From: Sphagnum magellanicum | Lineage: Eukaryota > Streptophyta > Sphagnopsida > Sphagnales > Sphagnaceae | Direction: 5' to 3' | DNA length: 64,000 bases | Assembly: GCA_021904315.1 (NCBI GenBank) | Contig: CM038916.1 | Location: 12,427,065 to 12,491,064 of the forward strand | Shown: piece by piece, positions 1 through 64,000 of the stretch | How positions within the stretch are numbered: position 1 is the stretch's first letter | How the letters are laid out: each line of letters begins with the position of its first letter | Program-made: the position numbers and the translations under genes | Notes under the pieces: model-generated | What the model saw: only the letters and a program-made list of their open reading frames with translations | Told to the model about the DNA's origin: nothing | Databases searched by the model: none

Positions 1-1550
1 AGCAAGATTTTAACTCAAAATTATTAAAAAATATATATTTATTTAAATTATTCAAAAAGTAATTTTCCTCAAAACTTTCTTTAAAAAATTTCTTGTACTT
101 CATTAAAACCAATTTCTAATGTGAAGTTTTAATCCTTATAAAAATTCCATTTCTTGATCATATGCAATCAAAATCAATTGTAACATCGAACCTAGAAGAT
201 GTTACCACATTTTTGTTAACGCCAAAAATGGCATATGATAATGTTAATGGTAGGTTACAAATATGGTATTAGTTGGTGTACATAATCATTACAAATTGGT
301 TCAATGCCAACTAGCTAGCTTTTAGTTAGGATTTAATTTGAATTTGAACTTGAACTTCATATGTGAAAAACACATATTCTTTTGGACATAACGTTTTTGT
401 ATTTTCTTGATTTTTCTTTTGGAGGAATAAAGTTTTTTTGCTTTGATTTCCTTTTGAAATTACATTTACCATTAATTCTTACTTGATTAACATATGTTTT
501 AACTAGGTAACAAATACATGATATTTACATATATTAATACTTGTTTGGAGATTTAAAATTTTAAATGTAAAATAATATTTTACCATTTGGAGACCATTTT
601 TAAAATCAAGAATTTAGATTACAATTTTTGGTTCAATTTTATGTTTAATTCTAATTTTCTTTTTGTTTGTGGGAAGATAATGCATAATTGAAAGTTTATT
701 CATTTAATTTTAAATTTTGTGTTAAATTTTTTTGTTAGATTCTTAAAGGGTAAGAATATAACTGGTTTTGGTATTGTAAAGGTTTTAATATAAGAAAATT
801 AAAATAATATAAAATCTACTCATGAGGTTGAACATGTCTAGAGTTATGACTTACTACTAGTAATTTTAAATCAGTTGACTACCACAATGGACATAAAATA
901 ACCATCAAGCTTTCTTATTTAGTATTTTATCATTAAAACCTTGTAGATGATTATGCACAATCAAATAATGTTCATGGTTACATGACTAAACGTGGGACTA
1001 ATGAAATCTCCTAATCATGAATCCCATATTTTGGCATAATGGCAATAGGCATTTTTATTCACATTAAAAGACCAACTTCATAAAAAAGATGGTGCATGTG
1101 TGTTATGCATATCAACTTGTGAAAAGGACTACCAACATTATTCATGTTGTTAGGTGACAAGGAGTTGCTTGTGTTCCCATTTCTAAACTTTTTAAAAGGT
1201 AGTTTTAAGTATGGTAGGCCTTTTTTTTGGAAACAAAAAGGAGTTACATTCATAGGTGTTAATGGTGATTGGTGAAAATCTTTTAAGGTGTACCACTTAG
1301 GATGAAAAGGACCTAGTCTTTAACAAAATCCATTTTTCCCTATAGATCCGATCAATATTAATGAATAAAAAACATAGAATATTTTACAATATAATATCTT
1401 AAATTGTCACAATTTTGGATTAGTTCACTATCATCCACTTTGTGTCCTATGTATGATGAAACATGATTAGGTGAAGGAATATAAAAAAGGGTGATGTTGT
1501 GACAACATTTTGATACACTTTTGAAAAATTGAACTTTGATAGACTACTCC
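1..1550. other. AT-rich intergenic DNA without a recognisable gene
   Basis: The stretch is strongly AT-rich with short poly-A and poly-T runs and frequent stops in all frames. I see no conserved protein motif, RNA gene or clear repeat. It adjoins a gypsy integrase relic, so part of it may be decayed upstream retroelement sequence, but nothing supports that directly. Confidence 0.5.
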
Positions 1551-1559
1551 CCAAAATGG

Positions 1560-2070
1560 AAAGAGACCAAGGTTGTGACTAATCACATGTTTTGATTATT
1601 GTAAATATTTTTGAAGAAGCAATTTATAGATTTGGTATACCTAAATATATGTTGACAAACAATGGGACAAGATGAGTAGGAGAATTTAATGCATTATGCG
1701 AAAGCTATATGGAATTAAACATCAATATATCAAAGGCTTTCCCATCTTTGATGTAATGAATGGCATAAAGACTCTTCACAACTTTGTTTAAAGTTCTTGA
1801 TTAAAATATTTGTTCTACTAGATCATATGACTAATGAGTCATATGTGCAACTACCAAGAACATTGTTTGGATATAGTGTGGTGAGGACAACATAATTTTT
1901 TTTCTAAGTACATGGTGTCAATATATAGAAAACCAAGGTTAAAAATGGATAATTGCTTGGATTCCTTATGTGAAATGTATTCAAAATGGGTACTATTGTT
2001 GATCAAATCCAACAAAAAATATGATATGAAAATGTTAATGACCTTATGTATTACATTAAAACTTTAGTAG
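1560..2070 (+). pseudogene. Ty3/gypsy integrase core fragment, decayed
   Basis: Conceptual translation of the plus strand gives a weathered integrase core. About 1,615-1,670 reads EEAIYRFGIPKYMLTNNGT, matching the family pattern FGIPxxIxTDNGxxF, with the second catalytic aspartate replaced by asparagine. It is followed by FNALCESY and, after stops and a frame change, by a piece like NGMAERLxxTLxxxL and then LPRTLFGYS. Gag, protease and reverse transcriptase are not visible upstream. Stops and the Asp to Asn change show it is dead. The gypsy assignment rests on the order of these motifs. Confidence 0.6.
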
Positions 2071-2159
2071 ATATTAATTAATTGCACTTGTCATAATTTG
2101 ATAAATGGTAAAATGGTATTTTGTGAATGTTAACCGATTATAAATTTCATACTCTTGGA

Positions 2160-2560
2160 AGTGTTTGTTTGTTACACCTATTGTACATGTTAGTTAACAT
2201 GTTTCCAATCACATGTTAGGTGTTAGGTAACATTAGGTCTTTCTTGAATAGTTCATGCAATAATGTGCCTAGAGTGATTATTTAAATTACCTACTAGTTC
2301 ATTTTGGTTAGAATATAAATTGTTTACTTGCTATTATACATCTTAGTTGTCATGTTACTAGTAGGATTATTACCTATAAAAGGAAGCTAGTTTGAAGAAA
2401 GGATGATATCTTCATGATTGTTTCCATACCCTCTTTTGTAGTCCATTTCAAATGTGAATTTTGTTGTTATTTGGAATTATTTTTTGAATTAATGACATGC
2501 CCTTAAGCTTGTCCGAAGGAATTGGTGGTAATTCCCCAGTTTTTATTTAATTAATTTTGG
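2160..2560 (+). mobile_element. Possible 3' LTR remnant of the gypsy relic
   Basis: This AT-rich block follows the integrase relic on the same strand, where a 3' LTR would be expected. It contains a good TATA box (TATAAAAGG at 2,375-2,383) about 90 bp before a transition to a T-rich stretch. I found neither a second LTR nor clear TG...CA ends, so it could equally be ordinary intergenic sequence. Confidence 0.2.
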
Positions 2561-3408
2561 ATTAAACTATTAATTTTGGACTTTTTAGCTTGGTGGTTTG
2601 ATCGTGTTTTATATTCAATTTGAGACAAAACATTATTGATATCTATTGCTGCATCATATGACATATGGTGGCCCCCAAATCAAATTTTTTCTCCAAATTT
2701 TCAAACTCCAAATGGTCATTTGTTAATTCTAAACTTTTCAAAAGCCCAAAGTTATGAATGTTTCCAAGGGCACATAACATGCCAAGTAGCATGTTACATA
2801 CCCCTGTTACCCCTAACAAGTCTAAGATGAACGTGTGTACTATGGACGCAAAACGTGTGTAAGAGTCACGAGGTGAAAATGAACAGGACAAAGGGCAGAC
2901 TGGGAGAAAACAATCACAGCGGCACTTTTGTACTAACTCCATTGAAGACCCTTGGCCAATTTAACAAAACCTCACCAAAATGGCTTTGGTATCCATTTTT
3001 GCTTGAGGTATTGAAGCTCGCCTAGCAAAAGGCGCAGCAAAGCCTCATACTTGCAATTAACTAAGTTGATTTGTCAAATAGTTTGATTGATTTAGGTGGG
3101 CTACTATTGTAAATTACCCATCATTTGTAGTCCTAGTTTTAGTATTTGTGATTGTACAATGTCCTTATTCAAAGACTTCTTAACTATTAAGTTCTAGTGC
3201 ACAATATGAGTTCATAAGCTCAAAAGATGGTTTTTCCTCAAATTATCTGTTTCCCAATCGGGACCCCATGATTCATGTACAAATTGAAATTTTGGGTCCT
3301 AGAAATAGAGGGTGGGTAGACATTGACGCCATTTGGTGAACTTTTGTATGATTTAAATTGATTCTTTTTGGATTTGAAATTTGATTACCAATGCTATGTG
3401 GATTTAAA
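2561..3408. other. Intergenic DNA, nothing recognised
   Basis: No protein motif, RNA gene or repeat was recognised. A 99-codon minus-strand open frame at 2,643-2,942 has no recognisable domain and sits in sequence with no other coding signal, so it is not called as a gene. The region ends at the left boundary of the lectin duplication. Confidence 0.5.
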
Positions 3409-4307
3409 TATAAGTGGTTATACTTTCTTGTGTAGTTTTTTGCATGGAGATCTAATAATTGGATTTGCCAATTACAACGGTTTTGTTAGGGGTTCAAAGA
3501 CAAAAAGGTCATGTTCTCCTTGTAGACATTATTCAATAAAAATTTGAGAAACAGAGACACCATTTGGAAGATAGAAAAACCAACAAAGATTGAGACCATT
3601 GAGTGAAAAACAGTTCATAAAGCGTAATTGCCATAATACCTATTCAATTTTCAGCGATAATTACATCAATTTATAAAATTCTAAAAATTACCAGCCCAAA
3701 CACCAGAAGTTGTCGGATTAAGTGGAGTCCTTGTTACTATAACCAATTCTTGTGATGAAAGAAAATCTTTTAGTTTTTCTCTTTTGATGCGATCTTCTCA
3801 TGGACATGAAGTACCATGATCAATCATCATTGTTGAAAATTCTTATTTCAACATCTTATGGGACCAAAGTTTTTCAAAATTTACATAGGATTTTATGGCT
3901 GAATTCAATCTTGAAAAATAAACTACTTATATGATGGCCTGTTTAATGTTTTCCATATGACACCTCCAAAGCAAGATAGTACATTATTGAAGGACAATTA
4001 TGCCCCTGGTTTTCTATGCTTATGTTGTGGTAATGGGGGACAACATATCAGCATCACAAGTAACTCTGAATTGTAGTCACATGTCCTTTGATGTGTATAA
4101 TCAAAATTCTCCTAGGTTTTCTAACATTCCGGGATCCATTGAAAAAGCAAGTGAATGGTATTCTTTATAAGGCAATATGCAATATTTCCTAAAATACTAG
4201 TCTTTGGATATAATTTCAAATTTTAACCTAATATCATATAACTAACTTGCCATCATCCATGCAACCAAGTTCCAAAAAAAATCTGAAAATGCTTCTCCAT
4301 CAAAGAT

Positions 4308-6789
4308 CTAAAGGTCATCACTCATGAAAACTCCAAGTTGATCGACAACAAAACCTACATGTCCCAAAAACCCAACAATTTTGCCAACAGAACTTCGGAA
4401 ATGGGTGAAATTTGGTTCCTCTCCCCCACCATATGGCCCATGAACCTTTTTGAGGTTGGTATGAAACGTTATTGCTAATAGTGCTTGAATTAAAACCCCA
4501 TCTACTTTTCGATAATTTACTCCATAATATCCTTCGACTTGCATTAAGAACTCATATGGTTCAAGCAAAAACTGCAAGAGCAAAATCTCGAAATAAGTGT
4601 ATAAACAAGTGCAAGTTTGAAAGTACACATGTCAAGTGACAAATTCACATTTCGAATCAAAATTCAAATTCTTGCAAAGAAAAGAAAAGGCACACCTTCT
4701 CTCTCTTGCCATTTACTCGGCTCATATCTCCACCACCAAATATTGTTGTAGCTTTATAGCCATTGTATTCCTGTTCAACCTTGAGAGTCCAAATAAGTGG
4801 TGTTGGACCACTTTCATAGTGTATCTCAATACTTTTGATGGACATGGGGGTACCACATGCCACAAATTCGCCACCTTGGCCTCCAAAAGGTCCTTCCGTC
4901 TAAGGAATAAATGACACAATTAGAAGATGTTCAAAGCTTGTGATAAGAAGTTGAATATACAATTAAGATAATCATTCAATGTTGGTTTTGCATATCATAG
5001 TACAGGGAAGTTTCAGCACATGTCTGGACTTTGCAAACTCATAATTGATTAATTTTGAACATTTTATTTTGAAATAAATTATTCCTTGCTATTCCCAAAA
5101 ACCTTCATCCTCCTTCACAAAATTTTCTTCTTTGAGAAAAATTATTTAAAAATAATTTCAGCAATTCTCAAAAATTAGAATTTGTGCCAAAGCCACCAAG
5201 GTACCACAATATAGCTTGCACACGATATATTGTCTAGTCTATGCACTGGTGTTGAAGGACCCTACTAGGCGGGTATGACAAGGCAATACCAGCCTTGTAC
5301 CACTACTAACTTGGTGCGGACCTAATCCAGCACTGCTCTAGTTTTATACCAATTGAATACCTGGTAAATGTTTTCCATACTAGTAAAAAATTAATGTTAA
5401 GCTCCACACCATGACCAAGCCACTATATGAAAGTATAGAAAAATACCAAATACCAAGATCCGGCATGAATGTCAAAAGTCCATCCAAGACCAAAATTAGA
5501 ATTATGTCTCCTCCCTCCCTTCTATGAGGATTTTCACAAAAATGAAAACATGCCTTTTTCCAACTTAAATGTTGGAAGTTGGGTCAAAAGAGATTCCTCC
5601 AAGCCTTTGGTTCCAAAAGGTAGGTCATGTAGTGAAATCTGGTCACAGAGTTAACATCTAAACTTCCCAGTGTGAGTCTAAATGTTCACAGGTACAAAAG
5701 GCAACTATGGAATAAAAATCTGCTCAGAGTAATATTCTCTGTAGCTTTTGGTTCACTACAATTGTCCAATGACCCTCTCATCCATATATTTACACTCCAA
5801 TCTATATACAAGAAGAGGTGAAATGACGCACTCCCAAGTCACGGGGTGAAACCCACTTGAGGGTTTCACAAAGTCAAATTGCGGAAAGTTGAACTTGGTA
5901 GCACGCTCCCGGCTTCCAACTCTAGAAAGGGGTAGAAGGTCGAGTTGGGAGCCCTGGGATTAGACTAGGAAGAGGAACTAGCTTAGCTCGTGTGAATCTA
6001 CATCCAAAAACCAACCAAATCGGGTTAGTTTAGCATTCGGGACACCCTTGGGTGTTGGGACTTGCCACGGGCACTTGGACACACAAGACTCACCATGGCC
6101 CGAACTCGGGGGAAGCCACCACCTTCCCCCATATAGTATTCTCTGCGGCTGGTCGCGGAGGCTTCATCCGAATGGCACAAATTCCCGGGACTCCCGAAAT
6201 GGAGTCCCGAAATTGTCCCGGCGGGACTCCTGGAACTTTGAACCGCCATAACTCCCGATTGCAGAGTTGGATCACGACGAGGTCTAAACCAAAGTTGTAA
6301 CCCTTGTTGAGATCTTTCCAACGCCATGTCGCACACTCAAATTGGATGTCGGGAAGAGGTCGATAACCGACTTTTAGTGGTCGGGAGTCAAACTGCCAGT
6401 TTGACTCTCGGCCCTTCTTTTGCCCATAACTTGGGCTGCAAATGTCCGAATTGCTAATGCGAGGGCATTTTCGATATCTACGTTTCAAGACCTTTCCAAT
6501 GACATCAAGAACGCCTCAATGCGAGGTGTTTTGCCGCTTTTTGTCGAGCTCTGAACCTTCGGGAGTCCCGGAAGACTCCTAACCTCCAACTTTTCCAAGT
6601 GTTGGGCTTCACCCCCACACTTGGCCAAAGTGGGGTTGCGACATGAAAACTCAGGAGGCAACATATTAAGGGGATCACTTTAGGACACAAGATCACCATA
6701 GTGCAACTACAGATCACCAATTCACATTTTTTCAAAGGAAGTTGGAACACACCTTAATTCCTTGAAATCCTTCATTTGGGGGCAGCTTA
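4308..6789 (-). pseudogene. Jacalin-type lectin fragment, 5'-truncated copy of the kinase-lectin gene
   Basis: Three exon pieces match the gene at 56,954-61,215: 6,753-6,789 (37 of the 56 bases of exon 2), 4,696-4,899 (204 bp) and 4,308-4,571 (264 bp including the stop). Splice sites are kept: TTCCTTAG before the 204-bp exon, GTGTGC after it, CTCTTGCAG before the last exon. Both larger exons are fully open and phase-compatible. Together they encode a whole jacalin beta-prism: EGPFGGQGG near the start, VEGYYG in the middle and IVGFLGHVGFVVDQLGVF at the end, including the GxxxD-like sugar-binding loop. The kinase exon and the 5' end are absent and a solo LTR sits in intron 2. I call it a pseudogene because no start or promoter is evident, but an unrecognised new first exon could make it a stand-alone lectin. 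Confidence 0.8.
5824..6643 (-). mobile_element. Solo LTR of the Ty3/gypsy family, with 5-bp TSD
   Basis: An 820-bp LTR in reverse orientation, running from TGACGCACTCCC to GGGGTTGCGACA (TGTCGCAACC...TCA on the minus strand). It is flanked by the perfect 5-bp duplication TGAAA (5,819-5,823 and 6,644-6,648). The paralogous site near 58,469 reads GAGGTGAAAACTCAGG with a single TGAAA, so it is the empty site. No internal sequence remains, so this is the product of LTR-LTR recombination. It lies in what was intron 2 of the truncated lectin copy. Confidence 0.95.
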
Positions 6790-8419
6790 CTTTTGAAATA
6801 AATAGGCTAATGAAGTCAGATAGATTATGCTATGTCTTATAAGCTTTGGAGCTTCATACTACGCATTCCTCCTAAACGAGAAAAGTTAGGGATGGGTGTT
6901 CCTTCGCCCTTGGTACTGCTACAGGTCTCACAACCGGGGAGGCCTGCACAATGGGTTATTAGCTTAGTGGTCGAGTGTGCCCTTGATAATTGTGTCGTTG
7001 TGCTTGGGCTGTGAAGACTCTCAGCCACATAGATAGTTCAATGTGCTCATCATCGCTTGACCCGAAAATGTTGATTATTCAAGTTTTTAAAAATACATAT
7101 AGTTTTGTTTTGGTCCTCTCTTTAATTCTAGCAACTCATCTTACGGTCTCGCTAATTGTTTTCAGAGGAACCGACCTAAGGCCTTCTCTCAAGACGAGGA
7201 CGATTATCCCTGTCACTTAATAGTACCTAACAAGTTTATGTCGATCCTCCAACTAAGCTTCGCCAAGGTAGGGTAAAAGGTTAACGGGTAATACATTGTC
7301 TCCTACCTTTACCTTACCATTACCCTTACCTAATTCGATCACGCCTACCTTTACCTTTCCCTACCCCTTCAACCAGGTAATTACCCAGTAAAATGTTCGA
7401 ATCGTATTCCGTGGGACATTTTACTCAAAGATCGACTTGAGAGAACAAGACTCACTGGTGTACGTTGTGTGGGAGGGAGAAAAAGACAAAACACTTAATC
7501 GTTGTTAGAACAACGCTCGGTGTCGCAAAACACCATGTCCAGATTTGCAACAAATTCACTCAAGGTTTGTTGTTATTGTTGTTACACTTGTCGGGTTCAT
7601 GTAGTTCATCTTTTGTTGTGGAGGACATTCAAGAAGTTTGTTAGAGAAGTAAAGTGTTTTGCGGCCAGATTCTAGAACCCATTTTGCTAATATTATAATT
7701 GGTTGTTTTCTTTACCCCTTGCAGAGACGGAGATCCAAGAGCTGATGCAAATCATGTCTTCTTGTGGTACCAGGCCTTTCATCTTTTGGGGTGCAACAGG
7801 TTGTTGGACTAAGTGGGTTTTTTTAGCTGCCAGCTAGAGCTACAGAAAGGGATCATTGTGAAGGATTACTAAACATTGTAATAACAAGAGATTTTGATGG
7901 GCCAAGATGTAAATTGAGGAGGAGCTCTAATCTCGTATAGAGTTCACATGGATCAAACAAACATTGCCAGCTGAAAGATCTTAGAGCCAAATGTTGTGGG
8001 TGGGTTGAGGGGGATCTGATGGCACTAGAGGAAAAATTCACGAGATCACAAATTGCCTGAATTCTGTAGGAAGAGTGATTATACGAGAGGAGGAAGAAAA
8101 GAAGGCATGAATGTACAGTTGATCTCTACATTTGTAACAATTCCTTGAGCTTCTTCTCTATTATGTTGCAACCTTCAACAATATTTTTTCTTGCCAATCA
8201 AGCAGCCATGCTGCTTGATTGCTTTGCCTTTTTGTGCAATTTAATTCCTTTGCTCCTTAACCTCAAATACACGGCCAAGCATGTGAGAAAGTTGGAAATT
8301 TGACTGTGATTCATTCAATTCATGGCATGGTCTCACAACCTTGCTGTTCAACTCTTTTCAACAATCTGAACATTTGATGGCTTTTCCCTCTCTCTTCAGT
8401 ACTTTCATCTTCAGTTCTC
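6790..8419. other. Intergenic region between lectin copy and hAT relic
   Basis: No gene recognised. At 6,955-6,975 the phrase TTAGCTTAGTGGTCGAG resembles a tRNA-type A box, with only a weak B-box-like match about 80 bp on, so a SINE remnant is possible. At 7,262-7,402 short motifs GGTAA/TTACC recur many times in both orientations, as in the subterminal regions of some hAT transposons. At 8,195-8,221 there is a perfect 12-bp stem with a CAT loop. Some of this may be the 3' flank of the adjacent hAT element. Confidence 0.4.
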
Positions 8420-10361
8420 AAAGTTCCTAGCACTCAAAGACCAGGTCGGCGAATTGGTTGTGGATCATTTGAACGACACCATCGTCAAGGATTTCCTCAT
8501 CCCAGTCCTCCTACTCCTCCTCAAGCTCCTCGACGACCAAATCCATGTTGTTGGCGTTGTCTTGTCTGAGGGTAGCCGTTGCCTGCGTTCGATTTGCCGG
8601 CACTTTGAGGATACCGACATTCATCCACGAACGTAGGCACATTGTCATGATGAACACTAATGACAACAACGACTGCTGGGTGCATGTGAATTTGCGATCG
8701 GCGGCGCTGTTGACCCGCTCTGATGGTGTCGACGTTGCCAGCGTTCCGTGGTAGTCCATGACCCTCTGGTAATGGCACGGCAGCGATTCCTTCTGGGTCG
8801 ACCACCATGACAAGATGTCGATGAACCCCAATGATTAGACAACGCCGATCAACAAATATTAGTCGACCTCGTCGCCATTGCCACTCTATGTCATGCTGCG
8901 GCTGAAACATTGCAGCGAAAAGCGAGTTGCTGGCCGCTTCCTATTCGATGCTTCGGTGAGAGCTCACCTCGGCCGAGTAGTGGTGCTGTAGCGAATTGCA
9001 AACGAGATCAATGATGAGCTTCAGTTCCATCGGGTCGGTCAGCTTGGGGATCTGTGAGTTCAGGTACACCGCAATGATCGCCGATTCCTGCACTAGCTTG
9101 CTCTTGTACTTCTCAAGCTTCGCCTTCATTCCAACTGTCGTTAGCTTGTCGTTGATCTCTTACAGTTGCTGTTTACTATCATCGCAATGCTTCAGGAGCA
9201 GAGAGATAGACATCGGCACCAAGTCGAGCGTCGGCTTGTGATTGACCGGGAGGCTCTCCATGACCTAGCAAGGCGTGGGAAGGAACGTCAACACGCCGTC
9301 GATGGCATGCCATTCGAAGTCAGGGAGAGCGCCGTGGCCAAAGTCGACCGCGTACTGGTCCATGATGCTATCCAAAACGACGCGATTGCCAGTTGGCGCA
9401 CATCTCGTGAATCGAGTTCCAGCGCGTGGGCGAGTCCTAGTGCGTCAGCTCCTTGCTAGCAAACCTGGCTGTCGCGGCTTTGACGCAATACTGCTGCCGC
9501 ATCACTTTGCTGCCGCGGAATTTGATCAGCGCATCCCGCAACTGCTCGGTGGGCTCCTTAACGTCAACACCTTGAACACAATGAGCTAGACGAAGTGGTC
9601 GGCACACCGGACATGGTTGACCTTGCGCATCTACTCGTAGCCGATGAAGGTATTGAACAGCTAGAAGAGTCGCGCGATAGTAACCATTACGTCTAACCCA
9701 TTGTCGTTGACGATGTTCAGCAGGCGCGTCACAACATCCCGACCCAAGCGCTTCAGGTATTCGAACAAGGCAGCCCCGACGCGCTTGCTAACGCCAGTCC
9801 CGCACTTGACGTCAAGGATCGTCAAGAAAATGTTCTTATTGGTCAGAAAAGTGACATCGACCCAATGCGCGGTGACAACGTAGAAGCCCTTCAAGTTTCG
9901 ATTTGACCAACTGTCCAACATCAAGGAGATGGCGACGTCCAGGCTGCAGAGAAATGCCGCCAGTAATGGCTCCAAGATGCAGTACAGCTCGACGATCCGT
10001 CGTAGGATTGTTCGAGTCGACGGCGGCTCGTATCCGTTTGTCAGTGACACAACGAACTTCTTGAAACGAATGCCGCCAGTCACGCGGAGGGTGACGCCAC
10101 CTTCGACGACGTAATCCACGATGACATTCTCATACTTGCACAGAACGGGCTCCGGAAACATAGGCTTGCTGCTAAACGTCGATTGGAATATGACCTTGCC
10201 AGACAGGGCGGACAATGTGGTGTCGTTGCAGGTGATGCCGTGCGCGCTCTTCATGTGGGCTTTCCAGCCTAACGCATTGGTCGATCCGGAATACCACTTG
10301 CGACACACCGTGCACTAGCGCTTTCCGCAATGCTTGCCGGAATCGTCATCCTACCAATGCT
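8420..10361 (-). pseudogene. hAT-superfamily transposase, decayed
   Basis: On the minus strand the longest open piece (9,661-10,308, 215 codons) starts with a BED-type zinc finger remnant (CRKW...LGWKAHMKSAHG; the first Cys pair is interrupted by a stop). It continues with FKKFVVSL, SLMLDSWSNRNLKGFYVVTAHWVD and an ILDVKCGTGVSKRV segment, which is the hAT catalytic-core signature. After frameshifts there is a helical piece at 8,941-9,129 (MKAKLEKYKSKLVQESAIIA). The C-terminal dimerisation block lies at 8,511-8,831: IDILSWW, then HGTLATSTPSERVNSAA, then LRSWMNVGIL. The order is that of full-length hAT transposases. At least three frame changes and several stops make it inactive. The 5' end is cut by an LTR at about 10,362. 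GC content is clearly higher than in neighbouring spacers. Confidence 0.85.
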
Positions 10362-11190
10362 TGACATACTCCCATGGTCCCAAGTCACGGGGTGAAACCC
10401 ACTTGAGGGTTTCACAAACTCAAGTTGCGAAAAGTTGAGACTTAGTAGCACGCTCTTGGTTTCCAACTCTAAAAAGGGGTAGAGGGTCGAGTTGGGAGCC
10501 CAGGGATTGGACTAGGAAGAGGGACTAGCTTAGCTCGTGTGAATCTGCATCCAAAAACCAACCAAAACGGGTTAGTTTAGCATTCGGGACACCCTTGGGT
10601 GTTGGAACTTACCACGGGCACTCGGACACACAAGACTCACCACGGCCCGGACTTGGGGGAAGCCACCACCTTCCCCCATATAGTATTCTCTGCGGCTGGT
10701 CACGGAGGCTACATCCGAATGGCACATTTTGTTGGGACTCCCGAAATGGAGTCTCGAAAGTGTCCCGGCCGGACTCTTGGAACTTTGAACGGCCATAGCT
10801 CCTCGCCCCAAACTTCGATTGGGACCAGTCCTGAATCAATGTTGTAGCTCTCGTCGAAAGCTTTCCAACGCTATGTTGCACTCTTCAAAGCGACGTCGCA
10901 AAAAGGTCGATTCCCAACTTTTAGAGGTCGGGAGTCAAACTGCCAGTTTGACTCCCGGCCCTTCTTTTTCCCATAACTTGGGCTGCACATGTCCGAATTG
11001 CCAATGCGAGGGCATTTTCGATATCTACGTTTCAACACCTTTCCAATAACACCAAGAACACCCCAATGCAAGGTGTTTTGGGCCTTGCTGTTGAACTCTC
11101 AACATTCGGGAGTCTCGAAAGACTCCCAACCTCCAACTTTTCCAAGTGTTGGGCTTCACCCCCACACTTGGCCAAAGTGGGGTTGCGACA
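10362..11190 (-). mobile_element. Ty3/gypsy LTR, inverted copy in the cluster
   Basis: About 829 bp of the same LTR family, reverse-oriented, ending at GGGGTTGCGACA. The other end reads TGACATACTCCCATGGTCCC instead of TGACGCGCTCCCAAG, so that terminus is altered or starts a few bases later. Directly after it, CTCTCCCCCACTAG is the complement of the polypurine tract seen at 17,620-17,633. So this is a 3' LTR of an element pointing left. It abuts the 5' end of the hAT relic. Confidence 0.85.
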
Positions 11191-11799
11191 CTCTCCCCCA
11201 CTAGAAGAAAGATGTCAATATCCTCATTGACACTTAGAATTTTCCTTCACACAATTGCAATTGCTTCATTTTGGATCCTTGGCCATTTGCCGATTCTTTA
11301 CGGCTTGGACCTTGTCTCAAGCTAATTTAGGCGTCCCCAAGATTCCAACACTTTCTTGACAAGTCCAAGAGGGTCTTTTGGAAAACCCTCTTCCCATGCT
11401 TCGTCAAAAAACTAAACTAGCCTAATTGACGAAGCCCTCATTTGGGAGGAACTTTTTTTCATTTTTTCCCCTCATGAGGACTTAAGTCAAGTCTACTCTC
11501 GACCTAAGCTATTTGACATGACTCCTTTTCCTATCTCGCGCCTTGGTCACAACAACCAAGGCGCGAGATAGGAAAAGGAGTCATGTCAAATAGCTTAGGT
11601 GAAAAGTAGACATGACTTAAGTTCCTCATGAGGGGAAGAATGAAAAAGTTCCTCCCAAATGAGGAGCTTTGTCAAACTAGGATAGTTTAGTCCTCTTTTG
11701 ACGAAGCATTGGATGAGGGTCTTCCATAAGACCCTCTTGGACTTGTCAAAAAAGTGTTGGAATCTTGAGGACGCCTAAGTTAGCTTGAGACAAAGTCCA
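11191..11799. repeat. Near-palindromic junction of two element 3' regions
   Basis: The element's untranslated 3' internal region is present first inverted (11,191-11,547) and then direct (11,555-11,799), separated by a 7-nt loop CACAACA. The inner 46 bp of each arm are perfectly complementary and similarity continues outward with substitutions. Both arms run on into LTRs (10,362-11,190 and 11,800-12,620). The right arm lacks about 115 bp next to the LTR, including the polypurine tract. The turning point matches a small inverted repeat (CTTGGT...ACCAAG) that occurs singly in the normal 3' region at 17,262-17,280. Confidence 0.9.
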
Positions 11800-12620
11800 T
11801 GTCGCAACCCCACTTTGGCCAAGTGTGGGGGTGAAGCCCAACACTTGGAAAAGTTGGAGGTTAAGAGTCTTCTGGGACTCTTGAATGTTTAGAGCTCGAC
11901 AGCAAGGCCCAAAACACCTCCGATTGTAAGGTTCTTGGTGTCATTGCAAAAGGTCTTGAAACATAGATATCGAAAATGCCCTCGCATTGGCAATTTGGGC
12001 ATCCGCAGCCCAAGTTATGAGCAAAAGAAGGGTCGGGAGTGAAACTGGCAGTTTGACTCTCGACCACTAAAAGTCGGTTATTGACCTCTTCCTAATGTCC
12101 GATTTGAGTGTGCGACATGGCGCTGAAAAGATCTCGACGAGGGCTACAACTTTGGTTTAGACTTCGTTGCGATCCAACTCTGCAGTCGGGAGTTATGGCA
12201 GTTCAAAGTTCTGGGAGTCCCGCCGGGACAATTTCGGGACTCCATTTCGGGAGTCTCAGGAATTTGTGCCATTCGGATGTAGCCTCCGCGACCAGCCGCT
12301 GAGAATACTATATGGGGGAAGGTGGTGGCTTCCCCCGAGTCCGGGCCGTGGTGAGTCTTGTGTGTCCAAGTGCCCGTGGCAAGTCCCAACACCAAAGGGT
12401 GTCCCGAATGCTAAACTAACCTCGCGTGGTTGGTTTTTGGATGCAAATTCACACAAGTTAAGCTAGTCCCTCTTCCTAGTCTAATCCTGGGGCTCCCAAC
12501 TCGACCCTCTACCCCTTTTTAGAGTTGGAAGCCGGGAGCGTGCTACCAAGTTCAACTTTCCGCAACTTGACTTTGTGAAACCCTCCAGTGGGTTTCACCC
12601 CGTGACTTGGGAGCGCGTCA
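11800..12620 (+). mobile_element. Ty3/gypsy 5' LTR
   Basis: An 821-bp LTR from TGTCGCAACCCC to GGGAGCGCGTCA, followed after two bases by a primer-binding site. It therefore serves as the 5' LTR of the gag-pol region. It contains a TATA-like ACTATATGG (12,307-12,315) followed by a perfect 8-bp stem with a 7-nt loop (12,314-12,336), which is preserved in the other copies. Immediately upstream lies 3' internal sequence from another copy, not a target duplication. Confidence 0.92.
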
Positions 12621-12622
12621 CG

Positions 12623-12634
12623 TGGTATCAGAGC
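12623..12634 (+). other. Primer-binding site (initiator Met tRNA type)
   Basis: TGGTATCAGAGC lies two bases after the 5' LTR. It matches the complement of the 3' end of plant initiator methionine tRNA, the usual primer for reverse transcription of plant gypsy elements. It fixes the orientation and the 5' LTR boundary. Confidence 0.9.
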
Positions 12635-12663
12635 AAGTGGTGAAGCTCACTTCTTGGGTTGGG

Positions 12664-15600
12664 ATGGCACCCAAGAAGAATCGCAAGCAACCGCAAGGCT
12701 CCATGTTGGAGGAGCCCGCCGAGGACCAAGTAGCCCTGTTGGAATCCATTGGTGAGGAGGAACCAAGGCTCCGGGAGGACCAAGATGAGCTCAAAAGTGA
12801 GGAGGAGCCAAGGAGCTCGGTCCTATTCACCCAAGAGCAACTTGAAGTACTTCTCAAGATGGGGAGGCCCGACTTCGGTGAGTTGGTGGCGGCCCTCAAA
12901 ACTGGAGCCGCCAAGGGTGAAAGGTTTCAACCGGCCAAGCTCAGGAACTTCGATGGTGCCCGCGACCGCAAGGTTGTGGATGCTTGGCTTGCGGAGATGG
13001 ACGACTATTTGCATGTCGCCAAGGTGGGCCGGCATTCCGCCGTGGAGCTTGCCCAATCCTACTTAAAAGGCTATGCCGCCACATGGTGGCGGACGGTGAG
13101 ACAAGAGGAGGGCAAGAACCATGGCTATACGTGGGAGTTTTTCAAGGATCACATTGAGGCGGAATTCACCCCGAGAAACTCCGACTACATTTCTAGGTGC
13201 AAACTTCGTGACCTTGTGAATGCCACAAATGAAAACTTGAGGCAATATGTGAGGGCTTACTCTGAACTCATGCTCGAGGTCCGACACATGCACGAGATGG
13301 ACCGTGTGTGCCAATTCGTGATGGGGCTTCCAACTTGGGCTAAGCGACAGCTTGAGGAGAGTTGGCCCGCCTCATTATCCAAGGCCATCACGAAAGTGGA
13401 GAACTTCTCGGATGTGGGGCGGAGTGACAAATCCGGGTTCAAGAAGGACAACAAGTTCCTTCACAAGAAACCAAAGCATGAGGGGGAATGGAACCGGGGG
13501 CAAGGTAGCCCGACCAAGGAAAAACCCAAACAATTCCAAGGCTCGGGGTTCAAACCAAAAGGAAGCTTTATGAGAAAAGGGGCTCCCTCCAAGGGGAGCC
13601 AACAAAAGGAAGATTTTGGAGCAAAGCCCAAGGGGGCATGCTTCAATTGCAACGAAGTGGGGCACTACTCCAAAGATTGCCCCAAGTCCAAATCGGGTGT
13701 TGGGAGCTCCAAGGTACTTGCTCTCAATGCCACTTTAGCCCAAAAGGAATGCAACCGACTTATCTTCTTCAAAGGGAAGATTTCTAAGCGGGAAATTTTA
13801 TCTCCTTTGGACACATGGGCTTCTCACAACTTCATAACTCGAGAAAGCGTCGAAAGGATGGAGCTCCACTTGGAGGAGCTCAAGGCACCCATTGAGGTGC
13901 ACTTCGCGGATGGGGTTCCCCATCCAACTACGTTACAAACGAAAGAGGTGCCTCTCCAATTGGGGAATTGGAGAGGAAAAGTGGACTTGTTAGTGTTCAC
14001 CTTGGGTGGAATGGATTGTGTTTTGGGAATGGAGTTCATCACTCGAAACAATGTGCTCATAGAAGGGCACAATAGGTTAGTTAGAATCCCATTTAAAAGT
14101 GGGATTGTGCGAGTCAAGGCACATGAGTTGCCTTGTGTGGGTGGCCCAACCATCCACTTCATGTTAGGAAAAGCTTGGGAAAGAGAATGTGTAGGAGGTT
14201 TTGGCATGGTGTGTATCATGCGGGTGCTAGACGAATATGAGCCCAAGGAAGCCACCAAGTTGGTGACTTCTCCCAAGTGCATAAAGCAAGTTTTGGAAGA
14301 GTTCCCGGATGTGATGCCCGAAGAGTGGCCCGAAGACTTACCCCCGAGAAGACGAGTTGATCATGCGATTGAAGTGATGCCAGGAGTAGCAACTCCCGCC
14401 AAGGCCCCATATAGAATGAGCCATGAGGAGTTGAAAGAGCTTAAGGTTCAACTCGAAGAACTCCTCACAAAAGAGTATATCAAACCAAGTAAGTCACCAA
14501 ATGGGGCACCCGTCCTTTTTTTTCACAAGAAGGATGGGACCTTGAGGATGTGTGTTGATTATAGAGCACTCAACAAGGTAATGGCGAAAAATCGGTATCC
14601 TTTACCTCGCATCGATGATCTATTTGATCGTTTCTCGGGAGCTAAGGTTTTTAGTAAAATTGATCTACGTTCGGGGTATTACCAAATAAGGATCGCGTAA
14701 GGGGACGAAGAAAAGACCGCTTGTTGCACAAGGTATGGCTCATATGAGTTCTTGGTGATGCCCTTTGGGCTCACCAATGCACCCGCCACATTTTGTACCC
14801 TCATGAATGACATTTTCCGCGAATGGCTTGATGATTTTGTGGTCGTCTACATAGATGACATTTTGATTTATAGTAGCTCCCTAGAGGAGCATGCGGAGCA
14901 CCTTCGCAAGGTGTTCCAAAGGCTACGAGAAAACAAGTTGTATGCCAAGCTCCAGAAGTGCGAATTTGCGGTGACGAAAGTGGACTTCGTTGGGCATAGG
15001 ATAACTCAAGAAGGTTTGATGATGGATGATCACAAGGTCAAGGCAATTTTGGATTGGGAGCCGCCTAAATCGGTTCCCGCCTTGAGATCCTTTTTGGGAT
15101 TGGCCTCCTACTATCGCAAGTTCATCAAGAACTTTGCGAAGATAGCGGCCCCTTTGACAAACCTGTTGAAGAAATCCGCTGTCACCTATGATTGGGATGA
15201 AGCATGTGACGAAGCCTTTGAAGCATTGAAGGGCATTTTGGTGAAGGCGCCGGTGTTGAAGTTGCCTGACTTTGACAAGGACTTTGAAATCCATTCCGAC
15301 GCCTCTGACTTTGCAATTGGGGGTGTCATAGTGCAAGATGGAAGACCGGTGGCCTTTGAAAGCAAGAAGTTGAATGAGACGGAAAGAAGGTGGCCAACTC
15401 ACGAGAAGGAAATGTGAGCGGTCATACATTGCCTCAAGACTTGGGGCCATTACATAAGTTCCAAAGATGTGGTGGTGTGGACCGACAATGTGACCTTGAA
15501 GTATTTTTCCACTCAACCCAAGTTGTCATCAAAACAAGTAAGATGGCAAGACACATTGGCCTTGTTCAATGTGGACATCCGACACAAGTCGGGAAAGGAG

Positions 15601-16273
15601 AACATAGTCCCCGATGCCTTGAGCCGAAAACACCAACTTAGAATGGTGTGTGTGGGAGAGTCGGAAGTTCAAAAGGAAGTTAGATTAGCTAGTCGCTGAG
15701 ATGCTTTTGCCAAGGAGGCAAGGCAAAGCATCCAAAATGGAGCCAAGTCCCACTTCCATTTGAGAAATGGATTATTCTGGTAGAAGTAAAATCGACTCTA
15801 TGTGCCGGAAGGGAAGATAAGGGACACACTTTTGAAGGAATGTCATGATGGACCGCTCGGGGGCCATGGTGGTGCAAAACACACCACAACATTCCTAAAG
15901 AAGTCCTACTATTAGCCCAACTTGAAGCTTGATGCGGAGGAGTATGTGAAGACTTGTTTAACTTGTCAACAAAATCGGACCCTTAACAAGAAGCAAGCGG
16001 GTTTGTTGCAACCTTTGCCAATTCCTCAAGGGCCGTGGGCAAGTGTGTCAATGGATTTCATGGTGAGTTTGCCCCCTTCCAAGGGGTTTGATGCCATCAT
16101 GGTTGTGGTGGATCGATTTAGCAAGATGGCACACTTCATCCCCACAAAAGATGAAGCCACGGCTCAAGAGACGAGAAGGTTGTTCTTCTCTCACATTTTC
16201 AAGCATCATGGCCTTCCAAAGGACATTGTGTCGGATCAAGACCTGAAGTTTACAAGTAAGTTTTGGCGGGCCT
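12664..16273 (+). pseudogene. Ty3/gypsy gag-pol polyprotein with nonsense mutations, 3' end missing
   Basis: One reading frame runs from MAPKKNRK at 12,664 to 16,273 with no frameshift. Domains in order: a gag capsid-like region with WLAEMDDYL and WWRTVRQEE; a CCHC zinc knuckle at 13,639-13,680 ([14 protein letters not shown]); protease, where the usual DTG reads DTW (13,810-13,818); reverse transcriptase with YIDD at 14,848-14,859; RNase H with [12 protein letters not shown]; and integrase with an HHCC-like start (CLTCQQNRT), PWASVSMDF and IVSDQDLKFTSKFW. In-frame stops are at 14,698, 15,415, 15,697, 15,781, 15,787 and 15,913. Most are explained by single C-to-T or G-to-A changes in Trp, Arg or Gln codons. 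The frame runs into an LTR before the third catalytic residue and any chromodomain. An upstream in-frame start at 12,607 lies in the LTR and is unlikely. The element is inactive. Confidence 0.93.
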
Positions 16274-17104
16274 TGTCGCAACCCCACTTTGGCCAAGTGT
16301 GGGGGTGAAGCCCAACACTTGGAAAAGTTGGAGGTTGGGAGTCCTCCGGGACTCCCGAATGTTCAGAGCTCGACAGCAAGGGGCAAAACACCTCGCATTG
16401 AGGTGTTCTTAGTGTCATTGAAAAGGTCTTGAAACGTAGATATCGAAAATGCCCTCGCATTGGCAATTCGGACATCTGTAGCCCAAGTTATGGGCAAAAG
16501 AAGGGTCGGGAGTCAAACTGACAGTTTGACTCCCGACCACTAAAAGTCAGGAATCGACCTCTTCCCGACGTCCGATTTGAGCGTGCAACATGGCGTTGAA
16601 AAGATCTCGACGAGGGCTACAACTTTGCTTCAGACCTCGTTGCGATCGGAGGTTAGGGCGAGAAGATATGACCTCCCAAAGTCCCGGGACTCCAACCGGG
16701 ACGATTTCGGGACAATTTCGGGACTCCAACTTGGGAGTCCCGGGAATTTGTGCCATTTGGATGTAGCCTCGGCGACGAGCTGCAGAGAATACTATATGGG
16801 GGAAGGTGGTGGCTTCCCCCGAGTCCGAGCCGTGGTGAGTCTTGTGTGTCCAAGTGCCCGTGGCAAGTCCCAACACCAAAGGGTGTCCCGAATGCTAAAC
16901 TAACCTCGTGGGGTTGGTTTTTGGATGCAGAATCACACAAGCTAAGCTACTCCCTCTTCCTAGTCTAATCTCGGGGCTCTCAACTCGACCCTCTACCCCT
17001 TTCTAGAGTTGGAAGCCGAGAGCGTGCTGCCAAGTTCAACTTTCCGCAACTTGACTTTGTGAAACCCTCAAGTGTGTTTCACCCCGTGACTTGGGAGCAC
17101 GTCA
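16274..17104 (+). mobile_element. Extra full-length LTR interrupting integrase
   Basis: An 831-bp LTR from TGTCGCAACCCC to GAGCACGTCA begins inside the integrase codons after FWRAL. The 5 bp before it (GGCCT) and after it (CACAT) do not match, so it is not a simple solo-LTR insertion. What follows is the element's 3' internal region, with the rest of pol missing. Recombination between different copies, or an insertion followed by deletion, fits best. Confidence 0.88.
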
Positions 17105-17633
17105 CACATGCCTTAAGTGCATCCCGAAGGGTTGGTTGGTAGTGTGGCCAACGCGGGAAATCATGACCCCACTCACATACTTTAAGTGTAGTTTGGGACT
17201 TGGGTTTGGCAAACCCAAATGTTGCTTCTCGTACCTTGATAAGCAAACCTTTTAGTTAAGGCTTGGTTGTTGTGACCAAGGCGCAAAATAGGGAAAGGAG
17301 TCATGTCAAATAGCTTAGGTCAAGAGTGGACTTGACTTAAGTTCCTCATGAGGGGAAGAATGAGAAAGTTCCTCCCAAATGGGGAGCTTCGTCAAACTAG
17401 GATAGTTTAGTCCTCTTTTGACGAAGCGTTGGATGAGGGTTTTCCATAAGACCCTCTTGGACTTGTCAAGAAAGTGTTGGAATCTTGGGGACGCCTAAGT
17501 TAGCTTGAGACAAGGTCCAAGCCGCAAAAGTCAACAAATGGCCAAGGATCCAAAATGAAGCAATTGCAATTGTGCAAAGGAAAATTCTAAGTGTCAATGA
17601 GGACATTGACCTCTTTCTTCTAGTGGGAGAGAG
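17105..17633 (+). mobile_element. Ty3/gypsy 3' internal region with polypurine tract
   Basis: Non-coding sequence between the end of pol and the 3' LTR. Its last bases, TAGTGGGAGAGAG (17,621-17,633), directly precede the LTR and form the expected polypurine tract. The segment from about 17,262 onward matches both arms of the palindrome at 11,191-11,799. It carries the small inverted repeat CTTGGT-TGTTGTG-ACCAAG at 17,262-17,280. Confidence 0.85.
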
Positions 17634-18453
17634 TGTCGCAACCCCACTTTGGCCAAGTGTGGGGGTGAAGCCCAACACTTGGAAAAGTTGGAAGTTGAAA
17701 GTCTACCGGGACTCCCGAATGTTCAGAGCTCGACAGCAAGGCCCAAAACACCTTGCATTGGATTGTTCTTGGTGTCATTGGAAAGTTCTTGAAACGTAGA
17801 TATCGAAAATGGCCTCGCATTGGCCATTCGGACATTTGCAACTCAAGTTATGGGCAAAAGAAAGGTCGGGAGTCAAACTGGCAGTTTAACTCCCGACCAC
17901 GAAAAGTCGGGGATCGACCTCTTCCCGACGTTGCCTTGAAGAGTGCAAAATGGCGTTGGAAAGCTCTCGACGAGAGCTACAACATTGTTTCAAGACTTGT
18001 CCTGATCTGAGTTCGAGGCGAGGAGCTATGGCCGTTCAAAGTTTCGGGAGTCCAGCCGGGACACTTTCGGGACTCCATTTCGGGAGTCCCAACAAAATGT
18101 GCCATTCGGATGTAGCCTCCGCGACCAGCCGCAGAGAATACTATATGGGGGAAGGTGGTGGCTTCCCCCGAGTCCGGGCCGTGGTGAGTCTTGTGTGTCC
18201 AAGTGCCCATGGCAAGTCCCAACACCCAAGGGTGTCCAGAATGCTTAACTAACCCGATTTGGTTGGTTTTGGATGCAGATTCACACGAGCTAAGCTAGTC
18301 CCTCTTCCTAGTTTAATCCCTTGGCTCCCAATTCGACCCTCTACCCCTCTATAGAGTTGGAAGTCGGGAGCGTGCTACCAAGTCTCAAATTTCCGCAACT
18401 TGACTTTGTGAAACCCTCAAGTGGGTTTCACCCCGTGACTTGGGAGCGCATCA
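17634..18453 (+). mobile_element. Ty3/gypsy 3' LTR
   Basis: An 820-bp LTR from TGTCGCAACCCC to GGGAGCGCATCA, directly after the polypurine tract, so it is the 3' LTR in orientation. It differs from the 5' LTR at many positions, including around 17,700-17,760 and 17,930-18,010. The two are therefore not a young matched pair. Confidence 0.9.
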
Positions 18454-18775
18454 CCAAGTGCCCGTGGCAAGTCCCAACACCCAAGGGTGTCCCGAATGCT
18501 AAACTAACCCGTTTTGGTTGGTTTTTGGATGTAGATTCACACGAGCTAAGCTAGTCCCTCTTCCTAGTCTAATCCATGGGCTCCCAACTCGACCCTCTAC
18601 CCCTTTTTAGAGTTGGAAGCCAGGAGCGTGCTACCAAGTCTCAACTTTCCGTAACTTGACTTTGTGAAACCCTCAAGTGGGTTTCACCCCGTGACTTGGG
18701 AGCGCGTCACCCAACCTCCAACTTTTCCAAGTGTTGGGCTTCACCCCCACACTTGGCCAAAGTGGGGTTACGACA
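18454..18775. mobile_element. Partial LTR (direct) plus LTR head (inverted)
   Basis: Bases 18,454-18,709 repeat the last roughly 256 bp of the LTR in direct orientation and end GGGAGCGCGTCA. After one base, 18,711-18,775 is the first 65 bp of the LTR in reverse complement and ends GGGGTTACGACA. These fragments form the right edge of the cluster and show several rounds of recombination. Confidence 0.85.
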
Positions 18776-19419
18776 CTTGGCACACTTATGCTCAGCAAAA
18801 CCACCTACTAGTTTCCTCGACAAAATTGCAACAGCAGACTCTAACAACACTCTTCTTGACCTGAAGCTTGTTTACTACAAACATTGAAAGTGTGATCACA
18901 TACAAAAACAGTAAATGTACAGACAGCTGAGGGCCATTGCCCCAACATTCCTCTTAGATCCTAGCAGTTCATACAAACGACTCTGATCTATCTCTGCTTC
19001 CTAGTCTCGCTCTGTTACTTTTTCAAAACCAAACTCCCCGATGCCAACTACAACTGTTTGGCTGGCTACTGGCGCAACGGAGAAGGTTCTGTAACCAGTC
19101 CAAAACCTCCAAACAACCAATCCATCTCTCGATCTGCACATCCCTCTAAGCTTCTTAGCATAATCTGCCTTCCTCTTCCACACCTGCTCTCCCCAAAAGA
19201 TCACTCTACTTCCTCCTTTGTTCGTCCTTGTCTGATTTCCAAGCTTCCTGCACAAGCTACCCATCCACCGTTACCATCCTCACCTCCCCAAAAGCATAAA
19301 CCCTGCCGCCATCATTAAAACCAGTTTTCGACGGGCTTAGCCATTAAAGCAAAATTGGCCTTCACATCATAGAAACCACAAATAGGTTTCCCATTCGGTC
19401 ACCCCCTTTCCGGTCACAA
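18776..19419. other. Higher-GC segment, possible gene relic, unidentified
   Basis: Base composition is visibly richer in C and G than the AT-rich spacers to the right, and CpG is retained. A minus-strand open frame covers 19,001-19,264 (87 codons). It is basic, contains a run with Trp and Arg (GLVVWRFWTGYRTF), and matches no family I recognise. It might be an exon remnant. No start, stop or splice context supports calling a gene. Confidence 0.25.
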
Positions 19420-19864
19420 GGTCATGTACTCATGAGCCCAACCATAAAGATAGAAATCCTTGGGAGTCAATGAAGCCAGTCACCATGCACCCAACAGGCC
19501 CCAATTATTTTTGTTTGGGGGTGGGGGGATTTCTTAATTTTGGTGTTCCCAATGTATTCCATATGGTTATAATCAACCCATTCCATCAAGTTTTGAATTG
19601 CTATCTATTGTGTTCCCAATGTATTTCCCATAACACTACACTTTCTTTCTTTCTTTTAAAAAAATTTTCAATTTTTTTTTAATGGCACAAATGGAAAAAT
19701 TCACTGCAAAACAAAACCAGTACAAGATGAAAGGAAAAGCCGAGGGGAATACCCAACCAGCCCAACCAAGAAACACATTACAACATAGCACTACACTTTT
19801 AACCCATAATCTTTGCCCAAGGTTCTATTGTAACTTATATACCTAGCCCAAAGCAGATGTTGTT
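19420..19864. repeat. Duplicated block, left copy
   Basis: This is a direct-orientation match to 62,696-63,098, from GGTCATGTACTCATGAGCCC to GATGTTGTT. It is near-identical except for a roughly 64-bp segment present only here (about 19,468-19,530) and a short extra piece near 62,840 in the other copy. It contains no gene. Its order relative to the lectin duplication matches that of the right-hand copies. Confidence 0.9.
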
Positions 19865-21905
19865 TTAGTGTGTTTATTATACATGTGAAGCAAGTCACAG
19901 AGTCTAGGTTGTCTGTGCTTCTAGGTGCAACTAGGCCCGCCATCGCCAGTAAAATTCAGGGATTAAAATTAAACCCTTTCAAACTAATTCATTGTGTTGG
20001 TCTGTTGGGGTTTTGATTGGCCTACGTGTAAGCAATAAACATTACATCAATTTTTGAAGTTGTATTTTGAAAGGTTTATGCATGGGAGTGGGATGGTATT
20101 TATTTTTAGCTAATATATTTTTTTAAATTGATGCAATTGGTGAAAATGTTCTTACAAAAGGCTTTTGCAACAAGAAAATGGAATGTGGGAGTGACAAAAA
20201 TGACTATCACAAAATGCACATATAAGAAACAAAATAATATTTGGATACAATTTGTGGCATATATAAAAGTTATTTGGATCTATTTAATTGTCAATATCAT
20301 TCCCATGTTGAGGATATACACATCTTGGTAGTGACAAAAAATGATTTATTAACAAATGTTCAATTTGGTGAAATGTCTTTTTTTTATAGATCTAATTTTT
20401 GCAACAATTAATTATGGGGATTGATTTTGAGATCAAGAAGTGGAACATCTCTCCATAGGGCTCATATTTAAAGGAATAAAAAATGAAGGAAAATGGATAA
20501 TTTTCATCCATGAATGATGAATTAAACTACATGAATTATAATACAAAATATTTTATTTTTACAATTAATTTTTTAAAATTATACATGTTTTTGTGACATG
20601 CATGGTAAATTTAAATATAATTTTAAAAAGTGGTCTTTATTGGGGTTATTGTTGAATGTCATCAATGAAAAACTATCATATGAACTATTTTAGTTTCCAA
20701 ATAAATACATTTAAATATGTTTTAATTAATGAATGGATGCCATGTGTGATAATGGCATGTGTTAAGATGAAAAAGAAATGACTATTTATCTTGCCATTGG
20801 TAAATACTATGCTCCTCACCAATTGTTATGGCTATTGCTTTTTACCAAATGTTAATTTTATGCAAGTGAAGATTTATAAATAATACATGTATCTATGTTT
20901 TGGACTAAAAGGCACCAATTTTATCATTTTTTTATATACCACATTTGACTAAAAGACCTTTTACCTAACACATAGTAAATGCAAATATCATTTCAAGTAG
21001 GAAATAACTATCAACAAAATACTTTGATTTGTTCCAAAATCTTTTTTTTAACCTTGCATTAGTATATATCAATTTTTAAATTCACATCAATAACTTAAAA
21101 AAATCAATTGTAATTGCACGTAGTTTTTCAATTTGACCTCCTCATAGTTTTGAATCTGAATCCTTTTCTTGAAAACATTATTTCCTTTGATAAATGGTGA
21201 TGTAGATGAGATATTAACATTTCATATGATAATAAGTTACAAGCCAATGTTCATATTTTCGTCTTTTTGCAACACAATGTGATATTTTAGTTGAACGAAA
21301 ATTTTCATTTTCAATGCATTTTTTTAATAAATTGCACATAATGTAACATTTGGCCAAACTATTACATTTGAACACACTAAGTAAAACAAAAATGTTTATT
21401 TGCATCAATATGTTTAAAGTGATTGACATATTTACAAAATGCAAATGAGTGTTTTTTTCATTTTCCCTATCTTGGGAAAGCTCCAATGCACACCAAGAAC
21501 ATTTATTTTCTTAACACATATGATATCTATTACTCCCATTAAACTGGTTCAGTCTAATGAGAGTAATAGGTATCAGATGCATCAAAATATATGCACTGTT
21601 GGTGCCCCTAGACTTTCATCCTTTAAGTTTCTATGCATCTTGGTCTACTTGGTTCAGACTTAGACCTGGTGCTCTATTGTGATCAAATTGAAACATGTGA
21701 CCTTGCTTCAAGGGGACTCAATTTGGGGTAGTGGTTAACACCACCTGCAACATCTTATGCAATGGGTCAACACAAAACATCAAACTTTGTAGCCTTTCTA
21801 TTCATTGATATTAGTAGTTGTGGAAACAACTTAGCCTGTGGTACATATTGTCTGCTCTTTAATTGAAGCTCTTTAATATTGGCAAATAATGAGCTTTAAC
21901 CATTA
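19865..21905. other. AT-rich intergenic DNA
   Basis: Extremely AT-rich, with short open frames only. I see no protein motif, RNA gene or repeated unit related to the array that follows. Confidence 0.5.
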
Positions 21906-24900
21906 AAAATGCATGTTGCATGAAAAGCATCTCACATATCAACCTTACAAAGAACTGTATCTTTTCATGCTTAACTTTAATTCTCTATTGGGTTGATTTT
22001 TTGATTTACATGAAAATAAGAATGAAAATGAATGTCAAAACGCATTTTTCATTACACATTACACAATGTGAACGATGTAGGTTGAAGAACATTTGGTCTT
22101 GTAACTTGAGATTGTCATTTTTCATGTACTAGTACACTCAACATATGATAGCTAAAATTTAAATTTTTCTTGTTTTCATTGATTAGCTTTAGATTATTCC
22201 ACAATTTTCTTTTTATTTATCTTTAGACCAAGTCTCAATTTGATCTTGTCCACTACCACATCATACATATTGGTGTGTTTTGGTCAAATTTTTAATGTAG
22301 TCAAAGTGGTCACCATGCATCTAAAAATGTAACGAAATTTAAGGATTTTTCAAAAATGTATGTTGCATGAAAAGCATCTCACATAACAACCATACAAGGA
22401 AACATAATTTTTCATGCTTAACTTTTTTTTTCCATTAGGTTGTTTTTCTAATTTACATGGAAGTAAGAATAAAAATGAATGCATTTTTAAAGCACGTCTT
22501 GCCTCACACATTAGACAATCTGAGTTTAAGAACATCAAGTTTCATACCCTGAAAATCTTTTAGACATATCATTTTCCTAGTATTGTACTCAACATACTAC
22601 ACCTAGAATCTAATTTTTTCTTGTTTTCAATGAATAGGTTTTAAATTATTGCACAACTTTTGTCTTTACTTACTTTTAGACCAAGTCTCCATTTGATGTT
22701 GTACACTACCACATAGTACATATTCTTGTGTTTTGGTCAATTTTTAATGTAACCAAAGTGGCCATCATGCATACAAAGTAGTCAAATTTAAGGATACCTT
22801 TAAAAATGCATGTTGCATAAAAGACAATGCACATAGCAACCTTACAAGGAAATGTATATTTTCATGAGTAAATTTCCTTCTCCATTGAGTTGTTTTTTAA
22901 TTTACATGGAAGTAAAACTGAAAATGAATCCAACTTTTAAACCACATCTTGCCTTGCACATGAGACCATGCGATTTGAGGGACATCGTGTCTTGTGCCGT
23001 GAAAGACATTTCAACATATTCTTTTCCATGTATTGTACTCACATATTATATCTAGAATTAAAGTTTTCTTGTTTTCATTGATTAGGTTTTAGATTATTGC
23101 ACAACTTTTGTCTTTACTTACTTTTAGACCAAGTCTCCATTTGATGTTGTACACTACCACATAGTACATATTCTTGTGTTTTGGCCAATTTTTAATGTAG
23201 CCAAAGTGGCCATCATGCGTACAAAGTAGTCAAATTTAAAGATACCTTTAAAAATGCATGTTACATAAAAGACAATGCACATAGCAACCTTACAAGGAAA
23301 TGTATATTTTCATGAGTAAATTTCCTTCTCCATTGAGTTGTTTTTTAATTTACATGGAAGTAAAACTGAAAATGAATCCAACTTTTAAACCACATCTTGC
23401 CTTGCACATGAGACCATGCGGTTTGAGGGACATCGTGTCTTGTGCCGTGAAAGACATTTCAACATATTCTTTTCCATGTATTGTACTCACATATTATATC
23501 TAGAATTAAAGTTTTCTTGTTTTCATTGATTAGGTTTTAGATTATTGCATAACTTTTGTCTTTACTTACTTTTAGACCAAGTCACCATTGATCTAGTACA
23601 CTACCACATAGTACATCTTCATGTGCTTTGGTCAATTATTTTATGTAACCAAAGTGGCCATCATGCACAAGAAGATTGAGTGAAATTGAAGCATGCCTTT
23701 AAAAATGCATGTTGCGTTAAAAACATCACACATAAGAACCTTACAAAGAACTGTATCTTTTCATGTTGAACTTTCTTTCTCCATTGGGTTGTTTTTCTAA
23801 TTTTCATGGAAGTAAGAATAAAAATGAATGCATCTTTTAAACCACATCTTACTTTACACATTTAACAATGTGACTTGGAGGTTGTCGAATCTTGTACCTT
23901 CAAAATATTTTAAACATTTTGTCTTCCATGTACTGGATTCAACATATTATATTTAAAATCTAAATTTTTATCATTTTCCTAGATTAGATTTTAGATAATT
24001 TCACAACTTTTGTCTTTATTTACTTTATACCAAGTTGCCATTGATCTTGCACACTACCACATAATATACATTGGTCAATTTTCATCAAATTTTTATGTAG
24101 CCAATTAAGTGGCCATCATGCATATGAAGATTTAGCCATTTATTTTAAAATACCTTTTAAAATGCATGTTGCATCAAAGACATTGCACATAACAACGTTA
24201 CAAAGAAATGTATCTATTCATGCTTAATTTTTGTTCTCCATTGGGTTTTTTAAAAAATTTACATGAAAGTAGAATGAAAATGAATGCATCTTTTAAATCA
24301 CAAATTGTTTTACACATTAGACAAAGTGGGTTGGAAGCCATGAAGTGCAGTACCCTAAAAATCTTTTCAACATCTCATCTTCCAAGTATTGTACTCAACA
24401 TACTATACCTAGAATCTAAATTTAAATTCTTGTTTTCACTTAATAGGTTTCAAATTATTGCACAACTTTTGTCTTTACTTACTTTTAGACTAAGTTGCCA
24501 TTTGATTTTGTAGATTGCCACATCATACATATTAATGGGTTTTTGTCAATTTTTTTATGTAGCCTAAGTGGCCATCATGCACACAAAGATTTAACCATAT
24601 TTAAGGATATTTTTTAAAATGCATGTTGCATAAAAAACATTGCACATAGGAACCTTACAAGGAAATGTATATTTTCATGCTTCACTTTCCCTCTCCATTG
24701 GGTTGTTTTTCTAATTTTCATGGAAGTAAGAATGACAATGTATCAATCTTTTAAACCACATCTTGCTTCACACATTAGACGATGTGAGTTGGAGGCCACC
24801 AAGTCTTGTACCTTGAAAATCTTTTAAACATCTTGTCTTCCACATATTAGACACAACACATTATACTTAGAATCTTTCTTTTTTTAAAATTTATTAAGTT

Positions 24901-25060
24901 TTAGATTATTGCAAGACTTTTGTCTTTACTTACTTTAGACTAAGTCTCCATTTGATCTTGTGCACTACCACATAGTACATATTCATGTGTTTTGGTCAAT
25001 TTTTTTATGTAGTCAAAGCGGCAATCATGCATATGAAGATTTAGCCAAATTTAAGCTTCA
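21906..25060. repeat. Tandem array of about seven units of ~450 bp
   Basis: The anchor AAAATGCATGTTGCAT or a close variant recurs at about 21,906, 22,352, 22,802, 23,250, 23,701, 24,159 and 24,616, a spacing of 446-458 bp. Other landmarks recur in fixed order in each unit: AACCTTACAAGGAAATGTAT, TTTACATGGAAGTAAGAATG, GATTAGGTTTTAGATTATTGCA and AAAGTGGCCATCATGCA. Units three and four (22,802-23,697) are nearly identical; the others differ by substitutions and small indels. The array ends around 25,060. Short open frames inside are non-coding by-products. Confidence 0.93.
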
Positions 25061-27516
25061 TTTTATATTTGTGGCTACTTATTAAAACCAAATATTCATT
25101 TTTTTAAATTGCTCAAAATGAAAAAAAATTAAAAAAGAAACCATTGGAATCTTGTTTCTAATCATTGCTTGTTGTGCAAATATTTGATTTTTAAGGAACT
25201 TTAAGTTGCTTGATTTGTCAAGCCTTCCACCATGATCCATGAAAATTAATTCAATTTCTTATTAAAGAGTTCAATATGTCGTAATAGATGTTTGGCCTTT
25301 TCATGGGTGTCATTGATATTTTTAAAATATCACAAATGTCAATTGATTTGGTTAGAGGAAAATTACATTTCATGTGATAGATTCAAAAAACATTTGCCTT
25401 TGAAATGAAATGTTGAAAAATAACAGCGACAATTTAAACCTCAATTCATTGGATGTGTGATTGCACAATTCATTCATGTAATCATCCAATCCAACAACAA
25501 TTTTTTTCTACTAGTTAAAAAATTGTTGGAAAAAATAATTCATTGTTTTGTATAGGAAGAAATCATATTTTTCAAGTTGAACTTGAAAATTCACTTGAAA
25601 AAAATCATTGCAAATGAATTGATTTGCATTTTTCATAAACAATTTAACAATTCTTACACATCCCACCTCTCAAATCACATAATGTTCCTATGTATTAGTG
25701 TTGTCCGATTTCACATCATATTTTGGATCCTAATTTAATTGTGCAACCCATGGATCAAAGGGTTGCATTGGTAGAACAAGAACCAAACCTTAAACCAACA
25801 TCCTACTAAAACTAGACTTTGGCTACAAACCAATATTGGATGGGTATTTGGTTGAGCAAGTAAGATCCTTAAGTAAGGGTCTAGTTCCATAAACCTTATC
25901 TAGAATTGAGTACAACATTTTGGAATTGAATATTGACCTAAATTGGAATTCAACCTAATTACAATATCCACTTTTAGAATAGATCCAAGAATTTACTTAA
26001 ATATCATCATTGATTGAATCCAACACTTGTCAACCCACTCGTCTTAGATTCAATTTTAAATCTTGTTAGGTTTAGGTTTTAAGCTATTAAACTTTTGAAT
26101 ATTCTTCTTTTTATCCCTATTAAAGTCATTGCTTTCAATGATTATGTGTTTTTTTACTTTTGTATAACCTTTGTTTGACATCATTCACTACAAGATCCAA
26201 GTACCCCACCAAAGGCATTTTTCTTCTTGTTTCTTGTCTATGTTGTTGTTGGGCTTGCACAAGTTTGTGGTAAATCTCCAAAAAAATTCTTTTGGCAACT
26301 TTGACAACTTTTAGGTATGTTGTCACCCTTCTCTTCTTTTGTTTTTCATATTTTCATTGTTTTTTCCCTCGCACCCTTTTTAGTTAAAATGTATTTTCAT
26401 TATTTCCTTTTATATAATGTTTTGTAATGAATGTCAATGTTAACTAATAAAAATCACTATCACAAAATTATTTCTAGGGGAAAAGAATCAAAGGTTAATT
26501 CTAGAATGGAATTCCAATAAAAAATTTTATTAATGGGGTGCAATCATACTAACATGTACCATTAGCAATCATAACCACTACTTTATTTTTTCTACTTTGA
26601 ATTGTAAGAAATAATAATAATAAATTAAATAATTTTTTATAAAATTTTATTGTGAATACATTATGTACATATCACAAAAATTTGAAATCAATCTAATGAG
26701 TGAAAAATACGTATAAGGATGTTTAAGGCTTTGTAACCATTGTTTAAAAGCTACCTAAAAGCAGCTTAAAAGAAGTTTTGACACTAAAAGCACAATTTTT
26801 AAATTAATTTTTATGACATATTTTGGGATTTTAAAAATATATACCTTAACATAATAGTGTTAAGACTTTTTTTTTTTAATTATTTTATTTTGAAAGACAT
26901 ATTAAACAAAATTTAAAAATATTCTTCAAAAAAACCAATGGTCTAAGGGGGCACATGTGACTCTTAAAGTTTGGTTGAACCCAATGGGTAAATTTCTTAG
27001 TCTAGTTAGCTTACAAGGCCTATTCATATTCTATTTTTTTGCTATTAATGGTGGGCTTGGACTTATCATTTCCTATTTATTAAGAGATGAAACCACCACT
27101 AAAATAATTAGTTCTTAAGGATAGGGTGGTTGGCATTGGTTTGCCAATAATTAGGGATTTATTTAAGGGATGGAGGTAAGTTGACCTTGAATGATAAAAT
27201 GAAAAAATCTAAAAATATATTAAAAAGACCCATGTGTATATTTGGGCTCAGTTGGTCATTCTTTGTGTTCATGTATTTTTGCAAATCAAAGTTGTTGCCA
27301 TGTGTGTTTTCAAAGTTTTCGCATCATGCTTGGGTTTACAATAAACCTCTAGAAAAGTGATTTTAATAACCTTCCATTTTTTTTATTGTTATTGTGTTTA
27401 TATAGTAATTAAAAGGACATAAGAACTTTCTATTCTCTCACCCCTTCCATTCTTTTGTTGTTGTGTTTGTGTTGTTGTTGAAAGGGAACAATAGTTGTTT
27501 TGTCTTATTTCACCCC

Positions 27517-27548
<32 letters not shown>

Positions 27549-27839
27549 GATCCTATTGTAGTTAAAATGATGCAATAACTTTTGACAACATCTATAAATG
27601 GCATTCACTTTAACACAATAGCATTTGAAAACAAAGAGTAATATGGTGAATTTGTGTCTTTTGCTTAAAGTATTATTGAAGGATCACAAGAAGCATAAAT
27701 CTTGAGGGAGATTCATCTTGGGCACTTCTTATTTCACAACTTCTAGCCAACTAAAATATATGATATCCTTGGCATTGCATTGCAAGTTATTAAAGGTTTT
27801 TGGTTGTCAACATGATGGTGCACAAATTTATTTTTGTAA
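25061..27839. other. AT-rich intergenic DNA
   Basis: No gene or element recognised. Long A/T runs and frequent stops throughout. The only distinct feature is the trinucleotide run near 27,524. Confidence 0.5.
27524..27548. repeat. (GTT)n microsatellite
   Basis: About eight uninterrupted TTG/GTT units. The minus-strand polyglutamine open frame across it is a by-product of the repeat. Confidence 0.9.
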
Positions 27840-28715
27840 TCCTCAAATCATACAATGTATTGTTTGTTAATACAATCCAATTGATGTCAATGCTAAAAAT
27901 GTTTCCCATGGGAAAAATAAAGGCCTTTTGAACTATAACAAAGATAATGGTACGTCTTTGAAACAACATGTATTTCTTGAACATGTGAAAGAATGCAAGA
28001 GGTGGGAGTTGTTATTGGTGTAGAAAGTTCAAGGTGATGGAATTCAATGAAGAAAAACAAAATAAGGAAGAATATCCTTCCTTCTATGATTCCATCAAGT
28101 TTTTTAGCAATCAATAACCTTTTAACAAAAGTAACCTTGCACAACAAGCCTTTTTTGAAAACTTGGTCTTATACATTTTGAAAGGTAACCATTTGTTGTC
28201 CTCTATTGAAAGTCCCCAACTAAGGTGCATGGTTTTTAAATAAATGGAAAACCTCCCACAAAAGGAGCTTCACATGTTGTGTTTCCATTTCAACATCAAT
28301 TAATGACAAATGTGCTACCAAACATCGTGAAAAAAATTGAAAATATATTCTACCCTCACATTTTTCATGCATTACTCGCATAATGTTTTTCGATCTTTGG
28401 ATGTCTTGTGGTGGACATTAAACCTTTGCCATGGTTGTCAAATCTATTACCAATTTATGAAAGCCCACATGCCACAATGGGAATTTTTGGGGTGCATAAC
28501 TAAACAAATGCAAGCATGGTAAACTGGGTAGGTATGGGTTTTATTTGACTCTTTTGGTTTATTTAACAAAATCATTGCGTATGTCAAGGATGAAAGGTTG
28601 AATCTAAGTACCTTGACTTTGGCATTGACAAGTGTTGTTACTCATTCTTTTCAATTATCCAACCCGTTTGTGAAGATCACGTTTTGGCCATTTCATGTCA
28701 ATATGCACTACTACA
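27840..28715 (+). pseudogene. hAT-like transposase, 5' part, decayed
   Basis: Translating across frames gives ordered pieces of a hAT transposase: NNLLTKVTLHNKPFLKTW, then LPNIVKKIENIF, then the block around LWWTLNLCHGCQ, then LFNKIIAYVKDERLNLSTLT, and a piece resembling the FGHxMSKACQYA signature that reads DHVLAISCQYAL. Frame changes and stops are numerous. The remaining C-terminal half is found downstream at 30,890-31,880, so the copy has been split by an insertion of about 2.1 kb. The family assignment rests on the motif order. Confidence 0.6.
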
Positions 28716-29104
28716 ATTCATAGTTTGTTTTAATTGGCTTCTCTAGTCAAAATATCATTAAAAAAAATCACCTATCAATATGGAAAAATCAATTTGGATT
28801 TGCTAGCGTGACTAGGTAATCAACTTGGACCTTTTCATTTCAACTAATAGAGTGACTGACAAAGTGACTAACTACTTGATTGGTAAGTAGTGGACCATTT
28901 GATTGGGGCAAATTTATACGTAAATTAAAATCATTTATGGATTATTATTTTTTAATTAATAGGTAGGTAGGTAAGTAGGTAGTAAATAGGTCCAAGTAGG
29001 TTGAAAAAATGCATTTAAAGAAGTAGGTGCTAACTTAACCTAACCTAACCAAACTTCATTTAACTACCTTAGTCTAACCTACGTACCTTAGCTTTTTAAG
29101 CATG

Positions 29105-29185
29105 CACATAGGTTACAAATGTTAAGAATTGAACCCCAAACTTTCACAATAATAAACCAAGTCTTTACCAATGGATTACACCATC
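29105..29185 (-). repeat. tRNA-like module (possible SINE head), copy A
   Basis: On the minus strand GATGGTGTAATCCATTGGTAA resembles a degenerate pol III A box, and GGGGTTCAATTCTTA about 35 nt later resembles a B box (GGTTCAAATCC type). The same arrangement occurs near 41,355-41,430. No acceptor stem folds convincingly, so this is not a functional tRNA gene. Confidence 0.45.
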
Positions 29186-29239
29186 AAAATAATTTGACTT
29201 TTGTCAAGTTTTTTATTTCACATGTTTATTTCATATCAC

Positions 29240-29720
29240 TAAACATAATAACTAAACCTAAATGACAACCGGTGGTTAAAATAAACTAAACAATGGTTAA
29301 ATCAAATGATTAAACTTAATGGCTAAACTTAATGACTTAATGTAATCGCTAAACATAATGGTTAAACTTAACTAAACTTAATGATTTAATCTAGTGGTTA
29401 AACATAGTGGCTAAACCTAGTTGATAAACCTACTAGTTAAACATATTGCCTAAATTTAGGTTATACTTAATGGTTGTACCTAATGCATAAACTTAGGTTA
29501 TACATAATGCCAAATTTAATTATGGTTCAATTTAGGCTAAACTTAATGTCAAATCTAATGGTTAAGCATAGTGATTAAGTTTTAATTAAATCTAATGGCT
29601 AATTTTTGGGTAAACATAGTGGTCAAACCTAATGCCAAATCTAATGGCTAAACATAATGGCTAAATTTAAGTTAAATTTAATGGTTAAATTTTGGGTAAA
29701 TGTAATCGTTAAACTTAGAT
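29240..29720. repeat. Degenerate minisatellite (TAAACTTAATGGT type)
   Basis: Some 25 degenerate copies of a motif such as TAAACTTAATGGTTAAAC occur head to tail with variable spacing of about 15-22 bp. It lies inside copy A of the unclassified repeat. Copy B has a different GTAGG-type minisatellite in the corresponding place. Confidence 0.75.
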
Positions 29721-30889
29721 ATGTAAATGGGTGGATAAGTAAGTAAATAATATGTAAGTATGTAGATAGGTAAACTTAAGTAAATTATACAAAAATGAAA
29801 AAATATAAGTAGGGGGCAAAAACATGGTAAAGTATAGAAAAAAACAAATGTCTCCATTTTTATCTTGTGTCATGCATATAAATGCCATAAAGTAATATCA
29901 AAATGGATGGAAGTATGATAGAATGCCCTTGGTGCCCTCTATTACATTTGTAATAATTTACTTCGAAAAGATTAAAAACAAATCAATTCTAAAAGTAGGA
30001 AAAAAATTCCCCATTTATAGCATGGTAAATTTGTGATTTGGGAATCCTTAACACATCTAATTTAATGAAACATATTGATACTAGGTAAGGATATAAAAAT
30101 AATTGTAGTTTTATAGTCCCCATAAAATGTAATTTTATTTTTTATTTGTTAGAACCTACTTACCACGTACTTTACAAAAGTCCATAATGCAAAAACTAGA
30201 TGAAAAATAAATTACAAAATATACTTGTATTTTTAAAATTCTACTTTCAACCTACTTTTACAATGTGGAATTTGAAAGTTAATGCACCATAGTGAATAAT
30301 TGTCTTGTCTTTAATCATTAAAATGAAAATATTCCACATACAAATGGTTTATGATGAATTTTATTATTATTTTATTTTTACTTATCAAATAAATTGTCGA
30401 GGAGATTTAATTGACTACTTTACCATGCTTATGCCCTAGGTAGGTAAGTAGGTCTACATGTAAGTAAATAATAGGTAGGTGGGTGTGTAATAAATAGGTA
30501 AGTAATCAATTAAATAAATAGGTGAGTGAATATGTAGGAGGTAGATACATAGGTTAGTAAAGTATGTCACATTTAACTAAAAATCATTGGTCATCTTGAT
30601 TAAATGTTCAACTTGATTAAAGCCATTAGTCATTTTGATTAAAGATCAGGGACCACCTTGATTAAATTTTCAATTTGATTAAAAACAATAACCATTTTGA
30701 CTAAGGTTATACAACTTGACTATATGTATTTAATCAAACAAATCATTATAATCAAGTTGATCAATCAATAAATACGTGTCATTAAAGCCCTTAGTCTTTA
30801 GTCAAAATGTACATGTCCACTATTCAAAAATGACAAATTAGTCAACTTGAACCTCCTTAAAAACCATGATTTGTGGTAATGATGGTTGT

Positions 30890-31880
30890 GATGATTTCAA
30901 GGTGTGTGTTGAATTTCTAGAAATGAATTTGAAAAATGTTCAAACAATCTTTGTAAAAGACTATAATTTGGTTTTAAAAATCTAAAAATGGGAAATAATA
31001 ATGAAAGGATTATTGTATTATTGCAAGGCTATCAACAAGGATGTTTAAAACTTTCGTGAAAACATAGTTTGCACCACAAGTCATTATATTCCAAGAGATA
31101 CTAGAATATCGAAATGTAATCTTCATTTGCTATGGGTGACAACAATTTTTACATTTTTCATCACAAGTTGGAATGTGCAAAACTTGGGCTATTGCTCAAG
31201 CTATTACAAATACCTTGCTATCAATGGTCAAATAATGTGTATTAAACATTGTTAAATGCATGTGCATTTGCTTTCACCTTGTGTATTTCGATGAAATTTG
31301 AAATGGTCAAAATTCAAGCTTTTAATAAACCTTTGATTTGAGGCAACTTTGATTCAAAGTTGCTAGAATTTAAATTGAGGATGAATTCACATGTGATCGA
31401 TGTATTAACATTATTTCTAACATTTTCTAACTCTTACATTGATGCTAAGGCACATAATGTGTTGGTCATCATGTTGGACCTTTGTTTTAAAAACATTAAA
31501 ATCATACAAGACTATGTGAACAATATAGTTGTTGTTAGTGTTGTTGTAGAATATGATGTTAAAGTTGTGTACTTGTTATTATTGTAAGTTTACTTGCATT
31601 TAAACCTTGTGAAAGAAATAACAAACCCAACAACACTTGAAGATGTCAATTGTTTCTATGGGCAAATTGTTTTTATCAATAATGCCATCATGTCAACATT
31701 GAAAAATGTATTATAGATCTTCTAATAGTTATGTGTATGACTAATAGAAACCAATAATCCTTTGGTTTGGTGGCATTACTACAAATATGTGTTTTTACAA
31801 TGGCTTTTATGATTGAAATTTCAATGAAAATAAACAATTTGGACAAAGTTGTCAATCATTAGATTGCACAAGTCAATTAT
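30890..31880 (+). pseudogene. hAT-like transposase, 3' part, decayed
   Basis: Pieces in order are KTRFASK followed by a stretch like FQEILEYRNVIFICYG, then KTWAIAQAITNTLLSMVK, then KAHNVLVIMLDLCFKNIKIIQDYV (inside an open frame at 31,360-31,587), and finally INNLDKVVN near 31,830. This is the expected C-terminal half of the transposase begun at 27,840-28,715, with the dimerisation region poorly preserved. Frame changes and stops are frequent. Confidence 0.55.
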
Positions 31881-33539
31881 GCCAAAATTTTGACTATTTT
31901 TTTATTGTCCAAAATGATGAAGATGATCAAAACTATTGGTTGACATGACTATTTGAAATGATTGAGATGACTAAAACTATTAATGGACATGAAAATATTA
32001 ATATATTTTTAAATATAAAATTTTATTTTCAAAATCCAAATTGAACTATGGACAATTTATGATTATATTGTTGAAAAATAAATGAAATTTGAGTTTGATG
32101 AATGGGGCTCTTGAGATGATGTCATGCACATAACATGTCAAAATTGCGTTTTGAGTCTTCACTTCCTCGACCACAATCCAAAGTTTTTACCATCTAACCA
32201 CCACATCATGTTGTAACATAATTGGTTATTGCAAAATATATGAAAATTTTATAGTTCATTTTAATATCATGCATTACAATTTTATTATACAAAATAACTA
32301 GTTTCATAATGAAATTGTTTACACATGTACATCTTAAATATCATTATTCAATTCTAATTTCATAATTCCATTGAAATGTATAATTCCTTTTAATTTCAAA
32401 AAATAAAAATTTATTTAAATCATCATTTAAATTAATTTCAATTCTGAAATTGCAAAATTAAATTCACATGTCTTTAGTTTTGTAAATTTTTTTTACTAAT
32501 TTAAATTTCAAATTTGCAAAAATTACATTACTTTCAACTTACAAAATTATTTTCAAAAATATTTTTGAATGATAATAATTTTAGTTTGATCTTCCATTTT
32601 TTCACATGTCATTTTATTATATTTCAAATTTTGTTTCTTATTTTTTATTTGAATTTTTAAAAAAATGAAAATATGAAATTCGTAATTCACTTTAATTTTT
32701 TATTGATTCAATTCAAAAAAAAAAAATAATATGTTTCAAATTATTTTAATATTTCCACATCATCAAAAGTAGCATCATAATTATAATTGATCGATCATAG
32801 TTAGATTAGTCAAATTGATCAAATTAGATAATTCCATGCGATTGCCACATATAACATATGCCCAACACAATGATGTCTATTTTGACTAAATCACTAGTTT
32901 TTAAAATTGAAACAAACATACCTAATTTTGATTTTAGTCAAATTAAACATCATCAATCATATTTTAAAAATAGATTTTACTTTACAATCATTTTAACTAT
33001 AATGTTACTAGTGGAAAAACCATGTTTTTATGATAATGTGGGTCACACATCAATGCAATTTTAGCACGTGTTATTTTTGGCTCATCAAGTACTCAACATA
33101 GTAGGCCAAATCATTGATTGAGTTCAACAGAATTTTCATTATCATTAATGTTATCATAAATTTTCAACAATCTCATGTTGGAATTGACAACTTGAACCAC
33201 CTCATTCTTGTTATTAAAAATTGGTGTAATGATTCCCATTTTGTGTGTGAAGGAGTCAAGGAAAATTCTCCGGATCATTTTGTCACACGTGACAACATGT
33301 TGATTAAAGAGCATATGAAATTCATTGAGGAATGAGGTCTTTACAAAGAAGGTCAATTGATTTTGGCCATGCTTTTAAAATATCATGTGAGTAAGGATTA
33401 ACTCAAAAGTTCTTTTGAACTTCTTTATAATTTGTAATATTTGTAAATCAAATTCATTTGTTGTAGTAATGTCTATTACAATCTTCTAGTTATAAGGTGG
33501 CTAAGAAGAAAGTTGAATCTTCAAAATTGGTTAAATGAC
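31881..33539. other. Very AT-rich intergenic DNA
   Basis: Dominated by A/T tracts (for example around 32,400-32,760). No coding or structural feature recognised. Confidence 0.5.
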
Positions 33540-34420
33540 TTTAAACATCTTTGTGGTTCTATTGATGTGGAGGTAACAACTTAAAAGTGCTTTGATTTTC
33601 TTGTGGGTTTTATTGTTATGTTGATGCATGGGGGCAACAATTCTAAAATTATGTTTCTTTTTTGTTTTGGTTTTGCTAATGCTTGAAGATTTGACCCAAA
33701 AAAAGGAAATTGGGTGGATTTGTTATTGCATGAGGGCAATAATTCAAAAAAAATAAATTTTGGTTTTGTTGATGCTTTGAAATTTGACATTTAATATTCA
33801 ACAATCCCTTTTTTTTTGGTATAGTTCGATTGAGGCATGGGCTAACAACTTGAAAGTATTATTGATTTTTTTGTTCCATTGATGGATGGGGGTTTTAGTT
33901 TAAGAAGGCTTTGTATTTTTTTTGGATTATGTTATGCATGGGGATTTGACTTCACTATTCAAAATGTGACTTTCATGGTTACAAAAATAGGAATGTAGTC
34001 AAATTGGACTTGTTGTTTATACCATTTTTGTAGTTGCTTATGTCAAAATCAAATTAACAATGGATCTTATTTGAGTATGTAGTCATATGAATGTAGTCAT
34101 GAATATCATGTTTTGACAAAATACTCGTTGCAATTATATTAATGCATGGGGTTCAACTTTCAAGGTCTTTGTTTTTGGTGTGGTTTTGTTGATGCAAGGG
34201 GGTAGCAACCTTTAAGGTCTTTAACATTTTTTGGGTTTTGTTAATGCATGGGGATTTGACTTGCTGAAAATTTTTAAAATATTTTGTGAGTATGTTGATG
34301 TATGGGGGTACGAAATTAAAAGCTCTTCAAGTTTTCTCGGGGTTCTATTGATGGATGGGGGCAACAACTCACAAACTTCATCACCTTTGTGGTTGTGTTG
34401 ATGTGTGAAGACTTTTAACC
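33540..34420. repeat. Degenerate tandem repeat with GTTGATGCATGGGG core
   Basis: A motif like TTGATGCATGGGGGCAACAACTTAAAAG followed by CTTTGATTTT recurs about ten times, at roughly 60-90 bp intervals and with much divergence (for example near 33,620, 33,730, 33,890, 33,940, 34,145, 34,190, 34,245, 34,300, 34,350 and 34,400). No protein-coding signal. Confidence 0.75.
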
Positions 34421-36829
34421 TTGATCAATTTCTTATGGTTATGTCAACATTTGAAGCTTTTGGTTTGTCTAGTTGTGTTGATATGGGGAAGAACCAATGA
34501 AGATGTATTGGTTGCTAGTTGTAGGAATGAAATTTTGTGTGCAAATGGTAATGAGAAAAATCATAGCCTATTGATGTTTAGGCCACTTGATTATGACTTG
34601 TGAAATGTTTTCTATGGTCAATATCACATTATAAATTGAAAACTATATATTCATGTAAATATTTGTATTAAAAAATTATTTATCATTTCATCATTTTAAT
34701 TAAAAACCTTAAACCTTAACTATACCTTAAAACCGCCTGCTCATAAAAAAACCCTTCACTTTAAGGAACCACCATGTTCTAGAATACCAACCAAAACCTT
34801 ATATGGAGGTTTTCATATCCTTCGAAATTTTACCACAACATTACCTGGAGGTTTCATAATTCTCCTAGAAAATTTATACCTGGAATCCAAGGTTCTTTAA
34901 AAAATGCATAATAGTTTAAGGGCTGTCTTTCCATGATTGTCAACATTTTATTCATTGCCATAGCTGCTTTGTAAGGCTGGAGTGAATGCAGTCTATGGTC
35001 AATTCAAGTCAGAAGTCTTATAACTTGTAGTTTGTTGTAATCATTATTAGTGTATCATGTGCAATTGGTCCAAGTGTGAATTGGTTACCCAATTAAATTT
35101 TCCCTTCAAAACCATTTTTTCAATAACTAATTGAATTTCCAAAACACCTTCATTAAATCCTATCCTACTCACTAAGGGCTTTTCAACAATACCAAGAGCA
35201 TGCCCAAATTATTGTATAATTTTTAGTTTTGATTTAAAGGAATTCTCAGTGAAAAAATTGTAAAATATTCAATATTAACTTCTCCACCACAGGTTCAAAC
35301 ATTATGAAACCAACTCGGGCTTTCCAATGGTACTAAGAGTGCAGCAAGAGTTGCTGCTATTTGGGAGATCTCAACCTAACAAACAGAACAAACAACCTTT
35401 CTTCATAGATTGAATGCATGAATAGGCCTGGTCTTGGTTCTGAGTTTTAGTGGCACCATTAAGCCAGAATGAAGAAGAGTTAGGGATCTACTAGTAGGCC
35501 AAAAAAGTGATATCATAAATGTTCTACACAAGCAAAAAGTGCAAACATGGGGCAAACATCATATGGGATGGCATTTGGTATTCAGCAGACTTTGTTGGAG
35601 TTTGCAATTTCATCACATTGCTGGCAGTGCCACCCCAATGTGTAATTATGTGACTGCCATGATTTGGAATCACAGTTGAGAATTGAGTATGAATCCCAAG
35701 TTATGAGCATGGAGGAATGTAATTAAGCCTAAACAATCTCTCCAACTAATCAGCACTTTGTGGAGTGACTTGTCTATGGGTTGTTTGATGACAAACTCTT
35801 TGGATATACATCACTAATTCAAGAAGTCAGATAGGACATTATTGATGGGTTGTCGGCAAATGGTCCATTTAAATACAATTTGTAGGTCAATGTGCTCCTA
35901 CAAGGAACCTCCAGTCATGGTTATGAACACACCTGTTGATATAAATATATGGCATTGCAATTTTAGAAGCTCATCTGACCTGTGAAGATGCCTGTTGATG
36001 TAGATTTCTTGCGTTGCGACTAATTGAGACGCCCATCTAAACTCCTGCTGGTGCTTATGTTCTTCATTTAAATATGTAACTAGTATATCAATTTGCATTA
36101 AAGCTCACTGTGTTTTAAAGTTCAGGGCCCTTACATGGCTTTTTCTAGAGAATACTTCATGTGTCTGCATCATCAAGGCTCAAGAATTTCCAAGCTTGTC
36201 AACAATCCTTGGTCAAGCTAAGGCCAAATGATTTCTATTCTCTACAGATGTTTCAGAATGTTGGAGGCTGAAATGGCAATTGACAAAAGTATTTAGTCAA
36301 AGGTATTCAAAGGAACTCCTTCTATGCAACTCGCAACTATTTCCCCCTTTCAAGACAATAGTAGATCCTAGAATGGGAGCATTTCCCTATAGACTAGAGC
36401 TTATTCCCCATTCAAAGTAATAAATTTTGTGTTGTAGAATCCAACTCTTGATGCAAGCTGCAACTATGATGTCTAGCAAGAATGCTCTATCCTTTTATGA
36501 AAGAGGTATGGAAAAGGGGACATATGGCAACATCAAAATTACTCACAAACTTGTCAAACTTTCCTGTACCCATCTTCAAATGTAGTTTAAGATAGTGGGT
36601 TTTTCAAAACCATAGTGCTTGCGGAGGTGGGCAATCACATTTTCATAAAGCTTGTGGGCTCTTTACACCAGGTAATGCACTCTCTATGTACACTAAAAAA
36701 ATTGGGCACAAGTTTTTATGAAAGGTGAATTAACATAGCAAAATGGGCTGATAATGGAAGCAAGCAAAAAAGGAGGCGAAGGGAGAGGACCAATTTTGGG
36801 CCAGTACATCAGTTCTAGTTCTAGCTAAT
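34421..36829. other. Intergenic DNA, nothing identified
   Basis: Slightly less AT-rich than its surroundings from 35,300 on. At 35,925-36,050 two copies of a roughly 60-bp motif (CCTGTTGATxTAxAT...) lie in tandem. I recognise no protein family in any frame. Confidence 0.4.
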
Positions 36830-37170
36830 AAAAACCAAACCAGAACCAGGTCTGAATTTAAGAACGGGAAACACAAACTGGAACCTGATTTCATTTTATT
36901 TTAAACTAGACCCAGAACTAGGAACCCAATTCTATTTAAACATGGAACTGAAACTAAAACCAAAGCTCTTAAAACAACTTTGAAAAACAAATGGCAAGTG
37001 TTAACCAGACTTAATAGAGTTAATTGTTAGTTCTGGTCTAGATTAGTAAGTATTAGACCGAAACTAGGTCTGATTTTCAAATCCAAAACCAAACCTGCAT
37101 TTGTTATGTCAAGAACTAGACTCAGAACTAGATTCTCAGTTCCATTTATGTGTCAAACCAAAACTGAGAT
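36830..37170. repeat. Degenerate AACCAGAACC/AACTAGACC repeat
   Basis: Short motifs such as CAGAACCAGGTCTGA, AACTAGACCCAGAACTAGG and AACTAGACTCAGAACTAGA recur irregularly over about 340 bp, in places with their complements (GTTCTGGTCTAG). Low-complexity repeat, no coding content. Confidence 0.6.
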
Positions 37171-40100
37171 AATTATTTAAAAAAAAATTTAACTGGAACC
37201 AAAGGTTCTTCATACAAGTAAAAGAAATGCCTAACATTGGAAAGGACATGGAAATAATACACATACAAGCACCAACTATTCACAAAGTATTCACAGCATA
37301 TATTTTCATTTTATGAGGATTGTGTTTAAATCTTGGAGCTCTTGGATTTGCATCCCTCCAAATTACATGCCAAAATCTGGTTGGATACATCATGGATATT
37401 AGAAAATGTGTGTTATGGGGATTGGCAGGACAAAGTGTACACTTACAAAATTGTATACAACTGAAAACATCTTTTTTAGAATGTGGCAACTTTATATTTG
37501 TTTTTTTGTCATGAGACAATTTTCAGTTGTTTTTAAGTCCATAAGCAAATTTTATAACTATGAAAAGATTAGTCTATGTGAAAAGGGTTGCCCAAAATAT
37601 ATTATTAATGACTTATGGATGCTTTATGTCTTCACATTTTGGTGGACATTAGGAACACATAATTTCACATTTTGATTAGTAAGATGTGAAAACCATTGTC
37701 ACAATGCACATGTATTAACATCAGGGTTTTTTCCTTCAAGGATTTGTGTCATCAACATGATGCTCAACCTATTTACTAAGGTACCAACAAATAGTTCATG
37801 TTGATACACCATACAATCTTTCATTATGAAATAACGTCATCTTCATTTTAATAAATCTGTATTTCACCCACATCCATGCCCATAAGTTCAAATTCTACAT
37901 CATACTACTTGTACCTCCTTTGCAAGTGTTTATTAGATGATTAACATAAAATGATGTCAATAATTAGGTTGAAATTTTGCAAGCATGATAGAGTGGTAAA
38001 GATGCAAAAACCTTGCAAGTTTGCATGCTCCTTTTGTGCCATCTGATCATTATCTACCTATTGCAAGAGGGCAATATGATTGCAAGCCCTCTCCTAAGGT
38101 TTGAACCAAGGAGACCATGAATTCCTACAGGTATGGCAATAATTTGGCTTGACGGTACTAATTGATGTATTATGGTTAATAATTCAAGATAAGTGGAAAC
38201 AACAAATTCCATGCAACATTTGAAGTTGAAAATCTCCAATCAACAAGACCAGAAGCAGTGACCAACCAACGATATCAAATTAAAATAATATAATAATTGA
38301 AGGACACAAAAATTATGATGGAAAAATGTGACAAGTTAGGCTTTTCTAAATATTTAAATTGATGAATTACTCAATAAGATGGGTTGAACTCAACTTTTTG
38401 ATGTGCACATCCAAACAACTTACCAATCTAGACTTGAATTCAGAATTATATTATGACACATTGTAACATATAATTCCATTTTATCAAGAAATCACACACC
38501 TTGATATATCTCACCTTGATGATGATTGTTTTGATTGTTTTATGTTAAGGTGTTGATTATTATATGACATTTTTCATTTATTACTCAACTTCTTGTAAAC
38601 ATTATGCTTGGTTCTTTAACAGGTCCTTCATGAAAATAGCCAGTTCTTTGAGGTTTTTGAATTATCCAAAACCAAGGAATATTTTTAAAATCAAAATTGG
38701 TGGGTCTGTAGATGTCAAGAACCACACAACCTTCATTTGGACCTAGAAGTTTTCAAACATAGATTAAATGTTTGTATGAAATTGTTCATATCCCAATATC
38801 CCACATCAACTTGAAGTAGTTGCTTTAGTTTGTCATGGAGATGTGATTAAAACTTGAACAAATACAACTTGAAAGAGAAGTTCATTATAACTTGATCAAA
38901 TTTCAGTTCAAAAAAATGTGACAATAAAAGTCATTCATCAAATGAAAAACACCATTTACCAAAATTGCAACTCCATTTTTCAATAATTGTAAATTTGAGA
39001 AATCATATGAACATTCCAGAATGTAGTTACAATTTTGATTCAATTCTCCTTACATTATACATAAGGGATTATAGTGTTTTTTAGAGATCAAATCGTCAAG
39101 TGAATATGATACTGTAATTAATTAGGCTTAATGACCAACTTGCAAATGATTATGGGTCCCATCCGATTCAACAGTTTGCTGTAACACCTAGTGAACGTTC
39201 CTCAAAATGGAAAACCAAATGAACTCTCCATCATTCTGCGGCAAAGCCCATCCAGAAAAACATATATCCGTAGTACCTTGGGAACCATGTCAAGTATCCC
39301 TAACGAACTCTATTTGAATGACAATACAACACCTTGCACAATTCTGTAATAGAGTTTGCTTAATGTTCTATAAAAAGTAAACAAATTCAAATCAGGATCC
39401 TACTATTGTAAATGGTTGGAAACAAGCTGCTAGTTGATACTAGGTCTATTACCCTTTGCACCTGCAGAAGAATATCGCGACGTACAAATGTTTTGTCCTT
39501 TGAACATCCCTAGTGGTGTTCAGTAGCTATGATACCTTGCAAAATATATTTTTCACATCCAAGTCTAGTTTTTTATTTTGTACAACCTCACCCATAAAAC
39601 TAGAAGTGGAACTACAAATATAGGTGGGAGACTACTAATAGCAAATCACTTGGACGAATTGTTATGACTAGCTAATCAAAAACAAGGAGCAGCAGTTAGA
39701 TCTTATTTATTAAACTCTTTTCTGGCTGTGTATATTTTTGCCATGCTTTTTCCCAACCTAGGGGAGCTATATGGCCAAAATCATTTTGTTGAGCTAAACC
39801 CCTGTACCTTGACGTTTCTTCATCCAAATTTACTATGTAGGGTCACATATTGAGCAATTACATGATGCTTGGTATGTGACCATGAAAAAATGTTTCTCAC
39901 ATCTAAGAAGTGTTTTTTTAAAAGTTGAAAAGTCACCAAAATTCTCCAAAAAGTCAGAGCCGGCCTAAGCCTTTCACTTGTCCTACAAGAAAGACGAGCC
40001 AAATTACATTTTTGCCGAACCTTAATCTACATACATACCCATCTTAGCCATTCTCTCATTACCAATTTTTTCCCTTGCATCCAAACCATTCACCAAACCT

Positions 40101-41179
40101 TTCTCTTCCCTCACACAAACTTCCACCATTCTTCCTCTTGTTTGCAACATTATTTCATCCAACTCTAGTGTACAATATGAAACTTTAGATTTAGGAACTT
40201 ATGGCTTAGGAGTCAAGAAGCTAGAGCTTGGAGTTAAACCACATTTGTGATTCATCAAGATTTTGTGTGATTTTCTTACCACATAAACTTTCAATGTTTA
40301 GGCTTTGAATTGTAAATATGCATTGCTACAATATGAGAGCAACAAATTCCAAAGCTAGCAAGATGCAACATGATATTGTTTGGCCATTGAACAATGGGCA
40401 ATCGGGAATGGTGTGGGTGCAAAGTTCAATTGATCATGGATGATGGATTTGGATGTTGTAAGCTACATTAGAACTTGGGAGTCAAGATTTGAAAGGTGGA
40501 CAAACTGGAACTTGGAAGTTGGAGCTCCAAATTAGATTTGATTTAATTAGTGACATCATGATTCATCATTAATGATTGGTCATGATTTATGGCTACAAAC
40601 TTTTGACCTACATCACAAACTCATAGTGCAAAGGTTTTTTAATTTAATGCAATCTCAAGTTTCAAGTCTTCAACCTTGGCCCTCTAATTATGTGAAATTA
40701 TCCAAGTCCTTTCATCACTCTAGTCTTTGGAATCTAGATATGGTGGAAGGGACTTTCGAGTATAACCTATTGTTAATTCAAACATGTAATCTATGAGTTG
40801 TGAGTTTGCTCTTCAAACTCATAACATGGTTTTCTAACTTGGCAAAAATTTTGTTGGGTGTTCATTATTGGCGATAACTTGTAAGGTGCATCCAATTTTT
40901 TTTTTGGTTTTGTGGGTTTGAAATGTTAGTAGGTGCTAGTGGGTTGTGGCAGGTGTTGTTGATAATTTGCACACAACTTCGGTTGTCTTTGGTCTTGTGT
41001 GTCTAGAACTTTGCACTATGCTATGGTTGTGGTTGCTAGTTGCGAATTTTTGTAGTGCAACTTTTTGTGAAGATGTCACCATTTAAACCACCCCCCAATT
41101 TCAAATTTAAATACTTCTATAGCTCATAAAACCCTAGTGATGATGTTCCACTAGTTGCATCAAACTTTGCTTCCAATAG
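37171..41179. other. Intergenic DNA, nothing identified
   Basis: No gene recognised. Around 37,985-38,112 a tRNA-like A box (GATAGAGTGGTAAAGATG) and a B-box-like GGTTTGAACCAAGG occur about 110 bp apart, too far for a tRNA gene but possible for a SINE remnant with an internal insertion. The rest is AT-rich with short open frames only. Confidence 0.4.
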
Positions 41180-42126
41180 TAGTCAAACTCAATTTGAACA
41201 TGATTAGGCTTAGTAAATTAGGTATGTCATAAAAAGGCAAGCAAGTAGGTGGTAGCCTAACTAACCTACTAAGCCTAATCTATCTAACCTTCTTAACTTA
41301 ACCCAACCTAGCCTACTTACCCTAACCCTTTAATCATGTATGTACAAGTTACAAGTATTAGGAATTGAACCCCTCATCTCCCCAATGGTAAACCAAATCC
41401 TTACAAATGGACTACACCTTCCAAAGTTGACAAAACTTGTCAAGTTTTCTATTTCACATCATTAATTATGTAAGTAAATAAGAAAGTTAGATAATTAATA
41501 TGTAGGTTTCATGATGTTTAGTAGGTAGAGGGGTAAGTATGTATGTATCTTGTAGCCCATAGGAGGTAAGTAGTTAGGTAGGTAAGTGGGTAAGTAAGAT
41601 GTAAGGATTTTGAATGGTACGTGGGAAGTAGGAAGTAGGTGGGTACTATTGGACCCAATTAACCTAACACAATTTTGGTTAAGCATAGGTAGTCGACTAA
41701 TGGAGTTTTAGGGAGGTTAACCTTAGGTCCATGGGATAGGATGGTAGGATGGATCTTATTCCAAATCGACTACCAAAGGTGGATGCCTTGGATATGATAA
41801 GGTGGGAGGTGGGTTAGCCCGATCAGGTTAAAACAGGGTTATGTTGTTTTACTTGGGTTGGTTAAATTTGTTGGATAGAAGTACAACTATGGTGGAAGTG
41901 GTTTCTAAGAAAGTGCTAGGAATTAAGATTGAGTTAGAATAACAACAATACCTTCTTTTTCAAGCTAAAAGGGGGTGGGGAAAAACATCATTGACTGTTC
42001 TCCCACCTCCCAAAGTGATGAGTAGTGTGTGAAGGAGCAAAAGGGAGTAAGGATTGATGATGAGGCTACGAGCTCTAAGTTGTTAAGGGTTGAACATATC
42101 ATGAAGAGGTGAAGTAGTGTAGGGAA

Positions 42127-42161
<35 letters not shown>
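42127..42161. repeat. Homopolymer of 35 G
   Basis: An uninterrupted run of 35 guanines inside otherwise mixed sequence. The minus-strand polyproline open frame across it is a by-product. Such a long G run is unusual in plant nuclear DNA and could form G-quadruplexes, or be a sequencing or assembly artefact. Confidence 0.97.
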
Positions 42162-42164
<3 letters not shown>

Positions 42165-42919
42165 CTACATCATGGGAAGGTGAACTCCCAAGGTATGCCC
42201 CACCAAACAACATAATGGAAATGGAGGTGGATGCATTGTTTGTTGATGATGGCAGCTACTCAAGGGAGGACTTCATGCATTACTACACCTAAGGGTGAAG
42301 GGGAATGAAGGCACTAAGAATGGTTACTTGTAGAATATCAATAGAAAAGGAAGAGGAGTTGAGGGAGGGGTTGTCTAACCTAAGGAGAGGAACTAAAAGG
42401 TTTACCCTCTTGTGTGTGAGCAAGAAAAGTATGAACAAGGAGCTTGAGTAGGTAGTGATTGCTAGTGTGATTGGAAGTGGAAAGGGAAGGAATTAAAAAA
42501 AGTAAGGAAAGAAGGTAGAACTACTACTAGGTAGGATAATATTTTGTTAGGTATAAATAAGAGCTTGGTTGGGGTAAAAGATCACCAGCTAGAAATTAAA
42601 ACTCCAATGTAACTTTCCTTTTTTTTTTTGAGGTGTGAAGGTTTGAGTTGAAAATGTCTTGATTTTAATTTATGTATGTTGTATGTGTGCTTCTAGTTGT
42701 GATCCACTATTATTCAGGGTTTTAATTAGTTATAGCACAAGTTGGGACTAGTGTTGTGGATAGTGGAAAGGATTGTTGTATGGATCAAATAAGGCAAGAA
42801 GGGTTAAATTGCATGTAGAGATAGGAAGTTCACTTTCCCAACTATGACACCTCTTGGATATCCTCTAAAGGGCAGGTGGGAATGGCCTAGAGTGGGTTGA
42901 TAGGGAAAGGTTAAATTTG

Positions 42920-43395
42920 TGCCTAATAGGTACGTAAGGATTTTGGATGGTAGGTGAGAAGTAGGAGGTATGTAAGTACGTAGGTAAGGATGTAAAATGG
43001 TAAACAAGAAGTAGGAGGTAAGTAGGTAAGGTTGTACGATGATAGGTGGGAAGGAGGAGGTAGGTAGGTAGGGTTTTATAATGGTAGGTCAGAAATAAGA
43101 AGTAAATAGGTAAGGTTTTTAAATGATAGGTCAGAAATAGGATGTAAGTAATTAAGTAGGTAGGTAGGTAAAGATGTAAGATGGTGGGTGGGAAGTAGGA
43201 GGTAAGTAGGTAGGGTTTTTTGATGGTAGGTCAAAGGTAGGTAGGTTTTTAAATGATAGGTCGAAAATAAAAGGTAGGTAATTAAATAGGTAAGTAGGTA
43301 AGGATGTAGGATGGTAGATGGAAAATAGGAGGTAGGTAGGTAAATATGTTTGCAAGATGGTAGGTGGGTTGGTATGTAGGTAGGTCTAGGCTATT
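42920..43395. repeat. Minisatellite, ~55-bp GTAGG-rich unit
   Basis: About eight degenerate units of the form AAGGATGTAAGATGGTAGG followed by TGGGAAGTAGGAGGTAGGTAGGT, 50-65 bp each. A partial unit also occurs at 41,570-41,640. Minus-strand frames rich in YLPTYLPT are translations of this repeat. Confidence 0.85.
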
Positions 43396-43745
43396 GCCTA
43401 GCCTAATTAATAGTTTTCTTGACCAATTAGGTAGGATAGAATGTCCCATTTAACTAAAACATCATTGTTCATTTTAATTAATGATGTCATTTTGTTTTGT
43501 CCAACTTGACTAAATGTCCCAATTGATTAAAAGCCATTAATCATTTTGATCAATGTGATCATTTTTTTGTTCAACTTGACTAGATGTTCAATTTGACATA
43601 TAGGTAAATAAGTCACTTTAGTCAAGTTTACTAATCAAACATACACATGTCATTCAAGTCATGGGCCTGTAGGCAAAATGTACATGTTCATTATTTTAAA
43701 AATATTTGTTAATCAATTTGGACCTTTTGGAAAACCATGAATTAT

Positions 43746-44049
43746 AATAGTGCTTTGTTGCAGAATTGCATGAGCATCATTGACAATCTACATGTGGTAT
43801 ATACATAGTACTAATTGTAGTCTAATGTAGGAAAGAGTTTTCAAAAGCTCTTGGATGTGATAAAGGTAGCTTTTTACCACCCCAAGAATGGAGAGCATAA
43901 TGCCCTTGATATGGTGTGGGAGCTTAGATTTAAGACTTTAAAATCTTTAGAGTCTTGATTATCAATAGTTTCTAGTTTTTGGGTGAGTGAAATGGTGATC
44001 CCAAATGGATACCACTTCTTATTCAACCTTCCATTTCCAAGTACTTCTA
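43746..44049. other. Intergenic DNA
   Basis: No recognised feature. It may be the 3' flank of the minus-strand gypsy fragment that follows. Confidence 0.4.
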
Positions 44050-44920
44050 TTTAGACTCAAAAATTGAGGGAGGCTTTGTATTGAACTAATTTATTTATCT
44101 TTGTAAGCAGGCCACTTGAAATCTTCAAAATTAATTAATTATTTGAAGGATATGTGTTGAAGCTAGATAAATCATCTGACCCAAGTATTCCATTTGAATA
44201 TAAAAGAATTGGCATTTACCTAGATGAAACTTAAGGTTATGTTCTTTAAAAATTTTAAACACCTCCTACAAATAATGCATGTGATTTCTTGGAGTTAGGC
44301 TAAAAACAATAATTCATTGATGTAACATTTGGCAAAACCAAGACCTGCCAACACTTGATCCATGACTTTTTGAAATTTTGAAAAGGCATTCTTCAAACCA
44401 AATGGAAAATTTTCAATTAGTTCAAATAATCTTTCCCATGAAGATCAATTCCCAAAAATGTCATCTTGACCTTGTACCTTCTTTCAAAGACATCTAATGA
44501 TGACCAAATCGTAAGTCCAAGGTATTACAAACCTTGGCCTATACTAGGGCATAAAAAAACTCCTCTAACAAGGGCATGCTATATTTGTCAAAACAAGTTT
44601 TTTTTTTCATTGGATAGTAATCCCCATAGATGTGATGTTCCATCCAACTACCAAGAATATCCTTCTTGGCTGGCATCATTATTACCAAGTCATATTCACC
44701 CCTAGGCAATTCCACCAAACTCAAGGCCCAATAATTAAGTTTTCAAGTTTGAATCAAGGCCCTTTCCATCTCATTAAACTTATAAAGTCTCTTTGAAAAT
44801 TAGATTATCATTTTCCAATATGATATGAACCTTTTGTCCCTTCAATCGGCCTAATGCCTTGAAGTTGAAGGCAGAACATGTATCCAACATAATCATGTAG
44901 TAGTTATCATGTTGTGCATA
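44050..44920 (-). pseudogene. Ty3/gypsy pol fragment (protease to RT), decayed
   Basis: Reading the minus strand from 44,915 down, LDTCSAFNFKALGRL resembles an aspartic protease segment (the DTG site reads DTC). Nearer 44,440-44,310 the reverse transcriptase signature FPFGLKNAFSKFQKVMDQ followed by VLAGLGFAKCYIN is clear, with the usual IDD of the active site decayed. Stops and frame changes abound. It belongs to a different gypsy lineage from the cluster at 11,800-18,453, judging from the GLKNA-type motif. Confidence 0.65.
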
Positions 44921-45029
44921 TCTAATTTTTTATAACCATTAAACGAATAGTGGTACATCATGAAATGTTGAAAAACAAAAGTTAAAGCTGGACAAAAAAA
45001 CAAGTTGTGAAAGAATAGGAAGTCATTCC

Positions 45030-47900
45030 GACTTTGTTCAAATGAAATGTTGAGTGGATGTCCTTGTTCTAGCTTTTACACTTTAGGTGACCTTTCAAGG
45101 CATGTTAAGAGTGTTCACCCTTTGCTAGCCTTGTTTCCTAAGCTAACCATGTTGTTTTATTTTTGCGAGTGTCCTCCTTTCATGTGTTCTCGTTGGTTCT
45201 ATTCTTGTTGCTTCTTTGGGTTGTTTCAGATTCAATTTAGTTCCATTTTGGTGTTGTTTGAGTCTCATTTTGTGTGCCTTTGGTTGTTTCATAGGATCTT
45301 TTGAACCATTTAAGATGAAGTCAAATAGGCTTTTCACTTACCCCTTGACCGAATTGCTGAAGACTTGACGAATGAATTAACATGGTTCCTTTTCCTCATA
45401 TTGCCCCGTTTGTGTCTACATTATACTTGAAGAGGTCATTGAAGTCAACGAAAGGTTTCTATTCGCCTTAGGAGATTTATGGCGGGTGACCGGTCTTCTC
45501 TTCAGGAGGAGTCTTCACGTGCCTCATCTATGCCCCATTCTCACCACTCATCGAAAGATATCTCGATCACTCATTTTAGTTGATGTTTAATTTTTAGGAG
45601 AGTTAGTGAGTATAGTCGTGTTGCTAGAGCTTTCCAACCCATGACATTAGTTATTTCTTTAGAAAACACTGTTGTTGTTTTATGCTAGTTGCATTTCGTT
45701 CCTTCTAACCTTGTCCCTCCATGTATTTTTTATTATTATCCTAAACACAATTTTCTTTTGGATAGGATTTTGTTTACCCATGCCTTAGCCATTGTTCCCC
45801 ATTTGTCTTTGGGTGGGCTTTCTAGGATGGTATTTGAACATTTATTGGGATGTTTCATACCAGAGAACCTATCCTTGGGATTTTCAAAATTATTCCAAGC
45901 TGCTATCGCTTGTGGGGACATCCCTAGGTTGGTGGCCTTAGTGTTGGGGTTGGCAAATTATTGGTAATGGTAAAGGACAATGGTGGTTTTCGTCTTATTG
46001 CCATAGGCGAAACGTTTTTTGAATTTATTAATCGCTTCATTGTCCTATAGCTTTGAGGGCCGTTTTAGGAGCACTTATCCCCTCATTAGTTTGGAGTGTC
46101 AACCCTTGGAGGCTGTGAGACCATCCTTTTTGGCATTTGAGCCCTCCTCGACCTACACCCTGATTGGGTTGTGATGGAGGTCGTGTAAAAAACACTTTTA
46201 ATAGCATTTCTCGAATTGTTATTTTTAAAGAGTTGTGTGATGCCTGGGGGCCTTTGGTGAACATTGTCCCCTTTACCAAATTATTTTATGGTGTTCATTC
46301 ATTTCTTTACTTCTAGCATGGGTAGCATGTGGAGGGGTCACCATTATTGAGTCATTTTCAGGCACGAGGTAGGGTGACACCCTAAGAGGTCTTTTATTTG
46401 CTTTGACCCATTGTCGAGCTTTCTTAAAAACCATTGCATGGGCCCCCAAGTACGTATTTCCATCCTTAAAAGATGATACCCACATCATGGGGCCTATGAA
46501 TGAGATTATTTACGCCCTTGACCACCTTTTGACCCAGTTAGCCCTAGTGGGGCTTCGAGTCAAGGTGTCAAAGTGGAAGCATTGGAGTCCATTAGGGTTA
46601 TCTCTGGGTATAATATTTTTCAGGGATGCACTTTGGTTATAGATGGCTTACACATTTTGGGTGTGCTAGTGAATTTTCAAGACTTTGCCACACATTTTTT
46701 GGATGAAGCTTTATCTTAAGACGTGGTGCATATTGATGATCTTTCTTTCCTGGGAGACGCTTGGGTTGCTTTGGGCATTTTGTCTTCATGTCTAATTCGT
46801 CGACCTTATTATTTCACATAGACAATACTTCCTTTTTCCTTCCTATCTTTTTTGGTGGGTTTTGATAAGAAAGTTATGCAGGTATGTGGGGACATTATGG
46901 GTCCATGATCAAGGGAGTCTTTTCAAGGTTCGTTAGCAAAGTGTTAGGCTTAAATACTGATATCTTTTGGTGGTATAAACTTTTTCTTTATGGAGGATTG
47001 TTCCCCATCTGCTTTTCTAGGGAGTTGGGCTTTGGTGACTCCATATTTGTGTTTTAGGTTTTGTATTTTTGATAAACCTATTTTGGAATATTATGTTTTT
47101 CAGGTTGAAGGAAGCCCACACTTGTTTAAGTCATGCTTATGTGTAGCATGAGATGGCCTTCTTTTTGCAGCCAAGGAGATGCACCCTTCTTTTGAGAATC
47201 TGGCAATTACTAACACCCTAGGTCTATAGGCATCTTTGATGGACATCCACCACAACACATTTATCTTGGAAGATGACTCCATTTTTTCAACATCTAGAGC
47301 CCACATTCGTTTTTGTTTGGGTAAGGGGCAACCTGGGCTATGGTTGGTTACTAGGCCATTTATTAGTTCGTTTTGCATTGCACACTCTACTTTCATCTTA
47401 ACGTTGCATTTTTGTCTTAATTTGGTTTAACCGACACACATTTAGTTCATTACTAATTTGGAGGTCAGTTGACAGCCACACATGATGCCATTCGAGATGT
47501 CATGTATGTTTTTGCCTAAAAAAGTGGGCATGTTGTATGGAGATAATGGTGGTATGCCCTTATGTCGGGTGGTTCACTATGAGTTGATCTCTACATGACC
47601 CGAAAGGACCAAGTTTTTACTATCAATGTGGTGGTTACTGACCTAACGCAGGGGACAATGGTTTCAAATGTCATTAGTCAATGAATAGGTGTGGTTGCGA
47701 AACTTAACCCCATTGTTAATATCTGCAAGTATAAAGGGCTTCATGAGGGGCACCACTTTATTCTGATGGCCATGGAGGTGCATGGTGCACTCAGGCGTGA
47801 TATCAATTATTTCATCAAGGAATGTGCCTGTCTTTTCCACAATAGATGATCGAAAAGTCATTTATCCTTGTTTTTTTACATTCAATTTTTCAGGTAGTGT
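45030..47900 (+). pseudogene. LINE-like retroelement (zinc finger, RT, C-terminal domain), decayed
   Basis: Plus-strand pieces in order: a C2H2-like finger at about 45,055-45,120 (CPCSSFYTLGDLSRHVKSVHP); LGGLSRMVFEHLLGCFIPE (45,800s); RT motif A near 46,180, reading VKNTFNSISRIVIFKELCDAW and then VNIVPFTKLFYGVHS; the RT active-site block at 46,440-46,500, SLKDDTHIMGPMNEI, with DD preserved; and a C-terminal domain at about 47,490-47,660 (ATHDAIRDVMYVF, VVVTDLTQ) like the endonuclease-like tail of some plant LINEs. Many stops and frameshifts. The overall organisation supports a non-LTR element; its exact clade I cannot name. Confidence 0.65.
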
Positions 47901-48697
47901 GTTAATATTATTTTTTAGTGTGCTTTAGCCTTTGCTATAAAGAGGAAGATTAAGTTGGTAGGTGATGCTTATTCTAGACCTCCCATTACAATTAAATCTC
48001 ATGATTTGCATGCATGTGACATTTAAAGGGTTGTGGGTGAGATAGGTTCTTACCATCAAAAGGACTAGCTTTCTCCCTTTTTTGGTTCCTATGGGCTGTG
48101 TGTCCTTTTTTTGGCCTTCCCTTTTTGTCTCCCTTATGATGGTTCTGGCCATCGATCTTTTATTGGATTTTTGTGATTTATGTTTTATAATGTGGTACCT
48201 AGGCTAGTTTGACATTAACTGAATTATTCATGAAATTTTTTATAAGTATCCAGTAGGTACGTTGAAAGTCCTAGAAAACTTAGTCGAAATTTTAAAGATG
48301 TCAAAAATTTACTCAAAACTTGGTGGGGGTTTCTAAACAACTTATTATCCTGGGTCAATCCTAGTGGCATGCACATTAATTTCAACAACATGTTCTGGTT
48401 TGGAAAATGTTTTGTGAAGAAACGGGTACATGTGTTTCCTTATAAGGCTATGGTCACACCTGATGCTCCCCAAATTTTTGGTTGGTTTTAATAACAGGTA
48501 GGAGATGATGTGATAGTGGCATTGTTGAATGGAGGTCATAATAGCTTTGAGGATGGATCTCACACCCCAGCATGAAGTTAAATGCACCAATCTTGCACAA
48601 TATATTTTTGGTGCCAAATTTTGCCAAATTGTAAAAAATGATTTGCAACTATGACCCCTTCAAGGTTTCATTTGAAATTCTTTGCTAAAGAAGTAGG
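47901..48697. other. Intergenic DNA after the LINE-like relic
   Basis: Could include the 3' end of the LINE-like element (about 47,900-48,030 still gives scattered matches to its tail), but no clear boundary or poly-A tail was found. Confidence 0.35.
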
Positions 48698-48915
48698 CTT
48701 TTGGGACTAGATTCACCAAATTTAAAATGCATGCTTTTGTAGGTTGTCAAATAGTAACAAGATTATAATTTTTCTTTATTGTCCTACTTGTCCCATAGTC
48801 AAATTTGATTAGATCCTTTTGTGAATGGTTGTTGGTGTGGCTATGCCACAAAAGTGAAAAGAAAACCTTGATAGTCCATAAACCGTAAACCAAGAAGTTA
48901 GTTTCCAAAAATTTA
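48698..48915. repeat. Short duplicated block, copy 1 (pair at 51,078)
   Basis: Matches 51,078-51,305 in direct orientation, from CTTTTGGGACTAG to CCAAGA(A/G)(G/A)TTAGTTT, with several substitutions and a 20-bp insertion in the other copy. No coding signal. Confidence 0.85.
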
Positions 48916-49879
48916 TATTTTGCATTGACCGGTGGAGCTCATCGACCACTCTTGGTACATTTATTCTGCCCTGCCCGAAATCCTCCCTTTTGGCCTTCAA
49001 ATATTTTTTTACCTTTTTGCCCTTTACTTTTCCTTACTTTTTCTCATTTCTTTTGTTTTTTTACTTCGCTTATTAACAAATCAATTAAAAAATCAAAGAC
49101 TTAAATTTTTTAAAAAAAAATTTCATTAAATTCTTAAAATCGCACATATATTTTTTAACCCCAAGTTAATTTCTTAATCAACCAATAATTTTTTAATCTT
49201 CAAAGAAAGGATTGGACCCAAAAAAATGCATAAATTTTGTTTTGAGTGATGATTCCACCAATTGTTTTTATTTTCAATCTGGTGGCTTCAAAACTTTAAG
49301 TAGTGAAGTTTATCAAAAAAAAATTTATTTATTTTTTCAGATTAACACTAATAGAATCAATTCTCCCAAATTTTGGATTAATTTTTTTTCAATAAAAAAC
49401 AAAAAGTTTCAATATTTTTGTCACTATAGTGCAAATATTCTGCAATTGATTAATTTCAACATTTCGCTATGAAAATAAAATATTAGCAAAATATTTCAAA
49501 TATTTCTTGTTGTTTTGCAAATTTTTTTTAATCAAATTGTATTCAACTATCCCCCATGAATCCCATGAAACTTTTTTTTTTAATCATTTTTATTTTTAAA
49601 ATCTGAAAAAATAAAATAAATATGTAATTACATGCTAGTCGGGCAATAATTGGATGAGAATTTGGGCAAGCGAGGGGGCAACAAGGCATCATTCGTTATT
49701 AGAATTGTTTCACCAATGAAATGCGCAAGTTGATGCACCTTCACACTCCTTGAAAGACTCAAATGTGAATCCAAAAGTGGAAACAATGGAAGGATAAGGA
49801 GTTGGGATACGTTCCCTAGTTCGAATATTTTGGGGGTAGACAAGTGTGTTAAAACTTCGGGATGGGGACTAAGATGAAT
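48916..49879. other. AT-rich intergenic DNA
   Basis: Long A/T tracts (49,070-49,620), no recognisable gene or element. Confidence 0.5.
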
Positions 49880-50629
49880 GACAAGTGGGTCAATTATTCA
49901 CACAAATTTGCACAAACCAAACAATTAGTTGGTTAGTACATGGTTAGAACACTTTTGGTGCATGGATGAACCACATGCATACACGGACTCATAAGACTCA
50001 CCACGTCCTAGACTTAGGGGAAGCCGCCACCTTCCCCCTTATAGTATTCTTTATGCTTGACCATAGGACCTGCACCCAAATGTCATTTTGTCCCAAAACA
50101 CCCAAGTTGGGAGTCCCGAAATTCTTGAAATTAGGACTCCTACAACTTTGGAGGCCCATAACTTTTTGTGCAGGCTTCTGATTGAGGTGAGGTTTAAAGC
50201 AAAGTTATATCCCTCATCAAGAGCTCTCCAATAGTATGTGACATGCCATTTTCACGCAATTAAAGCGAGGCGATTCCTGACTTTTAATGGTCAAAAATCA
50301 AATTGACACTTTGATTTTTGGCGCTTCTTTTGGCCATAACTTGTGTTTTAAGTACTCAAATGGGTCATGAAAGCCCATTTTAGACATGTACATTCCAAGA
50401 GCTTTTTAATGATATAAGAAAATCTTTAATCCAATGAGTTTTGACTCTTGCAATTGCCCTCTAAAAAATTGGGAGTCCACTAAGACTTCAATTCCCAAAG
50501 TGAGAGCCCACTTGGGAGTGTGTGAGTTCATTCCTTCACACTCTCCTACACTCCTAGGGGCTTGAAATGTGACTTTTGAGGTTCATTCTCAGCCCGCACC
50601 TTTGCAAGCCCAAGGCTAAGGTTACGACA
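49880..50629 (-). mobile_element. Diverged LTR of the same Ty3/gypsy family
   Basis: On the minus strand it starts TGTCGTAACC and shares with the main LTR family the hairpin block GGGGGAAGGTGGxGGCTTCCCC (here with one change), GAGTCxTATGAGTC, GGGAGTCCCGAAAT-like repeats and the purine-rich TCAAACTG region. The left boundary is uncertain and no target duplication was identified. Divergence from the other LTRs is much greater than among them, so it is an older insertion or a separate subfamily. Confidence 0.7.
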
Positions 50630-50647
50630 CAAATGATGATGTGGAAG

Positions 50648-51076
50648 AAAGATTGCATTTGGGTCGACTTTGGACGCTTGAAAGGGAATCGCATTTGGGT
50701 TTAGTTGGGATGTTCTTAGATTGTGAGGAGTGATAACAATTGCCAAAGGTTTTGCCCAAACAAAAAAAAATTCTTTATCATTAGTGCACTAAGTGCAAGG
50801 TTTAAGTATGTTTTAGACCACAAAAGAACAAAGCCATCACCACATTGAGAGGTGGACAAAATGATCTTGTTGCTATGTGTTAATTTGCACCAGGAAATCC
50901 ACTTTACACATCAATAGCTTTTGCAGTACACCTTTCTTCCATTCCAGACTGCCTTGAATAGAAACAAAAGCAACATTCAGAGATCATGACAAATGTAAGC
51001 TTTCCTCCTTGTTCCTCTCTATGTATTGGTTTCTTTTAACAATACATGTGTTTTGTTTTTTAAAAAATCTTGACCT
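50648..51076. repeat. Tandem duplicate of the PPR upstream region, decayed copy
   Basis: Matches 51,741-52,197 in direct orientation over about 430 bp, from AGATTGCATTTGGGTCGAC to AAAATCTT(G/C)ACCTG. Many differences turn C or G in the downstream copy into T or A here, including former CpG sites, as expected for an unselected methylated copy. Confidence 0.88.
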
Positions 51077-51077
51077 G

Positions 51078-51305
51078 CTTTTGGGACTAGGTTTGCCAAA
51101 TTTAAAGGGAATCCTCTTGCAAGTTGTCAAATAACAACAAGATTATAATATTTCTTTCTTTGTCCTATAGTCAAATTTGACTAGATCCTCTTGTGAATCG
51201 TTGAGAGTGTGGCTACACCACAAAAGTGAAAAGAAAACCTTGATAGTCCATTATTGCATCCTATACTCCATAAACCCTAAACCAAGAGATTAGTTTTCAA
51301 AAACA
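51078..51305. repeat. Short duplicated block, copy 2 (pair at 48,698)
   Basis: Direct match to 48,698-48,915. It begins exactly where similarity between the two PPR-upstream copies ends, so it may mark an insertion or a recombination joint. Confidence 0.85.
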
Positions 51306-51740
51306 TTTTAAAAAATGGTACAAAAATGTGATAGGTCCAAATGTTCTTAGAAGTGTGCACGAAAAGAATGGGTGCCAATGCATGTTGATGAAAAATGATT
51401 GAAAGTGGATGATCTTCATTGTTGTTAATGTGCAAAAAATGTTAATTTTTTAAATCCAATATCAAACAATATAAAATTGAATGTCAAATTAAATTTCAGA
51501 AACTTAATTAAATATTCGAGAATATAAATACCAATCTTGTGACCTATAAATTGGGTATTTGCATTACAAAATCCCCCTACCAAACAGTAGGAACCATCTG
51601 CTGCCGCTGCCGCTCCTGCTTTTGAGAGTTACTGTCTCGAGCCATCCCTTTAAGCTGCCGGGGTTTTGGAGGGTTTTACGGCCAGTGCAAGCGGACCGAT
51701 GTTCAATCTGGAATAGTTCCACCAACAAGTGCCCAAGTGG

Positions 51741-52197
51741 TTGGTTTGGGTGAGAGATTGCATTTGGGTCGACTTGGGACGCTCGAGAGGGAATTGCATT
51801 TGGGTCTATTTGGGATGCTCTTGGATTGTGAGCAGCGACAGATTTGCCAAGGGTTTTTGCCGAAGCAAAAAATTCTTCATCATCATATGTGCAGCAAGTG
51901 CAATTGCCATGTGCAAGGTCTAAGTCTGTTCTGGATCACAAACGCAGCAGCTCCACCACCACATGGAGAGTTGGACGAGGCGGATCTTGTTGCTACGTGT
52001 TAGTGTGCACCCGCAATTTCACTTTATACACAAACAGCTTGCGCAGTACACCGCTCTTCATTCCAGACAGCCCCGAATGGAAACAAAGGCGGCACTCAGA
52101 GATCACGGCAATTGTAAGCTTTCCTGTGTTGTTCCTCTCTATGTACTGCCTTCTTCTAACAATACGTGTGTTTTGTTTCTTGAAAAATCTTCACCTG
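51741..52197 (+). repeat. Upstream region of the PPR gene, better-preserved duplicate
   Basis: Partner of 50,648-51,076. It keeps CpG-containing sequence and open frames. At 52,078-52,115 an ATG-led segment ends in ACGGCAATT followed by GTAAGC, a good 5' splice site, and ATTTGATTATAG at about 52,199-52,210 would be a matching acceptor. It may therefore be a 5' exon of the gene relic downstream, but no targeting peptide or domain is clear. Confidence 0.5.
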
Positions 52198-52662
52198 ATT
52201 TGATTATAGTGATATCGTCCCAGTCAAATCGAGAGGCTGGATACAATCTGTGCAAAATGCAATACCCCATCCTGGCTTCTATGGGATCAGAGTTCACCAT
52301 TTGGCTGGAAGTTTTTCTCCAGTCCCTGGAGATCACACAGAGAAACTGTGGCAGGAGTTCTTTAGGGATCCTTCGCAATGTTGGGATCATAGATCAGAGA
52401 AGGTAAGTGAACATCAAACCTGTCAGAGTTCACATGTCAATGGAGCCATACCTCTTGTTGGTGTCAATCTTTTTTCTCTCTGTTGGTTGTTGCTATCCTG
52501 CCTTGGTCTAAACTGGGCAGAATTTCTTTTCAGGTCCTTTGCACTGGTGGAGTAGTAGTTGTAGGCTGGAGAAGGTAGGTCAATGCAATATGCTGATGGA
52601 GAAGGTCAGTGCACATTTCGCTGTTCTTATGATACCATTTATTCCCGGGATGTTGAGAATAC

Positions 52663-54336
52663 ATGGCTGATCAGCTTGATCTGGATTGCTGGTTGTCAAC
52701 AAATGAAAGGTATCCATATTTCAAACACAAGAACACATGGGAAGCACTTTGGGTTGAGGACGGACAAAACTCACCATGGGTGGCAGCAGAGATAGTTGCA
52801 AAGGCACCAGGTACAGTGCAATTCAACATATTTGCATGCAATCAGAAGCTTACAAAACATGTGAAGGATGGGCAACTTGAGAGGGTGATGCAGCTTTTCC
52901 AACAAATGCGACAACAAGTGAGTCCTAAAAAAATCACTTTTATTCAAGTGATTAAGGTATGTGCTCCTTTACGAACACTTGAAGATGGCAGGCTTGTTCA
53001 TAAACAGCTCATTCAAACTGGTTCTGAGTCTGATGTCTTTGTGGGGAGTAGGTTAGTGGACATGTATGCAAAATGTGGGAGCATTGAGGATGTTTGGAGA
53101 GTGTTCAACAAGATGCCATCTCAAAATGTGGTCACTTGGAGTACCATGATATTGGGACATGTGGAATGTGGGCAAGGGCAGAAGGCACTTGGACTCTTTC
53201 AACAAATGCAACATGAAGGTGTGCAACCAGATTCTGTTACTTTTGTGGGGGTGCTGAAAGCATGTGCCAGCATGGTTGCAATTGAAGAGGGGTAGGTGTG
53301 TTCATCAGGACATCAGTCAAAGCGGTTTGGAATTTGATGTCTTTGTGGGGAGTAGCTTAGTCAACATGTATGCAAAGTGTGGGAGCATGGAGGATGCTTG
53401 GAGAGTGTTCAACAAGATGCCATCTCAAACTGTGGTCACTTGGAATGCCATACTTGGAGGATGTGCCATGAATGGGCATGGTAAGGAAGCTCTTAAATAT
53501 TTTGAACAGATGTGCGCAGAAGGTGTACAGCCAGATGATACCACTTTTATTTGTCTTCTGTCAGCTTGTCACCATGCAGGTTTGGTTGATGAAGGCATGC
53601 ACTGTTATGCTTCAATGGTCACTTACTATATGATTTCTGCAAAGTTGGAACATTACACCTGCATGGTCGACCTTCTTGGCCATGCTGGCCATCTACAGGA
53701 GGTAGAGAATATGGTCATGGCAATGCCCTGGAAACCACATGTGGCTGCATGGATGGCTTTACTTGGTGCTTGCAGAATTCATGATAAGGTGGAGATGGCT
53801 GAACGTGTTGCCAGAGGAATTCTTGAAATGGAACCTGACAATGCTGCTGATTATGGGCTGCCGTCAAACATCTATGCTGCTGCTGGCAACTGGCATCTTT
53901 GTGAGAATGTTAAATGTTAGAGAGAGGAAAAAGGTGGGATGAAATAGCCGGGTCGCACCTGGATTGAAGTGAACAATGAGGTGCATATGATTGTAGTAAA
54001 GGATCAAGGCCACTGCCAGATTATTGAATTCATGCAGATCTGCAGAGGTTGTCAGGGCTCATGCAGGATGTGGGGTATGTGCCTTGTACAAGATTCATTC
54101 TGCATGTTGTGGAAGAAGAAGAATTGGTGTTTCAGCTGTGCCACCATAGTGAGAAACTGGCTGTTGCACTTGGGCTCATCAACACAGCTCCTAGTAGTCC
54201 TCTCCGAATAAAAAAATCTGCAGGTTTTTTAAGATTGCCACACTTCCAAGAAGTTCACCTCAAAAATATTGAGGGATGAGCAAATCACTTTGATCACTTT
54301 GAAGATGGTATTTGTTAGTGCATGGACTACTGGTAA
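52663..54336 (+). pseudogene. PPR protein of the E/DYW class, pseudogene
   Basis: Pentatricopeptide repeat proteins bind organellar RNA, and the DYW domain is a cytidine deaminase for C-to-U editing. From MADQLDLD at 52,663, PPR repeats follow: FVGSRLVDMYAKCGSIEDVW, VFNKMPSQNVVTWSTMILGH and QPDSVTFVGVLKACA. A one-base G insertion near 53,288-53,292 shifts the frame; repeats continue from RCVHQDISQSG to VAAWMALLGACRIH. Two in-frame TAG codons follow (53,918 and near 53,945), then the E region (TWIEVNNEVH), another frameshift near 54,030, and the DYW domain with HSEKLAVALG (the HxE zinc/active site). The CxDCH motif is damaged (Cys to Phe, Glu to stop). The terminal DYW tripeptide and TAA are at 54,325-54,336, with a stop for the Ser of CSC. 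No clear organelle signal upstream. Confidence 0.92.
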
Positions 54337-54392
54337 TGCCAGTAATCTGTCTTGTCAATCACTGTGTCAAGTTCATTTTGTTTTGAGTAGCA

Positions 54393-54638
54393 TGTCTAGT
54401 AGTCTGATGTCTTTATGGGGAATAGCTTGGTTGACATGTATGTGAAATGTAGGGGCAAAAGGCACTGAAACTATTTCAATAAATGCAACAGGAAGGTGTG
54501 TGACCATTTTGTGGGATTGCTGAATACATGTGCCAGTGCTGTTGCACTTGAAGTGGGCAGGTGGGCTCATGATCAGATCATTCAATATGCATGCGATTTA
54601 GGTGCCTTAGTGGGTAGTAGCTTGGTGGACATGTATTA
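54393..54638 (+). pseudogene. Second PPR fragment
   Basis: Pieces of PPR repeats matching the upstream pseudogene are readable: SDVFMGNSLVDMYVKC, then after a frame change VGLLNTCASAVALEVGRWAH, DQIIQ and LVGSSLVDMY, ending in TAG. It carries internal deletions and no start. It is probably a remnant of a tandem PPR copy or an internal duplication. Confidence 0.75.
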
Positions 54639-54643
54639 GTGAC

Positions 54644-55078
54644 ATGAGCCCAAATTTAGACTCTGCAAGCATTCTTAGCAACACCGGTGGTAGTTTAGTC
54701 TCTAGTGACCTGAGATGGAACAGTGCAAGGAAGAGAATGTGGCATGGGGGTGAATCGCTGGCTGTGTTGAGGGCAGAGCACCGGGTGAACCAATTCCAAG
54801 CCAATAATCTAATCCCAGCAAAAGAGGAAGAGGACATGCAGGCTGGAGATGGTTCAATGAGTGATGGAGAAAATGAAGGTCTTCCATCACCCTGTGATCA
54901 AGAGGAGCCCAGATGGGGAACTGGTGGAAGGAGTGGAGAAAGTGATGACACTGTGAAACTGAAGAAACTAAGACAAGGGCATGAAGGTACTTTGAAACCC
55001 ATTCATGCACCACCTGTTGGGGGCACTCCTCTCTTCTTAGGGACAGCACCCATAGCAAACTTGGTCATGTCAAGATGA
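54644..55078 (+). other. Unidentified 144-codon open frame
   Basis: An open frame from ATGAGCCCAAAT to TGA at 55,076, in sequence of higher GC content. The product would be hydrophilic and acidic in the middle (AKEEEDMQAGDGSMSDGEN), with no recognisable domain. It is preceded by GTATTAG, which could be a splice acceptor, and followed by AATAAA at about 55,096. It might be a terminal exon of the decayed PPR locus or of a gene I cannot see. Chance is possible. Confidence 0.25.
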
Positions 55079-55513
55079 TCAGCCTGAAAAAGCTCAATAA
55101 AAGTTTTGCAGATGATTTGCAATTCTTGACATTAATCTTGGTCTTGCATCTTTGAAGGAAGTCTGCTTTAGAGAAGAAACATAACGAGTTTCAAGAGCTG
55201 TCTGTCTAGAGCTGCTGTCTATGGGCTTAAACGCACCCAACCCACCCACCCTGAAAGTTTTGCCAAAAGTCTTTGTCAACTGTCCTATGTGATGGGTGGT
55301 GTGTGGAAGTGTTTTTTTAAAGCCAACAGTAAAAAGTTTTGAGCACCACGAATAGATTTGGACATATGGAAACAAGAAAAATATCTGTCTTTCTGTGGGT
55401 TTGTTTTCTGGCCTCTTCTCATCATGTACAATGGTTTTTTAAAGGAATGACAGTGCTGGATATGGAAATCAGATGAATGGTGTGTGCTCAGGTTGTCAAC
55501 ATGGTGATAATCA
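55079..55513. other. Intergenic DNA
   Basis: No recognised gene, only short open frames on both strands. Confidence 0.4.
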
Positions 55514-55653
55514 GGAATGTCTTGTCTCTTGGGAATCAAGAATATCTTGTATCTGGGAAATCAAATATGTGTCAGTCTGTGGGGGATTGAGAATGTCTTG
55601 TATTTGGGAATCAAGCATGTCTCATCTGGAGGGGATGAAGAATGTCTTGTCTA
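55514..55653. repeat. Minisatellite, ~25-bp unit, about 5.5 copies
   Basis: Units of 24-26 bp of the form GAATGTCTTGTCT followed by CTTGGGAATCAA repeat head to tail with moderate divergence. No coding signal. Confidence 0.85.
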
Positions 55654-55916
55654 ACACAAAGTGAACATAAATTGAATTGTCAGGAGCCCTTAGTAATACA
55701 ATGTGCGCTGTTTTTGAATAAGAATCAGTGTGGATGGGAGCAATAGTGTGGGTGGGGGATCTGGCTGCTTGCCTGTGTGAACTTTGTATTATTGGCAATA
55801 AGTTCTTGTAGTTAGGTTTTACTGTCTTTGACCATTTCTTTTGAAACACTTTGTGAAGGTGATGTCATATTGTGGTCTCTGTTGTGCATGTTGCTTTCTT
55901 TCTTAGCTACTTGATG

Positions 55917-56007
55917 TGATAGAATTGATGTCATCAAGTGAGGTTGCCTCTTGGTTTGCTATTGTGGTAAAATTCTTGCCGTAAGAAGCATGACATCAAT
56001 TCTATCA
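55917..56007. repeat. Inverted repeat with perfect 18-bp arms
   Basis: TGATAGAATTGATGTCAT (55,917-55,934) is perfectly complementary to 55,990-56,007, with a 55-nt spacer. It lies about 45 bp left of the duplication boundary at 56,051. It could be a MITE end, a small-RNA hairpin or chance. Confidence 0.8.
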
Positions 56008-56050
56008 TGTTGAGAATGAGTTAATTCTTCATTTATTTCTTAAGCCAACA

Positions 56051-58613
56051 TATAAGTGGTTATACTTTCTTGTGTAGTTTTTTGCATGGAGATCTAATCA
56101 TTGGATTTGTTAATTACAACCATTTTGTTATGGGAGCAAAGACAACAGGTCATGTTTTTGATTTTGACATTGTTCAATAAAAATTTGAGAAACAGAAACG
56201 CCATTTGGAAAATAGGAAAACCAACAAAGATTGAGACCATTGAGTGGAAAACAGATCCTTAAGTATAATTACCATAATACCTATTCAATTTGAGTGACAA
56301 TTATATTAATTTATGAAATCCTAAAAATTCTAAAAACTACCAGCCCAAACACCAGAAGTTGTGGGATTAAGTGGAGTCCTTGTTACTATAACCAATTATT
56401 GTGATGAGAGAAAATCTTTTAGTTTTTCTCTTTTGATGCGATCTTCCCATGGACATTAACTACCATGATCAATCATCATTGTTGAAAATTCTTATTTCAA
56501 CATCATATGGGAACAAATTTTTCAAAATTTACATAGGATTTTATTGCTAAATTCAGTCTTGAAAAATAAAGTACTTATATGATGGCCTGTTTAATTTTTT
56601 CCATATAACACCTCCAAAGCAAGATGATCCGCTATTAAAGGACACTTATGCCCCTAGTTTTCTATCCTCATGCCGTGGTAATGGGGGGCAACATATCAGC
56701 ATCACAAGTAACTCTGAGTTGTAGTCACATGTCCTTTGATGTGTATAATCAAAATTCTCCTAGGCTTTTTCACATTCAGGGATCCATTGAAAAAGCAAGT
56801 GAATGGTATACTTCAGAAGGCAATATGCAATATTTCCTAAAATACTAGTCTTTGGATATAATTTCAAATTTTAACCTAATATTATATAACTAACTTACCA
56901 AGGTCATCATCAGTGGAACCAATATCCAAAAAAAATCTGAAAATGCTTCTCCCTCAAAGATCAGGACTCATGAAAACTCCGAGTGAATGAACAACATAAC
57001 TTGACTTTCCCAAAAACCCAATGATTTTGCCAACAGAACTTTGGAAATGGGTGAAATTTGGTTCCTCTCCCCCACCATATGGCCCATGAACCTTTTTGAG
57101 GTTGGTATGAAACGTTATCGCTGATAGTGCTCGAATTAAAACCCCATTTACAATTTGATAATGTAAAGGATAATATCCTTCGACTTGCGTTAAGAACTCA
57201 GATGGGTCAAGCAAAAACTGCAATAGCAAAATCTCGAAATAAGTGTATAAACAAGTGCAAGTTTGAAAGTACACATGTCAAGTGACAAATTCACATTTCG
57301 AATCAAAATTCCAATTCTTGCAAAGAAAAGACTGAAATCAGAGGCACACCTTCTCTCTCTTGCCATTTACTGCTCTCATATCTCCACCAAATACTGTTGT
57401 AGCTTTATAGCCATCGTATTCCTGTTCAACCTTGATAGTCCAAATAAGTGGTGTTGGACCACTTTGATAGTGTATCTCAATACTTCTGATGGACATGGTG
57501 GTACCACAAACTGCGACTCGGCCACCTCCCGGGCCTCCAAAAGGTCCTTCCCACTAAGGAATAAACAACACAATTAGAAGACATCCAAAGCTTGTGATAA
57601 GAAGTTAAATATACAATTAAGATAATCATTCAATGTTGGTTTTGCATATCATAGTACAGGGAAGTTTCAGCACATGTCTGGACTCTGCAAACTCATAATT
57701 GATTAAATTTGAACATTCTATTTTGAAACAAATTATTCCTCGCTATTCCCAAAAAACCTTCATCCTCCTTCACAAAATTTTCTTCTTTGAGAAAAAATAT
57801 TAAAAATAATTTCAGCAATTCTCAAAAATTAGAATTTGTGCCAAAGCCACCAAGGTACCACAATATAGCTTGCACACAGTATATTGTCTAGTCTATGCAC
57901 TGGTGTTGAAGGACCCTACTGGGCTGGTATGACGAGGCAATACCAGCCTTGTACCACTACTAACTTGGTGCGGACCTAATCTAGCATTGCTCTAGTTTTA
58001 TACCAATTGATTACCTGGTATATGTTTTCCATACTAGTAAAAAATTAGTGTTAAGCTCCACACCATGACACTATATGAAAGTATAAAAAAATACCAAATA
58101 CCAAGATCAGGCATGAATGTCAAAAGTCCATGCAGGACCAAAACTAGAATTATGTCTCCTCCCTCCCTTCTATGAGGATTTTCACAAAAATGAAAACATG
58201 CCTTTTTTCAACTTAAATGTTGGAAGTTGGGTCAAAAGAGATTCCTCCAAGCCTTTGGTTCCAAAAAGGCAGCTCATGTAGTGAAATCTGGTCACAGATT
58301 TAACATCTAAACTTCCCAGTGTGAGTCTAAATGTTCACAGGTACAAAAGGCAGCTATGGAATAGAAATCTGCTAAGAGTAATATTCTCTGTAGCTTTTGG
58401 TTCACTACAATTGTCCAATGACCCTCTGATCCATATATTTACACTCCAATCTTTATAAAGGAAGAGGTGAAAACTCAGGAGGCAACATATTAAGGGGATC
58501 ACTTTAGGACACAAGATCACCATAGTGCAACTGCAGATCACCGATTCACATTTTTTCAAAGGAAGTCAGAACACACCTTAATTCCTTGAAATCCTTCATT
58601 CGGGGGCAGCTTA
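56051..58613. repeat. Segmental duplication, right copy
   Basis: The partner of 3,409-6,789, in direct orientation. It covers the 3' flank, exons 4 and 3, introns 3 and 2 and 37 bp of exon 2 of the kinase-lectin gene. It lacks the LTR found at 5,824-6,643 and so records the pre-insertion state. The duplication stops inside exon 2, and everything upstream (the kinase) is unique to this locus within the window. Confidence 0.92.
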
Positions 58614-61215
58614 GCCAGGGTTGATTTATCATCTGGAAAGTAAAACATCAGCAAATAAACCAAACATAGAATTGAATTAGACACACAAACTCGAATTAGC
58701 AATGAATTTACAGCTCTATAATATACATTTGCCTACTATGTCCACATGGTAACAAAAAGAAAAAAAATGGTCAACGAATTATTCCAAACTAAAGCTCAAG
58801 TTTGCATCCATTGAGGGCTCAGGAAAATTCCCCTTCAACCAGCTCCCGATAGGGGATACATATAAGTATGTAGTATCGTAACACCTATTTTGCTCCAAAC
58901 TTATAGTAGACATTTATACAAAACTTTATATTTTGAATTTCTGCAGCATATTTTCACAAGCAGTCGAGATACCAAATGACAAGAACCCCATGAACAAGGT
59001 TGTAACTTAGCCATTAATAGGTTGGACGATTTCCTCAAAACCGCTAACTCATCATGAGATCTTACTAAAGAACAAGCAAAAAAATTCTTTCGTATGTGGA
59101 CAGTGCCTTGGCCCTGACCAAGTAAAATTGCTCCCTTGATAGAGGATGACACCTTAGGCCAAAGGTGCATCTTCTTGTTTCAAATGAACCATAACTGAAT
59201 GTTTGTAAAAGTAGAATTCTACTGCTTCTTTATGTTAGGCCATGCTTCAGGAATTGCCTCCCACTTCACACATAGGCCTCATTCCCAAAATGACCTCATT
59301 CACAGTTCTTACTGTACATCACCAATTCAAGCAGTAAGGTAAACCTGAAGGCAATGAGCTTTATCTTAATAAGAGCCTGTGAGGTGGAGCTTGATTTTGA
59401 TAAAGACTATGGCCAAGGGATTCACCTACATGTGATGGCCCATCAGATGTAGGTGTTTCAAAAAACAAAATGCCCATCCAACAAAAAATTATGGTGAGGA
59501 ACATGCCTTCCAATTCCAGTAGAAAAATCCTATGAAGGTGTTTACATGTGCAAAATATAACCCTCCTAAACTATTTAGGTTGGTAAAGTTACAATACCTG
59601 TAAGAAGTAAACCTTTGATGTACCTCAGCTCTGTGCAAATGTCAGGGAAACTAGGTCGCAAGAGTGGGTCCGCATGCCAACATCGTTTGATAAGCCCAGA
59701 CAAGCGAGCAGGGCAGTCCAGTGGCAGATTTGGTCTCTTCCCCTGTCGCACAAGGGCTTTGAATTTCATGGCTGTCACATTCACTCCATCAATCTGAACT
59801 TGGGAAGGGTTCCCAGTCACCACTGTGAAGCAAAGCATACCAAAGCTATAAACATCTGTTTTCATAGGGTGAAATCTCTTGGGTATCTCATCCTTGGGGT
59901 GAAGCTCATACACCTCGGGTGCCATATACATTGTGGTACCAATTGGTATGGTCTGGTGTGAATATGCAGTACTCTGATTCTTGACTTTTGAGGTGCCAAA
60001 ATCACAGATTTTAGCAATCCAAACAGGATTTGACAGTGGACATGAAGTGGAGTTCTTAAAGTCAGGATGATGATCAACAGACAGTTCCTGCACTTTCTTG
60101 ACAAGAATGTTCTGTGGCTTGAGATCACGGTGCGCCATCCCCATGTTGTGAAGGTACTGCATCCCTTCTGCAACTTGAAGCATCAGATCCACAGCTTGCA
60201 GGATACATGAGATGTGGTGTCTGTTCAACAGCATGTCGCAGAGGCTCATATCCATAAGCTCCATGATATATGAGCACTCTGTATCAGGTACTTCAGTACA
60301 ACAAAGAAGACGCATAATGTGAGGGTGGTTCAGACCTACAAGAGCTTCAATCTCTTGCTTGATGTTTTTTGTACATCCTCGCTTTGGTCGCTTCATCGCA
60401 TATGTCTCTCCACGCCAAACCACTTTGGATACTTCCCCAAAACCACCTGAACCTAGATGACGGTCACCTTCGGATTGCAGATCCTTCTGACTTATCAACA
60501 AAGCAAGAGGCCATTTACTCAACATGTTTCTATCAGGTGGAGGCAACCCTTCATAGTACTCCTTTTGAGCTGCTTTAGATTGTGCTTGGAAGTCAATCTT
60601 CTTTAGCAATTGTGCTGCCAGACAAGGTGCACTCACTTGCTTTCCATCCCAACATTCTCCACTGCAAGTATGGTTTTCCTTCAAGTCCCTCAAAAGAACT
60701 TTGAGATCCTTCTGATCTCTTTCTGCAGCTATTGTTAGAGCATATCTATCCCTTGGACTCAGCATCCCACGACAATCTTCTGGCTTCAAAGCCTGATTGT
60801 CTTGTCCTGCATGCTTGAGAAGGATACTACACAATATTGAGCAGTACCATTGCAGGTCGTACAGAATTCCACTCGCAGTTTCCTTCAAGTCTCCATGTTG
60901 CCTGAGCGCTGATTCCATCCATTCATTGCAGAAGCAGTCTTTGAAGAATGTCTCATAAGCTCTGGTTAGGACGTGGACAAGTTCTTGGGTTGCTTGACCC
61001 ACATCTGGAGAGCTTGTTTCTTCATCGGGTAGCTCACATTGCAACAATTCTAGTGTTCCCTGAGTCTCTAACAGCTTGTTGCACACGAGCATACACTGTT
61101 GCCCACTGATTAGCAAACCATTCGACTTGTTATCTCCTAAAGAAAGTAGCTTGTATCGTTCTGTTATTTTCTTGCAGAGATCTAGTCCAAGGGTGATCTG
61201 TGTAGCTGCTGCCAT
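56954..61215 (-). CDS. Protein kinase with C-terminal jacalin-type lectin domain (four exons)
   Basis: Predicted exons: 61,215-59,598, 58,632-58,577, 57,553-57,350 and 57,217-56,954, giving 713 residues and a stop. Junctions are GT-AG (ACAG|GTATTG, TTTCCAG|ATGAT, AAG|GTGTGT, TCCTTAG|TGG, AAG|GTGTGC, ATTGCAG|TTT) and the phases agree. Residues 1 to about 245 are mostly helical and Cys-rich with no signal peptide or membrane segment. They recall the helical leader of some plant TKL or MLKL-like kinases, but this is uncertain. The kinase domain spans about 250-535: LGSGGFGEV at 254-262, Lys275, Glu288, HRD at 362-364, DFG at 405-407, APE at 432-434, DVYSFG at 454-459 and Arg520. All catalytic residues are present, so it should be active. 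The jacalin domain spans about 559-713: EGPFGG, GYY, GPYGGG and a final loop GKSSYVVH (696-703) where many jacalins have Asp last. It is probably a cytoplasmic carbohydrate-sensing kinase; the role is inferred. Confidence 0.88.
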
Positions 61216-62695
61216 GGATGGATTCTAAATAGAGTCCCTAAAGAACCAAAACCAAGAGAAATACAAATCAGTTAAAACCGAGAAAATTCTCTCGTGCCTA
61301 CTACTTCTGTTCTACGTTAGCACCTAAAGATGCATCAACAACCCAGTGCTAGCTTTACTCATGTTGATGGGGTGTTACATGCAAACATGTAGACGATGTT
61401 GTCCCTCCTCGTCCTTGGATAAGTCTCTTGCACTAGCAGCATACACCTTAGGATGTAAGTGGCTTCCAAAATCCCTTTCTCCCCGTTTTGAGAGAGGTCT
61501 ATTTTCTGCGTCAGATTGTTGACCATGCATGTCTTCAAAGCGGTTCAACCCCCTCTCCCCACCTTCACAAGACCAAGTTGAATATCAAGACCGCTAATTC
61601 CAAATCGGTATTCTTACATTGTGAGTGAGTTAAACATAGGAAAAAAAATAAAAATCTTTGTGCTTCTTTGGAACCCATGTTTTAAAACTTGCAAGTCAAG
61701 CAAGGCTATCAACCTACCAACATCACATAATAGTTTTCTGAGAACAATGCACTAGACATGACTATGTCCTCAAGATTCACGCCCTTGCTATGAAGCATGA
61801 ATGGTGACAAACATAAATAAGGTAAGAATGAACCAGCGCGCACGAACGAAGACATGGGGCGAGGCAAAGGGATTAGCAAGAGGAAAAAAATCCCAATAAG
61901 AAAAAAAAAAAAATCACAAGAAGAATAAAAAAGAAAAAGAAAAAAGGAAGTAGAAGAATAAAGAAGAAGGAAGAATTTTCTTCTTTCTTCCTTTTTCTTC
62001 TTTGTTTTTTCTTGTTTTTAACAACCAAAAAAAAATCCAGAATTTTTTTAAAAAAAACAAAAAGAAAAATTGAGGTTGCTCCGGAAGCTTGGCACCTCGC
62101 AACAGCTTTTAAAAACATGCAGCTTTGACGTAAGGAGCAAATAAACACAGTCAAGAGGAGTGAGCTACAAATTTCATAACTTATTATTTTCAAAACATAT
62201 GTTGATGTGAGCTCCTCCCAAACAACACTAAGAAAAAAAACGATTGATTTTTTACAACGCATAAGTTTTTCTGTGAGCAGCAAATCCCTCGCCTCAAAGT
62301 GTTGCAAATTTTTTTGACTAAAGACGAAGTGAAGAAGAAGAAGAAGAAAATATCAGTTCTCTTCTTCACTTTTTTCCGTCCTCCTCTTGTTCTTAAAACT
62401 TGCTAAACTTTCAAAAGAAAACAAATGAAACAACCACACACATGGCTTGGAACTTACTTGAAGCTTGAAAGAGGTAAACTTGCAAAGCTCAACAAGTTTG
62501 GAGGAGTTCCTTTTCAACAGTGCTGACAGTTGTGAAAAATGGCGATCCAACAAAAAAAAACAGGGGGTAAGGGAACTGTGGTTATAGGTAGGTAGGGGGG
62601 GGTGGTAAACTCTAGTGAACCCACCCTAACCAGGGTTGACATTCATGCCATTTCATGTTACAAATAGTTTTTTAATGGTGTATTGGTGGTAAATG
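61216..62695. other. Upstream region of the kinase-lectin gene with purine-rich tracts
   Basis: Likely holds the promoter and 5' UTR of the minus-strand gene. AATCCATCC directly precedes the ATG, and a TTTAG nine bases upstream of the ATG could be a splice acceptor of a leader intron. At 61,876-62,060 A/G-rich and then C/T-rich tracts face each other (GAAGAAGGAAGAA then TTCTTCTTTCTTCC), able to fold into a hairpin or a triplex. A (GAA)n run lies at 62,330-62,350. No TATA box could be assigned with confidence. Confidence 0.35.
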
Positions 62696-63098
62696 GGTCA
62701 TGTACTCATGAGCCCAAACATAAAGATAGAAATCCTTGGGAGTATTTCTTAATTTTGGTGTTCCCAATGTGTTCCATATGGTTATAATCAACCCATTCCA
62801 TCAAGTTTTGAATTGCTATCTATTGTGTTCCCAATTTATTCCCCAAGTTCCCAATGTATTTCCCATAACACTACACTTTCTTTCTTTCCTTAAAAAAATT
62901 GAATTTTTTTTTTAATGGCACAAATGGAAAAATTCATTGCAAAACAGAACCAGTACAAGATGAAAGGAAAAGCCGAGGGGAATACCCAACCAGCCCAACC
63001 AAGAATCACATTACAACATAGCACTACACTTTTAACCCATAATCTTTGCCCAAGGTTCTATTGTAACTTATATACCTAGCCCAAAGGGGATGTTGTTA
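62696..63098. repeat. Duplicated block, right copy
   Basis: Direct match to 19,420-19,864, lacking about 64 bp present there and with a short extra copy of CCCAAGTTCCCAATGTATT. No gene. Confidence 0.9.
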
Positions 63099-63183
63099 AT
63101 TGATTCATTAAACATTACAAGTACATTTGACATTGAGTAATCTACTAATGGCTCTTTGCCCTTCGCGTATTTAACAAATAGAT

Positions 63184-63360
63184 GTGACATCCAAAGTTGT
63201 GCAAGCTCATTGCCTCAAGTGTTAGATTTGAAAACTTTACACTTTTACTTATAGATCAAAAGTAGCATCATCTAGGTTGATATCTATTTCAATAAGTAAA
63301 AGTGTAAAGTTTCCAAATCTAACACTTGAGGCAATGAGCTCAAACAACTTGGGACATCAC
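63184..63360. repeat. Long hairpin with 69-nt arms
   Basis: Arms 63,184-63,252 and 63,292-63,360 are complementary at about 62 of 69 positions by hand count, with a 39-nt loop. The inner 49 nt of each arm carry one mismatch; the outer 20 carry six. No open frame. It has the size and shape of a plant microRNA or other small-RNA precursor, or of a foldback transposable element. Confidence 0.9.
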
Positions 63361-64000
63361 GAGTGATAACTGAAACCATGTTCTAAGTATGGTACCACTT
63401 ATTTATGGAGAGTACCCGACTTCTCTGCAGTAGGCACCCAACCTGTTGGGCAGGAATCTAACTCTCTGACAAATAGTGGGTTTTAGGCTAGTACATGACA
63501 CATGCCTTTGCCTGCATTGCCTCACACAGAAATGAGATGCTCACCATAAACAATTTTGAGAAAAATCATTTGTTGTTTTAGTGTGTGTGCAGTGAAGAAA
63601 GTGACCGAAGTAGGTTCACAGATGTGTAAACCACTCCCCAGCCTGGCAAATAGGATAATATAACAAAGTTTACTACTTTCCTTATTCACAAAGTTTTGTG
63701 TCCACATCCACATTCATTACATCAAGTCCATAGTGGGGTGGAAATAGAAACCCAAACCCTTGTTGATTGCTATATTTTGCACTTGTCAAAATTTTTAAAT
63801 AGCATCATTAAATCATACAACTTATTTTTCTATCACCCAACATAAGTTAGAACCTTTTATTCCCACCAAGGGAGGACTTTAGGGCCCTAAATGGTTTTTT
63901 TCATTTATTGCATGCCTAAATTGGACTTGATTGTGTGATTGTTAAGTTAAGATGAACACTATTACATTAGGAATAAAAACACGTTTTTCCTAAAGTTTGA
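63361..64000. other. Intergenic DNA
   Basis: No gene, RNA or repeat recognised up to the window end. Confidence 0.4.

What the first reader, a model, noticed from the sequence alone, without database searches (positions are those of the whole stretch)
56954..61215. Single gene fusing an active-looking kinase to a jacalin-type lectin
Splice sites and phases joined by eye give one 713-residue protein with a complete kinase catalytic set and a full jacalin beta-prism at the C-terminus, without signal peptide or membrane span. Jacalin domains bind mannose- or galactose-type sugars. Coupling one directly to a soluble kinase suggests an intracellular sugar- or glycan-sensing switch, plausibly in defence. 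Lectin-kinase fusions of this soluble type are uncommon compared with membrane lectin receptor kinases.
Basis: partly seen in the sequence, partly recalled or inferred. Interest (0 to 1): 0.75.

Follow-up and report, generated by a model that had tools for sequence, protein, structure and literature searches.

The report
Moss cell-death-type kinase fused to lectin
A peat-moss gene joins a helical domain like those that trigger cell death, a kinase and a lectin in one protein; it belongs to a large, fast-changing family also found in a clubmoss, so it looks like an overlooked kind of immune sensor rather than a one-off fusion.

Summary
The gene is real. Four exons (56954-61215, minus strand) with GT-AG introns give 713 residues, identical to annotated Sphagnum magellanicum protein CY35_10G073800. 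Pfam confirms kinase and jacalin. So this is most likely a HeLo-kinase-jacalin protein. It is not rare: at least 38 of 57 jacalin loci found in this genome lie just downstream of HeLo-kinase sequence, some of it broken. Variation is lowest in HeLo and highest in the lectin's ligand loops. Here the sugar-binding Asp of GXXXD is His, while 24 of 26 jacalin exons read keep Asp, so mannose binding by this copy is doubtful. Best reading: a soluble MLKL-type defence protein whose lectin is its fast-evolving recognition part; function is inferred. No held paper found joins plant MLKL to jacalin; jacalin-kinases are known.

The parts
59598..61215 (-). Exon 1: HeLo-type helical region and brace (residues 1-234) plus whole kinase domain (251-530), ending ...LRYIKGLLLT, phase 1
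60514..61215 (-). HeLo/DUF1221-like four-helix region and brace, residues 1-234
   Evidence: tested alone it gave no match
59599..60513 (-). Protein kinase region, residues 235-539, with K275, E288, HRD 362-364, N369, DFG 405-407
58577..58632 (-). Exon 2: short linker exon (56 bases)
57350..57553 (-). Exon 3: first half of jacalin domain (GG loop), residues 559-626
56954..57217 (-). Exon 4: second half of jacalin domain, residues 627-713 and stop; hypervariable stretch 641-656 and altered GXXXD loop (699-703 = SYVVH)
4308..6791 (-). Truncated second copy: linker exon and both jacalin exons, but no HeLo or kinase exon found in the window

Best explanation
CY35_10G073800 encodes a soluble plant MLKL-type protein with three parts: an N-terminal HeLo four-helix domain with brace (the likely executor), a kinase with all catalytic residues (the likely switch), and a C-terminal jacalin domain (the likely recognition part). 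In the proposed mechanism the HeLo domain is held inactive until the lectin engages a ligand (a microbial glycan, a glycosylated or other protein, or an effector); the kinase and brace then rearrange, the protein oligomerises, and HeLo drives cell death or defence signalling. Domain content and gene family are shown here; ligand, oligomerisation, membrane action and immunity are inferred from plant MLKLs. In this copy the sugar-binding Asp is lost, so its ligand is probably not a simple mannose-type sugar. My confidence: MLKL-type architecture about 0.85; defence role about 0.6; lectin as the sensing part about 0.45.
For: Architecture and identity. MLKL kinship: the two best PDB sequence relatives are 6lba and 6ka4, alone and by profile; 6ka4 is AtMLKL3 by its entry title, 6lba another Arabidopsis MLKL (recalled). 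The family profile also aligns in order with the N-terminus of 6lba (17.7 bits, i-Evalue 0.0096) and, weakly, of 6ka4 (4.8 bits). At E<=10, Pfam MLKL_N is hit in 5 of 52 family members (best 6.2e-4) and DUF1221 in 3 of 52 (best 3e-4). The full-length model's top Foldseek hit is the AtMLKL3 tetramer (E 6.8e-16, 577 columns). Clubmoss P0196, with DUF1221 (27.0 bits, cut-off 25), kinase and jacalin, is 36% identical to the target from residue 11 to 712. Recognition-type evolution: pN/pS in 9 intact copies is HeLo 0.40, kinase 0.67, jacalin 0.80; in 5 chr10 copies the two ligand loops give 1.59 (codon bootstrap 1.07-2.66) against 0.63 (0.42-1.00) for the rest of jacalin. Entropy peaks in the 16-residue window from 644 and at site 700. 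The copies form a tandem cluster with many decayed members. Precedents: Pm13, an MLKL resistance protein with an active-looking kinase (PMC10951266, passages and one section); OsJacLK1, a rice jacalin-kinase acting in blast resistance (PMC13165441).
Against: The target alone hits neither DUF1221 nor MLKL_N in Pfam, and the N-terminal region alone finds nothing in PDB by sequence (0 hits at E<=10) or by fold (best E 3.3). VIA-align listed only kinase matches, spanning mostly 224-543. The jacalin part of the model is of low confidence. AtMLKLs are described as pseudokinases (PMC10951266), unlike this protein. Cell death, ligand and expression are untested. High pN/pS also fits relaxed constraint; in the 9-copy set the loops are near 1 (1.06; 0.78-1.52); within the chr10 set jacalin (0.86) and kinase (0.83) hardly differ and the HeLo interval (0.31-1.10) overlaps both. 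Loop bounds were set after I had seen the alignment, so the loop test is not blind.
Confidence: 0.55

Rival explanations
1. One reading: a soluble sugar-sensing kinase switch in which this jacalin binds a mannose- or galactose-type glycan and regulates the kinase, with no executor domain.
For: Jacalin domain complete; rice OsJacLK1 binds mannose and chitin (PMC13165441); 24 of 26 jacalin exons read keep the GXXXD Asp.
Against: Leaves the HeLo homology unexplained. In this copy 699-703 is SYVVH, with Asp changed to His; the equivalent Asp is needed for mannose binding in ZG16p (PMC4059138).
Confidence: 0.12
2. The lectin is a targeting module: it moves an MLKL-type executor to sites of attack, membranes or wall material rather than sensing a specific trigger, as proposed for OsJAC1.
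For: [quoted passage not shown]
Against: Variation concentrates in the ligand loops, which suits changing ligands better than a fixed address.
Confidence: 0.2
3. A decaying copy: the His change and high pN/pS reflect relaxed constraint in a tandem cluster where most copies are already broken.
For: 7 of 12 jacalin-bearing copies at C10 12.27-12.76 Mb are interrupted or truncated; of 26 exons read only this one has His at the Asp position.
Against: All four exons and splice sites are intact and kinase motifs are intact; HeLo pN/pS is 0.40 (0.30-0.53) in the 9-copy set, though 0.56 (0.31-1.10) within chr10.
Confidence: 0.15
4. The kinase exon is mostly expressed without the lectin, as a HeLo-kinase protein; the fusion is a minor isoform.
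For: 6 of 16 named close relatives lack PF01419. P0011 uses another 3' exon although both jacalin exons at its locus L014 are open, and P0016 ends in a tail that looks like read-through after the linker exon.
Against: The annotation of this very gene joins all four exons, as do 9 more of those 16; the layout is conserved in distant paralogues.
Confidence: 0.1

Closest known systems
Plant MLKL proteins (AtMLKL type, DUF1221-kinase)
   Same: N-terminal HeLo-type domain, brace, C-terminal kinase fold; best sequence and fold match
   Different: Kinase here has HRD and DFG intact, while AtMLKLs are described as pseudokinases; a jacalin domain is added at the C-terminus
Pm13 (Aegilops MLKL, wheat powdery mildew resistance; PMC10951266)
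   Same: MLKL_NTD plus kinase with all catalytic residues; called a kinase fusion protein
   Different: No lectin; by the paper its kinase is of the DLSV subfamily and it falls in the MLKL_NTD-kinase cluster, apart from the DUF1221-kinases
Jacalin lectin kinases such as OsJacLK1 (PMC13165441), also reported for Physcomitrium and columbine
   Same: Kinase followed by C-terminal jacalin; defence role reported for the rice protein
   Different: OsJacLK1 has two jacalin domains, HKN in place of HRD and a GXXXD motif; MLKL and HeLo do not occur in its text. Whether the Physcomitrium protein has a HeLo domain could not be checked
NLR-jacalin integrated-domain receptors, chiefly of grasses (PMC4759884)
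   Same: Jacalin fused to an intracellular immune protein
   Different: Here the partner is an MLKL-type kinase, not an NB-ARC receptor
Lectin receptor-like kinases
   Same: Lectin and kinase in one protein
   Different: Those are membrane receptors with other lectin types; no membrane span here by hydropathy

Membership tests
Plant MLKL (HeLo/DUF1221-kinase) | N-terminal HeLo/DUF1221/MLKL_N domain, by sequence | tested here: met
   Through the family: profile hit to 6lba N-terminus, i-E 0.0096; MLKL_N 5 of 52 and DUF1221 3 of 52 members at E<=10; full-length homologue P0196 passes the DUF1221 cut-off. The target alone gives no such hit
Plant MLKL (HeLo/DUF1221-kinase) | N-terminal HeLo fold, by structure | tested here: inconclusive
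   Full model: top Foldseek hit AtMLKL3, 577 columns. N-terminal region modelled alone: no match at E<=0.001, best 3.3
Plant MLKL (HeLo/DUF1221-kinase) | C-terminal kinase or kinase-like domain closest to MLKL kinases | tested here: met
   6lba and 6ka4 rank first by sequence among PDB chains, single and profile searches
Plant MLKL (HeLo/DUF1221-kinase) | Oligomerisation and cell-death activity | not testable with these tools
   Needs expression
Jacalin-related lectins | PF01419 domain | tested here: met
   E 2.1e-19, 70.8 bits against a cut-off of 22, profile positions 2-135 of 136
Jacalin-related lectins, mannose-binding | GXXXD motif with sugar-binding Asp | tested here: not met
   699-703 is SYVVH in this copy; Asp in 24 of 26 exons read. 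So it is not filed as a mannose-binding member
Jacalin lectin kinase (JacLK) | Kinase domain followed by C-terminal jacalin in one protein | tested here: met
Lectin receptor-like kinase | Membrane span | tested here: not met
   Maximum 19-residue hydropathy 1.30; no dedicated predictor
Lectin receptor-like kinase | Signal peptide | not tested
   No predictor on hand

The most novel reading that the evidence does not exclude
An old land-plant class of lectin-guided MLKLs: intracellular cell-death executors whose jacalin domain serves as a diversifying recognition module, giving a peat moss a repertoire of dozens of lectin-armed necroptosis-like sensors. Copies such as this one, having lost the sugar Asp, would read proteins or effectors instead of sugars, like an integrated decoy.
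Probability: 0.3. Interest if true: 0.85.

Novelty: new variant of a known kind. Interest (0 to 1): 0.6.

Why it matters
Plant MLKLs are thought to execute cell death, but what triggers them is, to my knowledge, open. A natural fusion of an MLKL-type protein to a lectin, in a moss and a clubmoss, with variation focused on the lectin's ligand loops, offers a direct handle: find the ligand of the lectin and the trigger may follow. It also suggests that immune-type domain fusion (jacalin here; a hydrolase-like domain, BAH or a second kinase in relatives) happened on MLKL-type kinases and not only on NLRs.

Tried and rejected
N-terminal region searched alone against PDB by sequence: 0 hits at E<=10. 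Folded alone and searched: nothing at E<=0.001; NRG1.1 CC-R at rank 24 (E 6.6) is within noise. VIA-align of the full model listed kinases only; no HeLo family was listed, which excludes nothing.

One gain of jacalin with no loss was rejected: on the 42-row tree the label needs 5 changes, at least 4 forced by starred branches (root at the midpoint only). Caveats: six 'no jacalin' rows (P0115, P0116, P0120, P0135, P0155, P0205) may only be unfinished models, and P0166 is labelled 'no jacalin' because it has another domain there. Conserved exon ends and phases in two deep clades favour one old fusion followed by losses and swaps over repeated gain, but do not prove it.

Positive selection is not claimed: in the 9-copy set the loops are near 1, the loop bounds were chosen after I had seen the alignment, and neither gene conversion (target and L015: HeLo dS 0.048, jacalin dS 0.185) nor relaxation was excluded.

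Rows dropped: searches used 9 of the 14 copies (L012, L013, L017, L018 interrupted; L024 short as I cut it). One search used 20 sequences; P0031 (model skips exon 3), P0013 (half a jacalin), L024 and the broken copies except L012 were left out. One search used 42 of 232 proteins. One search used 67 of the 80 jacalin rows (13 rows matching only the first half dropped). One search scored 80 of 691 candidates and 100 candidates, so counts are lower bounds. Some of the 72 kinase loci match over the kinase only. One search listed 120 of 516 hits. Jacalin homologues outside Sphagnum were sought by shared words only; one search found 14 proteins, all Sphagnum, and the clubmoss proteins came only, so absence elsewhere is not shown.

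Literature: the only paper holding both 'jacalin' and 'MLKL' is on ulcerative colitis. (MLKL with moss or bryophyte) gave no plant MLKL-jacalin title; their hits were not all opened. All 10 searches are used; supplements and closed papers were not seen.
Full report
WHAT IS THERE. On the minus strand, four exons (61215-59598, 58632-58577, 57553-57350, 57217-56954) with GT-AG introns give a 713-residue protein with one terminal stop. It is letter for letter the annotated Sphagnum magellanicum protein CY35_10G073800 (P0001, 100% over 100%), from which I take the species; the assembly itself is unnamed. The window is 12427065-12491064 of contig C10 of a 439-Mb assembly. Pfam gives kinase and jacalin far above cut-off. 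The catalytic residues K275, E288, D364, N369 and D405 are in place. There is no strongly hydrophobic span.

Residues 1-234 are not filler. The best relatives in PDB by sequence are 6lba and 6ka4; the entry title of 6ka4 is the AtMLKL3 tetramer, and 6lba as another Arabidopsis MLKL is recalled. The family profile also matches the N-terminus of 6lba in order (17.7 bits, i-Evalue 0.0096). At E<=10, MLKL_N is hit in 5 of 52 and DUF1221 in 3 of 52 family members. The AlphaFold2 model (mean pLDDT 70.4) shows long helices before the kinase, and its first Foldseek hit is AtMLKL3 over 577 columns (E 6.8e-16, TM normalised by target 0.62). The clubmoss Diphasiastrum complanatum (Lycopodiopsida) has a 680-residue protein, P0196, with DUF1221 above cut-off, kinase and jacalin, 36% identical to ours from residue 11 to 712. 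Against this: the region alone gave no hit by sequence or fold, and the target alone gave no DUF1221 hit. I judge HeLo homology about 85% likely.

A LARGE FAMILY. Jacalin hits in the genome reduce to 57 loci and hits of exon 1 to 72 loci (some over the kinase only); 36 pairs lie on the same strand with the jacalin 1.1-3.2 kb downstream. By my own arithmetic about 0.03 such pairs are expected by chance. Two more (L029 on C3, L031 on C13) show HeLo, kinase and jacalin pieces in order but are not in the capped list, so at least 38 of 57; some of these are broken, and L017 keeps only the end of HeLo. The other 36 exon-1 loci have no listed jacalin within 6 kb downstream, and one search lists none at all on C5, C9, C17 or C19, where many of them lie. 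Around this gene, 12 jacalin copies lie within 0.5 Mb of C10: 5 show no stop or frameshift in the exons as I cut them (target, L010, L011, L014, L015) and 7 are interrupted or truncated, including the second copy in the window at 4308-6791. Named proteins with PF01419 in this clade come from S. magellanicum, fallax, jensenii, troendelagicum, tenellum and compactum.

HISTORY. Target, L015, L030 (C6, 39% identical in exon 1) and L022 share exon ends and phases: the kinase exon ends at LRYIKGLLLT in phase 1, then a short linker exon, then a jacalin split in phase 0. The tree of HeLo-kinase regions puts fused genes in three deep groups (an L030-type group, the clubmoss pair, and the target clade), with 15 jacalin-less genes beside the target clade (midpoint root). 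One relative grouped with five fused genes, P0166, has a hydrolase-like domain in the lectin's place (DUF676, 21.0 bits, cut-off 20.3). P0040, a second model of the S. fallax gene that also gives P0016, carries a BAH domain (34.1 bits, cut-off 30.8), and P0028 and P0034 have two kinase domains (two HeLo-type stretches in P0028 read by eye). The C-terminal slot therefore looks exchangeable.

WHERE IT VARIES. Among 9 intact own-genome copies pN/pS is 0.40 (HeLo and brace), 0.67 (kinase) and 0.80 (jacalin). Among 5 chr10 copies these are 0.56, 0.83 and 0.86 with overlapping intervals; the two ligand loops reach 1.59 (1.07-2.66) against 0.63 (0.42-1.00) for the rest of jacalin. In the 9-copy set the loops are 1.06 (0.78-1.52). 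The bootstrap resamples codons only, and I set the loop bounds after seeing the alignment. Of 20 jacalin domains, the most variable 16-residue window starts at 644 (mean 1.66 bits; positions outside the three loops 0.65), and site 700, inside the GXXXD loop, has 2.81 bits. That jacalin sugar sites are built from a GG loop, a recognition loop and a binding loop with GXXXD is from PMC4059138 (passages); PMC7804308 (passages) places the recognition loop in the third Greek key around residues 83-84 of banana lectin. That 641-656 is this loop rests on similar position along the domain, and is inferred.

THIS COPY'S SUGAR SITE. Residues 699-703 read SYVVH. The last position is Asp in 24 of the 26 jacalin exons I read, broken and unfused ones included; it is His here and Asn in L028, and Asn also in P0170 of S. 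fallax by eye. In ZG16p mutation of this Asp abolishes mannose binding. Paralogues with Asp, not this copy, are the better candidates for sugar binding.

HOW IT MOST LIKELY WORKS. Shown: domain order, intact kinase motifs, family size, where variation falls. Inferred: lectin engagement releases a HeLo-kinase switch that leads to cell death or defence. [quoted passage not shown] on jacalin fused to grass NLRs (PMC4759884, passages); and on the rice jacalin-kinase OsJacLK1, which affects blast resistance (PMC13165441, abstract, passages, one section). MLKLs were already counted as NLR-associated proteins in a survey that included bryophytes (PMC11218826, passages).

KNOWN OR NEW. Jacalin-kinases are known (6.9% of monocot jacalin proteins have a kinase-like domain, PMC5536079; Physcomitrium), as is a burst of jacalin duplications in Sphagnum fallax (PMC6362431, passages and one section). 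The combination of MLKL-type HeLo, kinase and jacalin was not found in the held library (search listings; around it). I rate it a new variant of a known kind.

Noticed in passing
window 12571-15417 (+): Long open frames that read by eye as gag-pol of a Ty3/gypsy-type LTR element, in a GC-rich stretch; no database search was made.
   Followed up: no
window 9661-10314 (-): 217-residue frame that by eye resembles a BED-finger/hAT-type transposase fragment.
   Followed up: no
window 52657-53920 (+): Two overlapping frames with pentatricopeptide-repeat protein sequence, apparently one gene broken by a frameshift or an intron (by eye).
   Followed up: no
P0166 (CY35_10G006100); P0040 (S. fallax): HeLo-kinase relative with a hydrolase-like C-terminus (DUF676, above cut-off) in place of jacalin; another model carries a BAH domain with only part of the kinase.
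   Followed up: partly
C17:17.83-17.88 Mb; P0028, P0034: Tandem proteins with two kinase domains and, in P0028, two HeLo-type stretches; open frames of 1056, 1199 and 1223 residues on C17.
   Followed up: partly
C15:14.29-14.84 and 18.16 Mb (L001-L005, L007, L008): Five similar loci with several jacalin hits each and no exon-1 match listed within 6 kb.
   Followed up: no
target versus L015 (chr10): HeLo dS 0.048 but jacalin dS 0.185 in the same gene pair: suggests gene conversion or exchange between copies.
   Followed up: partly
P0011 at L014; P0012, P0015, P0016: Annotated models that end without the lectin although, at L014, both jacalin exons are open: possible kinase-only isoforms.
   Followed up: partly
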